Shown: piece after piece, positions 1 to 64,000 of the stretch
Layout of the letters: each line of letters opens with the position of its first letter
How positions within the stretch are numbered: position 1 is the first letter of the stretch
Source: Gemmatimonas aurantiaca T-27
GTDB lineage: Bacteria; Gemmatimonadota; Gemmatimonadetes; Gemmatimonadales; Gemmatimonadaceae
Length of the DNA: 64,000 nt
Direction of reading: 5' to 3'
Assembly: GCF_000010305.1 (NCBI RefSeq)
Contig: NC_012489.1
Location: 558,001-622,000, forward strand
The notes under the pieces: generated by a model
What the model was told of the DNA's origin: nothing
Seen by the model: the letters and a program-made list of their open reading frames with translations, nothing else
The model's database searches: none
Position numbers and translations under genes: made by a program

Positions 1-1
1 C

Positions 2-505
2 GAGCAGCTCGCGCAGACCGACCCGCTCACCCAGTTGCTCAATCGTCGCGCGTTGACGGAGCGTATCACAGCGGAGATGGAGCGGGCGCTGCGCTACGAT
101 TCCACGCTCGCGTTGCTGATGATCGACCTCGATCACTTCAAGAAGGTGAACGACACGTACGGTCACCTCGTCGGCGACGATGTGCTGCGGGATGTGGGTC
201 AGCTCCTTGGGCACACGATCCGAGGCAGCGACATCACGGCGCGCTACGGTGGTGAAGAGTTTCTGGTGTTGTTGCCGGAAACCGACGATGCGGGCGCGGT
301 GGCCTTCGCGGAACGCATTCGGGTGGCGATGGAGGAACATCCGTTCGCGCGGGATTCGATGGCCGAGCCACTCAAGCTGACGGCATCGATCGGCGTGGCG
401 GTCTTTCCGGCCGCCCGGATCGAAAATGTCGAGGACCTGTTCGCGCGTGCCGATGCGGCGCTGTATCGCGCCAAGGCCGAAGGGCGCAACCGGGTGCGGA
501 TGTAG
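2..505 (+). CDS. GGDEF diguanylate cyclase, C-terminal part (5' end outside window)
   Basis: The frame is open from base 2, so the start lies outside the window and about 167 residues are visible. The segment begins at the usual GGDEF-domain entry (TDPLTQLLNRRAL) and carries the Mg-binding DLDHFKKVND segment. The active-site loop GGEEF is intact. An RxxD inhibitory site (RGSD) lies five residues before it, so product inhibition by c-di-GMP is expected. Family knowledge: it condenses two GTP to cyclic di-GMP. Any sensor domain would be upstream and is not visible. The gene ends 7 bases from the end of the convergent cobC, with no terminator between. Confidence 0.93.
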   Translation, partial: EQLAQTDPLTQLLNRRALTERITAEMERALRYDSTLALLMIDLDHFKKVNDTYGHLVGDDVLRDVGQLLGHTIRGSDITARYGGEEFLVLLPETDDAGAVAFAERIRVAMEEHPFARDSMAEPLKLTASIGVAVFPAARIENVEDLFARADAALYRAKAEGRNRVRM

Positions 506-512
506 GCTGGGG

Positions 513-1178
513 TCAGCCCACCATCGCACCCAATCCGCGCGGGCGCTGCAATTCGACCACGGTCACACTGAGATGGTCGACCGGAATGTCGAACATTTTC
601 GTGAACGGGATATCCCGTAGTGTGCACAACGCCGTGCGGATCCATCCGGCGTGCGACACCACGACCACCGTGTCGTGCGGCATCCCCCGAATCGAATCGA
701 ACACACCGTCCACGCGGGCGGCCAGTGCGGCCACGGTTTCTCCTCCCGGCGGCGCGTGCTGGGTCCACTGCGCCATCCATTCCCGCAGGGAAGCCCCTTC
801 GGTCATTTCGAGCTCGTGCCAGTTTCGCCCGTCCCACGCGCCAAAGTTCATTTCCCGGAGACGTGCATCGATCACCAGCGGGAGTGCAAATGCCGATGCG
901 ATCGCCGCTGCCGTGTCACGCGCGCGGAGCAGGTCGCTGCTCATCACGGTGATATCGAGTGGACTGCCATCGGGACTGCGCAGGGCATCGGCCAGCGGGC
1001 CGTCTGCTGTCACCAGCGTGGCGAGTGACTGACGGCCACGATCCGACAGTGGCAGATCGGTATGCCCGATGCAGCGACCGTCGGCGTGTGATGCCTCGGC
1101 ATGGCGCACCAGGATGAGGTGCACTGGACGCGACTCATCCTGGTCGACCGATTCGTCGGGGATCATCAGGAAAGCCAA
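513..1178 (-). CDS. cobC: alpha-ribazole phosphatase-type histidine phosphatase
   Basis: Histidine-phosphatase superfamily protein with the RHAEA signature near residue 26 (catalytic His) and the second-half VVVVSHAGWIR His motif. The length of about 217-221 residues is normal. As the last gene of the minus-strand cobalamin cluster it probably dephosphorylates alpha-ribazole phosphate or adenosylcobalamin 5'-phosphate. An in-frame ATG at 1166 overlaps the cobS stop as TGATG, which suggests translational coupling and may be the true start. The upstream ATG at 1178 gives four extra residues. A second phosphatase of the same family is fused to CobT upstream, so the two may be redundant or differ in substrate. 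Confidence 0.85.
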   Translation of the reverse strand: MAFLMIPDESVDQDESRPVHLILVRHAEASHADGRCIGHTDLPLSDRGRQSLATLVTADGPLADALRSPDGSPLDITVMSSDLLRARDTAAAIASAFALPLVIDARLREMNFGAWDGRNWHELEMTEGASLREWMAQWTQHAPPGGETVAALAARVDGVFDSIRGMPHDTVVVVSHAGWIRTALCTLRDIPFTKMFDIPVDHLSVTVVELQRPRGLGAMVG

Positions 1179-1972
1179 CCCCTCACAGGTGCAGCGGCGA
1201 GCATCAGATAGACACCTAGCTCCACAAGTTGATTCACGGCACCAAGGGCATCACCCGTGATGCCACCGATCCGCCGGCGGAAATAGCGTCCAGATGCCGC
1301 AGTGAGCAAGAGTGCAACGGCGACGGCGATCAATCCGGCGATACCCAGGCACACCACGGCCGTGATCACCGTCATCACCGTGGCCGTGAAAACCCGCCCC
1401 CGGTGTACGCCATCCACGAAGGGGCGACCCGCACTGGAGCGCTCACCCGGCGTCGCCGCCCGGACGTAGGGCAATACCCCAATGAGCCAGACACTGGCGC
1501 ATCGTCCAAGGGTGTGCGCAGCGAGCAGCGCCATCGGGGCGCGCGCCACACCAAGATCTGCCAGCAGGACACACTTCAGAACAACGGCCAGGATCATGCC
1601 CACGAGGGCGTACGATCCCACCCGGCTGTCCTTCATGATCGTCAGCACTTGCTCTGCCGTCCACCCGCCGCCGAATCCGTCCAGGGAATCGGCCAGTGCA
1701 TCTTCGTGAAAGGCTCCGGTGAGCCGCACGGTGGCGGCCGTGGAGAGCAGCGCGGCCACCAGCGGTGACCACCACTGGTGACCCAACAGGAACACGCCGG
1801 CACCGATCGCACCTACGACGATGCCCACCAGCGGAAACCACGCGGCCGATCGCGGCAGATCCGACAAGTCGTGCACGATCCACCGACCGGCCGGAATGCG
1901 GGTCATGAAGGTGAATGCGGCCGCCACGGCACGCCGTTCGGTGCCTAATGACCATCGGCTGGTGGCATTCAC
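1166..1972 (-). CDS. cobS: adenosylcobinamide-GDP ribazoletransferase (cobalamin synthase)
   Basis: A 268-residue multi-pass membrane protein. The N-terminal AFTFMTRIPAGRW segment, the FHEDALADSLDGFGGG acidic motif and the MKDSRVGSYALVG segment are diagnostic of CobS. It joins adenosylcobinamide-GDP and alpha-ribazole(-phosphate) in the inner membrane, the last joining step of nucleotide-loop assembly. The GTG start overlaps the stop of the upstream cobT fusion by 4 bases (GTGA), and its own stop overlaps the possible cobC start. All nucleotide-loop genes are therefore translationally coupled here. Confidence 0.95.
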   Translation of the reverse strand: MNATSRWSLGTERRAVAAAFTFMTRIPAGRWIVHDLSDLPRSAAWFPLVGIVVGAIGAGVFLLGHQWWSPLVAALLSTAATVRLTGAFHEDALADSLDGFGGGWTAEQVLTIMKDSRVGSYALVGMILAVVLKCVLLADLGVARAPMALLAAHTLGRCASVWLIGVLPYVRAATPGERSSAGRPFVDGVHRGRVFTATVMTVITAVVCLGIAGLIAVAVALLLTAASGRYFRRRIGGITGDALGAVNQLVELGVYLMLAAAPVRGWLS

Positions 1973-3693
1973 CGCCCGCTATCCTCGTGCGACGGTGCCT
2001 GTTCGCCAGCCGACACGCCGGCTTCCGCAAATGTGGCCATGTCGGACATGATTGCCGCCGCTGCCCGGAGCAGTGGTACCGTGAGGACCGCTCCCGATCC
2101 TTCTCCCAGGCGCATATCCAGTTCGAGCAACGGACGAAGGGCACGTCCGCTCAGGGCAGCAAGCGCTTCGATGGCAATGACGTGCCCTACTTCGGTGGAG
2201 CGGTGTGAAAGGAAAACACGACGGAGCAGTGTGCTGGAGCCCTCCGCACTTTCCTCGGCCATGTAGGCAGCGGCGAGTACGGAGACCGTGGAAATGAACC
2301 CGTCCACGAGCAACACCACCGGATGCCGGGAGGCTTCGAGTGTCGCACCGGCCATCGCCGCCAGCTCCAGTCCGCCGACACGACGCAGACACTCACGGGC
2401 GCTCTGCGCCGCGCGGCGGCTGCCGTGCAATGCGAGCGCGCGCGTCACCACATCGCGTTTGTGGGTGAGCGCCTCACCATGCACCCCCGTCCCCGCACCC
2501 ACGGTCAGTTCGGGGGCACGTCCGGTCAGCGCGGAGAGCAGCGCCGCCGCTGCGGTGGTGTTGCCGATCCCCATTTCGCCGAGGCCCACCACGTCCATGC
2601 CGGCGCGTACGGCGCGTCGCACGGCCGATGCCCCGACCTCCAGCGCCTGGGCCAGTTCGTCTTCGCTGAGCGCGGCCTCGCGCAGCATGTTGCGTGACCC
2701 GTGGCGTACCTTGGCGTGTCGCAGTGATGAAAGTGCCGACAGATCGGCATCCACACCCACGTCGATGACTTCGACATCGGTGTCGTTGGTGCGTGCGAGC
2801 ACGTTGATGGCGGCACCGCCACGCGCGAAGTTGCGCATCATCTCGGCGGTGACGGCACGGGGATAGGCGCTCACCCCTTCTTCCGCGATGCCGTGATCGG
2901 CGCCGAATACGCAGATACGCGCGTGGTCGATCCGCGGGGCGAGTGTCTGTTGCAGCAGCGCCAGACGTATGGCACAGGGTTCGAGCGCACCAAGGGCGCC
3001 GAGTGGTTTGGTCTTGCCGTCGATCGCCCGTTGTGCCGTGGTTTCCGTGACCGGCGGCTCGGCACGCACGGCCGCGTGGAATTGCAGCGTCTGCGCGTCG
3101 TCCACCGAGCAGGTTATCCACCAGGCATCGGCATTGGGCTGACGCAGGCTCCAGAAGTCGAGCGGCGACATCCCGAGTGCGTCGAGCAGCAGCACGCGGT
3201 TGAGGTGTCCATGCGCTGACACCAACACCGATTCTCCGGGGTGCTGGTGCACGATGCGACCGAGCGCCCGTAGCGCCCGCGTGCGCACTGCGGCCAGCGA
3301 CTCACCGTCCGGAAACTCCAGCGACCAGGGATCGGTGCGCCATTGGGCGTCGGCCCCTGGCGGCCAGTCGGTCGGTGTGGTGCCCTGCCAGCGACCGTAG
3401 GACAATTCCGCCAAATCGTCGTCTACGGTTGCCGGAGGGATCGCGTCGGGCAACAGCAATTCACTGGTGCGGACGGCCCGTGTGAGGGGCGAGGTGTACG
3501 CGACGGAGAGTGCATCGAGCGCACCCGACGCCACCAAACGCGACCGCAGGCGTTGCACCTGTGCCTCGCCTTGCGCGCTCATGGGCACATCGAGTCGCCC
3601 CTGACACTGGCCGCTGGCGTTGTGTGCCGTTTCACCATGGCGCACGAGCAGGATGCGGGTCATCGGGTGGAGCGTTGGCGCGGTGGGGCTCAC
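1969..3693 (-). CDS. cobT: fusion: CobC-like histidine phosphatase + CobT phosphoribosyltransferase
   Basis: One 574-residue frame joins two usually separate enzymes. Residues about 11-205 are a histidine phosphatase with LLVRHGET (His19) and a late VSAHGHLNRV motif. Residues about 225-565 are nicotinate-nucleotide-dimethylbenzimidazole phosphoribosyltransferase: ADHGIAEEGVSAYP, the GEMGIGNTT segment, and the C-terminal GEGSGAVL with the conserved Glu. The fused protein would make alpha-ribazole phosphate and could dephosphorylate it, feeding CobS. The GTG start overlaps the upstream adenosyltransferase stop (GTGA). An internal ATG at 3663 would still keep the whole phosphatase. No stop or frame disturbance is visible at the junction. 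Confidence 0.93.
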   Translation of the reverse strand: MSPTAPTLHPMTRILLVRHGETAHNASGQCQGRLDVPMSAQGEAQVQRLRSRLVASGALDALSVAYTSPLTRAVRTSELLLPDAIPPATVDDDLAELSYGRWQGTTPTDWPPGADAQWRTDPWSLEFPDGESLAAVRTRALRALGRIVHQHPGESVLVSAHGHLNRVLLLDALGMSPLDFWSLRQPNADAWWITCSVDDAQTLQFHAAVRAEPPVTETTAQRAIDGKTKPLGALGALEPCAIRLALLQQTLAPRIDHARICVFGADHGIAEEGVSAYPRAVTAEMMRNFARGGAAINVLARTNDTDVEVIDVGVDADLSALSSLRHAKVRHGSRNMLREAALSEDELAQALEVGASAVRRAVRAGMDVVGLGEMGIGNTTAAAALLSALTGRAPELTVGAGTGVHGEALTHKRDVVTRALALHGSRRAAQSARECLRRVGGLELAAMAGATLEASRHPVVLLVDGFISTVSVLAAAYMAEESAEGSSTLLRRVFLSHRSTEVGHVIAIEALAALSGRALRPLLELDMRLGEGSGAVLTVPLLRAAAAIMSDMATFAEAGVSAGEQAPSHEDSGR

Positions 3694-4229
3694 AGTTCGA
3701 TGCCGGGCTGTGCGGGGATGCCCTTCTCACGATAGGGGTGCTTCACGAGATGCATTTCCGTGACGAGATCGGCCAGTTCGATCAGGGCCGGCGATGCGTT
3801 GCGGCCCGTGACCACTACATGCATCCAGGGCGGTCGGTTGCGCAGCACATCCAGCACCATGGTTTCATCCAGCCAGCCGTAGGTAATGCAGTAGGTGAGT
3901 TCGTCGAGGATGAGAATGTCGAACTGCTCCGACTCGATCACGGCCTGCACACGCTGCCAGCCCTTTTCTGCCAGTGCCCGATCGGCTTCGATGTTGTCGG
4001 ACAGCCAGGTGAAGCCGTCGCCCAGTGGCACGATGTCGATGCCCAGTTCTTCGGCGGCGATGTGTTCCCCGTACCGCGTTTCCGCGCTCTTGATGAACTG
4101 GAACATGCCGATGGAGAACTTGTATCCGGCGGCGCGTACCAGGATGCCCAGCGCGGCGGTGGACTTGCCCTTTCCGTTGCCGGTGTTGACGAGCAGCAGT
4201 CCCTTTCGTGTGGCTCGATCGGTGCTCAT
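3690..4229 (-). CDS. cobO: cob(I)yrinic acid a,c-diamide adenosyltransferase, copy with canonical motifs
   Basis: 179 residues, the usual length of the CobA/CobO/BtuR family. An N-terminal P-loop variant (NTGNGKGKSTAALG) binds ATP. The GDGFTW segment matches the corrinoid-side motif of the family, followed by DILILDELTY and VVVTGRNA. It transfers 5'-deoxyadenosyl from ATP to Co(I) corrinoids. The ATG overlaps the stop of the upstream paralogue (ATGA) and its stop overlaps the cobT fusion start. It is the second of two tandem paralogues and the one closer to characterised enzymes. Confidence 0.93.
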   Translation of the reverse strand: MSTDRATRKGLLLVNTGNGKGKSTAALGILVRAAGYKFSIGMFQFIKSAETRYGEHIAAEELGIDIVPLGDGFTWLSDNIEADRALAEKGWQRVQAVIESEQFDILILDELTYCITYGWLDETMVLDVLRNRPPWMHVVVTGRNASPALIELADLVTEMHLVKHPYREKGIPAQPGIEL

Positions 4230-4948
4230 ACGTCGATGCCTCCCTGAGCCTTGATGCCTTGGTCTCGCAACGGATGTTTGATGACACGCATGTCGGTCAC
4301 CAGGTCGGCTGCGTCAATCATGGCCTGCGAAGCATCGCGGCCGGTGACGACGACGTGTGTGCCCTGCGGGCGTTCTTGCAGGGTGCGGATCACTTCCGTT
4401 TCATCGAGCCAGCCCCACTTGAGCGGCAGGGTGAGCTCGTCGAGCACCAGCACGTCGTACGTGCCTTCGGTGATGTGACGGGCGCACAGCTCCCAGCCGG
4501 CGATCGCGCGATTCTTGTCTTCCGTGAGGTCCCGATCTTCCTTGCGGCGCTTGCCGGTGCAGCCGCCGCCCAGTGCCATGGCTTCGATACCCAGCACCCG
4601 TGCGGTGCGATGTTCACCGGTGTTGCCGAGACGCTTCACGAACTGGTACATGGCGGTGCTCATGTCACGGCCATACGCGCGCAGCATGACACCGAGCGCC
4701 GCGGTGGTCTTTCCCTTGCCGTGTCCGGTGTTCACGATGAGCAAACCATGGCGGTCCTTGCGCGGCGGGACCCGATAGGCGCCCGGACGTTTCTGTTTGG
4801 GCGTTGGCACCTTGCGTCCGTTGGCCGCCACGGCGGTCTTTGGCGCTGCGAGCGGATCGACGCGCGGTTCGAGTTCGTCGTCGAGCAGTTCTACGCGTGG
4901 TTCGAGGTCGTCTTCGAAGTCGTCGGGCAGCAGGTCAGGATGCGTCAT
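4226..4948 (-). CDS. second corrinoid adenosyltransferase paralogue with acidic N-terminal extension
   Basis: A 240-residue CobA/CobO-family protein when started at ATG 4948. A longer frame to 5086 would run deep into the upstream gene and encodes unrelated sequence, so the shorter start is preferred; it still overlaps that gene by 14 bases. Residues about 1-65 are an acidic then Lys/Pro-rich extension. The catalytic part has the P-loop (NTGHGKGKTTAALG), LVLDELTLPL and VVVTGRDA. The corrinoid-side motif is altered: GGGCTGKRRKED stands where the family has GEGFTW. ATP binding should be intact. Corrinoid specificity may have changed, or the protein may act with or regulate its neighbour. Confidence 0.85.
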   Translation of the reverse strand: MTHPDLLPDDFEDDLEPRVELLDDELEPRVDPLAAPKTAVAANGRKVPTPKQKRPGAYRVPPRKDRHGLLIVNTGHGKGKTTAALGVMLRAYGRDMSTAMYQFVKRLGNTGEHRTARVLGIEAMALGGGCTGKRRKEDRDLTEDKNRAIAGWELCARHITEGTYDVLVLDELTLPLKWGWLDETEVIRTLQERPQGTHVVVTGRDASQAMIDAADLVTDMRVIKHPLRDQGIKAQGGIDV

Positions 4949-6017
4949 GGGTCGACCGGGAGAGAGTGGAGCGAAACCGGGCAAGCGCCTCGATGAGGCG
5001 ATCGTTGTCTTCAGTATGTCGGGCGGCCACGCGCACATGCGTCGGCAGACCGAAGGAGGTGCCATCCCGCACGAGCAGCGCGGCATGGTCGATCAGCCAC
5101 GTGCGCGCGTGCGCCGCGTTCTGACATTCAACGAGGAAGTAGTGTGTGTCGCTGGCGAGAACGGAGAATCCGATTCCTTGAAGGGCCGTTCTCATGCGAA
5201 CGGCTTCGTGGCGCAGCAGCTCCGTCGTGACCCGTGCATGGGCTTCCGCTTCATCAGAAAGCGCTGCGATAACCGCTGCTTGAGCCGCACCGGACGCGGC
5301 CCACGGGATGCGCACTGCTTCCAGCGCGCGAACAACCTCTGGAGATGCTACGCCCAGAGCGACCCGCACATTGGCCAGTGCGTGGTCTTTGGTGAGTGAA
5401 CGCAGGTGCAGCACATGCGAGTGACCCGGCAATGCGGGTGTGCCGTGTGGTGCCGCGGTAAATCCGTCATACGCCTGATCGAGTACCAGCAGTGCGTCGA
5501 CGGCTCTGCAGGCATCAGCGATGAGCTGCAGGGTGTGCAAAGATTCCTGCTGTCCGATGGGACTCGATGGGGAAGCGAGAAAGACCAGCTTCGGGCGGTC
5601 TGCAATGCGCCGCACCAGATCGTCGGTGGTCAGGGCCGTCTGGACCTGCGCTCCGCACAACTGCGCAGCTCGCGCATACTCGCCGAAACATGGTGCCATC
5701 ACGAGAACGCCATCTCCTGGTTCCACGTACGCGAAACAGACCGCCTGAATGAGCTCTGCGGAGCCGGCGCCCAGAATCAGCTCATCGATCGGGCGATGCC
5801 ACCGCGCGGCGGCGATGGCGCGGGCGTCGTGACTAGTGGGGTCGGGATACTCATCAACGGCACAATCGCGGATGGCGGCACGTACCACCGGTGCAGGCCC
5901 ATGCGCATTCAGGCAAACGCTGAAATCGATCACGTGCCGTGCGTCGTGGTGCAAGGCGGCGCGTCCACCGTGGACCGTAGCGGCAACCTGCAGGACGTGC
6001 GAGCGAGCGCGAGGCAT
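4935..6017 (-). CDS. threonine-phosphate decarboxylase-like PLP enzyme (CobD family)
   Basis: Fold-type I PLP enzyme of about 360 residues. It shows the N-terminal SVCLNAHGPAP substrate segment, LILGAGSAELIQ, the Asp of LVLDQAYDGF, and the PLP lysine in LTKDHALANVRVALG. The position between cbiB and the adenosyltransferases indicates the CobD role: L-threonine phosphate to (R)-1-amino-2-propanol phosphate, the arm that CbiB attaches. The family is very close to HisC, so histidinol-phosphate aminotransferase cannot be excluded from sequence alone. ATG 6017 was chosen because it lies 15 bases after the cbiB stop; the open frame to 6383 lies inside cbiB and encodes Arg-rich nonsense. Confidence 0.83.
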   Translation of the reverse strand: MPRARSHVLQVAATVHGGRAALHHDARHVIDFSVCLNAHGPAPVVRAAIRDCAVDEYPDPTSHDARAIAAARWHRPIDELILGAGSAELIQAVCFAYVEPGDGVLVMAPCFGEYARAAQLCGAQVQTALTTDDLVRRIADRPKLVFLASPSSPIGQQESLHTLQLIADACRAVDALLVLDQAYDGFTAAPHGTPALPGHSHVLHLRSLTKDHALANVRVALGVASPEVVRALEAVRIPWAASGAAQAAVIAALSDEAEAHARVTTELLRHEAVRMRTALQGIGFSVLASDTHYFLVECQNAAHARTWLIDHAALLVRDGTSFGLPTHVRVAARHTEDNDRLIEALARFRSTLSRSTHDAS

Positions 6018-6031
6018 ATCGATGACGCTCC

Positions 6032-7024
6032 TCAGGCCGAAACAGGGATGGAAAGCTCCACGCACATCACGGCGGCGAGCGATGCGGCGAACACCATGCG
6101 CCGGGCGCGCGTGATGTCGTGGGCGGTGGGAGCACGTCCTTCGGCGTTCAACACATACAGTCCGCGCTTTTCGAGTCGTATGCCGAGGGCGCCGGCCATG
6201 GTTGCCATCGGCCATCCCCCGTTGGGGCTTGGTGTGCGGGATGCGTCGCGGATACCACAACGCAGTGCCTTCCAGGGGGAAGCCATCGCACAAGGCGCCG
6301 CCAGTGCGAGCAGCGGTGCGCTCACCCGTGCCGGGAGCAGGTTCAACACGTCGTCCGAGCGCGCTGCAGATTTGCCAAACCACTCCAGCTCCGGCGTGCG
6401 ATAGCCCAGCATCGCGTCGGCGGTGTTCACAAAGCGATAGGCATACGCCGCCGGTAAACCGCCCAACCGGTACGCCATCAATGGGCCCACCACGCTGTCG
6501 CTCAGGTTCTCGGCCAACGACGCGATGGCCGCACCGGCCACCTCGTCTGCGGAGAGTGCGTCGGTGTTGCGCGAAACCAGATGCCAGGACAACAGGTGTC
6601 TGGCCTGATCAAGGTCATGCCGTTCGAGTGCGACTCGCACGACATCGGCCGCGCGCAGCAACGAACGCACGGCCAGTGCCGGCTTGAGCAGCACACCTTC
6701 CACTGAAATGCGTCCCAATGTGGAGGGCAGTGTCGAGGCACCGGCCGTTGAGGCGTTTCCGAGTTGCGCGATGATCGCGGCTACGGCGCCGGCGATTGCT
6801 GTCGTGAGTGCGACACCGCCGGCGAGGCCTGCCGCCCCATGCCAGAACGCCTGGCGCGAGCTGTGGCCAGGCATCATGGATCGGGATTTTTGTGAGGCCC
6901 GGATGCGGCCGAGCCACCGGCCCATCCACACCGTCGGGTGTAGTTGGTCCGGTGGCTCGCCGAAGCCGAGGTCTGCGAGAAGCGCTGCGGTAGCCGCTCC
7001 TCGCACGGCGCCGGTGCCGATCAC
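6032..7024 (-). CDS. cbiB: adenosylcobinamide-phosphate synthase
   Basis: A 330-residue CbiB/CobD membrane protein. It has DLGFGEPPDQLHPTVWMG at the N-terminus and AENLSDSVVGPL, RFVNTADAMLGYR and DDVLNLLPARVSA in the middle, all conserved family segments. Several hydrophobic helices place it in the inner membrane. It couples adenosylcobyric acid to aminopropanol (phosphate). The GTG start at 7024 directly abuts the TGA of the upstream lipoprotein gene (7025), so the two are very likely co-translated. This ties the uptake half of the operon to the synthesis half. Confidence 0.94.
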   Translation of the reverse strand: MIGTGAVRGAATAALLADLGFGEPPDQLHPTVWMGRWLGRIRASQKSRSMMPGHSSRQAFWHGAAGLAGGVALTTAIAGAVAAIIAQLGNASTAGASTLPSTLGRISVEGVLLKPALAVRSLLRAADVVRVALERHDLDQARHLLSWHLVSRNTDALSADEVAGAAIASLAENLSDSVVGPLMAYRLGGLPAAYAYRFVNTADAMLGYRTPELEWFGKSAARSDDVLNLLPARVSAPLLALAAPCAMASPWKALRCGIRDASRTPSPNGGWPMATMAGALGIRLEKRGLYVLNAEGRAPTAHDITRARRMVFAASLAAVMCVELSIPVSA

Positions 7025-8140
7025 TCAGAACGTGCGGATGGCAAGGCTCATGGGGCCCGCGCCCACGGAGATGCTGTCCCGCAGTGCGAACGTGGTCGCG
7101 TCATACACAAACGCGTACGGTGCCAGCCCCTGCGACGTGCTGCCGAAGAACAACTGGTACAGGCGGCCCGTCGTGGCGGCGGCTGACGACGAGGCACCAC
7201 GGCAGGCGTTGTTGCTGGCGCGCTTGGCGCACACCGGATCTGCCGGGCCACGCACGAACGCGCGGGTGCGCGTGTTCCACACCAGTGTCGCGTTGGAGAA
7301 GCTCGAGATGTATGCGAGACCATTGGCGTCGATCGAGATGTGGCCGGGGCCGACACCCATGTTGGGGATCAGGGCCACGCGCGTCATCGTGGCCGGATCG
7401 ATGATGGCCATGCTGCCCTGCGCCACATAGTCGCCGGTGTTCAACACGTACAGCAGGCCGTCCGGACCAATCGTCGCTTCGTTCGGGTTCGTACCACCCG
7501 TCTGCACGGTGCCGAGTACCGCCATGGTGGCCGGGTTGATCGCGGTGACCACACCTTCGCCGATCGGTACGAAGTTGGCGAGGTTGCCCGAGATCGCGAG
7601 CACACGGCCGGCGGAGTAGGCCATCGCCGTCGGCGCGGGTGCGACATCCACCGTGCTGGTGATTTCGGTGGCCGTCTGGTTCACATAGAAGCGGCCGATC
7701 TTGTTGGTGTTGGTATTGGCCGCGAACACGGTGGTGTCATTGGCCCACACCGAGCCGGTGGCATTGCCACTCGGGAAGGTGAAGAAGCGTCCGACCGTGG
7801 CCGTCTCCAGATTCACGAGCGCGACGCTGGCCGCATTGCCGAGAGGTACCGCCGCACGGCGACCACGCAGCGAGAAACCGATGGGGGTGACCGTGGTGCT
7901 CGAGCCGAGCGGGATCTGCACGGTGGTGGTGGGCGAACCGAGCTGGAACATCGTGATCGACTTGGTGCCCGAATTGATCACGACACCGATCTCACGGTTG
8001 CCGGCGACACCACCCAGGAAACCCGGCGCCGGTGTGGGCTCGGACGGGCCATCCTCACCACACGCCGCGGTGAGAGCCAGCAATGCCATCGCCGCAACGC
8101 GGCGTGACGACAACAGATGACGAACGGTCAGGAGGCGCAT
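7025..8140 (-). CDS. beta-propeller (YVTN-like) lipoprotein, candidate BtuG-type surface cobalamin binder
   Basis: About 371 residues when started at ATG 8140 (MRLLTVRHLL), giving a lipoprotein signal with lipobox LTAAC and Cys27. The rest is a run of roughly 40-residue beta-propeller repeats of YVTN/YncE style, for example AINPATMAVLGTVQTGG and AIIDPATMTRVALIPN. It sits 16 bases after the btuB-like gene and abuts cbiB. Known family context: Bacteroides BtuG is a surface-exposed propeller lipoprotein that captures B12 and hands it to BtuB. By position and architecture this protein is inferred to do the same; no cobalamin-binding residues can be read directly. Alternative: a generic YncE-like protein. 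Confidence 0.72.
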   Translation of the reverse strand: MRLLTVRHLLSSRRVAAMALLALTAACGEDGPSEPTPAPGFLGGVAGNREIGVVINSGTKSITMFQLGSPTTTVQIPLGSSTTVTPIGFSLRGRRAAVPLGNAASVALVNLETATVGRFFTFPSGNATGSVWANDTTVFAANTNTNKIGRFYVNQTATEITSTVDVAPAPTAMAYSAGRVLAISGNLANFVPIGEGVVTAINPATMAVLGTVQTGGTNPNEATIGPDGLLYVLNTGDYVAQGSMAIIDPATMTRVALIPNMGVGPGHISIDANGLAYISSFSNATLVWNTRTRAFVRGPADPVCAKRASNNACRGASSSAAATTGRLYQLFFGSTSQGLAPYAFVYDATTFALRDSISVGAGPMSLAIRTF

Positions 8141-8156
8141 CGAAGGGATCGGAAAG

Positions 8157-10346
8157 TCAGTGCGTGGGAGAAGAAACACGACGCACGCGGAGCGAGACGC
8201 TCCACAAGCGCGTGGGGAAGGGGTAGTCCACCAGCATCGCGGCGTCGCGATTGAAGAGATTCTCGACGGTCAGCATGGGCGAGAACGTCCAGCCGCTCCG
8301 GGTCGTCGAGGTGGAAAGCCGCACATCGGTCATGCGGTAGGGCGCGAGCGCATTGAGCGTGGAGCCCGGTGCCACACGGCGGGTGCCGACATGGCGTGTG
8401 ATCACGTCGGCACGTGCTGCACCGGCGGTGATCGACGACTGCAGGGAGGCCGTGACCTGCGGGCGATACACGATCTGACCGGTGAGCACACCACCGGCGT
8501 ACGTCACATCGGTGTGATCGAGTGTGCCCTGAAATTCGAGGTGGGCCGCGGGAATACGCAGCGCACTGCGGGTCTCCCAGCCACGGCGGCGCACATCGTA
8601 GTTGTTCGGGCTCCAGATGAATCGGAAATCGGGGAACCACAGGATCATGCCATCGACGTCGGCGCGAAACGCCGCCGCTTCGGCAACCCATCGCAGTGGA
8701 CCTACCGACACTTCCCGGAGGCTCACACGCGCTTCCATGTCATGTTTCGTGCGCTCAGGACGCAACGACGGATTGGCGCGCACCTGCACACCTTCATGGA
8801 AGAACTGATCGGCGATAGTGGGCGGCGCAAAGCCAGCCCCGTACGACACACTGAGCGCTGCGACACCACGTTCCGCGCGCACCATCACGCGCGGCGATAC
8901 GGCCATATCGGTGAGCAGCGAACTGTGATCCAACCGCAACGCAAAGTCGGACAGTAGTCGCGTGGGTCGTGATGCCCGTCCGAGTGCACGCTCGGCACGC
9001 GCATTGAACCAGGCACCGGCCAGTGTTTGTCCACTCGGCGCATTGGCCGCGAGGTTGTTGCTGGCCAACTCGAGATGCCGTATGTCGATGCCGGCCGATG
9101 TGGTCATGAGAGGCCATGCCGCAGTCGCGGACGACGTGACCGTCAGGCCATTGGCCGTGACCGTGTCGGCAAACGGCTGCCCAAATGGCGGCGTCGGATC
9201 GTTGTATGTGCCACGCTCACGGGTCACATCGGCAGCCGACGCGATCACCCACCGTGAGGGGCTCCACTGTGCGGTGAGTCCGCCACTCAGGCGCGAAAAT
9301 TGTTGACGCCCCGACTGGGAGGGCTGGATGATCGTGCCGGCCATGCCGCGATCGGTGTTGCCGTACGTGCCGCGCACGGTGTACTGCTGCTGCCCGATAT
9401 CCAGACCAGCGCTGCCCACCACCTGGGTGGTGGCGGCATCGGCATTGAGCCGATCGGCACGGCCGCCGCCGCGCACGGCCGGTACGGGATACGAGAAATC
9501 ACCACGCACCGAGCGATGATCCACGCCCAGCGACACGGACCGCGTACCGCTGGCTCGCGGTACAGACGTACCCAAGGTACCAGCCACACCCCATTCGCCG
9601 AGCGCGCCACCGCGCACAAGCGCTGAACGTTCATGTCGCGAACGACGGGTGACGATTTCGATCACGCCCGCCATGGCGCGCGGACCATAGCGGGCCGACT
9701 GTGCGCCCGTGAGCACGGTGACGCGTTCGATGTTCTCGAGCGGAATGGCCGAGAGGTCGGCCGAGCCGGAGATGGCCGAATTGAGCGGCACGCCATCGAG
9801 CAGGATGAGCACCTGGTTCGACGAGGAGCCGCGTATGGACACCCGTGCCGGCTGACCCGGTCCACCAGATCGTGTGACCACCACACCCGGTGTGGTCTGC
9901 AGCAGGTCGCCAAGGTCGCGCTGACCGGATGCTTCTATCGTGGCCCGTGTGAACGTCGTGGCATTTGGCGCGACGGAATCGCGTTGCGCTTCGACTACCA
10001 TGCGCTCCAACACGGGTGCCATGGGGCGCAGTGTGACATCGAGCTGCGTGACGCGTGCGTTCTGCACACTCGCATCGAGCGCGCGTTCGATGAAACCCAG
10101 GGCACGCACACGGACCACATACACCCGTGGCTCGAGACTGCGCACGAGGTAGGTGCCGTCGGCATTGGTACGGGCGCTGGTGCTCACGCCTTCCAGTTCG
10201 ATGCGCGCATCGGCCACCGGGCGTCCGGTGCCTTCTTCGGTGACTCGCCCACGGACTTCACCAGCCACCTGGGCACGCAGTGCCTTCACGGGAGCCAGAG
10301 CGGCGATTGCGACGACGCAGAGTGTCCCAACGAGTCGCTGCCTCAT
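8157..10346 (-). CDS. btuB: TonB-dependent cobalamin/corrinoid outer-membrane receptor (BtuB-like)
   Basis: About 729 residues from ATG 10346, which overlaps the upstream ATPase stop as ATGA; the open frame to 10430 is upstream coding sequence. A signal peptide ending near LRAQ is followed by a carboxypeptidase-regulatory-like beta-sandwich (GEVRGRVTEEGTGRPVADARI). Next come the plug (GDLLQTTPGVVV, GQPARVSIRGSSSNQVLILLDG) and a long beta-barrel ending in an aromatic-rich strand. The extra N-terminal domain is common in Bacteroidota-like receptors and absent from E. coli BtuB. Substrate assignment rests on the riboswitch and on btuCDF and cob neighbours. Confidence 0.88.
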   Translation of the reverse strand: MRQRLVGTLCVVAIAALAPVKALRAQVAGEVRGRVTEEGTGRPVADARIELEGVSTSARTNADGTYLVRSLEPRVYVVRVRALGFIERALDASVQNARVTQLDVTLRPMAPVLERMVVEAQRDSVAPNATTFTRATIEASGQRDLGDLLQTTPGVVVTRSGGPGQPARVSIRGSSSNQVLILLDGVPLNSAISGSADLSAIPLENIERVTVLTGAQSARYGPRAMAGVIEIVTRRSRHERSALVRGGALGEWGVAGTLGTSVPRASGTRSVSLGVDHRSVRGDFSYPVPAVRGGGRADRLNADAATTQVVGSAGLDIGQQQYTVRGTYGNTDRGMAGTIIQPSQSGRQQFSRLSGGLTAQWSPSRWVIASAADVTRERGTYNDPTPPFGQPFADTVTANGLTVTSSATAAWPLMTTSAGIDIRHLELASNNLAANAPSGQTLAGAWFNARAERALGRASRPTRLLSDFALRLDHSSLLTDMAVSPRVMVRAERGVAALSVSYGAGFAPPTIADQFFHEGVQVRANPSLRPERTKHDMEARVSLREVSVGPLRWVAEAAAFRADVDGMILWFPDFRFIWSPNNYDVRRRGWETRSALRIPAAHLEFQGTLDHTDVTYAGGVLTGQIVYRPQVTASLQSSITAGAARADVITRHVGTRRVAPGSTLNALAPYRMTDVRLSTSTTRSGWTFSPMLTVENLFNRDAAMLVDYPFPTRLWSVSLRVRRVSSPTH

Positions 10347-11158
10347 GCCGCACCGCCCAAACTGGCCGAAGCGCCCTGTGGCACGACCTGCGGTGCACCA
10401 TCGCGGTGCCACTCGATATCCACGGGCCATTCGTACACTTCGGCCACACGCTCAGCGGTCAACACCTCGGCCGCCGTGCCTGTGGCAACGATGGCCCCGT
10501 CGCGCAACAGCACCATGCGGTCGGCATAACGCGCGGCGAGGTTCAGATTGTGGGTCACCAGCACCACCGTCACACCATCCTCGCGCAGTCGACGCACCTG
10601 CTCGAACATGGCCATCTCGTGACGGATGTCGAGGTACGTGGTCGGTTCGTCGAGCACGATCACGCGGGTTTCCTGCGCCAGGGCACGCGCCACGCGCACG
10701 CGCTGACGTTCACCGCCGGAGAGCGTAGGTACCCAACGCGTCGCAAATTGCTGCACGTCACATTGCTGCATGGCGCGATCGATGGCCTGCACGTCTTCCT
10801 CACGCTCACGCTGCCACGCACCGAGATGGGCATACCGACCCATGGCCACCGTGTCACGCACCGTGAAGAGCGGTTCCACTTCTCCTTGCGGCACCACGCC
10901 GATCTCCCGGGCGAGCCGCTGCCGCGGCCATGCGCGCATCTCTTCACCACGGAAACGCACCTGGCCCTGCCCGGGACGCTCCACGCCCAGCAGCAACTGC
11001 ATCAGCGTGCTCTTGCCGGCGCCGTTGGGGCCGATGATCACGGTGAGCAACCCGCTGTCGATGGTCAGCGTGATGTCGCGCAGCGTGGGCTGCGTCGCAC
11101 CATGGTGGCGGAAGTGCACGTCGGTGAGCACCCACTCGGGGGCGGAGGCTGCGCGCAT
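10343..11158 (-). CDS. btuD: cobalamin ABC importer, ATP-binding subunit
   Basis: About 271 residues from ATG 11158 (TGATG overlap with the permease stop). A longer open frame exists but lies inside the permease gene. Walker A is GPNGAGKST, the Q-loop is VVPQGEVEP, the signature is LSGGERQRVRVARAL, Walker B is VIVLDEPTTYLD, and the H-loop is VLVTHN. It belongs to the FecE/BtuD family that powers import of metal chelates and B12. The partners are the permease and binding protein immediately upstream and the receptor downstream, all in one overlapping operon. Confidence 0.93.
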   Translation of the reverse strand: MRAASAPEWVLTDVHFRHHGATQPTLRDITLTIDSGLLTVIIGPNGAGKSTLMQLLLGVERPGQGQVRFRGEEMRAWPRQRLAREIGVVPQGEVEPLFTVRDTVAMGRYAHLGAWQREREEDVQAIDRAMQQCDVQQFATRWVPTLSGGERQRVRVARALAQETRVIVLDEPTTYLDIRHEMAMFEQVRRLREDGVTVVLVTHNLNLAARYADRMVLLRDGAIVATGTAAEVLTAERVAEVYEWPVDIEWHRDGAPQVVPQGASASLGGAA

Positions 11159-12165
11159 CACAGCACACGCTGGCTCGAGGGACGCCGCAACAACCACACA
11201 AAACACGGCACACCCACCAGCGCCGTCACCACGCCAATCGGTAACTCGTTGGCTCCAGCCACCGTGCGCGCGGCTGTGTCGGCCGCGACGAGAAACACGG
11301 CACCTGCCAATGCCGCCGTGGGCAGCAGACCTTGATTGTCGCCACCCCACAACAAACGCAAGGCATGCGGTACCACGAGGCCGACAAAGCCGATCGTGCC
11401 GCTCATCGCGACCGATACTGCCGTGAGCAGTGTGGCGGTGGCAAACGCGATCCACTTCACGCGCTCCACTTCTGCGCCCAGATAGGCCGCCGTGGACTCA
11501 CCGATTGCGAGCAAGTTGAGTGAGCGGGCCAACCACAGCAGCACCAGAAACGCCGGGAACACGGTCACCGCCAGCACCGACACCGAGCGCCATGACGCAC
11601 CCGAATGACTGCCCATCATCCAATAGATAGCGGTGCGCACCGACTGATCATCGGCGAACGTCAGCACCAACCAGATGCAGGCCACCAGAAACGATCCCAC
11701 CACCACGCCCGCCAGCAACAGCACGCGCGTATCGAGACGCTGGCCAACGGAGTACGCGATGCGAAACACCAGGAACATCGCCAGCAGCGCGCCCACAAAC
11801 GCCGCCGTGGGCAGCGCCCAGATGTAGCGCAGCGAATAGCCGCCCACGACACTGAGCACGGCGCCAAACGCGGCGCCACTCGACACACCCAGCACATACG
11901 GCTCGGCCAGTGGATTGCGTAGCAGCGCCTGATAGGTCGTACCACTCAACGCCAGTGCCGCACCCACCAAGGCGGCCTGAAACGCCCGCGGCAAGCGCAG
12001 CTCGTGCAGGATGTTCACGTACGTCGGGTCCCCTTCGCCCAACACGGCCTGAATCACCTGCGCGCTCGTGAGCTGGACGGCGCCGAGACGCAGGGCCAGC
12101 AGAAGCGTGAAGGCCAGCAGGGCCGCCAGCAGCGGAATGCGCCAGGCGAGGGAAGACAACCGCAT
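11158..12165 (-). CDS. btuC: cobalamin ABC importer, FecCD-family permease
   Basis: 335 residues with about nine to ten hydrophobic helices typical of the FecCD/BtuC family. Conserved segments include LRLPRAFQAALVGAALALSGTTYQALLRNPLAEPYVLG near the N-terminus and SGTIGFVGLVVPHALR toward the C-terminus, the region that contacts the ATPase. It forms the inner-membrane channel for B12. The start ATG at 12165 overlaps the binding-protein stop as TGATG, and its stop overlaps the btuD start in the same way, so stoichiometric expression is likely. Confidence 0.93.
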   Translation of the reverse strand: MRLSSLAWRIPLLAALLAFTLLLALRLGAVQLTSAQVIQAVLGEGDPTYVNILHELRLPRAFQAALVGAALALSGTTYQALLRNPLAEPYVLGVSSGAAFGAVLSVVGGYSLRYIWALPTAAFVGALLAMFLVFRIAYSVGQRLDTRVLLLAGVVVGSFLVACIWLVLTFADDQSVRTAIYWMMGSHSGASWRSVSVLAVTVFPAFLVLLWLARSLNLLAIGESTAAYLGAEVERVKWIAFATATLLTAVSVAMSGTIGFVGLVVPHALRLLWGGDNQGLLPTAALAGAVFLVAADTAARTVAGANELPIGVVTALVGVPCFVWLLRRPSSQRVL

Positions 12166-13262
12166 CAGTTCTTCACCGCCGAATCACGCGATGGCGCTCG
12201 GTCGGGAATGGAATCCGGTTCCGCCACCGGCGACGGGAATTGCGGATGCATCGCACTGCGCAGCACTTCGGCCGCGAGCCCGATGTTGGGGCTCGGACGG
12301 CTGAGCAGGTCGGCCGGTACGGCCACTACACGTCCTTCGCGGATGGCCCGCAGGTTGCGCCACCCCTGCATGACCTTGAGGCGCGAAAGGGCCTGGGCCT
12401 TGAACTCCCCTACCGGCACCACCACCACATCCGGGTCGCGACGCACGATTTCTTCCATCGTGACGTTCGGCCAGTTCGTGGCGGCGTCGTCGAAAATCGA
12501 ACGGCCGCCGGCGAGCGTGATCAGTTGCCCGATGAAGGTCTTTGGTCCTGCGGTCATCGGTGGATCGTTGAACACGACGTACATGACCGTCGGCACCTTG
12601 AGCGTCTGCACAGAACTGCGCACGGCTTCGAGTTGTGCACGCAGTGCGGTGGACACACGCTGCGCATCAGGGGTGTGACCAGTCAGCGCGCCGAGATTGG
12701 CGAGGCCGCGGAACACATCGGTGGTGTCCTGCGTGCGCAGCATGAAGATCGGGATGCCCAGCGCGGTGAGCCGCTCGCGGAATTGCTGGCGTTTGTCGGA
12801 TTCCCACGACACCACCAGCTCCGGCTTGAGCGAAACGATCATCTCGATGCTCGGATCGACACTGCCGCCAACCAGTGGCAGGTGCTGCACCTCCGGCGCC
12901 ACGTCGTAGCGCGTGCGCGCGATCAACTGTTCCGCGGCACCGAGCGCCAGTAGCGTTTCGGTGGCACTGGGAATGAGCGAAACCACCCGACGGGCCGGTT
13001 GTGCCAGCGTGACGGTACGGCCCGCATCATCGATCACCGTGACCGGTGCGGTGCTCGCGGCGGAGATCGCCGTTGAATCAGCAGCCGCGGCCGCGGCCTG
13101 TTGCGCGGTCTTGTCGCAGGCGACCAGCACGCATGCCGCACAGCCCATGGCCATAATGCCACGCCAGGTTGCACGAACGCGCAGAGATGTGTCGGAGCGC
13201 CTGCCTGAAAACACAAAACCCGTCCAGTCTCGGTGATCGAGAGGGACGGGGGCGGCAGACAT
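12165..13262 (-). CDS. btuF: cobalamin ABC importer, substrate-binding lipoprotein
   Basis: A type III periplasmic binding protein of the BtuF/FepB family: RRVVSLIPSATETLLALGA near the start of the mature domain and a later helical backbone region. The lipobox LVAC suggests a lipoprotein. The start is uncertain. ATG 13262 gives 365 residues with a long N-terminus; GTG 13214 would place a basic segment before the hydrophobic stretch and make a more normal signal; ATG 13154 leaves a very short one. It is the first gene after the cobalamin riboswitch and delivers B12 or cobinamide to the permease. Confidence 0.88.
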   Translation of the reverse strand: MSAAPVPLDHRDWTGFVFSGRRSDTSLRVRATWRGIMAMGCAACVLVACDKTAQQAAAAAADSTAISAASTAPVTVIDDAGRTVTLAQPARRVVSLIPSATETLLALGAAEQLIARTRYDVAPEVQHLPLVGGSVDPSIEMIVSLKPELVVSWESDKRQQFRERLTALGIPIFMLRTQDTTDVFRGLANLGALTGHTPDAQRVSTALRAQLEAVRSSVQTLKVPTVMYVVFNDPPMTAGPKTFIGQLITLAGGRSIFDDAATNWPNVTMEEIVRRDPDVVVVPVGEFKAQALSRLKVMQGWRNLRAIREGRVVAVPADLLSRPSPNIGLAAEVLRSAMHPQFPSPVAEPDSIPDRAPSRDSAVKN

Positions 13263-13334
13263 CTATCGACGCACAATAAGGTGCATCAGACCGACGCGGA
13301 CGGCCCCGCAGTCCTCCCTCGAGGATTTGCAGCG

Positions 13335-13512
13335 GGAACGAACGGCCGGTTTCCTGGCTCGAGGCGGTCGGCTTCTCCCTTCCCGGTGCATGCACCAGTG
13401 GGTGTTGCGCAGAAGTCGCTGCTAGCTGTCGTGTCCAAAGACACGGCAGAGCCTCATACAGTGGCGGGGCCGCGCCGGCATTGCACCGGCTTCCAACAAA
13501 GGCCCGTTCGTG
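13335..13512 (-). promoter_or_regulatory. cobalamin (AdoCbl-type) riboswitch
   Basis: Read on the minus strand, the region opens with GGAAGCCGGTGCAATGCCGG. It then has the B12 box GCCACTG (revcomp at 13459-13465), and later AGCCAGGAAACC (revcomp at 13348-13359) with flanking pairing segments. Order and spacing match the conserved core of cobalamin riboswitches. It lies about 70 bases before the longest btuF start and points toward the minus-strand uptake/salvage genes. By family knowledge B12 binding turns expression down. The expression platform would lie in 13263-13334; no obvious T-tract terminator is seen there, so translational control is more likely. Confidence 0.93.
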
Positions 13513-13618
13513 ACGATCGATTGTGAACTACTGAGATGTGCACGTTAGCGGCATCCCGATTCGGAACGCAAGCCCGTGGCATCTTGCGCGGTGGGTGACC
13601 ACCGAAGATGCTGCGGGC

Positions 13619-15247
13619 ATGACGGGAACACACGCGGCCAGGACGCAGGACATGCGGCAGGACACACATCACGAAGATGCTCACGGCAATGGACGTGAGT
13701 CTGCGGCGCCACTTGGCCTCGTGCTCATGGTGCAGGGCACTTCGTCCCACGCCGGCAAGACCACGGTGGTTGCGGCGCTGTGCCGGTGGTTCGCCAATGC
13801 CGGCTATCGGGTGGCGCCATACAAGGCGCAGAACATGTCGAACAACGCCGCGGTGACAGCCGATGGTCGCGAGGTGGGTCGCGCACAGGCCATGCAGGCG
13901 GTTGCCGCGCGTGTACCCGTGACGGTCGACATGAATCCGGTGCTGCTCAAGCCACAGAGCGATCGCACGTCCCAGGTGGTGGTACTGGGCGAACCATGGA
14001 TCACGGCGGATGCCGTGGACTACTATGGCCGCAAGCAACACTTGTGGCCCATTGTCACGGACGCCCTCGATCGACTGCGCGCCGCGTTCGATGTGGTGGT
14101 GATCGAAGGTGCCGGAAGTCCCGCCGAGATCAACCTGGCGCAGTACGATATCGTGAACATGCGGGTGGCCCGTCATGCCAATGCGCCGGTGCTGTTGGTG
14201 GGTGACATCGAACGTGGCGGCGTGTTTGCCTCGTTGTACGGCACACATGCGTTGCTGCAACCCGAAGAACGCGCGCTGATCAAGGCGTTCGTGATCAACA
14301 AATTCCGTGGCGATCCTTCACTGCTCGACCCGGGATTTGCGATGCTGGAAGAGCGCACGGGGGTGCCCACGATCGGTGTGCTGCCGTGGCTCGATCTCCG
14401 CGATATTCCCGAGGAAGACGCCCTCGAATGGCGCTCGGCGACCGATCATGGAAACCCCGATGCCCCGCCGGCGGTGCTCGATATCGCCGTCATGCGCCTG
14501 CCGCGCGTGGCGAATCTCGATGAGTTTCAGCCGCTCATCAACGAGCCCGGGGTGCGTGTGCGATTTGTGGGTGATGCCGATTCCTTCGGTGCACCCGACC
14601 TGGTCATTGTGCCCGGTACCAAGTCCACGCTCGGGGATCTCGCCTGGTTGCGCGAGCGATCACTCGATGCCTGCATCCTGGCACATCGGGCGGAAGGTGG
14701 TGCGGTGCTCGGGATCTGCGGTGGTTTGCAGATGTTGGGGGAGCGCATCGTGGACGAACACGGCGTGGAACAGGTGGGTGAAGCCGAGGGTCTCGGACTC
14801 TTGCCACTTGTGACCCACTTCGAAGCGCGAAAGATCACCCGCCGTGTGAAGGCGCAGGTGATCGGAGCGCAGACACTGTTCGGTGCTGATCTGCGTGCGG
14901 CCGCGCCCTTCGACGCCTATGAAATTCACATGGGGCGCAGCACCTCCACAGAGCGTGGGCAGGCACCGTTGTTTGCGCTGGAGAGTGCACAGGGCCGCTC
15001 CCACGACGGATCATGTTCCAGCGATGGCTTGGTGGTGGGGACCTACCTGCACGGCGCGCTCGAGCATGCGCCGTTGCGTCGCGCGATGCTCACCCAGCTC
15101 GCTGCGCGAAAGGGGGTCGAGTTGCCGGCATCCGGCGCCGCCACATCGGTCGACGATGCCCTCGATCGTCTGGCCACGGTGGTGTGCAGCAATCTCGATA
15201 TGGATGCGGTGTTCGACATGATGGGTCTGCGCGGCACGACAACATGA
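13619..15247 (+). CDS. cobQ: adenosylcobyric acid synthase (glutamine-hydrolysing)
   Basis: CobQ/CbiP, about 542 residues. The N-terminal synthetase domain has the P-loop-like GTSSHAGKTT, APYKAQNMSNNA and the VVIEGAGSPAEINL motif. The C-terminal class I glutaminase domain has LGICGGLQMLG (Cys nucleophile) and a GTYLHG histidine. It amidates side chains b, d, e and g of adenosylcobyrinic acid a,c-diamide. Start choice is weak: the frame opens at GTG 13538, with ATGs at 13619 and 13652, and the last has an AGGA-like site upstream. The gene diverges from the riboswitch-controlled operon and is coupled to cobU (ATGA). Confidence 0.93.
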   Translation: MTGTHAARTQDMRQDTHHEDAHGNGRESAAPLGLVLMVQGTSSHAGKTTVVAALCRWFANAGYRVAPYKAQNMSNNAAVTADGREVGRAQAMQAVAARVPVTVDMNPVLLKPQSDRTSQVVVLGEPWITADAVDYYGRKQHLWPIVTDALDRLRAAFDVVVIEGAGSPAEINLAQYDIVNMRVARHANAPVLLVGDIERGGVFASLYGTHALLQPEERALIKAFVINKFRGDPSLLDPGFAMLEERTGVPTIGVLPWLDLRDIPEEDALEWRSATDHGNPDAPPAVLDIAVMRLPRVANLDEFQPLINEPGVRVRFVGDADSFGAPDLVIVPGTKSTLGDLAWLRERSLDACILAHRAEGGAVLGICGGLQMLGERIVDEHGVEQVGEAEGLGLLPLVTHFEARKITRRVKAQVIGAQTLFGADLRAAAPFDAYEIHMGRSTSTERGQAPLFALESAQGRSHDGSCSSDGLVVGTYLHGALEHAPLRRAMLTQLAARKGVELPASGAATSVDDALDRLATVVCSNLDMDAVFDMMGLRGTTT

Positions 15248-15846
15248 GTGCCGACACCACCAACATGAGTGGCGGGTCGGTGCGCCTGCTGCTCGGCGGC
15301 GTACGGGCCGGCAAGAGTGGACGAGCCGTGGCGCTGGCCGAAGCGCAGAGCGATGCGGCGCTGTTTTTTGTGGCCACTGCGCAGGCGTTCGACGATGAGA
15401 TGCAACAGCGCATCGCCAATCACCAGGCCGAGCGTAGTGCCCGGTGGCGCACGATCGAAGCGCCCGTGTCGATCGTGCCGGCCATCGATGAGGCGTTGTC
15501 CGCGCCGCATCTGTTTGCCCGGCGCGTCGTGGTCATCGACTGTCTCACGCTGTGGGTCAGCAATCTGCTGCTCGCACGGGCCGACGACGAACTGCGTGAC
15601 GCCGAGCCGTACGTGGCTCGCGAGGTTGCAGCATTGGTGACCTGCATGCAGCACCACGCCGATGTGCAGTGGGTCGTAGTGAGCAATGAGGTGGGGCTGG
15701 GCATTGTGCCGCACACACTGTTGGGACGTGCCTATCGTGACGCACTTGGACGTGCGAATCAGCTCGTGGCGGCCGCTGCCGGCACCGTGGAGTTGATGGT
15801 GGCCGGCATCGTTCTGCCGCTCAAAGGTCCATCAGAGCGGCACTGA
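15244..15846 (+). CDS. cobU: adenosylcobinamide kinase / adenosylcobinamide-phosphate guanylyltransferase
   Basis: 200 residues from ATG 15244, overlapping the cobQ stop by 4 bases. The P-loop is LLLGGVRAGKS. The RIANHQAER segment holds the conserved guanylylated His of CobU/CobP. VIDCLTLWVSNLL and VVVSNEVGLGIVP are family motifs. It phosphorylates adenosylcobinamide and transfers GMP from GTP, giving the adenosylcobinamide-GDP used by CobS. The alternative ATG at 15265 shortens it by seven residues. Together with cobQ it forms a two-gene plus-strand unit completing the salvage route. Confidence 0.94.
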   Translation: MSADTTNMSGGSVRLLLGGVRAGKSGRAVALAEAQSDAALFFVATAQAFDDEMQQRIANHQAERSARWRTIEAPVSIVPAIDEALSAPHLFARRVVVIDCLTLWVSNLLLARADDELRDAEPYVAREVAALVTCMQHHADVQWVVVSNEVGLGIVPHTLLGRAYRDALGRANQLVAAAAGTVELMVAGIVLPLKGPSERH

Positions 15847-15859
15847 ATCGCGTCACTGG

Positions 15860-15898
15860 GGGCGCTTTGCCAGGGCGCTTTGCCAGGGCGCTTTGCCA
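15860..15898. repeat. three perfect tandem copies of a 13-bp repeat
   Basis: The 13-base unit GGGCGCTTTGCCA occurs three times head-to-tail (15860-15872, 15873-15885, 15886-15898). It fills the gap between the convergent cobU stop (15846) and the end of the CoA-binding protein gene (15910). No function is evident; slippage expansion of a single sequence is the simplest origin. Confidence 0.9.
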
Positions 15899-15909
15899 TG
15901 GCGCCGCGC

Positions 15910-16398
15910 TTAGCGCTTGGCCCGCTCGAGCTCGATGTATGTGCAGCGGTCCTGCACCACCAGCATGCCTGCCCGCGCGAAACGCTCGGCCGCTTCGGCG
16001 TTCCGAATGCCGAGTTGCATCCAGACCACCGATGGCTCGGCGGCGAGGATTTCCTCGACGTGCCCGGGAATGTCCTCTGATTTCCGGAAGAGCTGTACCA
16101 TATCGGCGGCCGGATCGACGGTGGCCAGAGAGCGGTGCACGGGCACGCCCAGGATCTCTGTCACCTCCGGGTAGTACACGGGCACGGGGACGATGTCGAA
16201 GCCTTTCTGCTGCATGTAGGCGGGCACCGTATGGGCGGGGCCCCCGACTTCACGGGGTTTGATCCCGATCACCGCCACACGTTTGACCTGTTGCAGGATG
16301 TGGTCGATCTGTTCCGGCGTGTCGAGCAACCGTGCTCGCCAGTCATCCGGCCCCGGGGTTACCTTCGAAGGCATATCGTTCCGATCCAGCGTCTCCAT
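15910..16398 (-). CDS. CoA-binding domain protein (YccU-like)
   Basis: 162 residues, with an internal ATG at 16374 giving 154. It is a Rossmann-like CoA-binding fold: VKRVAVIGIKPREVGGPAHTV near residue 40, then VPVPVYYPEVTEILGVPVHRSL and VVWMQLGIRNAEAAERFARAG. This is the short single-domain family related to the CoA-binding part of succinyl-CoA synthetase. No catalytic partner domain is present, so a CoA-sensing or protein-modification role is possible but unproven. It diverges from the lysine dehydrogenase gene with only 14 bases between starts. Confidence 0.85.
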   Translation of the reverse strand: METLDRNDMPSKVTPGPDDWRARLLDTPEQIDHILQQVKRVAVIGIKPREVGGPAHTVPAYMQQKGFDIVPVPVYYPEVTEILGVPVHRSLATVDPAADMVQLFRKSEDIPGHVEEILAAEPSVVWMQLGIRNAEAAERFARAGMLVVQDRCTYIELERAKR

Positions 16399-16412
16399 AC
16401 CGGAGTTCCTCG

Positions 16413-17558
16413 ATGCGTGTGTTGGTTCTTGGCGCGGGGCTGCAAGGCACCGCGTGTGCGTTTGACCTGCTCAATGATTCACGTGTGAAGCAGGTCCTGC
16501 TGGCCGATCTGCAGTTGCCTGCACTACCCCGTTTCCTGCAGGATGTGGCAGGATCCCGTCTCGAGCCGCTGGCGCTGGATGTGCGCGATGAGCAGGCTGT
16601 ACGCGCCGCCTTTGCGCGCTGCGATGGGGTGCTGAGCGCCATTCCCTACTATTTCAACGGCACGCTGGCCCGTCTTGCGGTCGAAAGCGGCGTGCATTTT
16701 GCCGACCTGGGCGGCAACACCGCCATTGTGCAGCAGCAGAAGCAGCTCGATGCCGAGGCCAAGGCCAAGGGGATCTCGGTCATTCCCGATACCGGTCTCG
16801 CACCGGGTATGGTGAATGTCATCGCGCAGCACGGCATCGATCAGTTCGATACGGTGGATTCCGTGAAGCTGTTCGTCGGCGGGTTGCCGCAGGTGCCGGA
16901 ACCGCCGCTTGGCTACCAGATCGCGTATTCCATCGAAGGCATGGTGGACTACTACACGACACCGTCGTTGGTGGTACGCGGCGGACAGCCCACCACCGTC
17001 GATGCGCTCTCCGAACTCGAAACGGTGGTGTTCGATGAATCGGTGGGCGCGCTGGAGGCGTTTCACACCGCCGGTGGTTTGTCCACGATGGTGTATCGCT
17101 ACGCCGGCCAGATCCCCGTGATGGAGTACAAGACACTGCGGTATCCGGGACATGCGGCCATCATGCGCAGTGTTCGTGATCTGGGCTTGCTGGGCACGGA
17201 GCCGGTGGATGTGAAGGGGCAGCACGTGGCGCCACGCGATGTGTTCGTGCGTGTCGCCGGCGCGGCGTTGCGCAAAGGCAAACCTGACCTGGTGGCATTG
17301 CGTGTCGTGGTCACGGGCATCACCGGTGGTGCACGCACGTCGCGGGCGTGGGAAGTCGTCGATCGCTATGACAGCGAACGGGGCATCTCGGCCATGATGC
17401 GCACGACGGGATACACCCTCGCGATCACCGGACTGCTGCAAATGTCGGGTGCCATCGCGGCAGGTGTGCACACCCCTGATGAGTGCATTCCACCTGCGCG
17501 CTACTTCGAGATGCTGGCCGCGCGCGGGATTCTCGTACGCGAAGTCGACGCGGTTTGA
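16413..17558 (+). CDS. saccharopine dehydrogenase-family protein (lysine 6-dehydrogenase-like)
   Basis: 381 residues from ATG 16413, preceded by CGGAG at a good distance. The N-terminal Rossmann motif MRVLVLGAGLQGTACAFDL binds NAD(P). CDGVLSAIPYYFN and FADLGGN continue the nucleotide domain, and the SIEGMVDYY region belongs to the catalytic domain. The family includes saccharopine dehydrogenases, lysine 6-dehydrogenases and carboxynorspermidine synthases. Resemblance seems best to lysine 6-dehydrogenase, but the substrate cannot be fixed here. The promoter must lie within the neighbouring CoA-binding gene because the divergent gap is so short. Confidence 0.85.
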   Translation: MRVLVLGAGLQGTACAFDLLNDSRVKQVLLADLQLPALPRFLQDVAGSRLEPLALDVRDEQAVRAAFARCDGVLSAIPYYFNGTLARLAVESGVHFADLGGNTAIVQQQKQLDAEAKAKGISVIPDTGLAPGMVNVIAQHGIDQFDTVDSVKLFVGGLPQVPEPPLGYQIAYSIEGMVDYYTTPSLVVRGGQPTTVDALSELETVVFDESVGALEAFHTAGGLSTMVYRYAGQIPVMEYKTLRYPGHAAIMRSVRDLGLLGTEPVDVKGQHVAPRDVFVRVAGAALRKGKPDLVALRVVVTGITGGARTSRAWEVVDRYDSERGISAMMRTTGYTLAITGLLQMSGAIAAGVHTPDECIPPARYFEMLAARGILVREVDAV

Positions 17559-17577
17559 CGCCGGGCCGATGTTGCGA

Positions 17578-17612
17578 GCGCCTGCCGATCGCTCATGAGG
17601 ATCGGCAGGCGC
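17578..17612. terminator. hairpin between convergent genes, probable bidirectional terminator
   Basis: A perfect 13-bp stem (17578-17590 with 17600-17612, GCGCCTGCCGATC and its complement) encloses a 9-base loop. It sits between the stop of the dehydrogenase (17558) and the stop of the chemoreceptor (17617). There is no strong T-tract on either side, so termination is inferred from position and stem strength. Confidence 0.65.
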
Positions 17613-17616
17613 GTTG

Positions 17617-19332
17617 TCATGTGCGGAACTCGCCGATCAGTCCGCGCACACGCAGGCTGGCTGTCTGCAGCATTTCCGCGGTCGCGGACACTTCCTGCGC
17701 CGACGCCGATGTCTGCTCGGTGCTCGCGGCCACTTCTTCGGCTGCAGCGGCATGCCCTTCTGCTGTGTCGCGTGCATCGTACAGCGAGCGCTGCACCTGA
17801 CTCAGTGATCGGCGATTGCCCTCCACCGCCGTGGTCACGCGGGCTGTGGCGCCGTCGACCTGGGCCGCTGCGTGTTCGATGCGAGCGAGCGCGCTCCGCA
17901 CACCCTCGGCAACGGTTTCTGCATCACGCAGTCGTGTCGCACCAGATTCCACTGCGGTTGACGCGCTGGCGATGCGGCCGCGGAATCGCTTCACGTTTTC
18001 GGTGACTTCATTGGCCGCGTGGGCGCTCTGTTCGGCCAGCGCGCGCACTTCCTGCGCCACGACCGCAAACCCGCGACCCGCACTGCCGGCCCGTGCCGCT
18101 TCGATGGCCGCGTTCAGTGCCAGCAGATTGGTTTGTGTGGCGATCTCCGAGATGACATTGACAAAGTCATCGATCACCGCGGTGGCGTCACGCACGGCCA
18201 CCATCTCGTCGCGCGATGCCTGTACCACCTCGCGCGCACCGAGCAGGGTGTCGATCGCGACCTGTACCTGGTCGCGTGCACCGTTTGTGGTGTGCCGAAT
18301 CTCGCGCCCCACGCGGTCGGTTTCTTCCGCTGCTTCACCGATCGTGGCTCCGGCCTCCGCGAGCTCCTTCACAGTTTCGCCGGCATGGTTCAGCGAGGTG
18401 AGCTGCATCGTCGCACCATGGGAGATGTCCATGATGGCCGACGTGACATGCTGTGACGACGCGGCGGCGGAGGAGGCCGACGCGGTGAGCTCGCTGGCTG
18501 CGAGTGTGACCTGATCCGCTTCTTCCTGCACGCGGGAGAAGAGCAGGCGCAGACGTTCGCGGGCCTGCCGCATGGCGTCGATCAGTTCGGCGTACTCCTG
18601 CGCAACGTGAGCGGAGCCGGCCGCATAGGGCGGGTCGCGCAGGTCACCTGCACCAATGGCCATGAGTTCGTCGCGCAGTTGTACCATGGGCTGCGTGATG
18701 GCTCGCGCGGTCGAGAGGCCAAAGAAGGCCGCCACACCAAATGCCAATGTCACCACCACGACCAGACTGGCTTCTGCATTGCGAAGTCCTTCCCGCATAC
18801 GATCGATCGCATCACCAGCGCCCACCCGTGCCTCACGACGCAGTGCCTGCAGCTCCGTCTCGATGGCCTGGATGTCTTTGGTGGTGAGGGCCAGTACACG
18901 GTTGGCTTCCTCCGTACGCTGCGCCAACTGCCACGCACGGGTCGTCGCCACGCGCACCTCGAGGGTGGCCTGCAATCGGCCGATGGTTTCGAGTCGACGC
19001 CGTTCCTCGGCGCTCAACAGGCTCTTGGACACCGCGTCACGACGCAGTTGCTCCGCCTGCACGGTGAGACCCTGGTACTGCTGTTCATCGCTCTCCGTGC
19101 CGGTGCTGAGGTAGCGCAGTCCGGCCACGAGTTCGCGCAGCGCGATGTTGGTGGCGCGCTCCACGAACTCGGAACGATCCGTGACGTCATGGACGGTGGC
19201 CTCGGCCTGCGCATTGCTGCGGGAGAGCCAGAACCATCCCAACACACCCGCCGCCACGAGCAGGGTGATCGACGTACCAAACCCCGCGAGCAGTCGGGCG
19301 CGGATGGTGGAGATCTGCAGGAGGTGCCTCAT
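17617..19332 (-). CDS. methyl-accepting chemotaxis protein
   Basis: 571 residues. One transmembrane helix lies near residues 13-35 and a second near 188-210, framing a helical periplasmic four-helix-bundle-like domain; a HAMP segment follows. The cytoplasmic coiled-coil has the invariant tip [16 protein letters not shown] starting about residue 401, within a region from 396 to 435. No C-terminal CheR pentapeptide is visible. The ATG overlaps the stop of the binding-protein gene upstream (ATGA), so receptor and binding protein are made together. The binding protein may present the ligand to this receptor. Confidence 0.92.
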
Positions 19333-20561
19333 GGTGCGCCCGCCCCCGTCTTCGGGACATCAGTCCCGGTACCGGTGCCTGCAGCTCCAGCGCGCGTCAC
19401 CCGGGTGAGAAGAACCGGGCGCCCCTTGATGTCGTGATTCTGGTCAAAGGCGATGCGTCCGACGACACCATCCACCGAGGGAGTGCCGTTGCCGATGCCT
19501 TCGAGGGCCATGCGCAGGGCCGGGCGAGTGTTCGCGCCGCCGGCAACGGTTCGCCCGATCACGATGGCCGCGTCATATGAAAGCGCCGCGAAGCCGTCGG
19601 GTTCCTGGCGGAACCGATCACGATAGCGGGCGAGAAAGTGCATCGCCTCGGGGCTCGACGCCCGGTCGGCGCGAAAGAAGGCCGAGACGTAGGCGCCGAC
19701 GGCGATGGTATCGCGGGCAATCCCCTCGGTGCCGTCGCCACCGACGAAGGGCACACGGACGCCTCGGGCACGGAGCGACCGCAGGAATTGCACGGCGTCG
19801 TCGGCGTCGCCCGGGAAGAGCACCACGTCGGGTTTGCGCAGGGCCACGAGGCTCGCGTAGGCCTCCCACTCCGTGACGCCGGTCAGGTAGGGATCGCGGG
19901 TGGCTACGATGCCACCACCTTTGCCAAACACGTCGGCGAAGGTGCTGGCCCAATCACGTCCATACGAGTCGTTGCGATAGATGATGGCCGCCCGGCGCGC
20001 GCCAAGGGTGTCGAGCACCCAGTGCGCGGTATGCTGCGCGGCGTCGGCGTCGCTCGGGGCAACACGGAAGAACCAGGGACTGACCCCACTCAGGCGCGGC
20101 GAGGACGCGGTCTGGGAGACCATGACCACGCCGTTGGCCCCCTCATGCTCAGCATCCGCATAGATCGGCACCGTCTCCAGAGTGTTGCCACTTTCCGGGT
20201 GGCCCACGACGGCGATCACCGTAGGATCTTCGCGGAGCTGTTCGGCCAGTCGGACCGGGCTCGAAACACCGGCCGGTGGTAGTCGCACGGCAAACCGGGT
20301 CGGGCCGGCCGCGTTCAGCCGTTCCACGGCGAGTTCGAGCCCACGGACAATGTTCTCGTAGCCTGGGGTCCCCGGGATGGCACCAACCCCGATCGCATGA
20401 GGAGCGCCGTCGCCAGCGGCCTGACGTTGGCATGCGCCGGTGGCCGCCAGTCCCATGATCGCCATGGCGGGCAGGGAGCGGGCCAGTCCGCGATGCCGGA
20501 AGGGCCATCGCGTGGGGGCGGGTTGGGCGCGGGCGGGTGTGCGGAGCTGGAGGGGGATCAC
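19329..20561 (-). CDS. periplasmic binding lipoprotein, branched-chain amino-acid receptor type
   Basis: 410 residues from a GTG at 20561. A lipoprotein signal ends in lipobox ATGAC near residue 44. The mature part is a type I periplasmic binding fold of the leucine-binding/ANF receptor family: [78 protein letters not shown]. No ABC permease or ATPase genes are adjacent. The only partner is the chemoreceptor, overlapping by 4 bases, which points to sensing rather than transport. The ligand is unknown. Confidence 0.87.
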
Positions 20562-20877
20562 GCCACACAGACGATTCGCGGCCTGTTCGCGAAACGGCAG
20601 TCGTGTATGGGATTTTCAGAGTGAAAAACGGGCTGATCCGGAGGGCCGAGTGGTGCGAAGAAACCAGTGAATAGGGTTCATGCCGGTTACATCGCGAAAA
20701 ATGTCGGGCAAAGCCCGAGAAGTCGTCAGGCTTTGCTTGCGGTGGCCCAAAACGACGGTTTAGCTTCGCACTGCTGTCCCACCCCCGGCTGTCCGCCGAG
20801 CGCCCTTGTCGTACGCCCTCTGCGTACGTCCAGGACCGTCAAACGGCAGTCCTATCAACTCCACATCAGGATCCGGC
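20562..20877. other. intergenic region upstream of the oxidase operon
   Basis: 316 bases between divergent genes. They should hold the promoters of the binding-protein/chemoreceptor pair and of the cytochrome oxidase operon. An 8-bp stem (GCAAAGCC at 20708-20715 with GGCTTTGC at 20729-20736, 13-base loop) is the only clear structure. No convincing small ORF or recognised riboswitch was seen. Confidence 0.5.
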
Positions 20878-22167
20878 ATGGTTGGCACGTTCCGCCCGCG
20901 GCGAGTGGCATCCGCCGCGCTGCTGGGGGCTCTGGCCCTCGGGCTCGCGGCCTGCGGCGGCGAGTACCCGAACTCGACGTTCAATCACTACACCGAGTAC
21001 AACACGGCGATCGACGCGCTGTGGGACAAGCTTCTCTTCTGGGGAACGCTGGTCTTCATCGGCGTCGAAGCAGGCCTGGTGTACACGATCTTCCGCTATC
21101 GTCGCCGTCCTGGCGGCGCGACGCCGAAGCAGGTGCATGGGAACACGGCGCTTGAAATCACCTGGACGGCCATTCCGGCCGTCATTCTGGTGTTCATCGC
21201 CATCCCCACGGTGAGCACGATCTTCAAGACTCAGGCCAAGGCTGCGCCTGATGCTCTGCAGGTCGAAGTCATCGGTCACCAGTGGTGGTGGGAGTTCAAG
21301 TACCCGCAGCTGGGCATCACCACCGCCAATGAGCTCTATCTGCCCAATGGGCGGACGGTGAACTTCCAGCTCAAGACGGTCGACGTTTTGCACTCCTTCT
21401 GGATTCCCCAGATGGGCGGCAAGCGCGATCTGGTCTCGAACCGCACCAACTATCTCTGGTTCACGCCGAACGCGGATCTGCCGTCGTCGGCCTGGAACGG
21501 CTTCTGCGCCGAGTTCTGCGGTGCGTCCCATGCGAACATGCGGTTCCGCGTGTACACGGTGACGCCGGCCGAGTTCGAACAGTGGGCGGCCCACCAGAAG
21601 CAGCCGGCGGTGTTCAAGGCGCCTGTGGTTGCGCCGGCCGCGGCCAATGCGGGCACCACGCCGGTGCAACTGGCGTCGTTGCAGCAGGGTGCGGTGGGTG
21701 ATTCCAGCGCGGCGCCGGCCGCCCCGGTGGTGCCGGTGTGGGCGTTCCCGAAGGAGCGCCTGGACGCGGAGTTTGCCTACACGGTGCCCACGGCCAAGCT
21801 GCCGACGGCCATCAGCTTCGACGAGTCGTTGCTGGCACAGGGTGACGCGGAACGTGGCCGTCAGACGTTCTCCCGGTCTTCGTGCATCGGCTGTCACGCC
21901 ATTGGCGGTACGCCGTTCACGTCGCCGATCGGGCCGAACCTGACGCACGTCGGGACGCGCTACACGATCGCCGCGGGTCTTTACCCGAACGACGCGAAGC
22001 ACCTCGCGTACTGGATCAAGAGTGCCCCGCACATGAAGCCCGGCAGCATCATGCCGACCGTGGGCAAGGGCCTGACGGATCCCGTGCGCAAGAACGTCAT
22101 CAATGTCGGTGGTCTGACTGACCCCGAGATCGCTGACATCGTCGCTTACCTCCAGGCTCTCAAGTAG
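20878..22167 (+). CDS. ctaC: cytochrome c oxidase subunit II with fused cytochrome c domain (caa3 type)
   Basis: 429 residues from ATG 20878, a lipoprotein-like start (lipobox LAAC). Two membrane helices are followed by the CuA cupredoxin domain: HQWWWEF, SFWIPQMGGK, and the CuA ligand motif CAEFCGASHANM. A Pro/Ala-rich linker leads to a C-terminal cytochrome c domain with heme motif CIGCH and distal Met in KPGSIMP. The fusion lets the enzyme take electrons through its own heme c, the caa3 arrangement. It is first of four oxidase subunit genes with short spacing (30 bases to ctaD). Confidence 0.96.
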   Translation: MVGTFRPRRVASAALLGALALGLAACGGEYPNSTFNHYTEYNTAIDALWDKLLFWGTLVFIGVEAGLVYTIFRYRRRPGGATPKQVHGNTALEITWTAIPAVILVFIAIPTVSTIFKTQAKAAPDALQVEVIGHQWWWEFKYPQLGITTANELYLPNGRTVNFQLKTVDVLHSFWIPQMGGKRDLVSNRTNYLWFTPNADLPSSAWNGFCAEFCGASHANMRFRVYTVTPAEFEQWAAHQKQPAVFKAPVVAPAAANAGTTPVQLASLQQGAVGDSSAAPAAPVVPVWAFPKERLDAEFAYTVPTAKLPTAISFDESLLAQGDAERGRQTFSRSSCIGCHAIGGTPFTSPIGPNLTHVGTRYTIAAGLYPNDAKHLAYWIKSAPHMKPGSIMPTVGKGLTDPVRKNVINVGGLTDPEIADIVAYLQALK

Positions 22168-22197
22168 CCGCCCCCGTCAACGACAGAATTCGACACG

Positions 22198-24078
22198 ATG
22201 GCAACCATCGCTGCCGCGCCCCCGTACACCAAGGCCTCCACGGCTCCCGACACCGGGATCATGTCGTGGCTCACCACGGTGGACCACAAGCGCATCGGGG
22301 CGCTCTACCTGATCTCCGGACTGATCTTCTTCGTCGTCGGTGGCCTCGAGGCCGCCATCCTTCGTGCCCAGTTGGCCACTCCGAACGGCAAGATCGTGTC
22401 GGCGGAGATGTACAACCAGCTGTTCACGATGCATGGCACGACGATGATCTTCCTCGCCGTCATGCCTCTCTCGGCGGCGTTCTTCAACTTCCTGATCCCG
22501 CTGCAGATCGGCGCTCGTGACGTCGCGTTTCCGCGACTGAACGCCTTCTCGTACTGGATCTACCTGCTCGGCGGCATCTTCATCACGGTGCCCATCTTCT
22601 TCGCGATGGCGCCGGACGGTGGTTGGTTCGGTTACGCGCCATTGAGCACGAAGGCGTATTCGCCGCAGGTGAACATGGACTTCTGGGTGCTGGGTCTGCA
22701 GATCCTCGGCATCTCGTCGCTCGCGGCCGGTTTCAACTTCATCACGACGATCATCAACATGCGTGCACCGGGCATGACGCTCATGCGCATGCCGATCTTC
22801 ACGTGGATGTCGTTCGTGGTGCAGTTCCTCGTCGTGCTGGCCTTCCCGGTCATCACGGTGGCGCTCGTGTTCCTGCAGTTCGACCGCTTCTTCGGCACGA
22901 ACTTCTACACGATCGCCAAGGGCGCTGACCCGCTGCTCTGGCAGCACCTCTTCTGGGTGTTCGGTCACCCCGAGGTGTACATCCTGATTCTGCCGGCCTT
23001 CGGTCTCGTGTCCGAAGTGCTGCCGACGTTCTCCCGGAAGCCGCTGTTCGGGTACCCCGTCATGGTGTACTCGGGCATCCTGATCGGCTTCCTCGGCTTC
23101 GGCGTGTGGGCGCACCATATGTTCGCCGTCGGCATGGGTCCGATCGCTGACTCGGTGTTCTCGCTGGCCACGATGCTGATCGCCATTCCGACGGGCGTGA
23201 AGATCTTCAACTGGATCGCCACCATGTGGGGCGGCCAGATCAGCTTCACGGTCGCCATGAAGTTCGCGATCGCGCTGGTGGGCATGTTCACCGTCGGCGG
23301 TATCTCCGGCGTCATGCACTCCTCGCCGCCGGCCGACTTGCAGCAGACGGACACGTACTTCGTGGTGGCGCACTTCCACTACGTGCTGTTCGGTGGCTCG
23401 GTGTTCGGTCTGTTCGCCGGCATGTACTACTACTTCCCGAAGATCACGGGCCGTTTCCTCAGCGAGAAGCTGGGCAACTGGCACTTCTGGATCTCGTTCA
23501 TCGGCATGAACCTCACGTTCTTCCCGATGCACTTCAGTGGTCTGCTGGGCATGCCGCGCCGTTACTACCAGTACGATGCGGGTCAGGGTTTCGATCTGTT
23601 CAACATGATGTCGTCGGTCGGCACGCTGATCCTCATGGTCGGCACGCTGTTCGGTCTCATCAACGTCTGGAAGAGCTGGAAGGGTGGCAAGCTGGCGTCG
23701 AGCAACCCCTGGGGTGCTGCGACGATCGAGTGGGCCATTCCGTCCCCGCCGCCCGAGTACAACTTCCTCGAGCTGCCGACGATCAAGTCGCGCTATCCGC
23801 TCTGGAACATGAAGGAAGGCGAACAGCTCGTACACGAGACGACGTACGAAGAAGAGAAGAACCTGCACATCCCCACGACGAAGGAATCCGGCATCGTGAT
23901 GCCGAATCCCTCCATCTGGCCGCTGATCACCGCCGCCGGCATCGTTGCGATGTTCTGCGGTATGCCGTTCATGGACAAGAAGCCCGCTGTTGCCGTCGCC
24001 ATGATGATTCTTGGCACGCTCTGGTGGGTGGGCTCGCTCTACAAGTGGCTGCTGACGCCCCTCGAGGATCACCACTAA
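22198..24078 (+). CDS. ctaD: cytochrome c oxidase subunit I (heme-copper, A-type)
   Basis: 626 residues. The catalytic subunit shows WVFGHPEVYILILPAFG (CuB His, cross-linked His-Tyr and the type A1 Glu) and HPEVY-downstream VWAHHMF. The heme-ligand region is TDTYFVVAHFHYVLFGG. About 14 membrane helices are expected. The last two, after residue about 565, correspond to helices that belong to subunit III in mitochondrial-type enzymes, as in Bacillus caa3 oxidase. It reduces O2 to water with proton pumping. The start ATG lies 30 bases after ctaC. Confidence 0.97.
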   Translation: MATIAAAPPYTKASTAPDTGIMSWLTTVDHKRIGALYLISGLIFFVVGGLEAAILRAQLATPNGKIVSAEMYNQLFTMHGTTMIFLAVMPLSAAFFNFLIPLQIGARDVAFPRLNAFSYWIYLLGGIFITVPIFFAMAPDGGWFGYAPLSTKAYSPQVNMDFWVLGLQILGISSLAAGFNFITTIINMRAPGMTLMRMPIFTWMSFVVQFLVVLAFPVITVALVFLQFDRFFGTNFYTIAKGADPLLWQHLFWVFGHPEVYILILPAFGLVSEVLPTFSRKPLFGYPVMVYSGILIGFLGFGVWAHHMFAVGMGPIADSVFSLATMLIAIPTGVKIFNWIATMWGGQISFTVAMKFAIALVGMFTVGGISGVMHSSPPADLQQTDTYFVVAHFHYVLFGGSVFGLFAGMYYYFPKITGRFLSEKLGNWHFWISFIGMNLTFFPMHFSGLLGMPRRYYQYDAGQGFDLFNMMSSVGTLILMVGTLFGLINVWKSWKGGKLASSNPWGAATIEWAIPSPPPEYNFLELPTIKSRYPLWNMKEGEQLVHETTYEEEKNLHIPTTKESGIVMPNPSIWPLITAAGIVAMFCGMPFMDKKPAVAVAMMILGTLWWVGSLYKWLLTPLEDHH

Positions 24079-24079
24079 G

Positions 24080-24772
24080 ATGACCGCTACCACTGCTCCC
24101 GCCGCCCACGGCGACGGCCACGCGCACGGCGGCGGCGGCCATTACACGACCCTCGGGCTCGACAACCGCAAGATCGCCATTTGGACCTTCATCGGGTCCG
24201 AGTGCATGCTCTTCGCCTCCCTCATCTCCACCTACCTGATCTACAAGGGGCGGAGTCCGGAGGGACCGTATCCGCATGAGGTGTGGACGAACCCGGCGAC
24301 GGGCCAGGTGTTCAAGCCGATCCTGAACATCCCGGTCACGTCGGCGTCCACCTTCGTGCTCCTGATGTCGTCGCTGGCGATGGTGTTGGCCCTGGCCGCG
24401 GTGCAGAACCGCCACGTGCCCAAGACCACCACGGGTGAACGCATTCTTGGCAACTCGAAGTTGTGGCTGTGGATGACCTGCCTGCTCGGCATCGTCTTCC
24501 TCGGCTGTCAGGCTTACGAGTTCACGTCCTTCATCCACGAAGGACTCACGATCCGCACGAACCTCTTCGGCTCCTCCTTCTTCACGCTGACCGGCTTCCA
24601 CGGCGCGCACGTGACGGCCGGTGTGATCTGGCTGTTCACGCTGCTGGCGATCGACTACAAGCGTGGCCTGGAACCGAAGGATTCGTTGCTCGTCGACATC
24701 GCCGCGCTGTACTGGCACTTCGTCGACGTGATCTGGATCGTGATCTTCACCCTCGTTTACCTCATCAAGTGA
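24080..24772 (+). CDS. ctaE: cytochrome c oxidase subunit III
   Basis: 230 residues starting one base after the ctaD stop. The N-terminus is His/Gly-rich (HGDGHAHGGGGH). Five hydrophobic helices follow with KIAIWTFIGSECMLFASL, GLTIRTNLFGSSFFTLTGFHGAHV and DIAALYWHFVDVIWIVIF, conserved COX3 segments. The short five-helix form complements the longer subunit I. It stabilises the catalytic core; the lipid-binding cleft motifs look intact. Confidence 0.96.
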   Translation: MTATTAPAAHGDGHAHGGGGHYTTLGLDNRKIAIWTFIGSECMLFASLISTYLIYKGRSPEGPYPHEVWTNPATGQVFKPILNIPVTSASTFVLLMSSLAMVLALAAVQNRHVPKTTTGERILGNSKLWLWMTCLLGIVFLGCQAYEFTSFIHEGLTIRTNLFGSSFFTLTGFHGAHVTAGVIWLFTLLAIDYKRGLEPKDSLLVDIAALYWHFVDVIWIVIFTLVYLIK

Positions 24773-24776
24773 GGCG

Positions 24777-25121
24777 ATGATGGCTGATCATTCGCAGGGG
24801 GCGCACGGCGCCCACGCTGAGGACCATCCGACCTGGTCCACGTACTGGAAGGTCGCCCTGATCCTCACCATCATCACCGCCGTCGAAGTCTCGGCGTACT
24901 ACATCCCGGCATGGGAAAACAGCTGGATTTACGTCCCCAGCATGCTCATCATGTCGTCGGTGAAGTTCGTGATCGTGGTGGCGTACTACATGCACCTCAA
25001 GTACGACCACAAGCTGTTCCGCGCGCTGTTCACGGGACCGTTCATCGTCGCCAGTCTCACGCTGATCGGCCTGCTGTTCCTCTTCTCGAAGCTGGTGCTT
25101 CGATTGGGATCGCTCAGCTGA
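24777..25121 (+). CDS. ctaF: cytochrome c oxidase subunit IV (prokaryotic)
   Basis: 114 residues with a His-rich N-terminus (MADHSQGAHGAHAEDHP) and three hydrophobic helices (KVALILTIITAVEVSAYYI, SMLIMSSVKFVIVVAYYMHLKYD, FIVASLTLIGLLFLFSKLVL). This is the pattern of the short caa3 subunit IV family. The first codon could be ATG 24777 or the adjacent ATG 24780. The role is structural or in assembly. It ends the oxidase structural operon and is followed by a hairpin. Confidence 0.9.
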   Translation: MMADHSQGAHGAHAEDHPTWSTYWKVALILTIITAVEVSAYYIPAWENSWIYVPSMLIMSSVKFVIVVAYYMHLKYDHKLFRALFTGPFIVASLTLIGLLFLFSKLVLRLGSLS

Positions 25122-25157
25122 ACGCGTGACGACAGACTGACCCCTCCACGGGTACTG

Positions 25158-25198
25158 CGGGTCCCGGTGGGCGCCATACGGCGTTTCACCGGGACCCG
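25158..25198 (+). terminator. terminator-like hairpin after oxidase operon
   Basis: A 12-bp stem (CGGGTCCCGGTG at 25158-25169 with its complement at 25187-25198) lies 36 bases after the ctaF stop. It is followed by TTGTCGTTG rather than a clean T-tract. The loop can form a small second hairpin (CGCC/GGCG). Confidence 0.7.
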
Positions 25199-25262
25199 TT
25201 GTCGTTGCGAGATGTGGGGCCTCGGCCGGATCCCGTCTACGATCGGTTAGATTGCCGGTATC

Positions 25263-26186
25263 ATGCTGGCACTCCTTCATCCTGTCGCCCAACTCTCGCT
25301 CCGCGAGTTCTCGGTCCATCCGAGCACGGCCATCGGGATCGCTGCCTTCGGGGCAGCCTATATCTGGCGCGCGCGGCAAGGACCGTCGGCTGCCGATCTG
25401 CATCCGGTGTCGGTCGGTGCGGCATCGCCTGATGCCGGACCTGCTGCGGCTCTTCCGTCGCCCGTTGGGGCCGCGGTCGGCCCTACGATGGGACAGCGGC
25501 TGTCGTTCTTCACCGCGCTCGCGCTGCTCTTTGTCACGTTGAATGGGCCGTTGCACGACCTGAGCGATTTTTATCTGTTCAGTGCGCACATGGTGCAGCA
25601 CCTCGTCCTCACGCTGATCGTGCCGCCGTTGATGATCCATGGCACACCCGGGTGGATGCTGCGCCCGTTGCTGCGACGCCCCGCGCTGTACCGTCTGGCG
25701 CGGCGCACGACGTCGGTTGTGGCCTGCTTCGTCATCTTCAATCTGGTGCTGGCATTCTGGCACTTGCCGCCGTTGTACAACCTCGCGTTGGCGTATCACC
25801 CGGTGCACATCACGCAACACCTGATGTTCATCGCGGCGTCGGTGTTGATGTGGTGGCCACTCATGTCGCCGCTGCCTGACCTGCCGCGAGCACCGTACCC
25901 GGCGCAAATGCTGTACTGTTTCCTGATGGTGATCCCGATGTCGATCATCTCGATCTACATCGCGATGGCCGATACGCTGTTGTATCCGGCGTATGCGATC
26001 GCCCCCCGTATCATGGGCATCACGCCGATGGACGACCAGCAGTATGGTGGCCTGATCATGTGGATCCCGGGCGGTGTGTTTTTCTATGCCGTGATGACCG
26101 TGGTGTTCTTCAAGTGGTCGGCGCGTGGTGAGGATGACGAAGCCAGTGCCCAGGTGACCTGGGCTCCCACGGTGAGCAACGGATGA
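25263..26186 (+). CDS. ctaG: Caa3-CtaG family cytochrome oxidase assembly protein
   Basis: 307 residues, mostly membrane-embedded. Conserved family segments are LHDLSDFYLFSAHMVQHLVLTLIVPPLMIHGTP, HLPPLYNLALAYHPVHITQHLMFIAA and DQQYGGLIMWIPGG. The paired His residues in HMVQH and HITQH probably handle copper. This is the multi-pass CtaG found with caa3 oxidases (Bacillus type), unrelated to the Cox11-type CtaG. The gene follows the four oxidase subunits, after a hairpin, so it may have its own promoter. It overlaps the next gene by 4 bases. Confidence 0.9.
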   Translation: MLALLHPVAQLSLREFSVHPSTAIGIAAFGAAYIWRARQGPSAADLHPVSVGAASPDAGPAAALPSPVGAAVGPTMGQRLSFFTALALLFVTLNGPLHDLSDFYLFSAHMVQHLVLTLIVPPLMIHGTPGWMLRPLLRRPALYRLARRTTSVVACFVIFNLVLAFWHLPPLYNLALAYHPVHITQHLMFIAASVLMWWPLMSPLPDLPRAPYPAQMLYCFLMVIPMSIISIYIAMADTLLYPAYAIAPRIMGITPMDDQQYGGLIMWIPGGVFFYAVMTVVFFKWSARGEDDEASAQVTWAPTVSNG

Positions 26187-26812
26187 CCCGAGGCCACGAA
26201 CGACGCGGCGATGGCGGAGGTGGAAAACCCTCTGCGGGCAAGCCAAAAGCTGGGCGGCCCAAGGCTGGTGGAGCCAAAGCCACCGGTGCCAAATCGGGCG
26301 GCCGAAAGGGCGGCAAGCCGTCGTCAGACAGTGCCAGAAGTGGCAAGCCCAAACCCGCAGGCGCTGGGCGCGGCGGGGCCGCCGATCGTCGATCCTCCGA
26401 CCGTCGATCCGCTGCGGCGCGGGATACACGCGATGCGCGACCGGACGCCACGCGAGGTGTCGCGCGCGAGGTCACGCCGATCAAACCCTCCGGTCCATTT
26501 GTGGAGCTCTCCCGCATCGTGCATGCACCGGCCAGTGCGGTGTTTCGCATGGTGAACGATCCCACGAAGCGGGACTGGGCACCGGAACGCCTCTATCGTA
26601 TCACGAGTGCGCTGCCACCGCGGTTTGCGCGATTGGCGTTTCCCGATGGGTCGCAGGCAGCCATCGCCATCGTACGTCAGGGCAACACTCGCACGGCGGT
26701 CAGCGTGGAGCACACCATGTTGCCGGAGTCGGTCGACGCGGACGTGTTGCGTCGGCGGTGGAATGATGCCCTGGCTGCGCTGAGTGAGGCGTTGGACAGC
26801 GACTGGGGCTAG
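26183..26812 (+). CDS. basic low-complexity N-terminus fused to a START-like (SRPBCC) domain
   Basis: 209 residues, starting with an ATGA overlap on ctaG. Residues about 1-95 are Gly/Lys/Arg/Ala/Ser-rich (GKPKAGRPKAGGAKATGAKS), resembling histone H1-like tails. Residues about 105-209 (FVELSRIVHAPASAVFRMVNDPTKRDWAPE) look like an SRPBCC/AHSA1-type domain: an opening beta-strand, a helix and conserved WAPERLYRI. The tail could bind nucleic acid or acidic partners. The function is unknown; coupling to ctaG may be incidental. Confidence 0.7.
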   Translation: MTRGHERRGDGGGGKPSAGKPKAGRPKAGGAKATGAKSGGRKGGKPSSDSARSGKPKPAGAGRGGAADRRSSDRRSAAARDTRDARPDATRGVAREVTPIKPSGPFVELSRIVHAPASAVFRMVNDPTKRDWAPERLYRITSALPPRFARLAFPDGSQAAIAIVRQGNTRTAVSVEHTMLPESVDADVLRRRWNDALAALSEALDSDWG

Positions 26813-26864
26813 AGGTTCATCCGCTCGCCGAGTAGGGCGACGGTGAAGATGGTAGAGACAAAAG

Positions 26865-26902
26865 GAAAGCCTCCGGAAACCGTTAGCGGTCCGGAGGCTT
26901 TC
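26865..26902. terminator. bidirectional rho-independent terminator between convergent genes
   Basis: A perfect 13-bp stem, GAAAGCCTCCGGA at 26865-26877 and its complement at 26890-26902, encloses a 12-base loop. It lies between the stop at 26812 (+) and the stop at 26931 (-). A-rich and T-containing flanks occur on both sides. Confidence 0.85.
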
Positions 26903-26930
26903 TCTACCCGCTACACTCTGCATCCCGTGT

Positions 26931-27422
26931 CTATTCGGGAGCACCAGCCAAAGCCGCATTCACGCGGCGTGGAAGGGCTGGGTGCATGCGCCACATATAG
27001 GCGCCCATCGCGGCGGCCGCGATCAGATTGGCAACGAAGACCTGAGCCCACGTGAGTTCACCGAACCCACGGGCCAACACCGTCGTCCAGCCGATCCAAC
27101 CCACTTCGAAGGCGACGAACAGGCCTGCGAAACCGATGAACGCTGATGGCACACGTTCGGCGGAGTTCACGACCCACGAGAACACCACGCCGACAACGCA
27201 GAACACGATGAAGTGAAACAGCGTGTATCCGAGAAACGCACCAGCGCGACTGGGCTGGGCTCCATCGAGGAACAACGATGCAATCGCGTTGCCCAGCATC
27301 ACCGGCGTGCCGAGCAAGTCTCCTCGCGTGGCATCAAGGATGGCGAACCAGACCGCGATGGCGGTGGCGCCGATGAGTCCAACGGAAATACCCTCACGGG
27401 CGACGGCATTATTGGCTGACAT
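26931..27422 (-). CDS. small multi-pass membrane protein of unknown function
   Basis: 163 residues from ATG 27422. The frame is open to 27524, but the extra part is Arg/Gly-rich and unlike the rest. Four hydrophobic helices are visible: GLIGATAIAVWFAILDA, FLGYTLFHFIVFCVVGVVFSWVV, FIGFAGLFVAFEVGWIGWTTVL and VFVANLIAAAAMGAYMW. No family was recognised with confidence. It stands alone, between a terminator and a divergent lipoprotein gene. Confidence 0.7.
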   Translation of the reverse strand: MSANNAVAREGISVGLIGATAIAVWFAILDATRGDLLGTPVMLGNAIASLFLDGAQPSRAGAFLGYTLFHFIVFCVVGVVFSWVVNSAERVPSAFIGFAGLFVAFEVGWIGWTTVLARGFGELTWAQVFVANLIAAAAMGAYMWRMHPALPRRVNAALAGAPE

Positions 27423-27644
27423 CCGATGCCTTCCTCCACGTTTGCGGTGACCATCGGGTTTGCCCCTCGACAAACCCGGATGTTGCAACCACACTGCGTT
27501 TGACAGCGACGCTGGTGGCGTCACCCTCTAGGCTCTACCACCGGCCGCTGCCCTGCGTTCCCGTTCAACCTTTCCGTCGTGCCGCGTGTCGGAGTGTCAA
27601 CACGATGGACTTCGCGAGAGTATCACCCGATCCCGCCGCCCGCC
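27423..27644. other. divergent intergenic region
   Basis: 222 bases between the start of the minus-strand membrane protein and the start of the plus-strand lipoprotein. It presumably holds both promoters. No repeat, operator palindrome or RNA element was recognised. Confidence 0.4.
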
Positions 27645-28244
27645 ATGCCATACTCCGCACGCTTCACCATCCGTCATGCGGTAGCCATCACAACGCCGCT
27701 CGTGTCAGCCCTTGCGGCCTGTGGTGGCGGCACGTCGGACAAGGCAAAAGCGGGGGCTGACACGGTCGCAACCGGCCCCATCTGTACGAGTCGCGATACC
27801 ACCGCGGTCGGTGTCGCGGTGCGGGAGTTCATCACCTATGCCCGTCCTACGCCGCAGCGCTTCCTGAGCGCCGCCGGAACCGATTCGGCATTGCCGGACG
27901 ACGGGTTCAAGGTGCTGCAGGACAAAGGACCGACGTACTTCTACACGAGCGATCCAAAGGGACAGGCGCAGGTCCGCGAGAAGTTGGAGTACTCAGGGCC
28001 CTACGCGTCCATGCTGGTGGTGTATCGTGGCAAGACCGAAGCCGACAACGGCAACACGGTGACCGTGACCCTTGGCGGTCACTACGTCGGTGGAGAACAC
28101 GACGGAAAGGTGGCCGACAATCGCACGATGGTGGTGCGCTGTGATACAACCGGGTGGAGGCTTGCGTCTCCATCGGCGGCACCGACCGCGGCGGATAGCG
28201 CGGCCGCAGGCACTCCCACCGGTACGGTGGCGCCCAAGCCGTGA
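27645..28244 (+). CDS. small lipoprotein of unknown function
   Basis: 199 residues from ATG 27645. A signal peptide with lipobox ALAAC gives Cys26. The mature part has one compact region (residues about 45-160) with VAVREFITYARPTPQRFLSA and an Ala/Thr/Pro-rich tail. No family was recognised. Its stop overlaps the GTG start of the acyltransferase gene (GTGA), so the two are co-translated. Confidence 0.75.
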   Translation: MPYSARFTIRHAVAITTPLVSALAACGGGTSDKAKAGADTVATGPICTSRDTTAVGVAVREFITYARPTPQRFLSAAGTDSALPDDGFKVLQDKGPTYFYTSDPKGQAQVREKLEYSGPYASMLVVYRGKTEADNGNTVTVTLGGHYVGGEHDGKVADNRTMVVRCDTTGWRLASPSAAPTAADSAAAGTPTGTVAPKP

Positions 28245-29446
28245 CGTCACCAACGGGCAGCTTCAAGGCGGAGCGACTGCTGTCGCTTGATGTCTTTCGC
28301 GGTATGACCGTGGCCGGCATGCTGCTCGTGAACAATCCCGGAACCTGGTCTGCCATCTATCCACCGTTGCAACATGCGCCATGGCACGGGTGGACGCCGA
28401 CGGATCTGATCTTCCCCTTCTTCCTGTTCATCGTAGGAATCACCACCGAACTGTCGCTGCGGGCACGTCGCGCGCGTGGTGATGATGAACAGGCAATCCT
28501 GCGGCAGATCCTCAAGCGCGGTGCGCTGATCTTTCTCTTTGGACTGCTGCTGGCCGGCTTCCCGTTTTTCACCTGGCCGCCCGGATTGCCTGGTGCGTCG
28601 TTTGGCGAGCGGGTCATCGATCGTTTCGAACACTGGCGCATCATGGGCGTACTGCAACGCATCGGTGTGGCCTATCTGTGCGGCGCGCTGCTCACCTGGC
28701 GCACCACCGTGCGGCAGCAGGGTGTCATTCTCGCCGCGCTGCTGTTCGGTTACTGGGCTCTCATGACGCTCGTGCCGGTACCCGATACGGGCGTCGCGGG
28801 ACGTTTTGTGCTCGACAAGCCCGATCAGCTACTCAGCGCATGGCTCGATCGCACGGTGCTTGGCGTGAATCACCTGTGGAGTGGCGCCAAAACGTGGGAC
28901 CCGGAAGGATTGCTGAGCACCATTCCGGCCATTGGGACGATGATCTGCGGCACCTTTGCCGGTCGATGGATCGCTCGGCAGGAACTCACGTTGCACGAGC
29001 GCTTGGTGGCCTTGTTCGCCGTGGGCGCGCTGGCGATGATGGTGGGGTTGATGTGGCATTGGGTTTTCCCCATCAACAAGAGCATCTGGACCAGCTCCTA
29101 TGTGGTCTTCACCGCAGGGACGGGCGCGGTGACACTGGCCACCTGCATGTGGCTCATCGATGGGATCGGGTTGCGACGCTGGACCTTTCCGTTCGTCGTG
29201 TATGGTACCAACCCGATGTTGGCGTTCCTTGGCTCCGGCCTGATGGCGCGGTGCATCTCCTCCCTGTGGACCTGGGAGACAGGGGACGGATCACGGATCT
29301 CGGCGCAGGGATTCGTGTTCAAGACTGTGTACGCGTCATGGCTCCCGCTGCGGGAGGCATCGTTCGCGTATGCCGTTTCCTTTGTGGCGCTCTGGTTCCT
29401 CATTCTCTGGGCCGCATGGAAGCGTGGTTTCGTTCTCAAGGTGTGA
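28241..29446 (+). CDS. DUF5009 / heparan-alpha-glucosaminide acetyltransferase-like membrane protein
   Basis: 401 residues with about ten membrane helices. It begins with RLLSLDVFRGMTVAGMLLVNNPG, then HGWTPTDLIFPFFLFIVGIT, the hallmark of the HGSNAT/DUF5009 (YeiB-like) acyltransferase family. The Asp of LDVFRG and the conserved His early in the chain are present. Relatives acetylate terminal amino sugars using cytoplasmic acetyl-CoA. The GTG start overlaps the lipoprotein stop. The neighbouring PBP4-type enzyme makes a cell-wall or amino-sugar context plausible but does not prove the substrate. Confidence 0.85.
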   Translation: MTSPTGSFKAERLLSLDVFRGMTVAGMLLVNNPGTWSAIYPPLQHAPWHGWTPTDLIFPFFLFIVGITTELSLRARRARGDDEQAILRQILKRGALIFLFGLLLAGFPFFTWPPGLPGASFGERVIDRFEHWRIMGVLQRIGVAYLCGALLTWRTTVRQQGVILAALLFGYWALMTLVPVPDTGVAGRFVLDKPDQLLSAWLDRTVLGVNHLWSGAKTWDPEGLLSTIPAIGTMICGTFAGRWIARQELTLHERLVALFAVGALAMMVGLMWHWVFPINKSIWTSSYVVFTAGTGAVTLATCMWLIDGIGLRRWTFPFVVYGTNPMLAFLGSGLMARCISSLWTWETGDGSRISAQGFVFKTVYASWLPLREASFAYAVSFVALWFLILWAAWKRGFVLKV

Positions 29447-29450
29447 TGTC

Positions 29451-31088
29451 ATGATGGCACGAAGCTTCCGGTCCCCGCGTTGGGTGTCCGCGCTGGTGAT
29501 CGGATCGTTGCTCGGTGCGCCTCTCACGGAGGGGCACGCAGCGCCGTCCGCGGGTGCTCTGTCCTCGCGATTGCTCGTACAGAGCACCCGCACTCAGGCC
29601 AAGAAACGCACGACGACCACCAAAAAACGTCCGGCTCGCGCCACCACGGCCACGAAACGTCGCGCGACCAAGGCGCCCATTGTGCCGGTGCTGCGCTACA
29701 CCACGCCGCGTGGCACCGAAGCGCTGACCAGCGATCTGTCCACGCTGCTTGGCAGCCGCACCCGCAATGGCGATTGGGGCGCGATCGTGGTGAGCATCTC
29801 GCGTGGCGATACGCTGTTTGCGCGCGGCGCCGATGCGCCGATGGTGCCGGCCAGCACGATGAAGCTGTTCACATCGGCCATCGCTTTCGAGAAGCTGGGG
29901 CCTGAACACACGTTCAGCACGGATGTGCTGCGTGATGGCACCGTGGATGCCAACGGCGTGCTGTCGGGCGACCTGGTGCTGCGTGGTGATGGCGATCCGT
30001 CGCTGTCGCCGCGGTTCGTGCGGGGTGGTCCCGACGCGTCGATGAATCTGCTGGCGCAGTTCACCGCCGGTACGGGCATCAAACGGGTGACCGGCGACAT
30101 CATCGCCGATGCATCAGCGTTCGAGTCACGCCGCATTCCCGAGGGATGGCTGAGTCGGTATGCAGGAGCCGGGTATGCGGCCCCGTTTTCGGCGCTGTCG
30201 CTCAACGAGAACATTGTCATCGTAGGGGTCACGCCCGGTGGGTCCGGTGACGGCGCGAAGGTGTTTCTGGAGCCTGCCACTCAGGCGCTGACCATCACCA
30301 ACACCGTGCGCACCGTGGCCGGTGGCGGATCCCGCATCACGGCGCGCCGTGTGGGCGATGATCGGGTGGTGGTGTCGGGCACCATCGGCGCGCGTGCAGG
30401 CACGGTGCGGTATCAGCTCGTGGTTGGTGATCCGTCCACCTTCACCGCCGGTGCATTCCGCGCCGCGCTCGAGGCACAGGGCGTGAAGGTGGATGGGGCC
30501 ACCAAGGCTGGACGCACGTCGTCAACCGCTACCGTGGTCACCAGTCTGCCGTCACCCCCACTGGCTCGGCTCGTGTCGGTGATGAATCGCGAGAGCATCA
30601 ACCTTTACGCCGAGATGTTGTATCGCAACGCGGCGCGTGGAGCGGACAAGACGACCGTTGGATCGGCCGAGACGGCGGCGACGGTGCTGAAGGACTTCAT
30701 GGTGCGCCAGGTCGGTGCCGCGCCCGATGCCGTGACCGCGACGGATGGCAGCGGTTTGTCGGTGCTCGATCGGGTGACACCGCGTTCGCTGGTGCAGCTA
30801 CTCGATCATGCGCATCACGCCCAGTGGGGCAGCGCCTTCCACGCGTCGTTGCCAGTGGCCGGTGAGTCCGAGCTGCTGCGCAACCGCATGCGCGCCACAC
30901 CGGCGCAGGGGAACCTGCATGCCAAGACGGGCACGACGAATGATGTGATCGGTCTGTCGGGCTACGTGACCGCCGAGAACGGCGAGATTCTGGCATTTGC
31001 GTTTTTGTACAACGGCAAGGATCGCTGGCATGCCCGCGAGACGATCGACGCGATGGGACCAACCATGGCGGCGTTTTCGCGGGACTAG
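29451..31088 (+). CDS. dacB: D-alanyl-D-alanine carboxypeptidase/endopeptidase (PBP4 family)
   Basis: About 546 residues from ATG 29451, 4 bases after the acyltransferase stop. A signal peptide (ends near EGHAAP) is followed by an unusual Lys/Thr/Arg-rich linker at residues about 48-75 (KKRTTTTKKRPARATTATKR). The penicillin-binding domain has SxxK as STMK (Ser135), SxN as SIN (MNRESINLYAEM) and the KTG triad (AKTGTTND). It trims peptidoglycan stem peptides or cleaves cross-links. The basic linker may dock the enzyme on anionic envelope polymers (inference). Confidence 0.93.
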   Translation: MMARSFRSPRWVSALVIGSLLGAPLTEGHAAPSAGALSSRLLVQSTRTQAKKRTTTTKKRPARATTATKRRATKAPIVPVLRYTTPRGTEALTSDLSTLLGSRTRNGDWGAIVVSISRGDTLFARGADAPMVPASTMKLFTSAIAFEKLGPEHTFSTDVLRDGTVDANGVLSGDLVLRGDGDPSLSPRFVRGGPDASMNLLAQFTAGTGIKRVTGDIIADASAFESRRIPEGWLSRYAGAGYAAPFSALSLNENIVIVGVTPGGSGDGAKVFLEPATQALTITNTVRTVAGGGSRITARRVGDDRVVVSGTIGARAGTVRYQLVVGDPSTFTAGAFRAALEAQGVKVDGATKAGRTSSTATVVTSLPSPPLARLVSVMNRESINLYAEMLYRNAARGADKTTVGSAETAATVLKDFMVRQVGAAPDAVTATDGSGLSVLDRVTPRSLVQLLDHAHHAQWGSAFHASLPVAGESELLRNRMRATPAQGNLHAKTGTTNDVIGLSGYVTAENGEILAFAFLYNGKDRWHARETIDAMGPTMAAFSRD

Positions 31089-31121
31089 CGCCGGGGCCGG
31101 ACCTTTCATTGGGATGTAGAA

Positions 31122-31370
31122 ACGGGAGCTGGAACCACGGAAGCTGGTGGAACGGGAGCTGGTCCTACGGAAGCTGGACGAACGGGAGCTGGACGGACGG
31201 GGAAAAACGGGAGCCGGACCACGAAACCGACACTGCGGTCGTTGGTCCGGCTCCCGTTTTTCCCCGTCCGTCCAGCTCCCGTCTTCACAGCTCCCGTGGG
31301 TCCAGCTCCCGTCCCACCAGCTTCCGTAGGACCAGCTTCCGTCGTCCCAGCCCCCGCAGTTCCAGCCCCC
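31122..31370. repeat. array of 15-bp ACGGRAGCTGG units converging on a 40-bp perfect inverted repeat
   Basis: From 31122 the 15-base unit ACGGRAGCTGGNNNN repeats five times in the plus direction, then a 10-base ACGGGGAAAA insert, then one more unit. After a 21-base loop (31222-31242) the same motif runs inverted (CCAGCTYCCGT) for about seven units, with the matching TTTTCCCCGT insert. The central arms 31182-31221 and 31243-31282 are perfectly complementary over 40 bp. The array fills the gap between convergent dacB and the Big2 lipoprotein gene. A second array with the same plan lies at 58364-58630. Confidence 0.9.
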
Positions 31371-34300
31371 TTACCGCCCCTTCTTTCCCCGCTCCTTCCC
31401 GCTCTTCAACGGCCCCTTCGCGGTCCGTGCCCCTACCGCCGGGTTCAGTGAACCCACCACTGCTCCCGCACGGGCCGCCGCGATGAGCGAGCCGCTACCG
31501 GTTCCCGCCACCACGGTGCTGTTGTAACCCACCGCAAAAGCGCCGGTCGCGCCACTCGCCGGCCCGGTCACGGCCCACAGCAAATCCGTCGATCCCGTGC
31601 TCATGTTGCTCCACGACGTGCCGTTGTAGCGCAGGATCGTGCCGGCCTCACCGGTCGCATAGAGATCCGTGGCGCGAAGGCCCCACACACTGGTGAGCAC
31701 GCGCGTCGTGCCGGTGTTCATGCTGTTCCAGCCGGCCCCGGTCGACGTGAATGCCAGACCGCTCGTGCCACCCGCGCTGGCACCCACCGCGAGCACATTC
31801 GACGCGTTCTCCGCCCAGATCCCGGCGATCGTACCGGACGTCGGGGCATTCATCGCCGACCAACTGGTGCCGTTGAAGCGCAGGACCACACCCGCTTCAC
31901 CCGAGACGTACACATCGGAGGCGGACGACCCGAAGACCGACCACAGTGAGCCCGAAATGGAGGCCACCACGTTCCAGGTCGATCCATTGAAGCGCACCAC
32001 CTGACCGGCCGACGTCACCGCGTACACATTGCTCGCGCTCGTGCCCCAGAGGCCGTAGACCGCACCGCTGCCCGGGAACGCCATCGTCGTCCAGTTGCTG
32101 CCATTCCAGCGCAGCATCGTGCCCTGATCGCCAGCCGCAAAAGCTTCACTGGCGCTGCTGCCCCACACCGTGTTCAGCGTGCTGGTGGTCGGAGTCGATT
32201 GACGGCTCCAGGCACTGCCATTCCAGCGATAGATGGAGCCGAACTCGCCCACGGCCCACGCGTTGTTCGCACTCGTCGTCCACACGTCGATCAGATCCGG
32301 GGACGCATTGAGCGTCTCCCAGGAGGAGCCCGGTGTGCGCATGACGAGACCGCGTTGTCCACCGGCGACCAGGTTGCCGGCGCCGTCCAGGGCGACCGCA
32401 AACAGGCGCGGCGCATACGGCGTGGACATCGGCGTGACCGAAGAACCGTTCAACTGCAACAGTCCGTCATCGGTCGCGAGGTACATCCGTCCGCCGTTGG
32501 CACTGCTGCCCACGATGCCGAAGAGATCACCCGTCGCCGAGCCGGCCGCGACACGAGTCCACTGCGTGCCATCGAAGCGCAGAATGGTGCCGAAGGTGCC
32601 GACGGCCGCCACATTCGAGGTGGACGTACCGGACACCGACATCAACACCTCGGAAGAACCTGATGGCAGTTTGGTCCAGGCAGAACCGTTGTAGCGCAGA
32701 ATCTCGCCACCGGTGCCCACCGCGAAGGCAGTACCACCGGTGGACCACACGCCAGACAACGCCTCCGACGAACCGGTGCTGGTCGCGCTCCAGCTCGAGC
32801 CGTTGAACCGCAGCGCCGTGCCATTGGCACCCACCGCGAAGCCCAGCGACGCGCTCTCGAGGAAGACACCATACAACGTCTGCGCCGTGCCGCTGCTCAT
32901 CGTGCTCCATGAACTGCCATTGAAGCGCGCGATGACACCATTGGTGCCCACGGCAACGACATTGCTGGCGCTGCTGCCACTCACGGACACGAAGCGGGTG
33001 CCGTAGCTCGATCCACTCGCCGACAGTGTCCAGGTCGAGCCATTGTAGCGGTAGATGTTGCCGATGGAGTTGACGGCAAAGATCGACGACGCATCGGGCG
33101 CATCCAGCGCCACCACATCTTCATGCAGCGCCCCGCCGAGACGGCTGCTGGTCCAACTGTTCACCAGTTGCGTTGGTGCCTGCGGTGTGGCCGTGACCGT
33201 GATGGCCGACGTCGCCTGCTTGGACGTGTCGATGGCCGACGCCACCGTGATCACCGCACTGCCGAGGCCCGTTCCCGTCACCAGGCCCGCGAAGTTCACG
33301 CTGGCCACGGCGGGATTGCTGCTGCGATAGATCACGGCCTGCGACAGCGAACCTTGCGCCACCACCGAAGGAGTGAGCTGCACCGTCTGACTGGCGGCGA
33401 TGGTTGCCGACGCCGGTGTGACACTCACCGACTGCACCTGCGGCACCACCGTAATGGTGGCCGATGCGGACCGTGTCGTGTCGGATACTGATGTCGCCGT
33501 CACCAGCGTGGTGCCAAAGCCCGCTGCCGTCACCACACCACCGGCGGTCACGGTAGCGATCGACGTGTTGGCGGACTGCCAGGTGACACCCTGGCCGGGG
33601 CCTGTTTCGCCCGTGATACTGGCGACAATGGTTTGCTGCTGGCCGAGCGAGAGTGCCACGGTGGCCGGCGCCACACTGACCACGGACGCCGCGCGCACCG
33701 TGACGGTGGCGGTCGCGCGCTTGGTGGTGTCACCAGCGGCCAGGACGGTGATCGTGGCATTGCCCGCTGCCACGCCGGTGGCCGTGCCATTGGCGGCAAC
33801 GGCTACGACCGACGGATTGCTGGTGCGCCAGATCAATCCGGTCGGCGCGCCGGGATCACCCGTCACGGTGCCAGAGAAGGTGCGGGCCTCACCGGGCGCC
33901 AGGATGATCGTCGTCGGCGAAATCGCGATGCTGTGTACCACCGACACCACCTGCACGGCAATTGACGCGCTGCGGGAGGTATCCGCTACCGACACGGCGG
34001 TGATGGTGGTCGATCCAAAGGTGACGGCACTGATGAGACCCGTCGCGGACACCGTGGCAATGCGCGGATCTTCGGAGCGCCATGTCACGGTCCGGTTCAC
34101 ACCGGCATCCGCCTGCACCGACGCCGACGCCTGTCGGGTCTGTCCCACTTCCAGCGACACATTCGTCGGCGACACCGTGACCACCGGTGCATACCGCACC
34201 GTGATGAGCGCGGTCGCACGGCGGGTTGAATCAGCAGCGGACAACGCGGTGATGATGGCCGTACCAACGGCATTGGCGGTGACCATGCCCTCGTCACTCA

Positions 34301-35609
34301 CGCTGGCCACCGAGGCGTTGCTCGTGCGCCAGATGATGGCCTGTGAGGCACCCGGATCGGCCGAGAGTGTGGCCTGAAGCGGACGGCTGTCGGCCAGGAA
34401 CATCGACAACGCCGTGGGTGACAGATCGAGGTCCCGCACGATCGGCACCACGGAAATCGTGGCCGAGCCGCGGCGCGTGGTGTCGGCCAATGACACGGCT
34501 GTGATCGTCGTGCTGCCCTGCGAGACACCCGTGACCATGCCACTCTGTGAAATCATCGCGACGGCCGGATCGCTCGAACGCCACGTCACTGTGGTGCTCA
34601 TGCCGGCTTCGATGGTGACCTGTGCGGCAAGGGTGCGTGTCTCACCGGCGCCCAGCGACACTGAAGCGGGGGAGACCACCACCACACGGGCCGGACGCAC
34701 GTCGAGACGAACCGAGTCCTGCAAGCGAGGATCGGCAGCCGCGGTCAGGCGCAGCGTCGTGGTCCCCACACCAAGCGCCGTCACGACGCCTGATGCGGAA
34801 ATGGAGGCCACCGACGGCTGGCTGCTGCTCCACTGCACATCGCGTGACTGCGTGCTGTCGACATCGATGATGGCGTTCAGTGATACATCGTCGCCGATCC
34901 ACAACGTGGTGGGCGCGGCGTTGATGCGCACATGGCGCGCCGGCGTCACGGTCAGCAGTGCGGCGGCTGTCACACGGGAGTCGGCAATCGCGGTCACGCG
35001 CACCACGGCGGTGCCTGGGCTGATGCCGGTGGCCACGCCACTCGAAGACACCGTCAGCACACCGGGGTTTTCACTGGACCATCGCACGGCAGCCACCGCA
35101 CCCTGATCGGCGTCGAGGGTGGCGACGAATGAGAGTTGATCGCCGGCGCGCAGCGTGCCGGTGGCGGGTGTCAGCGACAGATCCCGCACCGCGAGCACAT
35201 GAATGGCGATGTCCTGCACAAAAGCGCCGATCTGCGCGCGCACCGTGGTGCGGCCAGGCGCGCGTGCCGTCACGACGGCGGTCGTACCGCTACCTGCCAC
35301 ATCGGCCACGGTGATGTCGGCACTCGACCAACTCACGGACGTACCGGCGATCGCACCGCCGGATGCATTGCGCACCGTGGCGTTGATCTGCTCGGACGAA
35401 CCGATCGCGGCCAGACTCACCGACGATGTGGAGAGTTGCAGACTGGCTGGTGTGTTGCCGCCACCCCCACCACCGGTACTCGGTCCGGTGGTGGTATCTG
35501 CACCACCGGAACAGGCCGCGAAGAACCCTGTGGCGAGCATCAGGAACGTGGCAGCAGCCGTACGAGCGGCGCACGACGTCGAATTGTCCAACGAAATAAG
35601 ACCAGTCAT
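31371..35609 (-). CDS. giant lipoprotein: nine Big2 Ig-like domains plus repeat beta-propeller
   Basis: About 1412 residues from ATG 35609; the signal peptide ends in FAAC (Cys33) and a Gly-rich linker follows. Nine bacterial Ig-like (Big2) repeats of about 85 residues follow, each opening like SLTPATGTLRAGD or VSPTNVSLEVGQ and ending like GTTTIT. From about residue 815 to the end run some fourteen propeller-type repeats of about 40 residues (AVGTNGVIARFNGSSW, AVGEFGSIYRWNGSAW). The protein ends in a basic tail (KSGKERGKKGR). It is probably surface-exposed and adhesive or carbohydrate-binding. It is paralogous to the next gene, with the same repeat order in the propeller. Confidence 0.85.
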   Translation of the reverse strand: MTGLISLDNSTSCAARTAAATFLMLATGFFAACSGGADTTTGPSTGGGGGGNTPASLQLSTSSVSLAAIGSSEQINATVRNASGGAIAGTSVSWSSADITVADVAGSGTTAVVTARAPGRTTVRAQIGAFVQDIAIHVLAVRDLSLTPATGTLRAGDQLSFVATLDADQGAVAAVRWSSENPGVLTVSSSGVATGISPGTAVVRVTAIADSRVTAAALLTVTPARHVRINAAPTTLWIGDDVSLNAIIDVDSTQSRDVQWSSSQPSVASISASGVVTALGVGTTTLRLTAAADPRLQDSVRLDVRPARVVVVSPASVSLGAGETRTLAAQVTIEAGMSTTVTWRSSDPAVAMISQSGMVTGVSQGSTTITAVSLADTTRRGSATISVVPIVRDLDLSPTALSMFLADSRPLQATLSADPGASQAIIWRTSNASVASVSDEGMVTANAVGTAIITALSAADSTRRATALITVRYAPVVTVSPTNVSLEVGQTRQASASVQADAGVNRTVTWRSEDPRIATVSATGLISAVTFGSTTITAVSVADTSRSASIAVQVVSVVHSIAISPTTIILAPGEARTFSGTVTGDPGAPTGLIWRTSNPSVVAVAANGTATGVAAGNATITVLAAGDTTKRATATVTVRAASVVSVAPATVALSLGQQQTIVASITGETGPGQGVTWQSANTSIATVTAGGVVTAAGFGTTLVTATSVSDTTRSASATITVVPQVQSVSVTPASATIAASQTVQLTPSVVAQGSLSQAVIYRSSNPAVASVNFAGLVTGTGLGSAVITVASAIDTSKQATSAITVTATPQAPTQLVNSWTSSRLGGALHEDVVALDAPDASSIFAVNSIGNIYRYNGSTWTLSASGSSYGTRFVSVSGSSASNVVAVGTNGVIARFNGSSWSTMSSGTAQTLYGVFLESASLGFAVGANGTALRFNGSSWSATSTGSSEALSGVWSTGGTAFAVGTGGEILRYNGSAWTKLPSGSSEVLMSVSGTSTSNVAAVGTFGTILRFDGTQWTRVAAGSATGDLFGIVGSSANGGRMYLATDDGLLQLNGSSVTPMSTPYAPRLFAVALDGAGNLVAGGQRGLVMRTPGSSWETLNASPDLIDVWTTSANNAWAVGEFGSIYRWNGSAWSRQSTPTTSTLNTVWGSSASEAFAAGDQGTMLRWNGSNWTTMAFPGSGAVYGLWGTSASNVYAVTSAGQVVRFNGSTWNVVASISGSLWSVFGSSASDVYVSGEAGVVLRFNGTSWSAMNAPTSGTIAGIWAENASNVLAVGASAGGTSGLAFTSTGAGWNSMNTGTTRVLTSVWGLRATDLYATGEAGTILRYNGTSWSNMSTGSTDLLWAVTGPASGATGAFAVGYNSTVVAGTGSGSLIAAARAGAVVGSLNPAVGARTAKGPLKSGKERGKKGR

Positions 35610-35753
35610 GGCATGCGAGGAATCCAAGGAACACGTGAAAGACGGTTCGATCCTTGGACGACTCACGCACGCCGGCGGCACGATTGGCACAATGTGTTTC
35701 GTTGTTCCGTCACACCCTCGGAACACGTGTCACATTTCACGCAATCGCCAATG

Positions 35754-35785
35754 AAAAAGGGAGCGACCGTGGTGATCGCTCCCTT
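35754..35785 (-). terminator. rho-independent terminator of the 4-Big2 lipoprotein gene
   Basis: On the minus strand a 10-bp stem (AAGGGAGCGA and complement, 35757-35766 with 35776-35785) is followed by TTTTT. It lies about 60 bases past the stop at 35848 and separates the two paralogous genes. The downstream gene therefore probably has its own promoter in 35610-35753. Confidence 0.85.
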
Positions 35786-35847
35786 CGTCACATCACACAG
35801 TTGTTCTTTTCGGCGATGTGTCTCGCGGCCTGATTATGACTCGGTGA

Positions 35848-38769
35848 CTATCGATGCCGCTTCGAGCGCTTGGCACCGACAGGCAACGGACCACGTCGCA
35901 ACGCGGCACCACTCGCCGGTTCCAGCGACGCGCGGCCACCTACCCCTGCCGCGCCAGATACGGCAGCGCGCAGTGCACCGCTGGACAGCGAACCCGAAAC
36001 AATCGTGGCGTTGTAGCCGACTGCAAACGCACCGCCTGTGGCATTCGGTGCGCCAGACACACTCCACAACAGATCGGTCGTGCCGGTGGTCATGGTCTGC
36101 CACCGGGTGCCATCGAAATGCAGCATCGTACCGACATCGCCGGTGACATACAGATCGAGCAGACTCGGTCCCCAGATGGACGTGAGAATGCGTGTGGAAT
36201 TCACGCCGAGCGTACTCCACGCCGATCCGTTCCAGGAATACGCCACACCGGCCGTGCCCTGGCTGTTGGCGCCCACGGTGTAGAGCCCCGAGGCGCCGGT
36301 CGCCCAGAGGCCCGCCAGTGTGCCGCCCGACGGCGCGGGCAATGCACTCCAGGTGGTGCCGTTGTACCGCGATGCGATGCCGTTCTCACCGGACACGAAC
36401 ACCTCGTTGGCGCTGTACCCGTACACGGCCCAGAGTGCGCTGCTCATCGTCGTCGTGATGGTCCACACGGTGCCGTTGTAGCGCAGTACTTCGCCGGCGG
36501 CGGTGGTGGCGTAGACGTTGGTGCCGCTGGTCCCCCACAGCGCATAGACCGTGCTGGTGCTGGGGAACGTCATGGTGGTCCAGGTCGACCCGTTCCAGCG
36601 CAGCATGGTGCCGTTCTCGCCGCCGGCGTAGGCCTCGGTGGCACTCGGTGCCCACACCGCGTCGAGCGTGGCGGTGGTGGGTGTCGATTGCCGGGTCCAC
36701 GCGGAGCCGTCCCAACGGTAGATGGATCCAAACTCACCCACCGCCCATGCGCTGTTGGCGGCCGTGGTCCAGACGTCGAGCAGATCCGGCGCCAGGTTGA
36801 GGGTGGTCCATGGTGTCCCGCTGCGCATCACCGCACCACGCTGCCCCGTGGCCCAGACCGCACCATTGGCGTCGAGGCCGACGCTGTAGAGACGTGGTGC
36901 ATACGGGGTGGTGACCACTGATACGGCGTTGCCATCGATCTGTGCCACGCCATCGTCGCCAACGACATAGCGCCGACCATCATTGGCGGCGGATCCGGTC
37001 ACGGCGTAGAACCCACCCGACAAGCCACTCGAGGGGAGGGTGGACCATTCCGAACCATTCCAGCGCAGGATGGTGCCCCCGGATCCCACGACCACCACGT
37101 TCGCGAGCGTGAGTCCGTGCACGCCATACAGGGTCTCCACCGTGGGCACGGCGACACGGGCCCACGTGGATCCTGTGCGGCGCAATAGTTCGCCATCGGC
37201 GCCAACCGCATACGCCACCCCGTCACCGGACCACACGCCGTTGAGGACGAGCGTCGATCCCGACGTCTCGCTGCTCCAGGTGGTGCCGTTCCAGCGCAGA
37301 ATCGTGCCGCCCGATCCCACGGCATACGCCGTGGTCGCGTTCTCCACGAACACGCCGTACAGCGGCCGTGTGGTGCCCGATGTCATGCTTGCCCAGGCCG
37401 TACCGTTCCAGCGTGCGATCGCACCGTTCGAGCCCACCGCGATGAGATTGGTGCTCGACGAAGCGTGCAGGGCAAAAAACGTCGTGTTGTATGTGGTGCC
37501 ACGGGCACTCACGGCCCACGCGGTGCCGTTCCATCGCAGAATGTCACCGTTCGCGTTGATGGCGAACGAGTTGCTGCCATCGAATGGGGCAATCGCCACG
37601 ACATCGTCGTACAGTGGGCCGCTCAGACGCGCCGCCGTCCAGCTATTCGCGAGGCGCGGTACCACGCGTACGGTCACCGTGTCCCACTTCGACGCATCAG
37701 CGGCCGAGGACGCGGTGATGAGTGTGGAGCCCGACGTCACACCGGTCACCACGCCGGTCGCGCTCACCGAAGCAACACTCGGCGTGCTGGAGCTCCAGGA
37801 CAGTGCGGTGCTGACCCCGGGGTCCGCCGTAACGGTGGCGGTGAGCGCCACACTGGTGGTGGGATTCACGCTGACATTGCGCTGCGCGATAGACACCGAG
37901 ATCGGTCGCGTGGGCACGGTGATCGTGGCCGTGGCGCGACGGGTGGTGTCCACCGTGGACAGCACGGTGATTGTGGAGCTGCCCACCGTGACGGCCGTGA
38001 CGAGGCCGGTGGCACTTACTGTGGCCACGGCCGGATTGCTCGACCGCCAGGTGACCGTCTGGGCCAGCCCCGCATCGGCGCTGACCGTGGCCGTGAGCTG
38101 CTGGGTGGCCGCGATGAACACCGAAGCGGTGGCGGGCGTGACCGCCACCGATCGCACCACCGGCACGATGTTCACCACCGCAGTGCCGCGCAGTGTCGTG
38201 TCCGCCGTGGAAACCGCCTGAATCTGTGTCGTGCCCTGCGCGACGCCGGTGACGGTACCATTGGTCGACACCGTGGCGATATTCGTCGCTACGCTGCGCC
38301 AGGTGACCGTGGTGGGCAGGCCACCATCAATCTGCACGGTGGCCGTGAGACGAGTGGTCTGTCCTGACCCTATGCTCACCGGGCTCGGCGTGACCGTGAT
38401 GTTGCGGGCCGACTGCACCGTGATGGTGGCCGTGCCACTCACCCGCGTGTCGGCCACCGAGGTGGCGCGCACCACGGCCGTTCCGGTGGCCACGGCGGTC
38501 ACGACGCCCGACGCCGACACGGTGGCCAGCGTCGGGTTGTCGGAACTCCAGGTGACGGTCGTGCCGGCACCATTGATCGCATCCACCAATGCCGTGAGCG
38601 CCTGCGTTTCCCCCACCCGCAGGGTCGCGGCCGATGGCGTGACGCTGACCCCCCGCACGGTCGGAACCGGCGTCGGCGGAGTGGGCGTGCCATCCCCGCC
38701 ACCTCCGCACGCGGCAAGCACCATCACGAGGATTGCGGCACCACACGTACGAAGGCGCGAAAACGACAT
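35848..38769 (-). CDS. giant lipoprotein: four Big2 Ig-like domains plus repeat beta-propeller
   Basis: 973 residues. A clear lipoprotein signal (MSFSRLRTCGAAILVMVLAAC, Cys21) is followed by four Big2 repeats (SVTPSAATLRVGE, TVTPSPVSIGSGQ, AVTPATASVFIAA, SIAQRNVSVNPTT). From about residue 375 come some fourteen propeller-type repeats (AVGSNGAIARWNGTAW, AVGEFGSIYRWDGSAW) and a basic C-terminus (GAKRSKRHR). The propeller matches the neighbouring paralogue repeat for repeat, while the Ig stalk is shorter. Likely an envelope-displayed stalk-plus-head protein; the ligand is unknown. Confidence 0.85.
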   Translation of the reverse strand: MSFSRLRTCGAAILVMVLAACGGGGDGTPTPPTPVPTVRGVSVTPSAATLRVGETQALTALVDAINGAGTTVTWSSDNPTLATVSASGVVTAVATGTAVVRATSVADTRVSGTATITVQSARNITVTPSPVSIGSGQTTRLTATVQIDGGLPTTVTWRSVATNIATVSTNGTVTGVAQGTTQIQAVSTADTTLRGTAVVNIVPVVRSVAVTPATASVFIAATQQLTATVSADAGLAQTVTWRSSNPAVATVSATGLVTAVTVGSSTITVLSTVDTTRRATATITVPTRPISVSIAQRNVSVNPTTSVALTATVTADPGVSTALSWSSSTPSVASVSATGVVTGVTSGSTLITASSAADASKWDTVTVRVVPRLANSWTAARLSGPLYDDVVAIAPFDGSNSFAINANGDILRWNGTAWAVSARGTTYNTTFFALHASSSTNLIAVGSNGAIARWNGTAWASMTSGTTRPLYGVFVENATTAYAVGSGGTILRWNGTTWSSETSGSTLVLNGVWSGDGVAYAVGADGELLRRTGSTWARVAVPTVETLYGVHGLTLANVVVVGSGGTILRWNGSEWSTLPSSGLSGGFYAVTGSAANDGRRYVVGDDGVAQIDGNAVSVVTTPYAPRLYSVGLDANGAVWATGQRGAVMRSGTPWTTLNLAPDLLDVWTTAANSAWAVGEFGSIYRWDGSAWTRQSTPTTATLDAVWAPSATEAYAGGENGTMLRWNGSTWTTMTFPSTSTVYALWGTSGTNVYATTAAGEVLRYNGTVWTITTTMSSALWAVYGYSANEVFVSGENGIASRYNGTTWSALPAPSGGTLAGLWATGASGLYTVGANSQGTAGVAYSWNGSAWSTLGVNSTRILTSIWGPSLLDLYVTGDVGTMLHFDGTRWQTMTTGTTDLLWSVSGAPNATGGAFAVGYNATIVSGSLSSGALRAAVSGAAGVGGRASLEPASGAALRRGPLPVGAKRSKRHR

Positions 38770-38809
38770 ACCGGTTTGGTCTGGCTGAAAGTGAGCGCCG
38801 CTCGGCGCT

Positions 38810-40705
38810 TTATGACTTCACGGAACGGTCCGACGTGACGCTGCGCGGAGCTGTCATGGCCGCAGGATTCAGGATCTCATCGAGCTGTGCACGGGTGACC
38901 AGTTTCCGCTCGAGCACAATGTCAAAGACCCCGCGACCGCTGGCCAACGCCGTCCGGGCAACGTCACTCGCTGCTTCATACCCGATCACGGGAACCAGAG
39001 CCGTCACGATCCCGATCGAATGCTCTACAAAGTGACGCATCCGGTCCGCATTGGCTGTGATCCCGGTGACACAACGCTCGCGAAGCACGGTGCAGGCGTT
39101 CCGCAGCATGTCGATGCCCCGCAACAGTCGGTAGGCAATGACCGGTTCAAAGGCATTGAGCTGAAGCTGTCCCGCTTCTGCTGCCATGGTGACGGTGACA
39201 TCGCCGCCGATGACATCAAAACAGACCTGGTTGACCACTTCGGGAATAACCGGATTGACCTTGCCAGGCATGATGGACGAACCCGGCTGCATGGCTGGTA
39301 GGTTGATTTCCCCGAAGCCCGCCCGCGGACCCGAAGAGAGCAAGCGCAGGTCGTTGCAGATCTTGGACAGCTTGGTGGCCGTGCGCTTGAGCACGCCCGA
39401 GAGCTGCACAAAGGCGCCGGTGTCGCTGGTGGCTTCCACGAGATCGGGCGCCGTCAGCACCGGGACGTTGGACACCGCCGTCAGGTGGCGGGCCACGAGA
39501 TCGGCATACCCCGGCGGAGCATTGATGCCGGTGCCAATGGCGGTCGCGCCGAGGTTGATCTCGCGAATCAGCGACTGGGCTTCGGCCAGACGATCCACAT
39601 CCTCACGCAGCGTGTTCGCGAAGGCGTTGAATTCCTGGCCGAGCGTCATGGGCACGGCGTCCTGCATCTGGGTGCGGCCCATCTTCAGCAGCGACGCAAA
39701 CTCGGTCCCCTTCTCGCCGAACGCATCGGCGAGGCGTGCGAGTTCTGCACTGAAGCCGGCGAGACTCTTGTGCAGCGCAACGCGCACCGCGGTCGGGTAG
39801 ACGTCGTTGGTGGACTGGCTGAGGTTCACATGGTCGTTCGGGCCGACCACCTGATAGGCTCCACGCGGCTGGTTCAGCAGCTCCAGCGCCCGGTTCGCGA
39901 TGACCTCATTGGCGTTCATGTTGGTCGACGTGCCAGCGCCACCCTGGATCATGTCCACCAGGAAGTGCTCGTGGTGACGGCCGGCGCGAATCTCACGCGC
40001 GGCGCGCACGATGGCATCGGCCACCGGGGTGTCGAGCAGTCCCAGTTCCTGATTGGTGAGTGCGGCCGCTTCCTTCACCGTGGCCAGCGCTTCGATCAGC
40101 ACCGGGAACTCGCGCAACGGAATGCCGGTGATGGGGAAGTTCTCGAGGGCCCGCAGTGTCTGGACACCATACAGCGCTTCGTACGGCACTTCGCGTTCGC
40201 CGAGCAGATCGTGCTCGAGGCGCGTGCGATGCCCGCCGAAGCCCAGCGTGCGTCCACGTCCGACCAGTGTGGCATCGGCGCGGCGCAGGCGTTCGGAAAT
40301 GGCCCGCGCGGCCTTGGCGACGAGTGCGGCGTAGAGCTGCGGCGCTTCGCGGGTGATGTCTTCGATCTGCGTGCGCGTGAGCAGCATCGCCTTGCCCGGC
40401 ATGATCACGCGGGCCGTGGTGCCGTGATTGCTGTCGTCGAGCAGCAGTCCTTCGCCCACGGCCTCGCCGGGTCCGAGGGTCACCAGGCGGGTCGAGCGGC
40501 CATCGGCGGCCTTCTCGATCGCCACGGCCCCACTGACCAGAATCGCGAAACGCTGTCGTGGTTCGCCTTCGTTGAAGATGGTCTCGTCGGCGACGAGGTC
40601 ACGCGGCGTGACGTGACGGGAGAGCTTCCAGAGGTGCGCGTCGGTGAACCCGTCGAGGAAATGGGTCTCGCGCAGCAGATCGGCGATTTCGGCCGGAGTG
40701 GTCAT
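38810..40705 (-). CDS. aspA: cyclic-nucleotide-binding domain fused to aspartate ammonia-lyase
   Basis: 631 residues. Residues about 10-145 form a cNMP-binding domain (FNEGEPRQRFAILVSGAVAIEK, LGPGEAVGEGLLLDD). Residues about 165-620 are an aspartase/fumarase-class lyase: GGAGTSTNMNANEVIANRA, the catalytic-loop signature GSSIMPGKVNPV at about 475, and NLSQSTNDVYPTAV. It would deaminate L-aspartate to fumarate and ammonia; the N-terminal domain suggests allosteric control by a nucleotide, or only oligomerisation. It diverges from a glycosylasparaginase gene that produces aspartate, making a short Asn-glycan to fumarate route. Fumarase activity is less likely but not excluded. Confidence 0.9.
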   Translation of the reverse strand: MTTPAEIADLLRETHFLDGFTDAHLWKLSRHVTPRDLVADETIFNEGEPRQRFAILVSGAVAIEKAADGRSTRLVTLGPGEAVGEGLLLDDSNHGTTARVIMPGKAMLLTRTQIEDITREAPQLYAALVAKAARAISERLRRADATLVGRGRTLGFGGHRTRLEHDLLGEREVPYEALYGVQTLRALENFPITGIPLREFPVLIEALATVKEAAALTNQELGLLDTPVADAIVRAAREIRAGRHHEHFLVDMIQGGAGTSTNMNANEVIANRALELLNQPRGAYQVVGPNDHVNLSQSTNDVYPTAVRVALHKSLAGFSAELARLADAFGEKGTEFASLLKMGRTQMQDAVPMTLGQEFNAFANTLREDVDRLAEAQSLIREINLGATAIGTGINAPPGYADLVARHLTAVSNVPVLTAPDLVEATSDTGAFVQLSGVLKRTATKLSKICNDLRLLSSGPRAGFGEINLPAMQPGSSIMPGKVNPVIPEVVNQVCFDVIGGDVTVTMAAEAGQLQLNAFEPVIAYRLLRGIDMLRNACTVLRERCVTGITANADRMRHFVEHSIGIVTALVPVIGYEAASDVARTALASGRGVFDIVLERKLVTRAQLDEILNPAAMTAPRSVTSDRSVKS

Positions 40706-40868
40706 GGGAAGTAAAAGAGGTGGGAGGCAGCACTGACATTCTGACGGTCCGGCAGCCGTCTCGCCACAGGGGCGCGACAGCGGTATCGTCGAAGACCAGC
40801 CGATCGGCTGGTGGCAGGTCGTACTTTCTCATACTGCTTCGTCCGCCCTCTCTGTTCCGGAGTGCCCC

Positions 40869-41918
40869 GTGTCCGTGACTCGTCGTGACTTTCTCGAGCG
40901 CTCCGCCGCGCTTGCCGCCGCCGGTTTTGTACCCCGACTTCCGGACGATTGGTGGAGTGAGGCGACCGCGGCCCCCCCAGGCACCACACCCGGGTTCCGG
41001 GCGCGTCCCGTGGTGGTCTCTTCGGCCAATGGCCTGCGCGGGGTGAAAGTGGCGTACGATCGCATGCAGACGGGTGAAGACCCGCTCGATGCGGCGATTG
41101 CCGGCGTGAATATCCAGGAGCTCGATCCCGAGGACCAGTCGGTGGGATTGGGTGGGCTGCCCAACGAGGAGGGGGTGGTGCAGCTCGATGCCTCCTGCAT
41201 GCATGGCCCGACCCGACGGGCGGGATCCGTGGCCGCCATCGAGGATATCGCCACGCCGTCGCTGGTGGCCAAGGCGGTCATGGACTACACCGATCACGTC
41301 ATGCTGGTGGGCGTGGGCGCCAAGCGGTTCGCGAAAGCGATGGGCTTCAAGGAGCAGAACCTGCTCACCGACAAGTCGCGTCAGGACTGGATGCGCTGGA
41401 AGGCCCGTCTCAATGCCAACGATGCGTGGCTCGATCATGATGACGACATCAAGATCAAGTTCACGACGGGCACCATCAACATGAACGCGGTGAACACCGC
41501 CGGGGACATCGCGTCGGTCACGACGACCAGCGGCATGGCGTGGAAGGTGCCGGGCCGTATCGGGGATTCGCCGATCATCGGGGCAGGGCAGTACTGCGAC
41601 AATCTCGTGGGGGCAGCGGGCAGCACGGGGCGGGGAGAGGCCAACATCAAGACCTGCGCGTCGTTCCTGGCGGTCGAGTTCATGCGCCAGGGGCTCGCCC
41701 CTCAGGAGGCGCTGATGAAAACCCTCGAACGGGTTGTGGCCATGACGGAGACCCGACTGCTCGGCCCCAACGGCCGGCCGAAGTTCGACCTCGAGTTCTA
41801 CGCCATCACCAAGGACGGCCGCTACACCGGCGCCACGCTGTACTCCGGCGGCAAGTTCGCCGTCTGCGACGAACGTGGGGCTCGGCTCGAAGACGCGGCG
41901 TTTCTCTATCGCCGCTGA
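40869..41918 (+). CDS. N4-(beta-N-acetylglucosaminyl)-L-asparaginase, Tat-exported
   Basis: 349 residues from a GTG at 40869, with CGGAG upstream. A twin-arginine signal (TRRDFLERSAALAAAGF) sends it folded to the periplasm. This is an Ntn-hydrolase of the asparaginase 2 family: the GTINMNAVNTAGDIASVTTTSG region carries the predicted autoprocessing Thr (GTI), followed by GRIGDSPIIGAG and the late TGATLYSGG. It cleaves the GlcNAc-Asn bond or beta-aspartyl links, releasing aspartate. The divergent cNMP-aspartase gene would consume that product. Confidence 0.9.
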   Translation: MSVTRRDFLERSAALAAAGFVPRLPDDWWSEATAAPPGTTPGFRARPVVVSSANGLRGVKVAYDRMQTGEDPLDAAIAGVNIQELDPEDQSVGLGGLPNEEGVVQLDASCMHGPTRRAGSVAAIEDIATPSLVAKAVMDYTDHVMLVGVGAKRFAKAMGFKEQNLLTDKSRQDWMRWKARLNANDAWLDHDDDIKIKFTTGTINMNAVNTAGDIASVTTTSGMAWKVPGRIGDSPIIGAGQYCDNLVGAAGSTGRGEANIKTCASFLAVEFMRQGLAPQEALMKTLERVVAMTETRLLGPNGRPKFDLEFYAITKDGRYTGATLYSGGKFAVCDERGARLEDAAFLYRR

Positions 41919-42250
41919 ACAACGGGCGCTTGCGGTGCGCGCGGCTCGGCCGGGTCGGGGATCCGGAGGCGCGGCCGCTTGCTGCGTGGGCGCGACCGGG
42001 CTGGGCTGAGGGTGCCAGGCCCCTCTCTTCCCCGCGCCGGCAGCGCACTACCGCCTGACGTCCGCGCCCGCCGGACCAAGCCGAACCTCGGGGGCGGTTC
42101 CGAGCCGCCTCTTCGCGGGGCGCGCCGGGGCACCCCGGCGCCCCGCGAAGCAAGCGGCGAGGGGCCGTCCCCGAGTTCGGCGCGTCGCCCGCACCGCCAG
42201 CCTGCCAGTGGCGCGCACCGCCGACCCCTCGATTCGCTTAACTTGTCGAG
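41919..42250. other. very GC-rich leader region upstream of leuS with a strong hairpin
   Basis: 332 bases without a convincing gene. The main structure is at 42111-42150: an 18-bp stem (CTTCGCGGGGC plus GCCGGGG and complements) with a 2-base bulge and a 2-base loop, about 100 bases before leuS. A smaller GGCGG/CCGCC stem lies just before it. There is no T-tract. It could terminate asparaginase transcription or act in a leuS leader; no T-box features are seen. Confidence 0.5.
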
Positions 42251-44686
42251 ATGTCCGAAATCGCCCTGCCGACCCCGTACGACCCGCGATCCATCGAGCC
42301 CAAGTGGCAGACCCGATGGACCGAGCGCGCCACCAATCGCGCCAAGCTCGACACCCCTGAGCGCCCGTTTTATGCGCTGATGATGTTCCCGTATCCGAGC
42401 GCCGAAGGGCTGCACGTCGGGAACCTCTTTGCCTTCACGGGCAGTGACATTTCTGCCCGATTCCATCGGTTGATCGGACATGACGTGTTCCAGCCGCTGG
42501 GGTTCGACGCGTTTGGTATCCACTCGGAGAACTATGCGCTGAAGGTGGGCGCACATCCGATGGAGCTGACGCCGAAGAACGTCGGCAACTTCACGCGGCA
42601 GCTCGAGCGGGCCGGCTTCATGATCGACTGGAACCAGAAGGTCGACACGTCGCGCGCCGACTACTACAAGTGGACGCAGTGGGTCTTCCTGCAACTGCAC
42701 AAGCAGGGGCTCGCGTACAAAAAGGCGGCGGCGGTGAACTGGTGTCCCACCGACAAGACCGTGCTCGCCAACGAGCAGGTCGAAGGGGGACTGTGTGAAC
42801 GGTGTGGCACCGCCGTCGAGCAGCGTTTCCTCGAGCAGTGGTTCTTCCGCATCTCGGAGTATGCGCCGCGTCTGCTGAGCAATCTCGATTGGCTCGACTG
42901 GTCGCCGGTCACGAAGCAGGCCCAGCGCAACTGGATCGGGAAGTCGGAAGGCGCGCAGCTCACCTTTGCGGTGTCGGGCCGCAGCGAGCGCATCACGGTG
43001 TTCACCACGCGCGCGGACACGATCTTTGGCGCCACGTACCTCGTGCTGGCGCCCGAACATCCGTTGGTGGCGTCCATCACCACCGATGCGCAGCGGAGCG
43101 ATGTTGCTGCCTACCAGGAGCGTGCGACGAAGCAGGATCTCATCTCGCGCAAAAGCAGCAAGGACAAGACCGGGGTGTTCACCGGCGCGTATGCCGTCAA
43201 TCCCGCCACGGGGCAGAACATCCCGATCTGGATCGCCGACTACGTGCTGATGGAATACGGCACCGGGGCCATCATGGCCGTGCCCGGGCACGACGAGCGG
43301 GACTTCGAATTTGCGCAGGTGTTTGATCTGCCCGTCGTGCGTGTGGTGGCTGCGGCCGACCAGCAGGCCGACACGGCACTCGGTGATGCCGCCTTCACCG
43401 ACGACGATGATGCCTGTCGTCTGGTGAATTCAGGTCCGTTCGACGGGCTTGCGGTGCGCGACGCCAAGCGCGAAGTGACCGCGTGGCTGGCCGACGGGGG
43501 GCATGGCACGGCCGTGACCAATTATCGCCTGCACGACTGGTGCATTTCGCGGCAGCGCTATTGGGGACCGCCGATTCCGATCATCTACTGCGAAGACTGC
43601 GGCGCCGTGCCGGTGCCCGAGTCGCAGTTGCCGGTGGAATTGCCGTTCATTCCCGACTTCAAGCCCGATGACTCGGGCATCTCGCCGCTCGCCCGTCACG
43701 AAGAGTGGTACCGGGTGCCGTGCCCGACCTGCGGCAAAAACGCACGTCGGGAGACCGACGTGTCCGACACGTTCCTCGACAGCGCCTGGTACTTCCTGCG
43801 CTACCCGAGCGCGACGCGCGACGACGTGCCGTTCGATGCCGCGCGCACGAAGACGTGGTTGCCGGTGAACTCGTACATCGGCGGCAACGAACATGCCGTG
43901 CTGCACCTGCTGTATTCGCGTTTCATCACGATGGTCCTGAAGGACGCGGGGCACATCGACTTCGAGGAGCCGTTCACGCGCTTCCGCGCCCACGGCATGA
44001 TCATCCGCGAAGGCGCCAAGATGTCGAAGTCGAAGGGCAACGTCATCAACCCCGATCAGTACATGGAGGAATGGGGCGCCGACGCCTTCCGCATGTATCT
44101 GATGTTCCTCGGACCGTATGAGGAGGGGGGGGATTTCCGCGATCAGGGCATCAGCGGTGTCCGGCGTTTCCTGGACCGTCTGTGGGCCTCGGTGCGGGAC
44201 GCCGTTCGTGACGGAAGCCCCGACCCGGACGTCATTCGCAAGTTGCATCGCACGATCAAGAAGGTTGGTGAGGACTCGGCCAACCTGGGGTACAACACGG
44301 CGATTGCGGCGATGATGGAGTACATGAATGCCGTGCGTCGTGGTGAGCGGGTCGCGCATCGCGCCGAGGTCGAGCCGCTGGTGCAGCTCGTGGCGCCCTA
44401 CGCGCCGCACCTGGCCGAGGAGTGCTGGGAAACGCTCGGTCATCAGGGCAGTGTCTTCGACGCCGGCTGGCCCAGCTTCGACGCCGCGCAGCTAGTGGAC
44501 GACGAAGTGGATCTGGTGGTGCAGGTGAACGGCAAGGTGCGCGGGAAGATTCGCGTGCCGGCCGATATTGGCAGTGATGAGGCCATGGTCCGGGCTGTAT
44601 CTGACGAAACGATCGCCAAGTTTGTCGTGGGAACACCGAAGAAGGTGATCTTCGTACCGAAGCGGTTGCTCAACATCGTGGTCTGA
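42251..44686 (+). CDS. leuS: leucyl-tRNA synthetase
   Basis: 811 residues, a standard bacterial LeuRS. The class I HIGH-equivalent is in PSAEGLHVGN (residue about 55). A CP1 editing domain with GTGAIMAVPGHDERDFEFA is intact. The KMSKS motif lies at 590-594 (AKMSKSKGN). A C-terminal anticodon/tRNA-contact domain ends in KKVIFVPKRLLNIVV. It charges tRNA-Leu with leucine. It is a housekeeping gene standing alone, with a GC-rich leader before it and a sensor kinase gene after. Confidence 0.98.
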   Translation: MSEIALPTPYDPRSIEPKWQTRWTERATNRAKLDTPERPFYALMMFPYPSAEGLHVGNLFAFTGSDISARFHRLIGHDVFQPLGFDAFGIHSENYALKVGAHPMELTPKNVGNFTRQLERAGFMIDWNQKVDTSRADYYKWTQWVFLQLHKQGLAYKKAAAVNWCPTDKTVLANEQVEGGLCERCGTAVEQRFLEQWFFRISEYAPRLLSNLDWLDWSPVTKQAQRNWIGKSEGAQLTFAVSGRSERITVFTTRADTIFGATYLVLAPEHPLVASITTDAQRSDVAAYQERATKQDLISRKSSKDKTGVFTGAYAVNPATGQNIPIWIADYVLMEYGTGAIMAVPGHDERDFEFAQVFDLPVVRVVAAADQQADTALGDAAFTDDDDACRLVNSGPFDGLAVRDAKREVTAWLADGGHGTAVTNYRLHDWCISRQRYWGPPIPIIYCEDCGAVPVPESQLPVELPFIPDFKPDDSGISPLARHEEWYRVPCPTCGKNARRETDVSDTFLDSAWYFLRYPSATRDDVPFDAARTKTWLPVNSYIGGNEHAVLHLLYSRFITMVLKDAGHIDFEEPFTRFRAHGMIIREGAKMSKSKGNVINPDQYMEEWGADAFRMYLMFLGPYEEGGDFRDQGISGVRRFLDRLWASVRDAVRDGSPDPDVIRKLHRTIKKVGEDSANLGYNTAIAAMMEYMNAVRRGERVAHRAEVEPLVQLVAPYAPHLAEECWETLGHQGSVFDAGWPSFDAAQLVDDEVDLVVQVNGKVRGKIRVPADIGSDEAMVRAVSDETIAKFVVGTPKKVIFVPKRLLNIVV

Positions 44687-44724
44687 TCCCTCTGGGGTGA
44701 CCGCGCCGCGCCCCGGGAGGGGTG

Positions 44725-46659
44725 ATGAGCATTGAGTTGATTCTTGCGGTCATCGGAGTCGCGTTGCAGTTCACCACCATGGCGGCCGCTTGGACGCTGG
44801 GTGGTGCTGCACGATGGCGACGGGCCAGATGGTTCACTGCCGTGACGCTCACGGCGGGCATGTATTGTGTTGTCGATGTCGTGGGCGCCTTGCAGATCAT
44901 GCAGGGCATGAACCACGACTGGACCATGGGGACCAATCTGGTCCTGGCCACCGTGCATGCGGCCACGTGGCTCATTTTTGCGTTCGTCGACAACGCCGGA
45001 AGATGGCAGTCGGTCCCGCTCGCGGTGCGCAGCATCAGCATCGCGGCGGTGGCCGTCAATCTGACGCTGGTGACCACGGGACTGGCCCACGTCTTGGAGC
45101 CGGTGCGTGTCGCCTATATCCCCATGCTCCAGGCCTCAGTCCGGCGACCGGAGCTGAATGCCCTGGGGCAGGCGGCCGGCGCCCTGGCACTCCTGATGTT
45201 CGCGGGAAGCGCCTACGGTTTTCTGCGCCGGGTACGGATCGGGGAACGGGGCGCCGGTGCCATTCTGCTCGGCTTTGGTCTCTTCCTGCTCTTCACACTC
45301 GAGGAGCTGGCCGTCGCATCAGGTTGGATCGACTTCATCTACCTCGCGGATCTGGGCTACTTCAGTGTGGTGGCGCCGGTGGCTTGGCAGATGCTGAGTG
45401 GTTTCCGCGATGATGCCAATGAACTCGACCAGCTCTCTACGCACCTCACCGACGAAGTGCGTCGCCGCACCGAAGAACGCGACGACGCGCGGCGCGTGAT
45501 GCTCGAGCAGCAGCGTCTCGCATCACTGGGGCGACTGGCAGCCGGTGTGGGTCATGAGATCAACAATCCGCTGCAGTACCTGCGTTTCAATCTCGAGGAG
45601 CTGCGTGACCATCCGGCACTCCGAGACGATGAAGAAGGACGGGTGGCCGTCGACCAGGCTTTCGAAGGCGTCGATCGCATTCGTCAGGTGGTGGATGGAC
45701 TGCGCACCTACGTGCGTCCGGGTGCCGATGAGCTAGTGCCGCTCGACATCCGCGACGTCGCGCGCGCCGCGCTGCGCGTTGCCGCACCACAGTGGCGACA
45801 AGGCATCACGGTCTCCACCGAACTCGCAGATGTTCCACTCGTGAATGGTCATGAAGGCCGACTCGTGCAGGTGGCATTGAACCCCATCGTGAATGGGGCG
45901 CAGGCGATGCTCGCGCATGCGGACGCCACGCGGAAGACGCTCACGGTGGTCACGCGCACCGGCGCGGATGGATGGGCCGAGATTCTGGTGCGTGACCAGG
46001 GGCCGGGTTTCGCGCCGGAAGTGACCGCTCGCCTCGGTGAGCCGTACGTCACCACCAAAGCGGCCACCGGTGGTACCGGCCTCGGATTGTTTGTTGCGCG
46101 CGGCATCGTGGAAGCACATGGTGGCACCGTCACGTTCGCGAATCTGCCGGAGGGCGGCGCGTCGGTGCTGGTGCGTTTGCCACCCGTGAAAGTGCCCAGG
46201 CAGGGCGTGGGGGAGCGCCGGACACCACAATCCTTCCCTGTGCTGCCCAAGACCACCACGCCACTGCGTGTGCTCGTGGTGGAGGACGATCCCTCCGCGT
46301 TGCATGCGATCGAACGCGGACTCGTCAGAGAAGGGCTCGAGGTGACGTCCTATTCCCGTGCCCGCGATGCGCTGGCGTGGTTGGCCGACGCGGAGGTCGC
46401 GCGACGTGTGGATCTCGTGGTCACCGACCTCATGATGCCGGATGTCTCGGGCTCGCAGTTCGCGGCGGCATTGGCCACGGCACATCCTCGACTGCGGGAG
46501 CGACTGGTCGTGCTCACGGGTGGTGCGGCGGCCCCCGAGGAAGAAGCATTCCTGCATGAGCCCGGACTGCTCGTATTGGGCAAACCCATCACGCGGCAGG
46601 AGCTCGCCGCTCAATTGCGTGCGCGTGTGGTCGCCCCGACCAAGGGCAGCAGGGCGTAA
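44725..46659 (+). CDS. membrane hybrid histidine kinase with C-terminal receiver domain
   Basis: About 644 residues; ATG 44725 is preferred over GTG 44722 because GGGAGGGG lies just upstream. Residues 1-225 contain about seven hydrophobic helices forming the sensor. After a short coiled coil comes the HisKA H-box (LGRLAAGVGHEINNPLQY, His about 277). The ATPase domain has NGAQAML in the N-box position, DQGPGFAPE and GGTGLGLFVARG. A receiver domain follows at about 535-640 with VEDDPSA, phospho-Asp in VVTDLMMPD, and LGKP. The signal is unknown, and no output regulator gene is adjacent. Confidence 0.9.
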   Translation: MSIELILAVIGVALQFTTMAAAWTLGGAARWRRARWFTAVTLTAGMYCVVDVVGALQIMQGMNHDWTMGTNLVLATVHAATWLIFAFVDNAGRWQSVPLAVRSISIAAVAVNLTLVTTGLAHVLEPVRVAYIPMLQASVRRPELNALGQAAGALALLMFAGSAYGFLRRVRIGERGAGAILLGFGLFLLFTLEELAVASGWIDFIYLADLGYFSVVAPVAWQMLSGFRDDANELDQLSTHLTDEVRRRTEERDDARRVMLEQQRLASLGRLAAGVGHEINNPLQYLRFNLEELRDHPALRDDEEGRVAVDQAFEGVDRIRQVVDGLRTYVRPGADELVPLDIRDVARAALRVAAPQWRQGITVSTELADVPLVNGHEGRLVQVALNPIVNGAQAMLAHADATRKTLTVVTRTGADGWAEILVRDQGPGFAPEVTARLGEPYVTTKAATGGTGLGLFVARGIVEAHGGTVTFANLPEGGASVLVRLPPVKVPRQGVGERRTPQSFPVLPKTTTPLRVLVVEDDPSALHAIERGLVREGLEVTSYSRARDALAWLADAEVARRVDLVVTDLMMPDVSGSQFAAALATAHPRLRERLVVLTGGAAAPEEEAFLHEPGLLVLGKPITRQELAAQLRARVVAPTKGSRA

Positions 46660-46710
46660 ACCCTCGTGGAACTCCTCGGTGTCGCATGGCCAACGACTTC
46701 CGAGGATTCC

Positions 46711-47793
46711 ATGGCTCCTGATCACACATCGTCTCCTGCGCGCGCCGCGTGCGTCATGCGACCCCTGCTGTGGGCATTGCCCTTCATGCTCACCTTGCCG
46801 GGGGCGTTGCCCTTCAGTGCCGCCGAGGCACAGAACATTGATGTTTCGGTGCCGCGGCGTATGTCCCTGGGCACCATGTGGACCCGCTCCGCGGACCGTG
46901 CCGTACTCGGCGTGACGCTGGGAGCCGGTTCGGTGTCGGACACCGCTGGGGTGCGTCTCGAATCGGTGGATGCCAATGGACCGGCGGCAAAGGCCGGGTT
47001 ACAGGCCGGCGATGTACTGACCGAGGTGAATGGGGTATCGCTCAAGGTGGCCAGGGAGGATGCCGAAGACCTCGCCTTGACTGGACTGGCGCAGCGTCGT
47101 CTCCAGCGGGTACTGGCCAAGTCCAAGCCGGGTGACGATGTGCGTCTGCAATACCGGCGCAGCGGCACCACGAAGGCCCTCTCGTTCAAGACCGTGTCTG
47201 CGGCCGACCTCGAACGCAGCGAGGTGCGCCGTGTCTCCAGCTCCCCGCGAATGGTCGAGGATATGCGGGGCCGGATCGGCGTGACCATCGGCGGGCCCGG
47301 TACCTCGCGAGATACGCTGGGGCTCTTTATCAGTGCGGTCGCCGCCGGCGGCCCGGCTGAGCTTGCAGGCGTTTTCGAAGGCGAGCGATTGGCCGCCGTC
47401 AATGGTGTGGACGTACGGATGCCGCGCGAGGATCTCGACGACGAACAGACACGCTCGGCCCGCATCGATCGGTTTGTCCGGGAGGTGCAGAAGGTCGCGC
47501 CCGGCAGTCCGGTCTCACTCCGGGTCTATGGCAACGGGAAATACCGCGAGGTCAGTGTAAAAGCGGTCAAAGCGTCCGAATTGCCGTCCACCGGCTTCAA
47601 CTTCGAGTTTGGGGACGGAGCTGGAGATCGCCGAGTTCGCGTCATCACGCCGCCCGTGCAGGAACTCATGGATGGGGTTGGAGATGGGCTCCGCCAGCAA
47701 ATCCGGGAGCGGTTGCGAGACATGGAGGTCCGCACGCCGACCCCCTCTGGGACGGTTCGTGTGATCACACGGCGTTCCTCCTCCGCCCTCTGA
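46711..47793 (+). CDS. secreted two-PDZ-domain protein
   Basis: About 360 residues from ATG 46711, preceded by GAGGA; a GTG at 46666 is a weaker alternative. A signal peptide (LLWALPFMLTLPGALPF...AEAQ) is followed by two PDZ domains: VRLESVDANGPAAKAGLQAGDVLTEVNG and FISAVAAGGPAELAGVFEGERLAAVNG. No protease triad or other catalytic domain is present, unlike HtrA. It is likely a periplasmic scaffold or chaperone-like protein; the partner is unknown. It follows the sensor kinase by about 50 bases and could share its transcript. Confidence 0.83.
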   Translation: MAPDHTSSPARAACVMRPLLWALPFMLTLPGALPFSAAEAQNIDVSVPRRMSLGTMWTRSADRAVLGVTLGAGSVSDTAGVRLESVDANGPAAKAGLQAGDVLTEVNGVSLKVAREDAEDLALTGLAQRRLQRVLAKSKPGDDVRLQYRRSGTTKALSFKTVSAADLERSEVRRVSSSPRMVEDMRGRIGVTIGGPGTSRDTLGLFISAVAAGGPAELAGVFEGERLAAVNGVDVRMPREDLDDEQTRSARIDRFVREVQKVAPGSPVSLRVYGNGKYREVSVKAVKASELPSTGFNFEFGDGAGDRRVRVITPPVQELMDGVGDGLRQQIRERLRDMEVRTPTPSGTVRVITRRSSSAL

Positions 47794-47896
47794 ATAGCGC
47801 CGCTGGGACCATTTCCCCCGGTTTCCACACGGTTCGTCACAGCGATACAACGCTGGGTGGCTTCCTGACGTTATCTTGGCGGATTCCCCTGAACGG

Positions 47897-47919
47897 TGCC
47901 CCGGCTCGATGCCGGGGCA
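47897..47919 (+). other. short hairpin before the RND pump operon
   Basis: A 9-bp stem, TGCCCCGGC at 47897-47905 with its complement at 47911-47919, encloses a 5-base loop about 30 bases before the adaptor start at 47952. No T-tract follows. It could sequester translation signals or terminate readthrough from the PDZ gene. Confidence 0.4.
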
Positions 47920-47951
47920 TCGTGCCCTCAGACCCGCCGTTCGCACCGCGA

Positions 47952-49214
47952 ATGCCAGCCATTGCAACGCCGACGCCTGCGCGTCGGTTTTTCATACAGC
48001 CCGCTCTCCCTCCTCGCGCGGCGTTTCTTCTCCTCATGGCGCTCGGCGCCTGCAAGGAGCAAGTGCGTCCGCAGCGCCCGACGCCCACCGTTTCGGTAGA
48101 ACCGGCAGCGAAGGGGGCGCTTCCTTATATCGTCGTTGCCAACGGCCAGGTCGAGCCGAACCGCACCGTCGCTGTGCAGTCGCTCGTGTCCGGTCAGTTG
48201 ACACGTATCGCGATCGCTGAAGGCGATGAAGTCTCGCAAGGACAGGTGTTGTTCGAGATCGATCCTCGGCCTTTCCGCGCGGAACTGCAGCGGGTGCAAG
48301 CCACCCTGGCACGCGACGAGGCGACCTTGGTGCGTGCACGTGCCGACTCGGCGCGCTTTGCAGCACTCGCCAGCGACGGGTACGTCACGAAGCAGCAGCT
48401 CGATCAGGCCTTCGCTGAAGTGTCGGCGCTGTCCGCCACCGTGTCTGCCAACCGCGCCTCGCTCGATCGGGCACGATTCGATCTCGAAAACACCGTGGTC
48501 AAGGCGCCGATTTCCGGTCGCACCGGCCAGTTGTTGTTCCGCGCCGGCGCGCTCGTGCGCGCTTCCACCGACCAGCTCGTGACAATCAATGAGCTGCGTC
48601 CGGTGTTGGTGCGTTTCCCCGTGCCTGAAAAGGACTTCGAGGAGATGCGTCGCCGCGCGGGTGTCGACAAGCCGTTGGCGGTGAAGGTCACGCCCAATGG
48701 CGCCGACACGACCAAGTCGATCAAGGCCACTCTGACGTTTGTCGACAATCAGGTCGATCGCACCACCGGCTCGGTGCTGCTCAAGGCGCGCGTGCCCAAT
48801 GAAGATCGCGCGCTGTGGCCCGGTCAGTTCGTGAGCGTCGGTCTGCAACTCGATGTCGAGCAGAACGTGATCACCGTGCCGTCCATTGCGGTGGTGACCA
48901 CGGGCACGACGTCGTTTGTGTATGTGATGGAAGACGGCAAGGCGAAGCGCACGGTGGTGAAGCCGGGCCGCCTCGCCGGTTCGCTCATTCGTGTGGACAG
49001 TGGCCTGGTAGGTGGTGAGCAAGTCATCATCGAAGGGCAGACGCGCTTGTCCGATGGTGCGTCGGTGCGCCTGCGTGGCGAAGAAGGTGATCGCCCACGC
49101 AAGGCCGATTCCGGCGGTGGACAGCGTGGTGGTAACGGTGGTGCCGGCAGCGCGGCCAATTCGCCGCGGGGCAATGGCGGGCAGTCCGGAGGCCAGGGAG
49201 GCCAGGCGCGATGA
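47952..49214 (+). CDS. RND efflux periplasmic adaptor (membrane fusion) lipoprotein
   Basis: 420 residues from ATG 47952; a GTG at 47922 is possible. The lipobox is LGAC. The family layout is intact: lipoyl half-motif ANGQVEPNRTVAVQSLVSGQLTRIAI, alpha-hairpin at about 95-160, second lipoyl half VKAPISGRTGQLLFRAGALV, then beta-barrel and membrane-proximal domains. The C-terminal 50 residues are Gly/Ser/Gln-rich (GGQRGGNGGAGSAAN) and probably disordered. It connects the pump encoded next (ATGA overlap) to an outer-membrane TolC; no TolC gene is in this operon. Confidence 0.93.
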   Translation: MPAIATPTPARRFFIQPALPPRAAFLLLMALGACKEQVRPQRPTPTVSVEPAAKGALPYIVVANGQVEPNRTVAVQSLVSGQLTRIAIAEGDEVSQGQVLFEIDPRPFRAELQRVQATLARDEATLVRARADSARFAALASDGYVTKQQLDQAFAEVSALSATVSANRASLDRARFDLENTVVKAPISGRTGQLLFRAGALVRASTDQLVTINELRPVLVRFPVPEKDFEEMRRRAGVDKPLAVKVTPNGADTTKSIKATLTFVDNQVDRTTGSVLLKARVPNEDRALWPGQFVSVGLQLDVEQNVITVPSIAVVTTGTTSFVYVMEDGKAKRTVVKPGRLAGSLIRVDSGLVGGEQVIIEGQTRLSDGASVRLRGEEGDRPRKADSGGGQRGGNGGAGSAANSPRGNGGQSGGQGGQAR

Positions 49215-52200
49215 GCGACGAACGGCAGCAGCAGAACGACGGGGCCGGTGAGCCGGTCGAAGGCATGAACATCAGCGAGATCTGGATCCGGCGACCCGTC
49301 ATGACGACGCTCGTCATGTCCGCCATCCTGATCTTCGGTGTGCTCGCGTATCAGAGGCTGCCGGTCAGCGATCTGCCCACGATCGACTACCCCACGATCA
49401 CCGTCTCGGCCAACCTGCCCGGCGCAAGCCCGGAAGTCATGGCGGCGTCGGTGGCGACACCTCTCGAGCAGCAGTTCGCGACGATTTCCGGCATCGACAA
49501 CATCACGTCGGGAAGCTCGCAGGGCAGCACCAATGTCACGATCCAGTTCAATCTCGATCGCGACATCGACAAGGCGGCTGCCGACGTACAGTCGGGCATT
49601 TCCAAGGCGCTGCGTCAGTTGCCGCAGGGGATCAACCCGCCCTCGTACAACAAGGCCAACGCGGCCGACGCGCCGATCATGATGTATTCGCTCAACTCCG
49701 ACGTGCTTTCGCGCACGGAGCTGAACGAATACGCCGAGACATTCATTGCGCAGCGCTTGAGCACCATCACCGGTGTGGCGCAGGTGCAGGTGTTCGGTTC
49801 GGCCAAGTACGCCGTGCGCGTGCAGCTCGACCCGAGCGCACTCGCGCAGCGTGGTATCGGCATCGACGAAGTACAGTCGGCCATCAACTCGGGCAACTCG
49901 AACTCACCGGCCGGCGTGCTGATGGGTCCGAACCAGTCGTTCACGCTGCAGGCCACCGGTCAGCTCAAGAACGCGGCGGAGTTCCGCGCGCTGGTCGTCG
50001 CCTATCGCAACGGTACGCCCGTGCGACTCGGCGATCTGGGCAACGTGTTCGACGGTCTGCAGAACATGCGTGGCATGAGCGAGCTCAATGGTCGCTCGAA
50101 TATCTCGCTCGCCATCATCCGCCAGCCCGGTGCCAATACCGTGGGCACGGCGAAGGGTGTCGATGCGGCCATGCAGGAGATGCTGCCGCAGTTGCCGCCC
50201 AGTGTGCAGGTCGAAACCATCTTCAACCGCGCCGAGAGCATCGAACACTCGGTGTGGGACGTGCAGTTCACGCTGCTGCTGACGGTGGCGCTGGTCGTGA
50301 TGGTGATCTTCCTGTTCCTGCGCAACATGCGCGCGACCATCATCCCGTCGCTGGCGCTGCCGTTCTCGATCATCGGCACCTGTATCGTGATGTACGCGCT
50401 GGGTTTCAGTTTGAACAACCTGACGCTCATGGCGCTCACCCTCGCCGTCGGCTTCGTGGTCGACGACGCCATCGTGATGCTCGAGAACATCGTGCGTCAC
50501 ATGGAAATGGGGAAAGGTCCCATACGCGCGGCGCTCGATGGCTCACGAGAAATCAGCTTCACGATTCTCTCGATGACGCTGTCCCTGGTGGCGGTGTTCA
50601 TCCCGCTGCTGTTCATGCCGGGCCTGGTGGGCCGCCTGTTCCGTGAGTTCGCGGTGACGATCGGCGTGGCCATCCTCGTGTCCGGCTTCGTGTCGCTCAC
50701 GTTGACGCCCATGCTGGCCGCCAAGTTCCTCAAGGGCGGCGAAGGTCATGCGGCCACCGAAGGCAAGTGGCGCTCGGTGGAGCGCCTCTACCAGGGCACG
50801 GAAAAGTTGTACGTCGATTCACTGAACTGGGTGATGCGGCACCGTCCGCTCACCATGTTGTTCAGCGCGCTGACGCTGGCCGCCACGGTGGTGCTGTTCG
50901 TCATCATTCCGAAGGGCTTCCTGCCGTCTGAAGATACCGGTCGTCTGCAGGGCTCCGTGGAAGGACCGGAAGGCATCGGGTATGACGCGCTGGCGGCGAA
51001 GGTGCGTGAAGTGGGTGCCATTCTCACCAACAATCCCAACGTGAAGTTCGCGTTGATGTCGGTGGGTGGCGGTGGTGGTGGTGGCAGCAACAGCGGCCGT
51101 ATCCAGCTCACCCTCGTCGATCGCGCTCAGCGCAAGCACGTGGACGAAGTGATGCGTGAACTCACGCGCGCCACGTCCGGTGTTCCGGGGGTGCAGGTGT
51201 TCTTCCGCAACCCGCCACCGATCAACATCGGTGGACGTCGCGGCAACAGCGCCTACTCCGTCTCGCTGCAGGGCTCCGATATCGCCGAGTTGTACACGGC
51301 GGCGCGCGCCCTCGACCAGCGCATGCGTGAACTGCCTGGACTCGAAAACGTGTCCAGCGACCTGCAGGTGGGCAATCCGCAGGTGTCCGTCACGATCGAT
51401 CGTGAACGTGCTTCGGCGCTCGGTGTGACGGCCAGCCAGATCGAAAACGCCATGTACAACGCCTACGGGCAGCGTCAGGTGTCCACGATCTACACGCAAG
51501 TCAATCAGTATCAGGTCATCCTCGAGTTGCTGCCGGAATTCCAACGTGATCCGGCGTCACTCAGCCAGTTGTTCATCCGCTCCAACACCGGCAATCAGGT
51601 ACCGCTTGGTGCAGTGGCAACCTTCACCAAGGGTGTCGGGCCGCAGTCGGTGCAGCACAACGGTCAGCAGCCCGCTGTATCGATCTCGTTCAATACGCGA
51701 CCGGACGTAGCGCTGGGTGATGCCGTGAATGCGGTGCAGCAGGAAGCGGCGGCCGTGTTGCCGACGGGTGTGACGGCGGTGCTGTCCGGTGACACGCAGG
51801 CCTTCGCGCAAGCACAGAGTGGTCTGTTGGCACTGCTGGTGGTCGCGATCTTCGTCATCTATGTGGTGCTGGGCATCCTGTACGAGAGCTTCATCCATCC
51901 GCTGACGATTCTCTCTGGCTTGCCGTTCGCAGCCGTGGGTGCCTTGGCGACACTGATGCTGTTCGGCAAGGACTTGAGCGTCTACGCCTATGTCGGTGTG
52001 ATCATGCTCATCGGTCTCGTGAAGAAGAACGCGATCATGATGATCGACTTCGCGATCGAGGCCGAGCGCAAGGAAGGGATGAATCCTACCGACGCCATCC
52101 TCGAGGCGGCGCGTGTGCGATTCCGCCCGATCACGATGACCACGATGGCGGCGCTCATGGGTACACTGCCGATCGCCATCGGCTATGGCGCCGGTGCCGA

Positions 52201-52378
52201 GTCGCGTCAGCCGCTCGGACTCGCAGTGGTGGGCGGCTTGGCGTTCTCGCAGCTCATCACGCTGTATGTGACGCCGGTGGTGTACACCTATCTCGATGCC
52301 TTCGTGAAGCGCCGGGAAGCGCGTCGTAAGCGTGCGACCTCTTCCACGCTGGAGCCGGCGACGGTGGCGGGGGATTGA
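49211..52378 (+). CDS. RND multidrug efflux pump, inner-membrane permease (AcrB/MdtB-like)
   Basis: 1055 residues with twelve membrane helices and two large periplasmic loops. The N-terminus is MNISEIWIRRPVMTTLVMSAI after an 18-residue polar extension. The proton-relay pair is in GFVVDDAIVMLENIVRHME (helix 4). The sequence GGGGGGGSNSG in the second loop is a short Gly run. It belongs to the HAE1 class that exports hydrophobic drugs or bile-like compounds. Its start overlaps the adaptor stop. No local regulator gene is seen. Confidence 0.95.
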   Translation: MSDERQQQNDGAGEPVEGMNISEIWIRRPVMTTLVMSAILIFGVLAYQRLPVSDLPTIDYPTITVSANLPGASPEVMAASVATPLEQQFATISGIDNITSGSSQGSTNVTIQFNLDRDIDKAAADVQSGISKALRQLPQGINPPSYNKANAADAPIMMYSLNSDVLSRTELNEYAETFIAQRLSTITGVAQVQVFGSAKYAVRVQLDPSALAQRGIGIDEVQSAINSGNSNSPAGVLMGPNQSFTLQATGQLKNAAEFRALVVAYRNGTPVRLGDLGNVFDGLQNMRGMSELNGRSNISLAIIRQPGANTVGTAKGVDAAMQEMLPQLPPSVQVETIFNRAESIEHSVWDVQFTLLLTVALVVMVIFLFLRNMRATIIPSLALPFSIIGTCIVMYALGFSLNNLTLMALTLAVGFVVDDAIVMLENIVRHMEMGKGPIRAALDGSREISFTILSMTLSLVAVFIPLLFMPGLVGRLFREFAVTIGVAILVSGFVSLTLTPMLAAKFLKGGEGHAATEGKWRSVERLYQGTEKLYVDSLNWVMRHRPLTMLFSALTLAATVVLFVIIPKGFLPSEDTGRLQGSVEGPEGIGYDALAAKVREVGAILTNNPNVKFALMSVGGGGGGGSNSGRIQLTLVDRAQRKHVDEVMRELTRATSGVPGVQVFFRNPPPINIGGRRGNSAYSVSLQGSDIAELYTAARALDQRMRELPGLENVSSDLQVGNPQVSVTIDRERASALGVTASQIENAMYNAYGQRQVSTIYTQVNQYQVILELLPEFQRDPASLSQLFIRSNTGNQVPLGAVATFTKGVGPQSVQHNGQQPAVSISFNTRPDVALGDAVNAVQQEAAAVLPTGVTAVLSGDTQAFAQAQSGLLALLVVAIFVIYVVLGILYESFIHPLTILSGLPFAAVGALATLMLFGKDLSVYAYVGVIMLIGLVKKNAIMMIDFAIEAERKEGMNPTDAILEAARVRFRPITMTTMAALMGTLPIAIGYGAGAESRQPLGLAVVGGLAFSQLITLYVTPVVYTYLDAFVKRREARRKRATSSTLEPATVAGD

Positions 52379-52399
52379 GGTAGGCGCTTCGCGCTTTTG

Positions 52400-52506
52400 T
52401 ATCTAGAGGAATCAGGGGGAAAGTTGGAGAGGGAGCAGATCGATAGGACTGACGCAGTCCTGTAAATCTGCTCCCTCTCCAACTTTCCCCCTGATTCCTC
52501 TAGATA
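52400..52506. repeat. 41-bp perfect inverted repeat between convergent genes
   Basis: Arms 52400-52440 and 52466-52506 are perfectly complementary over 41 bp (starting TATCTAGAGGAATCAGGGGG). The 25-base loop contains its own 6-bp hairpin (AGGACT / AGTCCT at 52445-52461). It sits between the RND pump stop (52378) and the kup stop (52538) and could end transcription from both sides. The arm is much longer and more perfect than a normal terminator, suggesting a mobile palindromic element or recent arm homogenisation. Confidence 0.92.
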
Positions 52507-52537
52507 TCCATGACGCCGTGGCGCCCAAAGCCAGTCG

Positions 52538-54667
52538 TTAGAACTCGATCTGCGTCCCCAGCTCCACCACACGATTCGGCGGGATATTGAAGAAGTCCGT
52601 CGCCGATCGTGCATTCCGCGCCATGATCGAGAACACGATCTTGCGCCACTTCGACAGGGTGATCTTGTCTCCCGGCTTGGCCGGGATCGGAATGAGTCGC
52701 TCGCGCCCGAGGAAGTAGCTCGTCTCCATCGGCTTGCAGCGAATGCCCATCTGATCCACCACCTCGAGGATCTGAGGCACGTTTGGCGTCTGCATGAATC
52801 CGTATGACGCGATCACACGCCAGAACCCATGACCGAGTGGCAAGACGCGCACGCGCTCCGAGGCACTGGTCTCCGGAATGTCGGCCGTCTTCACCGACAC
52901 CAGCAGTACCCGCTCGTGCAGCACCTTGTTGTGCTTGAGATGGTGCAACAGCACCGGCGGCACGCCATCATCATTGCCCGTCATGAACACGGCCGTGCCG
53001 GGCACCCGATGGACCTTCGACTGCGCCACACCATCGAGGAAGAGCGTGATGGGCATCGTGCCTTCCGCGAGGCGCTGCATGAGCAGCGCACGTCCGCGCT
53101 TCCAGGTGAGCATCAGGACAAACAAGACCACACCCAGGACCATCGGTACCCAGCCGCCGTGTGCCAGCTTCACCACGTTGGCGGAGAAGAACACCAGGTC
53201 CACGGAAAGGAACAACATCGCCAGCAGGATCGCTTGCCACGGCTTCCAACGGAAACGGATGCGGGCGACGAGGTAGAACAGCACGCTGGTGATCAGCATC
53301 GTGCCTGTCACCGCAATGCCGTAGGCCGCGCCCAGTGCCGAGGTGTTCTTGAACGCCACCACGATGATGAGACATCCCACCGCGATGAACCAGTTCACTT
53401 CCGGGATGTAGATCTGCCCCTCTTCCTTCTGCGACGTGTGCTTGATCTCGAGTCGCGGGATGAAACCGAGGGCGATGCCCTGTCGCGTAACCGAAAACGC
53501 ACCAGAGATCATCGCCTGTGATGCAACGACGGCGGCGAGTGTCGCCAACACCAGCAACGGGAGCAGCAGCGCGCGCGGCGCGAGCATGAAGAACGGATTC
53601 TCGGCCGCTTCCGGCAGGCGTACGAGCAAGGCGCCCTGTCCGAAGTAGTTGAGCAGCAGCGCGGGGAACACCATGACCAGCCACGCAATGCTGATCGGAC
53701 GACGCCCGAAGTGGCCCATGTCGGCGTACAGCGCTTCGCCGCCGGTGATCACCAGCACCACGGAGCCGAGAACAAAAAACGCGAGTTTCTCGTGAGCCTG
53801 TACGAAGTGCACCGCATACATCGGATTCACCGCGGCGAGAATCCAGGGCGAATGCACAATCTCGACGAGGCCCAGCGTGGCGATGACCACGAACCAGATG
53901 ACCATGATCGGGGCGAAGGCCTTACCGATCAGATCGGTGCCATAGCGCTGCACGACAAAAAGTGCCGTGAGGATGACCACCGAGAATGGGACGATGTAGT
54001 GCGCGAGTTGTGGGAAGGCGACTTCAAGTCCTTCCATGGCCCCCAACACCGTCATGGCTGGCGTGATGATGCCGTCTCCGTACAACAGCGCGGTGCCGAA
54101 CAAGGCCAGGGCCACAAAGATGCCGCCCTTGGCAAAACTCTGCGGTGTGCCGCGCGGGAAAATCAGCGCGAGCAGTGCGAAGGTGCCGCCTTCGCCACGG
54201 TTGTCGGCGCGCAGGACGTATCCCACGTACTTCACGGTCACGACCAGCGTCAGCGCCCACACGATCATGGAGAGAATCCCGAACACGTTCTCTCGAGTGG
54301 GCTCCAACCCGTAGAGCGGACTGAAACACTCCTTGATGGAGTAGAGTGGGCTGGTGCCGATGTCGCCGTAGACCACGCCGAGCGCGGTCAGGGTGAGCAC
54401 GGCGAGCCGCTTGCCGGTGGGGTGCTCGTCGCGATGGGAGCTGGTGACCGTCGCGGCGGGGAACATGCCCGTACTGGAGCGGAACTCCGAGCCAGGGGCC
54501 GCCGACATGGCGTTCACGGGCCCTGGATCGGGAACCGGGCCGGTGGGGTGGCGTAGCGGCTCGGAGGAGCGTGTACTCGGCTCGTCCGCGGGCTTCGCGT
54601 CGGTGCTGCTGTCTGTTTGTGCTCCGGCTTCAGGCTGAGAAGACGGAGGTTCTTGGTTGTCGGTCAT
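52538..54667 (-). CDS. kup: Kup-family potassium transporter
   Basis: 709 residues. A Pro/Ser/Thr-rich hydrophilic N-terminus of about 85 residues precedes the diagnostic ALGVVYGDIGTSPLYSIKECF. About twelve helices follow, with GGEALYADMGHFGRRPI and NYFGQGALLVR as conserved family segments. A C-terminal cytoplasmic domain ends in RVVELGTQIEF. It imports K+ by proton symport. The N-terminal extension is longer than in E. coli Kup and likely disordered. Confidence 0.95.
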   Translation of the reverse strand: MTDNQEPPSSQPEAGAQTDSSTDAKPADEPSTRSSEPLRHPTGPVPDPGPVNAMSAAPGSEFRSSTGMFPAATVTSSHRDEHPTGKRLAVLTLTALGVVYGDIGTSPLYSIKECFSPLYGLEPTRENVFGILSMIVWALTLVVTVKYVGYVLRADNRGEGGTFALLALIFPRGTPQSFAKGGIFVALALFGTALLYGDGIITPAMTVLGAMEGLEVAFPQLAHYIVPFSVVILTALFVVQRYGTDLIGKAFAPIMVIWFVVIATLGLVEIVHSPWILAAVNPMYAVHFVQAHEKLAFFVLGSVVLVITGGEALYADMGHFGRRPISIAWLVMVFPALLLNYFGQGALLVRLPEAAENPFFMLAPRALLLPLLVLATLAAVVASQAMISGAFSVTRQGIALGFIPRLEIKHTSQKEEGQIYIPEVNWFIAVGCLIIVVAFKNTSALGAAYGIAVTGTMLITSVLFYLVARIRFRWKPWQAILLAMLFLSVDLVFFSANVVKLAHGGWVPMVLGVVLFVLMLTWKRGRALLMQRLAEGTMPITLFLDGVAQSKVHRVPGTAVFMTGNDDGVPPVLLHHLKHNKVLHERVLLVSVKTADIPETSASERVRVLPLGHGFWRVIASYGFMQTPNVPQILEVVDQMGIRCKPMETSYFLGRERLIPIPAKPGDKITLSKWRKIVFSIMARNARSATDFFNIPPNRVVELGTQIEF

Positions 54668-54751
54668 TGGGTGTGGTAGGACTCGACAGAATGTAATCGG
54701 GATGTGCGTTGCCTAACACTGAGCCAATAGGCGCATCTGAACTGCGAACGC

Positions 54752-54789
54752 AAAAACCCCACACCTCCCGCGGAGCGGGCGTGTGGGGT
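54752..54789 (-). terminator. rho-independent terminator after the tolC operon
   Basis: On the minus strand ACCCCACAC and its complement GTGTGGGGT form a 9-bp stem (extended by a GC-rich inner part), followed by TTTTTG. It lies 34 bases past the TolC stop at 54823 and before the kup promoter region. Confidence 0.87.
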
Positions 54790-54822
54790 CGATGGGCCAA
54801 CGTCAGAAGAATGCCCCGACGG

Positions 54823-56169
54823 CTACAGCTCCCGTCCGATGAGCACCGAAAGCTGCGCGCGGGCGATGCGGCTGTCCAAGCGGGCCTGGATCAGTGCCTG
54901 GCGTGCCTGATTCAGCGTGGTCTGTGACGTGAGCAGGTCGAGCAGCGTCGACGCACCCAACGCATACCGCTGCTGCTGCACCCGCAGGTCTTCCTCGGCC
55001 GCCGCGATTGCCGCCATCTGCACCTGGACACGGGCCATGGCGTTCTGCAGCGAACGCAGATTCGTGGTGAGGTTCTGCTTGGCCGCGAGCTGCACGTCCC
55101 GGAGCTGGGCTTCGGCGTTCGTGAGCGTCACATCCGCCTGAACGGACTGTGATTCGCGAAGGAGGCCGTTGAACAGCGGGTAGTTGATGTTGAAGTTCAT
55201 CGTCTGGCGCGTGGCATGCTCGCTGCCGACCAGCAGCAGGTTGCGACCCGCGAACCCCGCGCTGTTCTGGTTGAACGCATACTGAAACGACATGCCCAGC
55301 GTGGGCAGGTACGACGTCCGCTGCGATTGTTTGGCTGCCTTGGCCACTGCCACGTTGGACTGCGCCAGACGAATGGCCGGGCCGTCGCTCGCGAGCATGG
55401 TCAGTTCTACTTCCGACGGCAAAGCAACGGGCGTGTCGAGCGTATCGGCCGCAGACGCCGTGATAGTGGTGGTCGAGCCGGAGACACGCGTCAGAGACGC
55501 GTTAGCCACACGCAGGTCGTTCTCGGCGGTCAGCACGGCCAGCTGGGCATTGCCGAGCAGGATCGCCGAGCGCAACGAGTCTGACTTGGTGGCGACTCCA
55601 GCGGCGACACGAGCCGTGGACGCCTTGAGCTGCTGGTCTGCCTGCTCGAGCTGTGCCCGGGCAGCGGCGGCGGATTCGCGCGCCGCGAGTGCCGCATAGA
55701 ACTGCTGCTTCACCTGCAGAGTTGCATCAAACCGTGCGGTGGTGGCTGCGACCTCGGCGACATCAGCCGTAGCCCGAATGCGTCTCGCTTCAGAGAAGCG
55801 GCGCCCGCCGTCGAACAGATCGAGATCCATGCGGAGCGTGTTGCCATAGCTCCACGGATTGCCCGACAACGCCGTCAGCTGACCATTGAAACTGTTGATG
55901 GTCGTGCCCTGCGTATTGCCACTGGTCGCCGACAGGTTGATGGTCGGGAAATAGGAAGCCACCGCCTGCCGACGGGCGGCGGCGGCGTTGCGATTGAGCC
56001 CACGCGCCTGCACAGCCGCCGGGGCGTTGCGCGAAGCCATATCGATCGCTTCCTGCAGCGACACGGGACGGGCGCCGTCTTCTGGGACGGCAGGGGGCTG
56101 AGCGCCAAGCGGGGCGGCCACCAGGACCGCCCCGACCATAGCCAGACCAACGGACTGACCAAGCTTCAC
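54823..56169 (-). CDS. TolC-family outer-membrane efflux protein
   Basis: 448 residues from a GTG overlapping the upstream stop (GTGA). A signal peptide (VGAVLVAAPLGAQ) is followed by two repeats of the OEP domain: SLQEAIDMASRNAPAAVQARGLNRN opens the first, and GPAIRLAQSNVAVAKAAKQSQR opens the second. Long helical hairpins and beta-barrel strands alternate as in TolC. It is the last gene of an operon with an ECF sigma factor, so export may be stress-controlled. It could also serve the adaptor/RND pump encoded nearby, which lacks its own TolC. Confidence 0.9.
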   Translation of the reverse strand: MKLGQSVGLAMVGAVLVAAPLGAQPPAVPEDGARPVSLQEAIDMASRNAPAAVQARGLNRNAAAARRQAVASYFPTINLSATSGNTQGTTINSFNGQLTALSGNPWSYGNTLRMDLDLFDGGRRFSEARRIRATADVAEVAATTARFDATLQVKQQFYAALAARESAAAARAQLEQADQQLKASTARVAAGVATKSDSLRSAILLGNAQLAVLTAENDLRVANASLTRVSGSTTTITASAADTLDTPVALPSEVELTMLASDGPAIRLAQSNVAVAKAAKQSQRTSYLPTLGMSFQYAFNQNSAGFAGRNLLLVGSEHATRQTMNFNINYPLFNGLLRESQSVQADVTLTNAEAQLRDVQLAAKQNLTTNLRSLQNAMARVQVQMAAIAAAEEDLRVQQQRYALGASTLLDLLTSQTTLNQARQALIQARLDSRIARAQLSVLIGREL

Positions 56170-56561
56170 CGGACTTCACCTCGTGCACGCGCCGTACTGT
56201 CGGCGACGCGTTGGTTGCGTTCGAGCAGTCGGCGGAATCCCGCCACCTGGGTACTGTCGAACGTATTCATCATGAGCACGCGCGCGCTGTCCCGGAGGGA
56301 ATCGAGGGCAGGGCGGACGATGCGCATAATTTCGCGTGAGCGACCCTTTCGCCACTCCCACACCGAATCGACGAGTTGTCGCTGGTCAGTGTTAAGGGCG
56401 AGTTCCCGGTGCAGCTCATCGAGCATGGCGCGCTCATCCGTGACACGCGGCGCGCTGGGTGGTGTGACCACCCGCTCCGCGGCAAACCCCACGGCGCCTC
56501 CCATGAGGAAGGCACCGAGGAGGAACATGATGGCGAGCGACTTGGGGCGGGGAGAGGACAC
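56166..56561 (-). CDS. small membrane-anchored helical protein, CpxP/Spy or heavy-metal-sensor-like
   Basis: 131 residues. One N-terminal helix (LAIMFLLGAFLMGGAVGFAAERVV) anchors it, then a predicted alpha-helical periplasmic domain: LHRELALNTDQRQLVDSVWEWRKG and RDSARVLMMNTFDSTQVAGFRRLLER. The LTxxQ-like turn (LNTDQRQLV) recalls the Spy/CpxP/CnrX class, which sense unfolded protein or metal. No metal ligands stand out. It sits between the anti-sigma-like gene and TolC. Confidence 0.72.
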   Translation of the reverse strand: MSSPRPKSLAIMFLLGAFLMGGAVGFAAERVVTPPSAPRVTDERAMLDELHRELALNTDQRQLVDSVWEWRKGRSREIMRIVRPALDSLRDSARVLMMNTFDSTQVAGFRRLLERNQRVADSTARARGEVR

Positions 56562-56577
56562 GACGAACCGCTGACGA

Positions 56578-57009
56578 CTAGTAGTCGAGCGGATGCAGAT
56601 ACCGTTCCGGCGCGTCGGCCGGCAGGTGCGGGCGCACCCGCGTCAGCATCACATCATCGAGCGGCTGGGTGGATTCCACCACCTCGCGGGCCGCCAGTTC
56701 ACGAGCCTGCGCATTGGCCGCCTGGTCACGCACAAACGTGGCACCGGCCGCCAGCAACGCCAATGTGGCCGCCACCAATCCGGTGGTTCGCAGATCCGCC
56801 GTGCGCAGCTCCGAGAAACCGCTCCACCACGACGGACGCAGCTCATGCACCACCTTGCCGAGTCGCTGGGGCAGCGACTGCATGATCCGCTGTTCCTGTT
56901 TGGTCCAGAAGGCGTCGTCCTGCGGCGCCGCGTACTGCGTCCGCAACATCGCGGTCACCTGAGGATCCGCGCCCGGGCTCCGCCCGTCGTCGTTCCGTGT
57001 GCCGTTCAT
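56578..57009 (-). CDS. putative anti-sigma factor (single-pass)
   Basis: 143 residues, ATG overlapping the sigma-factor stop (ATGA). The N-terminal 75 residues are cytoplasmic and helical (RTQYAAPQDDAFWTKQEQRIMQSL), followed by one membrane helix (TTGLVAATLALLAAGATFV) and a short periplasmic tail ending VRPHLPADAPERYLHPLDY. No zinc HxxxCxxC motif is present. The assignment rests on position and topology: a membrane protein coupled to an ECF sigma factor. Confidence 0.7.
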   Translation of the reverse strand: MNGTRNDDGRSPGADPQVTAMLRTQYAAPQDDAFWTKQEQRIMQSLPQRLGKVVHELRPSWWSGFSELRTADLRTTGLVAATLALLAAGATFVRDQAANAQARELAAREVVESTQPLDDVMLTRVRPHLPADAPERYLHPLDY

Positions 57010-57680
57010 TTTTCACTCCGAAGGTTGCTCAACTGACGCCTGAGGTGCGCCCGAGCGTGATGCAGGTCCGATCGGGCAGTCCCCTCGGGAATACCGAGCA
57101 AGGTGCCGATCTCTGCGTGTTTATATCCCTCGACGTCATGCAGCACGATGACGGCGCGCTGCCGTTCGCCCAGGGTGTCCAGCGCACGCGTCAACCGCGC
57201 GCGCAGTTCGTCGGATTCTGCGGGGTCACGATGTGGAGACGACAGCGTCTCCGGCAATTCATCGGCATCACGCACCTTGCGTCGGCGAGCGATGTCGAGG
57301 GCCGCATTGGCGACGATGCGGTGCAACCACGCCCCGAACGCCTGCTCGGGACGGAAACGCTCCAACGCACGGAACGCATGCAGAAACCCTTCCTGCACCG
57401 CATCCTCGGCGTCGTCATGCGATAGGACGATTGCCCGCGCCACGGCGTAAGCCCGGCGCTGATGGCGGCGTACGAGGCCCGCAAAGGCCACGTTGTCCCC
57501 GGCCTGCGCCGCCAGGACCAATTCCCGCTCTTCGAGCGCCTCAGGCGAAATCGGGCGCTCAGTACCCACGGGCGCCCCCCCGACACGAATGTCGGACACG
57601 ACCCGTCCGGGACGCCCATGACTGGGCGGCGCGCTCGGGATCGGGAGGGAAAGGGCAGTCACAGGATCGGGTGGGGTCAC
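57006..57680 (-). CDS. ECF RNA polymerase sigma factor (RpoE-like)
   Basis: 224 residues from GTG 57680, 5 bases after the HD-protein stop; the first 45 residues are Pro-rich and may not all be translated. Region 2 (VRRHQRRAYAVARAIVLSHDDAEDAVQEGFLHAFRAL) and region 4 (LTRALDTLGERQRAVIVLHDVEGYKHAEIGTLLGIPEGTARSDLHHAR) are clear. It would direct RNA polymerase to stress promoters, held back by the coupled membrane protein and possibly tuned by the Spy-like protein. Confidence 0.93.
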   Translation of the reverse strand: MTPPDPVTALSLPIPSAPPSHGRPGRVVSDIRVGGAPVGTERPISPEALEERELVLAAQAGDNVAFAGLVRRHQRRAYAVARAIVLSHDDAEDAVQEGFLHAFRALERFRPEQAFGAWLHRIVANAALDIARRRKVRDADELPETLSSPHRDPAESDELRARLTRALDTLGERQRAVIVLHDVEGYKHAEIGTLLGIPEGTARSDLHHARAHLRRQLSNLRSEK

Positions 57681-57685
57681 CCGAC

Positions 57686-58312
57686 TTACGCATCGCCGGA
57701 AAACGTCGTTGAGGATGGGGGGGTCAATCCCGCCAGACCCAGGGGGCCGGCGTGCGCCTGCATAGCCGACAGGACCCGCTGGATGTGCTCATCCAGCGGC
57801 ACCCCCAGCGCCTCAGCGCCCTGCACGATATCGTCGCGGTTGACGCCGCGCGCAAATGCCTTGTCTTTCATCTTCTTCCGCACCCCCGCCACATCGACAT
57901 CGGCCACGGCCCTGGACGGCTTCACCAGCGCACAGGCCGTGATCAGCCCAGAGAGTTCGTCCACCGCGAAGAGAGCCTTCGCCATGGTGGTCTCCCGCGG
58001 TACCCCGCAGTAGTCGGCGTGGCCCAAGACGGCCTCGCAGACACTCTCGGGCCAGCCGAGGGTGCGCAGGTGCCGGACCCCCTCCGCCGGATGTTCGACA
58101 TCGGCGGCCTGCGAAGCGTTGGGATACCGCTCGTAGTCAAAATCGTGGATCAGGCCGGTCACCCCCCACAGCTCCTCGTCCTCACCCAGATGACGGGCGT
58201 ACGCGCGCATGGCGCATTCGACGGCCAGCATGTGTTTGCGGAGGGACTCGGAGGCGGTCCACTCATGGACCAGGCGCTCGGCCTCAAGACGGGAAGGGAT
58301 CACAATAGACAC
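57686..58312 (-). CDS. HD-domain phosphohydrolase-like protein
   Basis: About 208 residues if started at GTG 58312; GTG 58303 is an alternative. The open frame to 58507 runs through the 15-bp repeat array and yields a Ser/Arg/Phe low-complexity peptide, so it is rejected as start. The HD motif is in GLIHDFDYERYP, with His residues upstream (LRKHMLAVECAMRA) and Asp downstream (ALFAVDELSGLI). These match the small HD/YpgQ-like family of metal-dependent phosphohydrolases. The substrate is unknown. It leads the sigma-factor operon. Confidence 0.85.
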   Translation of the reverse strand: MSIVIPSRLEAERLVHEWTASESLRKHMLAVECAMRAYARHLGEDEELWGVTGLIHDFDYERYPNASQAADVEHPAEGVRHLRTLGWPESVCEAVLGHADYCGVPRETTMAKALFAVDELSGLITACALVKPSRAVADVDVAGVRKKMKDKAFARGVNRDDIVQGAEALGVPLDEHIQRVLSAMQAHAGPLGLAGLTPPSSTTFSGDA

Positions 58313-58363
58313 AATGGCGCGTGAACGAAGGGGAAACAACTGCTGGGGGGCAGGGGCGGAGAA

Positions 58364-58630
58364 ACGGGCGCTGGAGCTACGGGGGCTGGAAGAACGGAAG
58401 CTGGGGAGACGGGAGCTGAGGGGACGGGAGCTGGGAAAACGGAAGCTGGAAAAACGGAAGCTGGAAGAACGGGAGCTGGACCTACGGGAGCTGGACGCAC
58501 GGGCCAAGGCGGGTGGGACTGACCCGTTGGTCCAGCTTCCGTTTTTCCCCGTTGGTCCAGCTCCCGTGTCCCCAGCTCCCGTAGGTCCAGCTCCCGTCCC
58601 CCCAGCTTCCGTTTCCCCAGCCCCCGTTCC
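58364..58630. repeat. second array of 15-bp ACGGRAGCTGG units in inverted halves
   Basis: Nine direct 15-base units run from 58364 (ACGGGCGCTGGAGCT, then variants of ACGGRAGCTGGNNNN). After a short central segment (58499-58528) about six units run inverted (CCAGCTYCCGT). A 10-base TTTTCCCCGT insert follows the first inverted unit, exactly as in the array at 31122-31370. Here the units are less perfectly paired across the centre. It lies between the MFS exporter stop (58647) and the HD gene start. Confidence 0.9.
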
Positions 58631-58646
58631 TCGTGGTCCCCCCCCG

Positions 58647-60272
58647 CTAGTGCCCGTCTGCCTTCACCGGTACCGCTCGTCCCGTCTTCCAGATGAGCAG
58701 CAGCGGCAGCGCCGACACCAGCAGCAACCCCGAAATCAGGTAGATCCGCGAAAACGCCATGACACTGGCCTGGGCGGTGATCTGTCCGTCCAGCAGCATC
58801 AGCGCCTGCTGCTTGGCGGTGGCGGCGTCGATCCCGCGACCCATGAGGCCATGGGTGAGGCCATTCAGGCGCTCCAGCGTGGCCGGATCATAGGCGCCGA
58901 CGTGTTCGGTCAGCACCGCCTTCTCCGTCTTGGTCAGTCGGGAGAGCATGGTGGCCATGATGGCGATACCCAGGGAGCCGCCCAACTGACGCATCAGGTT
59001 GAACATGCCCGTGGCCTGACCCAGGCGTTCCATGGGGATGCCCGCCATGCTGGCGCCGGTGAGTGGCACGAACAGGCAACCGAGTCCCACGCCGCGCAGG
59101 ATGAGGGGCCAGAACATGTCGTCCTGCCCGGCGTCCAACGTGAGCTGCGACATCTTCGTCATCGACGCCAGGAACAGAAAGGCACCAATGGTGACCAGGA
59201 TGCGTGCATCGATCTTCCCGCCGAAACGCCCCATGATCGCCATCGTGAATGCGGAGGCGATAGCGCCCGGCAAGATCACGAGTCCTGTCTGCTGCGCGCT
59301 GTACCCGTGCAGGGACTGCAGGAACACAGGCAGTACGAACACCGAGCCAAAGAGCGCCACGCCCATGAAGCTCGCGAACACCACACCCGGCGCCAGTTGC
59401 CGCGATTTGAGCACGCGGAAATCGATCACCGGCTCTTCAATCGTCAGCTCCCGCCACACCAGCAGTATCGCCGACACCCCGCTCACGATGGCCAGCGTCA
59501 GCACGAAGCGTGACTCGAACCAGTCGTACCGTTCGCCACGCTCCAGCATCCACTGCAGGGAACCCACGGCCAGGGTCAGCAGCAGGATGCCCGTCCCATC
59601 GATCGTGCGCGTACGCACCTGGTGTGCGGCATCCTTCACGTACGTCCACACCATCAGCGCGGCAATCAGGCCGAGCGGCACGTTGATGTAGAAGATCCAC
59701 GGCCACGCATACGCATCGACGATGAAACCGCCGAGCGTCGGGCCAATGGTCGGGCCCACCATGACACCCACGCCGAAGATGGCCTGACCGATACCGCGTT
59801 CATGCGGCGGAAACGCTTCGAACAACGTGGTCTGCGCGGTCGAGAGCAACGCGCCGCCGCCCAGTCCCTGGAGCACTCGCCAGAACACGAGGCCCCACAG
59901 CGACGTGGCCGCACCGCAGAAGAACGACGCGATGACGAAGATGAAGATCGAACCGGTGAGATAGCGCTGCCGGCCGAAAAAGCCTGACAACCAGCTCGAC
60001 ATCGGAATGACGATGACGTTCGCGATGATGTACGACGTGCTCACCCACGCGATTTCGTCGAGTGTCGCACCCAGCGTACCCATCATGTGCGGGATCGCGA
60101 CGTTCACGATGGACGTGTCGACGAGTTCGAGCACCGCTGCCAACGTCACCGCGATCGCGATGAGATATTTGTTCTTGTACGGATCGTCCGCCACGGCTCT
60201 GGCGGCACCGGAGGTGCCTCGCGCCGATGGGGAGTCGGCCAACGCCGAAGGGCTGGCCACCGAAGTGCTCAT
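58647..60272 (-). CDS. emrB: DHA2-family drug exporter (EmrB-like)
   Basis: 541 residues, fourteen predicted helices. Typical EmrB/QacA segments are ELVDTSIVNVAIPHMMGTLGATLDEIAWVSTSYIIANVIVIP, the GFFGRQRYL loop, and motif C-like GQAIFGVGVMVGPTIGPTLGG. It exports hydrophobic compounds by proton antiport and works with the EmrA-like adaptor 6 bases upstream and a TolC-like channel. Start ATG 60272. Last gene of the tetR-led operon; the second 15-bp repeat array follows its stop. Confidence 0.92.
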   Translation of the reverse strand: MSTSVASPSALADSPSARGTSGAARAVADDPYKNKYLIAIAVTLAAVLELVDTSIVNVAIPHMMGTLGATLDEIAWVSTSYIIANVIVIPMSSWLSGFFGRQRYLTGSIFIFVIASFFCGAATSLWGLVFWRVLQGLGGGALLSTAQTTLFEAFPPHERGIGQAIFGVGVMVGPTIGPTLGGFIVDAYAWPWIFYINVPLGLIAALMVWTYVKDAAHQVRTRTIDGTGILLLTLAVGSLQWMLERGERYDWFESRFVLTLAIVSGVSAILLVWRELTIEEPVIDFRVLKSRQLAPGVVFASFMGVALFGSVFVLPVFLQSLHGYSAQQTGLVILPGAIASAFTMAIMGRFGGKIDARILVTIGAFLFLASMTKMSQLTLDAGQDDMFWPLILRGVGLGCLFVPLTGASMAGIPMERLGQATGMFNLMRQLGGSLGIAIMATMLSRLTKTEKAVLTEHVGAYDPATLERLNGLTHGLMGRGIDAATAKQQALMLLDGQITAQASVMAFSRIYLISGLLLVSALPLLLIWKTGRAVPVKADGH

Positions 60273-60278
60273 GGGGTG

Positions 60279-61316
60279 TTACCGGACGACGACGCTGGCC
60301 AGCACCGACATACCCGGACGCAGCGGACGATCCTTGCCGAGGTCCTTCGTCACGCGGATGCGCACCGGCACACGCTGTACGACCTTCGTGAAGTTGCCCG
60401 TCGCGTTGTCCGGCGGCAGCAGGGCGAACTTGGCGCCGGTGGCCGACGCGATGCTCTCGACTTCGCCTTCAGCCGTGGCCTCATAGGCATCGATCTCGAG
60501 ATCGACCTTCTGCCCCACGCGCAGGCGCGCGAGCTGCGTCTCCTTCATGTTGGCCGTGACAAAGAGACCTGTGTCGGCCACGATCGACATCATCGCCTGA
60601 CCGGCCTGAATGAGCTGACCCAGTTCGACCTGCTTGCGCGACACGATGCCGGAGAGCGGCGCCTCGACGGTGGCATACGACAACTGCAAGGCCGCGTTGT
60701 CGCGGGCCGCTTCGGCCGCCGCGAGACGGGCCTGGGCGAGTCGCACACCGGCCTGCGCGTTGGCGATGCTGCCAGTGGCGGCCAGCACCTGACGCTGCGT
60801 GGCTTCGAGGTTGGCGGTGGCCGCATCGAAGGTGGCCTGCGCGCCGTCGAGCTGCGCCATGCTGATGATCTGCTTGCCGGCGAGCTCCTTCGCACGCGTC
60901 AGGTCGGCCTGGGCCCGAATGAGCTGCGCCTTGGCCGCGTCCACCTGCGCGGAGCCGACATCACGTTGGCTCGACGCCGTACGCACCACCGTCACCGCCT
61001 GGCCTTCCAGGCCGCGGCCACCGGCCGATGCCCGCGCGGCGGCGAGCTCCGCTTCTGCCTGGGCGAGCTTCACCTCGAGTTCGCGCGTGTCGAGTTTCAC
61101 GAGCACGTGTTTGCCGTCGACATGGCCGTTGTCGATGGCGTTGATGGCGGTGACATAGCCACCGACCTTGGCCACCACCGGTACGATGTGGCCGTCGATC
61201 TGAGCGTTGTCGGTCGACTCATGGGAGCGACCAAAGGACCAGCGTTGATAGCCCCAGATGCCCACGGCCACGAGGGCGGCGATCGGGATCAGGAGACGAA
61301 TATTCGGGCGAGCCAT
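60279..61316 (-). CDS. emrA: EmrA/HlyD-type membrane fusion protein
   Basis: 345 residues. A single N-terminal helix (IRLLIPIAALVAVGIWGYQRW) leads into STDNAQIDGHIVPVVAKVGGYV, the EmrA hallmark. A long alpha-hairpin rich in Ala/Gln/Arg covers about 95-215, then the second lipoyl half VEAPLSGIVSRKQVELGQLI and a beta domain with DNATGNFTKVVQRVPVRI. It bridges EmrB and the outer-membrane channel across the periplasm. Confidence 0.93.
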   Translation of the reverse strand: MARPNIRLLIPIAALVAVGIWGYQRWSFGRSHESTDNAQIDGHIVPVVAKVGGYVTAINAIDNGHVDGKHVLVKLDTRELEVKLAQAEAELAAARASAGGRGLEGQAVTVVRTASSQRDVGSAQVDAAKAQLIRAQADLTRAKELAGKQIISMAQLDGAQATFDAATANLEATQRQVLAATGSIANAQAGVRLAQARLAAAEAARDNAALQLSYATVEAPLSGIVSRKQVELGQLIQAGQAMMSIVADTGLFVTANMKETQLARLRVGQKVDLEIDAYEATAEGEVESIASATGAKFALLPPDNATGNFTKVVQRVPVRIRVTKDLGKDRPLRPGMSVLASVVVR

Positions 61317-61352
61317 GGAAGTGGTCTGTTCTGAGTGGGATGATGTATCGGA

Positions 61353-62789
61353 TCAGGGCAGCTTCTGTGCATCGCCCATCGCCTTGGCGAGGGCCACGCG
61401 GGCGCCGTGATAGGCAGCCAACGCGTCGTTGCGCAGCGTGCGCGCCTGATTGAGTGAGAGCAGGGCCGTGATCACATCCGCATTGCCGGCCACACCGGCA
61501 CGGAAGCGCTCCTGCGCCTGGGAAACTTCCTGTTCGGCGAGGCGCAGACGTTCTCGCACCGCGTCCACCTGTTCCTGAGCCGAGCCAAGATCCAGCAGCG
61601 CCGCGCGCACTTCGAGCGAGCTCTGTGCGCGCAGATCGCGCAGGCGTGCATCGGTCTCACGAGCCGCCGCGACCTGCTCCTCGAGACGTGATTCGCGACG
61701 GAATCCGTCGAACACACCCACCGAGAGCTGCACGCCCCAGGTGTAGGTGGGCAGCAGGCGCTCGTAGTTGCGGCCGATCACGCCGTGGTCCACCGTGAGC
61801 CCGAGTTGGGGCGCCCGTTCCCAGCGAATGGCCTTGGCCGACTGTTGCTGCGCAAACTCCTGTGCCTTGAGCGCCCGCACGTCAGCCCGAGTGTCGAGCG
61901 CGGCCGTCAGCGCTTCGCTGGCGGAGGGCAGGGCACTGGCCAACGGCAACCCGGCCAGAGAATCGGCCAGTTCGAGTGAGGCATCGGCGGCCACGCCGGT
62001 GATCCGCTTGAGCTCGAGCAAGGTGCGGTCGCGGTCGTTCCGCGCCATGATGATCTGTGCGCGCACATTGGCGAGCTGCGATTCCGCGCGGGTGACGTCG
62101 AGGGCGATACCGACCCCCGCCTGCAACTGATCGCGCGCGATGCCCAGCAAGTCTGCGGCGAGCGTCGAATCCGCTCGACGAGCCGACAACTGCGCTTCGG
62201 CCCGCGCGGCCCGCACATAGGTCGCGGCGGCGGCCGCCGCTGCGCCCTCGGCCTGGGCGTTCACCTCGGCGCCAGCGGCCGTGGTGCTGGCCTGCGCGGC
62301 ACGCCAACTCCCCCATTTGCCCAGATCGAGCAGAGGCGCCTGCACACGGTACCGGAGGTCGATCGTGGGCACGGGGCCAAGCAGTTCACCGTCCGGCCGC
62401 ATCATCGGCGCGCCAGTCACCGGATTGACGAACGAAAATCCGAAAGTGGCAGTATTGAGTGTTCTTTCTGACTGAATAATGGCGCCTGCAAGGTCTGGAA
62501 ACAGAGCTCCTCTGCGTTGCGTGGCGCGTGCCGCGGCCTGTTCAACACGAGCCTTGGAGATGTCGATGGCCCCGTTTTGCTTGGCGGCCAGGCGCGCGGC
62601 GTCTCCCAGCGTGATCCGGGTCTGGGCCTCGGCTTGTGAGCCACCAAGCGCCAGGAACAGGCCCGCGACGGTAGCCGCGACAATCCGGGCTCGTGAGGCA
62701 GGGGCACGGCTTGAGCCGCGGCGCGGCCCGCCATGCCCCAATCGATCCGGGCCCGAATCGTCAGATGTTTGTAGAATGCTGTATGTCAT
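61353..62789 (-). CDS. TolC-family outer-membrane channel of the Emr-type exporter
   Basis: About 478 residues from ATG 62789; the open frame to 62999 overlaps tetR and reads as Ser/Arg-rich nonsense. A signal peptide (IVAATVAGLFLALGGSQAEAQ) is followed by the OEP layout in two halves (ITLGDAARLAAKQNGAIDISKARVEQ ... RADVRALKAQEFAQQQSAKAIRWERAP). It is the second TolC homologue in the window. It is positioned between tetR and emrA, so the tripartite set is complete in one operon. Confidence 0.92.
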   Translation of the reverse strand: MTYSILQTSDDSGPDRLGHGGPRRGSSRAPASRARIVAATVAGLFLALGGSQAEAQTRITLGDAARLAAKQNGAIDISKARVEQAAARATQRRGALFPDLAGAIIQSERTLNTATFGFSFVNPVTGAPMMRPDGELLGPVPTIDLRYRVQAPLLDLGKWGSWRAAQASTTAAGAEVNAQAEGAAAAAAATYVRAARAEAQLSARRADSTLAADLLGIARDQLQAGVGIALDVTRAESQLANVRAQIIMARNDRDRTLLELKRITGVAADASLELADSLAGLPLASALPSASEALTAALDTRADVRALKAQEFAQQQSAKAIRWERAPQLGLTVDHGVIGRNYERLLPTYTWGVQLSVGVFDGFRRESRLEEQVAAARETDARLRDLRAQSSLEVRAALLDLGSAQEQVDAVRERLRLAEQEVSQAQERFRAGVAGNADVITALLSLNQARTLRNDALAAYHGARVALAKAMGDAQKLP

Positions 62790-62811
62790 GGAAGATTGAT
62801 GGAATTTCCGC

Positions 62812-63444
62812 TCAGGGTTTGAGCGCGTGGAGGTAAAATCCGAGTATTTCGTCGAGGACCTGGTCGTCGGTGCCGAGCTGTGGGTGGAACGCCCGGTTGT
62901 TGCACCAGGTGCTGTGGGAGATGAGGAGCGCGGAGTACATGCGGGCGGCCATGTGCGGATCGACCGGCCGGAATTCACCACGCGTGATCCCGCGTTCAAC
63001 GATGCTCGCCATCAGGCGTCGGCCACGCGCGATGACTTCGTCGGCGTAGAAGGCCATGAGATCGGGGAAATTCACGAGTTCGTCGTGCACGAGGCGCTTG
63101 AGCACGCGCACCCGGTCCGTCCGATGAAAATTCCACGACCTTGTGGCAAATTCTCGAATTTGTGACGCCGAACTGGCGTCTTTGTGCGCTTCTTGTGACG
63201 CCTCTGCTTCGCTCAATGCCACCACAATCGTGGTGCGCACCATTTCTCGGAATAACGCTTCCTTGTTCGGGAAGTAGAGATAAATGGTGCCTTTGGCGAC
63301 CTGAGCACGCTTGGCAATGTCATCGAGGCGTGTTCCCGCCAAGCCGCGCTCACCAAACTCGTGAAAGGCGGCGTCGATGATCTGTTGTGGTCGCTCTTCC
63401 GGCGCTCGTCGGCGCGTGGAAGGCGAGTCTGGAGCAAGAGTCAC
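62812..63444 (-). CDS. TetR/AcrR-family transcriptional repressor
   Basis: 210 residues. The N-terminal HTH is canonical: RPQQIIDAAFHEFGERGLAGTRLDDIAKRAQVAKGTIYLYFPNKEALF (residues about 18-65). The C-terminal ligand-binding helices contain a TetR_C-type region with FHRTDRVRVLKRLVHDELVNFP. It is first in the operon with the TolC-EmrA-EmrB exporter and lies 20 bases downstream of a matching palindromic operator. It probably represses the pump and itself until a substrate binds. Confidence 0.93.
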   Translation of the reverse strand: MTLAPDSPSTRRRAPEERPQQIIDAAFHEFGERGLAGTRLDDIAKRAQVAKGTIYLYFPNKEALFREMVRTTIVVALSEAEASQEAHKDASSASQIREFATRSWNFHRTDRVRVLKRLVHDELVNFPDLMAFYADEVIARGRRLMASIVERGITRGEFRPVDPHMAARMYSALLISHSTWCNNRAFHPQLGTDDQVLDEILGFYLHALKP

Positions 63445-63463
63445 GATGGTCTCGGCTGTTACT

Positions 63464-63479
63464 GACTGACTGGTCAGTC
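63464..63479. promoter_or_regulatory. palindromic TetR operator
   Basis: GACTGACTGGTCAGTC is a perfect 7-bp palindrome with a 2-base centre, 20 bases upstream of the tetR start. Its form matches operators of TetR/AcrR exporter repressors. Autoregulation of the whole exporter operon is inferred. Confidence 0.8.
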
Positions 63480-63574
63480 TGGAGACGAATCAATGCGATT
63501 CAGGTTTCGGACGCAAGTGGGGGATTGGCGGATGGATTTGGGCTTCTGGGAGATCCCGGGGGCCGCCTGCGGCG

Positions 63575-63724
63575 GCGATACCTGCAGGATCAACAGCCGG
63601 ATACCAGCATGATTGATCGTCAATGTTCACATTTTAAAAACACTAACAATACAGTATTAGAACATTCTGGTATATTTCGATTCCAATCATGCTGGTATCC
63701 GGCAGTTCATCCTGCAGGTATCGC
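63575..63724. repeat. 41-bp imperfect inverted repeat with an AT-rich loop
   Basis: Arms 63575-63615 and 63684-63724 are complementary except for two mismatches (starting GCGATACCTGCAGGAT). The 68-base loop (63616-63683) is strikingly AT-rich (for example ATTTTAAAAACACTAACAA) in a GC-rich genome. A second small hairpin, GCGCCCC/GGGGCGC, abuts it at 63722-63738. The form resembles a MITE-like palindromic insertion or a cruciform-prone element; no target duplication was recognised. Confidence 0.88.
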
Positions 63725-63757
63725 GCCCCAAAGGGGCGCCCCCCAGCACCACCACCA

Positions 63758-63790
63758 AACAAAACGGGCCCGGCAAACGCCGAGCCCGCT
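63758..63790 (-). terminator. rho-independent terminator of the terminal membrane-protein gene
   Basis: On the minus strand CGGGCTCGGC pairs with GCCGGGCCCG (one mismatch) around a short loop, followed by TTTTGTTT. It lies about 25 bases past the stop at 63813-63815. Confidence 0.83.
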
Positions 63791-63812
63791 CATCACTCCA
63801 GCACGAAGCCGC

Positions 63813-64000
63813 TTAGCCGACCGAGGGAACCTCGATCACCAACGCGCTCGTGTGCTTCGCTTCGGCAGCATGGCCGGCGAACTTCGCGTTCGTCCACACC
63901 ACGATCCCGTACAGGATGGCACCGATGAAAATCGAGCCCCCGATGAGTCCCATGAACGCGGCGCCCATATCACTGCTCTGCGCGGCGTGCTTGTCGTGTC
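63813..64000 (-). CDS. small single-helix membrane protein, 5' end outside window
   Basis: The frame is open from the window edge to TAA at 63813, about 61 visible residues. It reads HDKHAAQSSDMGAAFMGLIG, then one membrane helix (GGSIFIGAILYGIVVWTN) and a soluble tail ending VIEVPSVG. A start inside the window is possible (ATG in SSDMGAAF). The codon pattern fits the neighbouring genes and a terminator follows. No family was recognised. Confidence 0.6.
   Translation of the reverse strand, partial: HDKHAAQSSDMGAAFMGLIGGSIFIGAILYGIVVWTNAKFAGHAAEAKHTSALVIEVPSVG

Follow-up and report, generated by a model that had tools for sequence, protein, structure and literature searches.

The stretch of DNA analyzed here (hereafter the window) covers 64,000 nucleotides of the one-contig, 4,636,964 bp genome of Gemmatimonas aurantiaca T-27, a member of the Gemmatimonadota in the FCB group, in which the Bacteroidota are also placed. 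A first-pass annotation made from the sequence alone had judged that the host does not look like a Bacteroides, and its closest relatives among the genomes compared are indeed Gemmatimonadaceae records. The minus strand of the window carries an operon in the order riboswitch, btuF, btuC, btuD, btuB, propeller lipoprotein, and cbiB, followed by cob genes that Pfam identifies, in order, as a cobC-type aminotransferase, two cobA/btuR adenosyltransferases, a phosphatase-cobT fusion, cobS, and a phosphatase (Table 1). The spacing described by the first-pass annotation is exact, i.e., the 16-base gap between the receptor stop and the lipoprotein ATG occupies positions 8141-8156, and cbiB begins with its GTG at 7024, the very next base after the stop codon of the lipoprotein. 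The cobalamin riboswitch under which the receptor, the lipoprotein, and cbiB had been placed is also genuine (RF00174, 63.7 bits), but it heads the whole operon before btuF, btuC, and btuD rather than btuB directly. The likely ATG of btuB is at 10346, and a further in-frame ATG lies upstream at 10430.

Table 1. Features of the cobalamin operon, given as positions in the window.
Feature	Positions	Strand	Basis and remarks
Cobalamin riboswitch, operon head	13327..13536	-	RF00174, 63.7 bits vs gathering score 31.5
btuF, corrinoid-binding protein	12165..13262	-	Pfam Peripla_BP_2; own lipobox LVAC
btuC permease	11158..12165	-	Pfam FecCD
btuD ATPase	10343..11455	-	Pfam ABC_tran; true start probably downstream of 11455
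btuB, TonB-dependent B12 receptor	8157..10346	-	Pfam/NCBIfam, PDB sequences, AF2 and Foldseek
btuB domains: N-terminal CarboxypepD_reg, plug, 22-strand barrel	8157..10346	-	
Receptor extracellular loop 8 (LWFPDFRFIWSPN), residues 569-581	8604..8642	-	Candidate B12-ejecting, lid-contacting loop
Propeller lipoprotein, BtuG-like	7025..8140	-	371 aa; ATG 8140, stop 7027-7025; ORF and lipobox, AF2, Foldseek
Lipobox cysteine C27	8060..8062	-	Direct reading; conserved in homologues
C304..C313-R-G-A loop, blades 6/7, top face	7193..7231	-	Invariant in 13/13 aligned sequences; position by DSSP
cbiB/cobD, first downstream corrinoid-salvage gene	6032..7024	-	Pfam CobD_Cbib, 259 bits; GTG start at 7024
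Remaining salvage block (aminotransferase through phosphatase)	513..6383	-	Pfam

Within the salvage block, a histidine phosphatase of the alpha-ribazole phosphatase type and CobT (DBI_PRT) are fused in one ORF (1969-3693, minus strand), and two CobA/BtuR-type adenosyltransferase genes stand side by side (3690-5086, minus strand), a tandem also found in loci L021 and L032; L022 has a single gene. The lipobox of BtuF (12165-13262, minus strand) reads LVACDKT, which makes a membrane anchor probable for the substrate-binding protein of this operon. A divergent cobQ/cbiP ORF begins on the plus strand at 13538, two bases from the riboswitch end, and its real start may be further in. The only other cobalamin riboswitch that we found in this genome (L129, G000:C1:2076857-2077070, 125 bits) precedes a gene for the 977-aa large chain of a ribonucleotide reductase, presumably of the B12-dependent class. 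Cultured Gemmatimonadota reportedly require B12 to grow, and neither aerobic nor anaerobic corrin synthesis genes were found in the surveyed genomes (PMC10581226), in keeping with a scavenging system.

The gene between btuB and cbiB had been annotated as encoding a beta-propeller lipoprotein, and both halves of that description hold. The lipobox LTAAC is read from the sequence as L-T-A-A-C27 within a signal peptide, and most homologues also have a lipobox, recognized in each case from sequence only. The cysteine is followed by the acidic sequence GEDGPSEP, and a like pattern was seen in none of 18 background lipoproteins from sampled stretches of the same genome. This acidic sequence, together with two SusD-like lipoprotein genes in the genome, makes export to the surface plausible, short of proof. 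The AF2 model, built from 13 homologues, is a beta-propeller (pLDDT 90.1, pTM 0.85) whose predicted strands fit seven blades, the C-terminal strand closing blade 1, with the assignment of blades being our own. The loop with the Cys-Cys-RGA pattern is a signature of the near homologues. In the near tier of the family the top face is significantly conserved (p 0.005); in the far tier it is not, so we rest no argument on this. We looked in the charges of the top loops for a negative ligand face like that of BtuG and did not find one; counted from the residues rather than taken from an electrostatic map, the net charge of these ligand-side loops is +1 in the window protein, and the family means are -3.8 for the top loops versus -5.3 for the bottom loops.

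For the comparison with BtuG, the PDB was probed with BtuG fragments, and sequences were then read from PDB alignments and plasmid records. When the propeller model was searched with Foldseek, an archaeal YVTN propeller took rank 1, and BtuG structures took ranks 2-15 and 17, with TM by query of about 0.66-0.70 and sequence identity of 11-13%. VIA-align did not single out BtuG, as many propellers scored equally well (1L0Q, Z 33.8; nitrous oxide reductases, about 32; BtuG, about 28-31). Because other seven-bladed propellers tie with BtuG in VIA-align, we describe the modeled fold as BtuG-like, not BtuG-specific. The first-pass annotation had proposed structure prediction and comparison with BtuG as a check, and a fold unlike BtuG is not what was obtained.

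The best Pfam match of the propeller sequence is DUF5074, the BtuG family, at a sub-threshold 20 bits against a cut-off of 27.2, whereas BtuG2 itself scores 67 bits. Searches of the PDB sequences by phmmer and hmmsearch did not reach the BtuG chains, and a BtuG profile run across 200 genomes of the phylum did not find the window protein. When profiles were aligned by hhalign to a BtuG set comprising B. theta BtuG2 and BtuG3 and two Persicobacter sequences, the probability was 78-86 with E about 1e-5, and for the two broader profiles the alignment ran collinearly along most of the chain, a match that repeat-type propellers alone could give. The BtuG2 pocket residues W194, W272, Y316, and Y335 have no matching conserved aromatics in this alignment, which is uncertain at 13% identity. 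Because a sequence relationship of the kind we take to define membership was not found, we do not assign the propeller to the BtuG family.

Set beside BtuG (B. theta BtuG1-3; 3DSM, 8BMY, 8OKV, 8BLW; DUF5074), the window protein is likewise a seven-bladed propeller lipoprotein whose gene adjoins btuB in a riboswitch-controlled B12 locus and whose partner receptor has a similar loop 8. In contrast, it belongs to another phylum, shares just the 11-13% identity and sub-threshold DUF5074 match given above, goes unfound by BtuG profiles, does not retain the negative face or, by the uncertain alignment, the pocket aromatics, and has the conserved Cys-Cys-RGA loop between blades 6 and 7. The gene order here, btuB and then the lipoprotein, is that of Persicobacter, whereas in the B. 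finegoldii locus the lipoprotein comes before btuB.

The gene upstream encodes a BtuB-type receptor, as had been annotated. Its AF2 model (pLDDT 77.7) has a plug and 22 strands, and the top 15 Foldseek matches are all BtuB, beginning with B. theta BtuB3 and BtuB1 from BtuBG complexes and then E. coli BtuB. By sequence search, E. coli BtuB is the best PDB match, and the NCBIfam TonB-B12 model matches with E 1e-37, below the cut-off. The BtuB proteins of the B. theta BtuBG complexes (8P97, 8BLW, 8BMX) are thus the best structural matches and have a loop 8 of the WxP type; the receptor here differs from B. theta BtuBs in its 16-18% identity and in its N-terminal CarboxypepD_reg domain. The receptor profile aligned to B. 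theta BtuB1 over its full length (positions 141-732), and its matches to BtuB2 and BtuB3 fall chiefly in the second half of each. The plug and early barrel of E. coli BtuB (1NQE) are clearly homologous to those of the receptor here, but the profile match extends only to position 576, where loop 8 begins, and E. coli has no lid lipoprotein.

Loop 8, so numbered from the strand count in the AF2 model, ranks first among the extracellular loops of the receptor both in conservation (0.89 in the receptor alignment) and in aromatic content (38%), with the motif WxPDFRFxWSPxN. The corresponding loops of receptors that neighbor BtuG read IIWLPTTKGFFSPRN in B. finegoldii and IIWQPGVFNLWRPEN in Persicobacter, and all three share a W-x-P...P-x-N frame (IIWxP...[FW]xPxN). 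Loop 8 of the B. theta receptor sits inside the pocket of BtuG and shifts to expel B12, and growth on B12 depends on it (PMC10404256). Judged by its motif, then, the receptor in the window carries a loop 8 of the BtuG-partner type, a point that the first-pass annotation had not raised and that we regard as the strongest of the new evidence.

A DNA pattern for loop 8 found 57 sites in 395 genomes, and a reversed control gave 0 matches. The propeller gene lies directly downstream on the same strand at 54 of these 57 sites, which places the association of receptor and propeller far from chance. Two of the other three sites are at contig ends, and one is in a truncated receptor without a propeller (L150, G136:C1:1254414), possibly a decaying locus. 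The loop-8 motif was absent from the other receptors sampled in this genome and from split-locus receptors, as well as from two propeller-adjacent receptors in one family of the phylum, f2 (L096 and L099). No relative of the C-terminal half of the receptor was found in plasmids, nor any relative of the propeller in the viral contigs or plasmids searched.

The propeller profile matches 119 of 395 Gemmatimonadota genomes (E <= 1e-5), the weakest of which may be matches to generic propellers, and family members occur in eight families of the phylum. We read 33 loci, i.e., 13 near loci including the window and 20 distant loci hand-picked down the ranking; all 33 are btu loci, and a TonB-dependent receptor is encoded directly upstream of the propeller in 29. 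Homologues found mainly away from btuB had been named in advance as an outcome that would speak against the BtuG comparison, and in this survey of related genomes they sit with btuB. The gaps from receptor to propeller start are mostly -4 to about +60, often with a 4-base overlap of start and stop. In a sample of 99 genomes of the family, the receptor (E <= 1e-50) and a full-length propeller were found together in eight, and in no genome did one appear without the other. A cobalamin riboswitch was found in 8 of the 10 distant loci scanned, L087 and L094 being without one. In four of the 20 distant loci, all from family f2 (L094, L097, L098, and L100), the propeller follows btuFCD with no receptor adjacent; beyond it lies selB, joined in two cases by a clp gene, and in three of these genomes a second riboswitch precedes a receptor gene located elsewhere. 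A second, diverged propeller gene stands in tandem behind the first in L038, L083, and L084. Homologues in L082 (3844-6204) and L039 (4635-5999) have a PKD/Ig-like domain between the lipid anchor and the propeller, and a group with larger spacing between loop 8 and the propeller suggests that such a spacer is common in two families.

We propose, with a probability of roughly 0.75, that the propeller serves the adjacent BtuB as its dedicated lipoprotein partner in the outer membrane and acts as BtuG does in Bacteroides, probably catching B12 at the cell surface and handing it to the receptor. The first-pass annotation had suggested such a counterpart outside Bacteroides; the fold, the btuB-linked homologues, and the loop 8 of BtuG-partner type support it, with corrinoid binding as a prediction. 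The lipid-anchored propeller would be exposed at the surface, sit over the mouth of the receptor, and capture corrinoids there. The lid would then close, and loop 8 would push into the propeller pocket, displacing the corrinoid into the receptor, from which BtuB with TonB, then BtuF and BtuCD, would import it. The downstream cob genes would remodel or salvage the imported corrinoid, and the riboswitch would turn the operon off when cobalamin is sufficient.

The same protein could instead face the periplasm, tethered either to the inner leaflet of the outer membrane or to the inner membrane, where it would take B12 after BtuB and buffer it or pass it to BtuF. The family-f2 propellers that directly follow btuFCD without a receptor gene would suit this arrangement, and no signal for lipoprotein surface export has been defined for this phylum. 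Nevertheless, we consider a periplasmic position unlikely, as it is the conserved motif of an extracellular loop that tracks with the propeller, the post-cysteine CGEDG sets the protein apart from the 18 background lipoproteins, a PKD/Ig-like spacer separates anchor from propeller in some homologues, and periplasmic binding is already supplied by BtuF. It is far less probable still that the protein is just a generic propeller of the cell envelope, carried along with the operon and playing no part in the uptake of B12. Proteins with this fold are widespread, and the fold by itself is silent on the ligand, but the coupling to btu genes holds across the phylum, with members in eight families, and reaches 54 of 57 for the loop-8 receptors; on these grounds, chance and hitchhiking were both rejected.

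Ancestry is a separate matter, and an answer to it is compatible with BtuG-like function. We give somewhat less than even odds to a generic YVTN-type propeller having been recruited independently as a lid, which would make the protein an analogue rather than a divergent orthologue of BtuG. The best match in both Foldseek and VIA-align is the archaeal YVTN propeller rather than BtuG, neither phmmer/hmmsearch nor the BtuG profile gave a sequence signal to BtuG, pocket and charge differ from those of BtuG, and XusB lids, which belong to another Pfam family, show that propellers have been re-used on receptors (PMC13142918). Common descent is favored by the collinear but weak profile-profile match (probability 78-86, E about 1e-5), by the best Pfam match being the BtuG family, although sub-threshold, by the loop-8 pattern common to the receptors of both phyla, and by the place of Gemmatimonadota and Bacteroidota together in the FCB group.

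Among other known systems, XusB/XusA (9GBC) is similar in that a seven-bladed propeller lipoprotein forms a lid on a TonB-dependent receptor; it differs in belonging to DUF4374, in binding siderophores, and in being from Bacteroidota. BtuH and BtuJ (DUF4465) are B12-binding surface lipoproteins of btu loci but, unlike the protein here, are not propellers. Published accounts limit BtuG to Bacteroidetes (PMC6143338) and regard lipoprotein-capped receptors as seemingly confined to the same phylum (PMC10404256). In the literature searched, which was limited to papers available without subscription, we found no report of a Gemmatimonadota counterpart.

The best reading of the locus is a BtuG-like B12 lid outside the Bacteroidota, one whose pocket differs and whose binding face is not negatively charged. 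We also lean, with somewhat less assurance than for its function, towards lidded B12 receptors not being an invention of the Bacteroidota, with the Gemmatimonadota having an unrecognized lid family that has its own pocket and goes with a receptor whose loop-8 ejector is common to the Bacteroidota as well. If this is true, the lid strategy would either go back to the ancestor of the FCB group or have evolved on two occasions around the same receptor. A second, sequence-distant lid would then be available for asking which features, among loop 8, pocket, and charge, the hand-off of B12 needs. A phylum-wide counterpart in the Gemmatimonadota, which live in soils, fresh waters, and sediments, would remove the exclusivity of the Bacteroidota and weaken a gut-specific explanation for lidded receptors.
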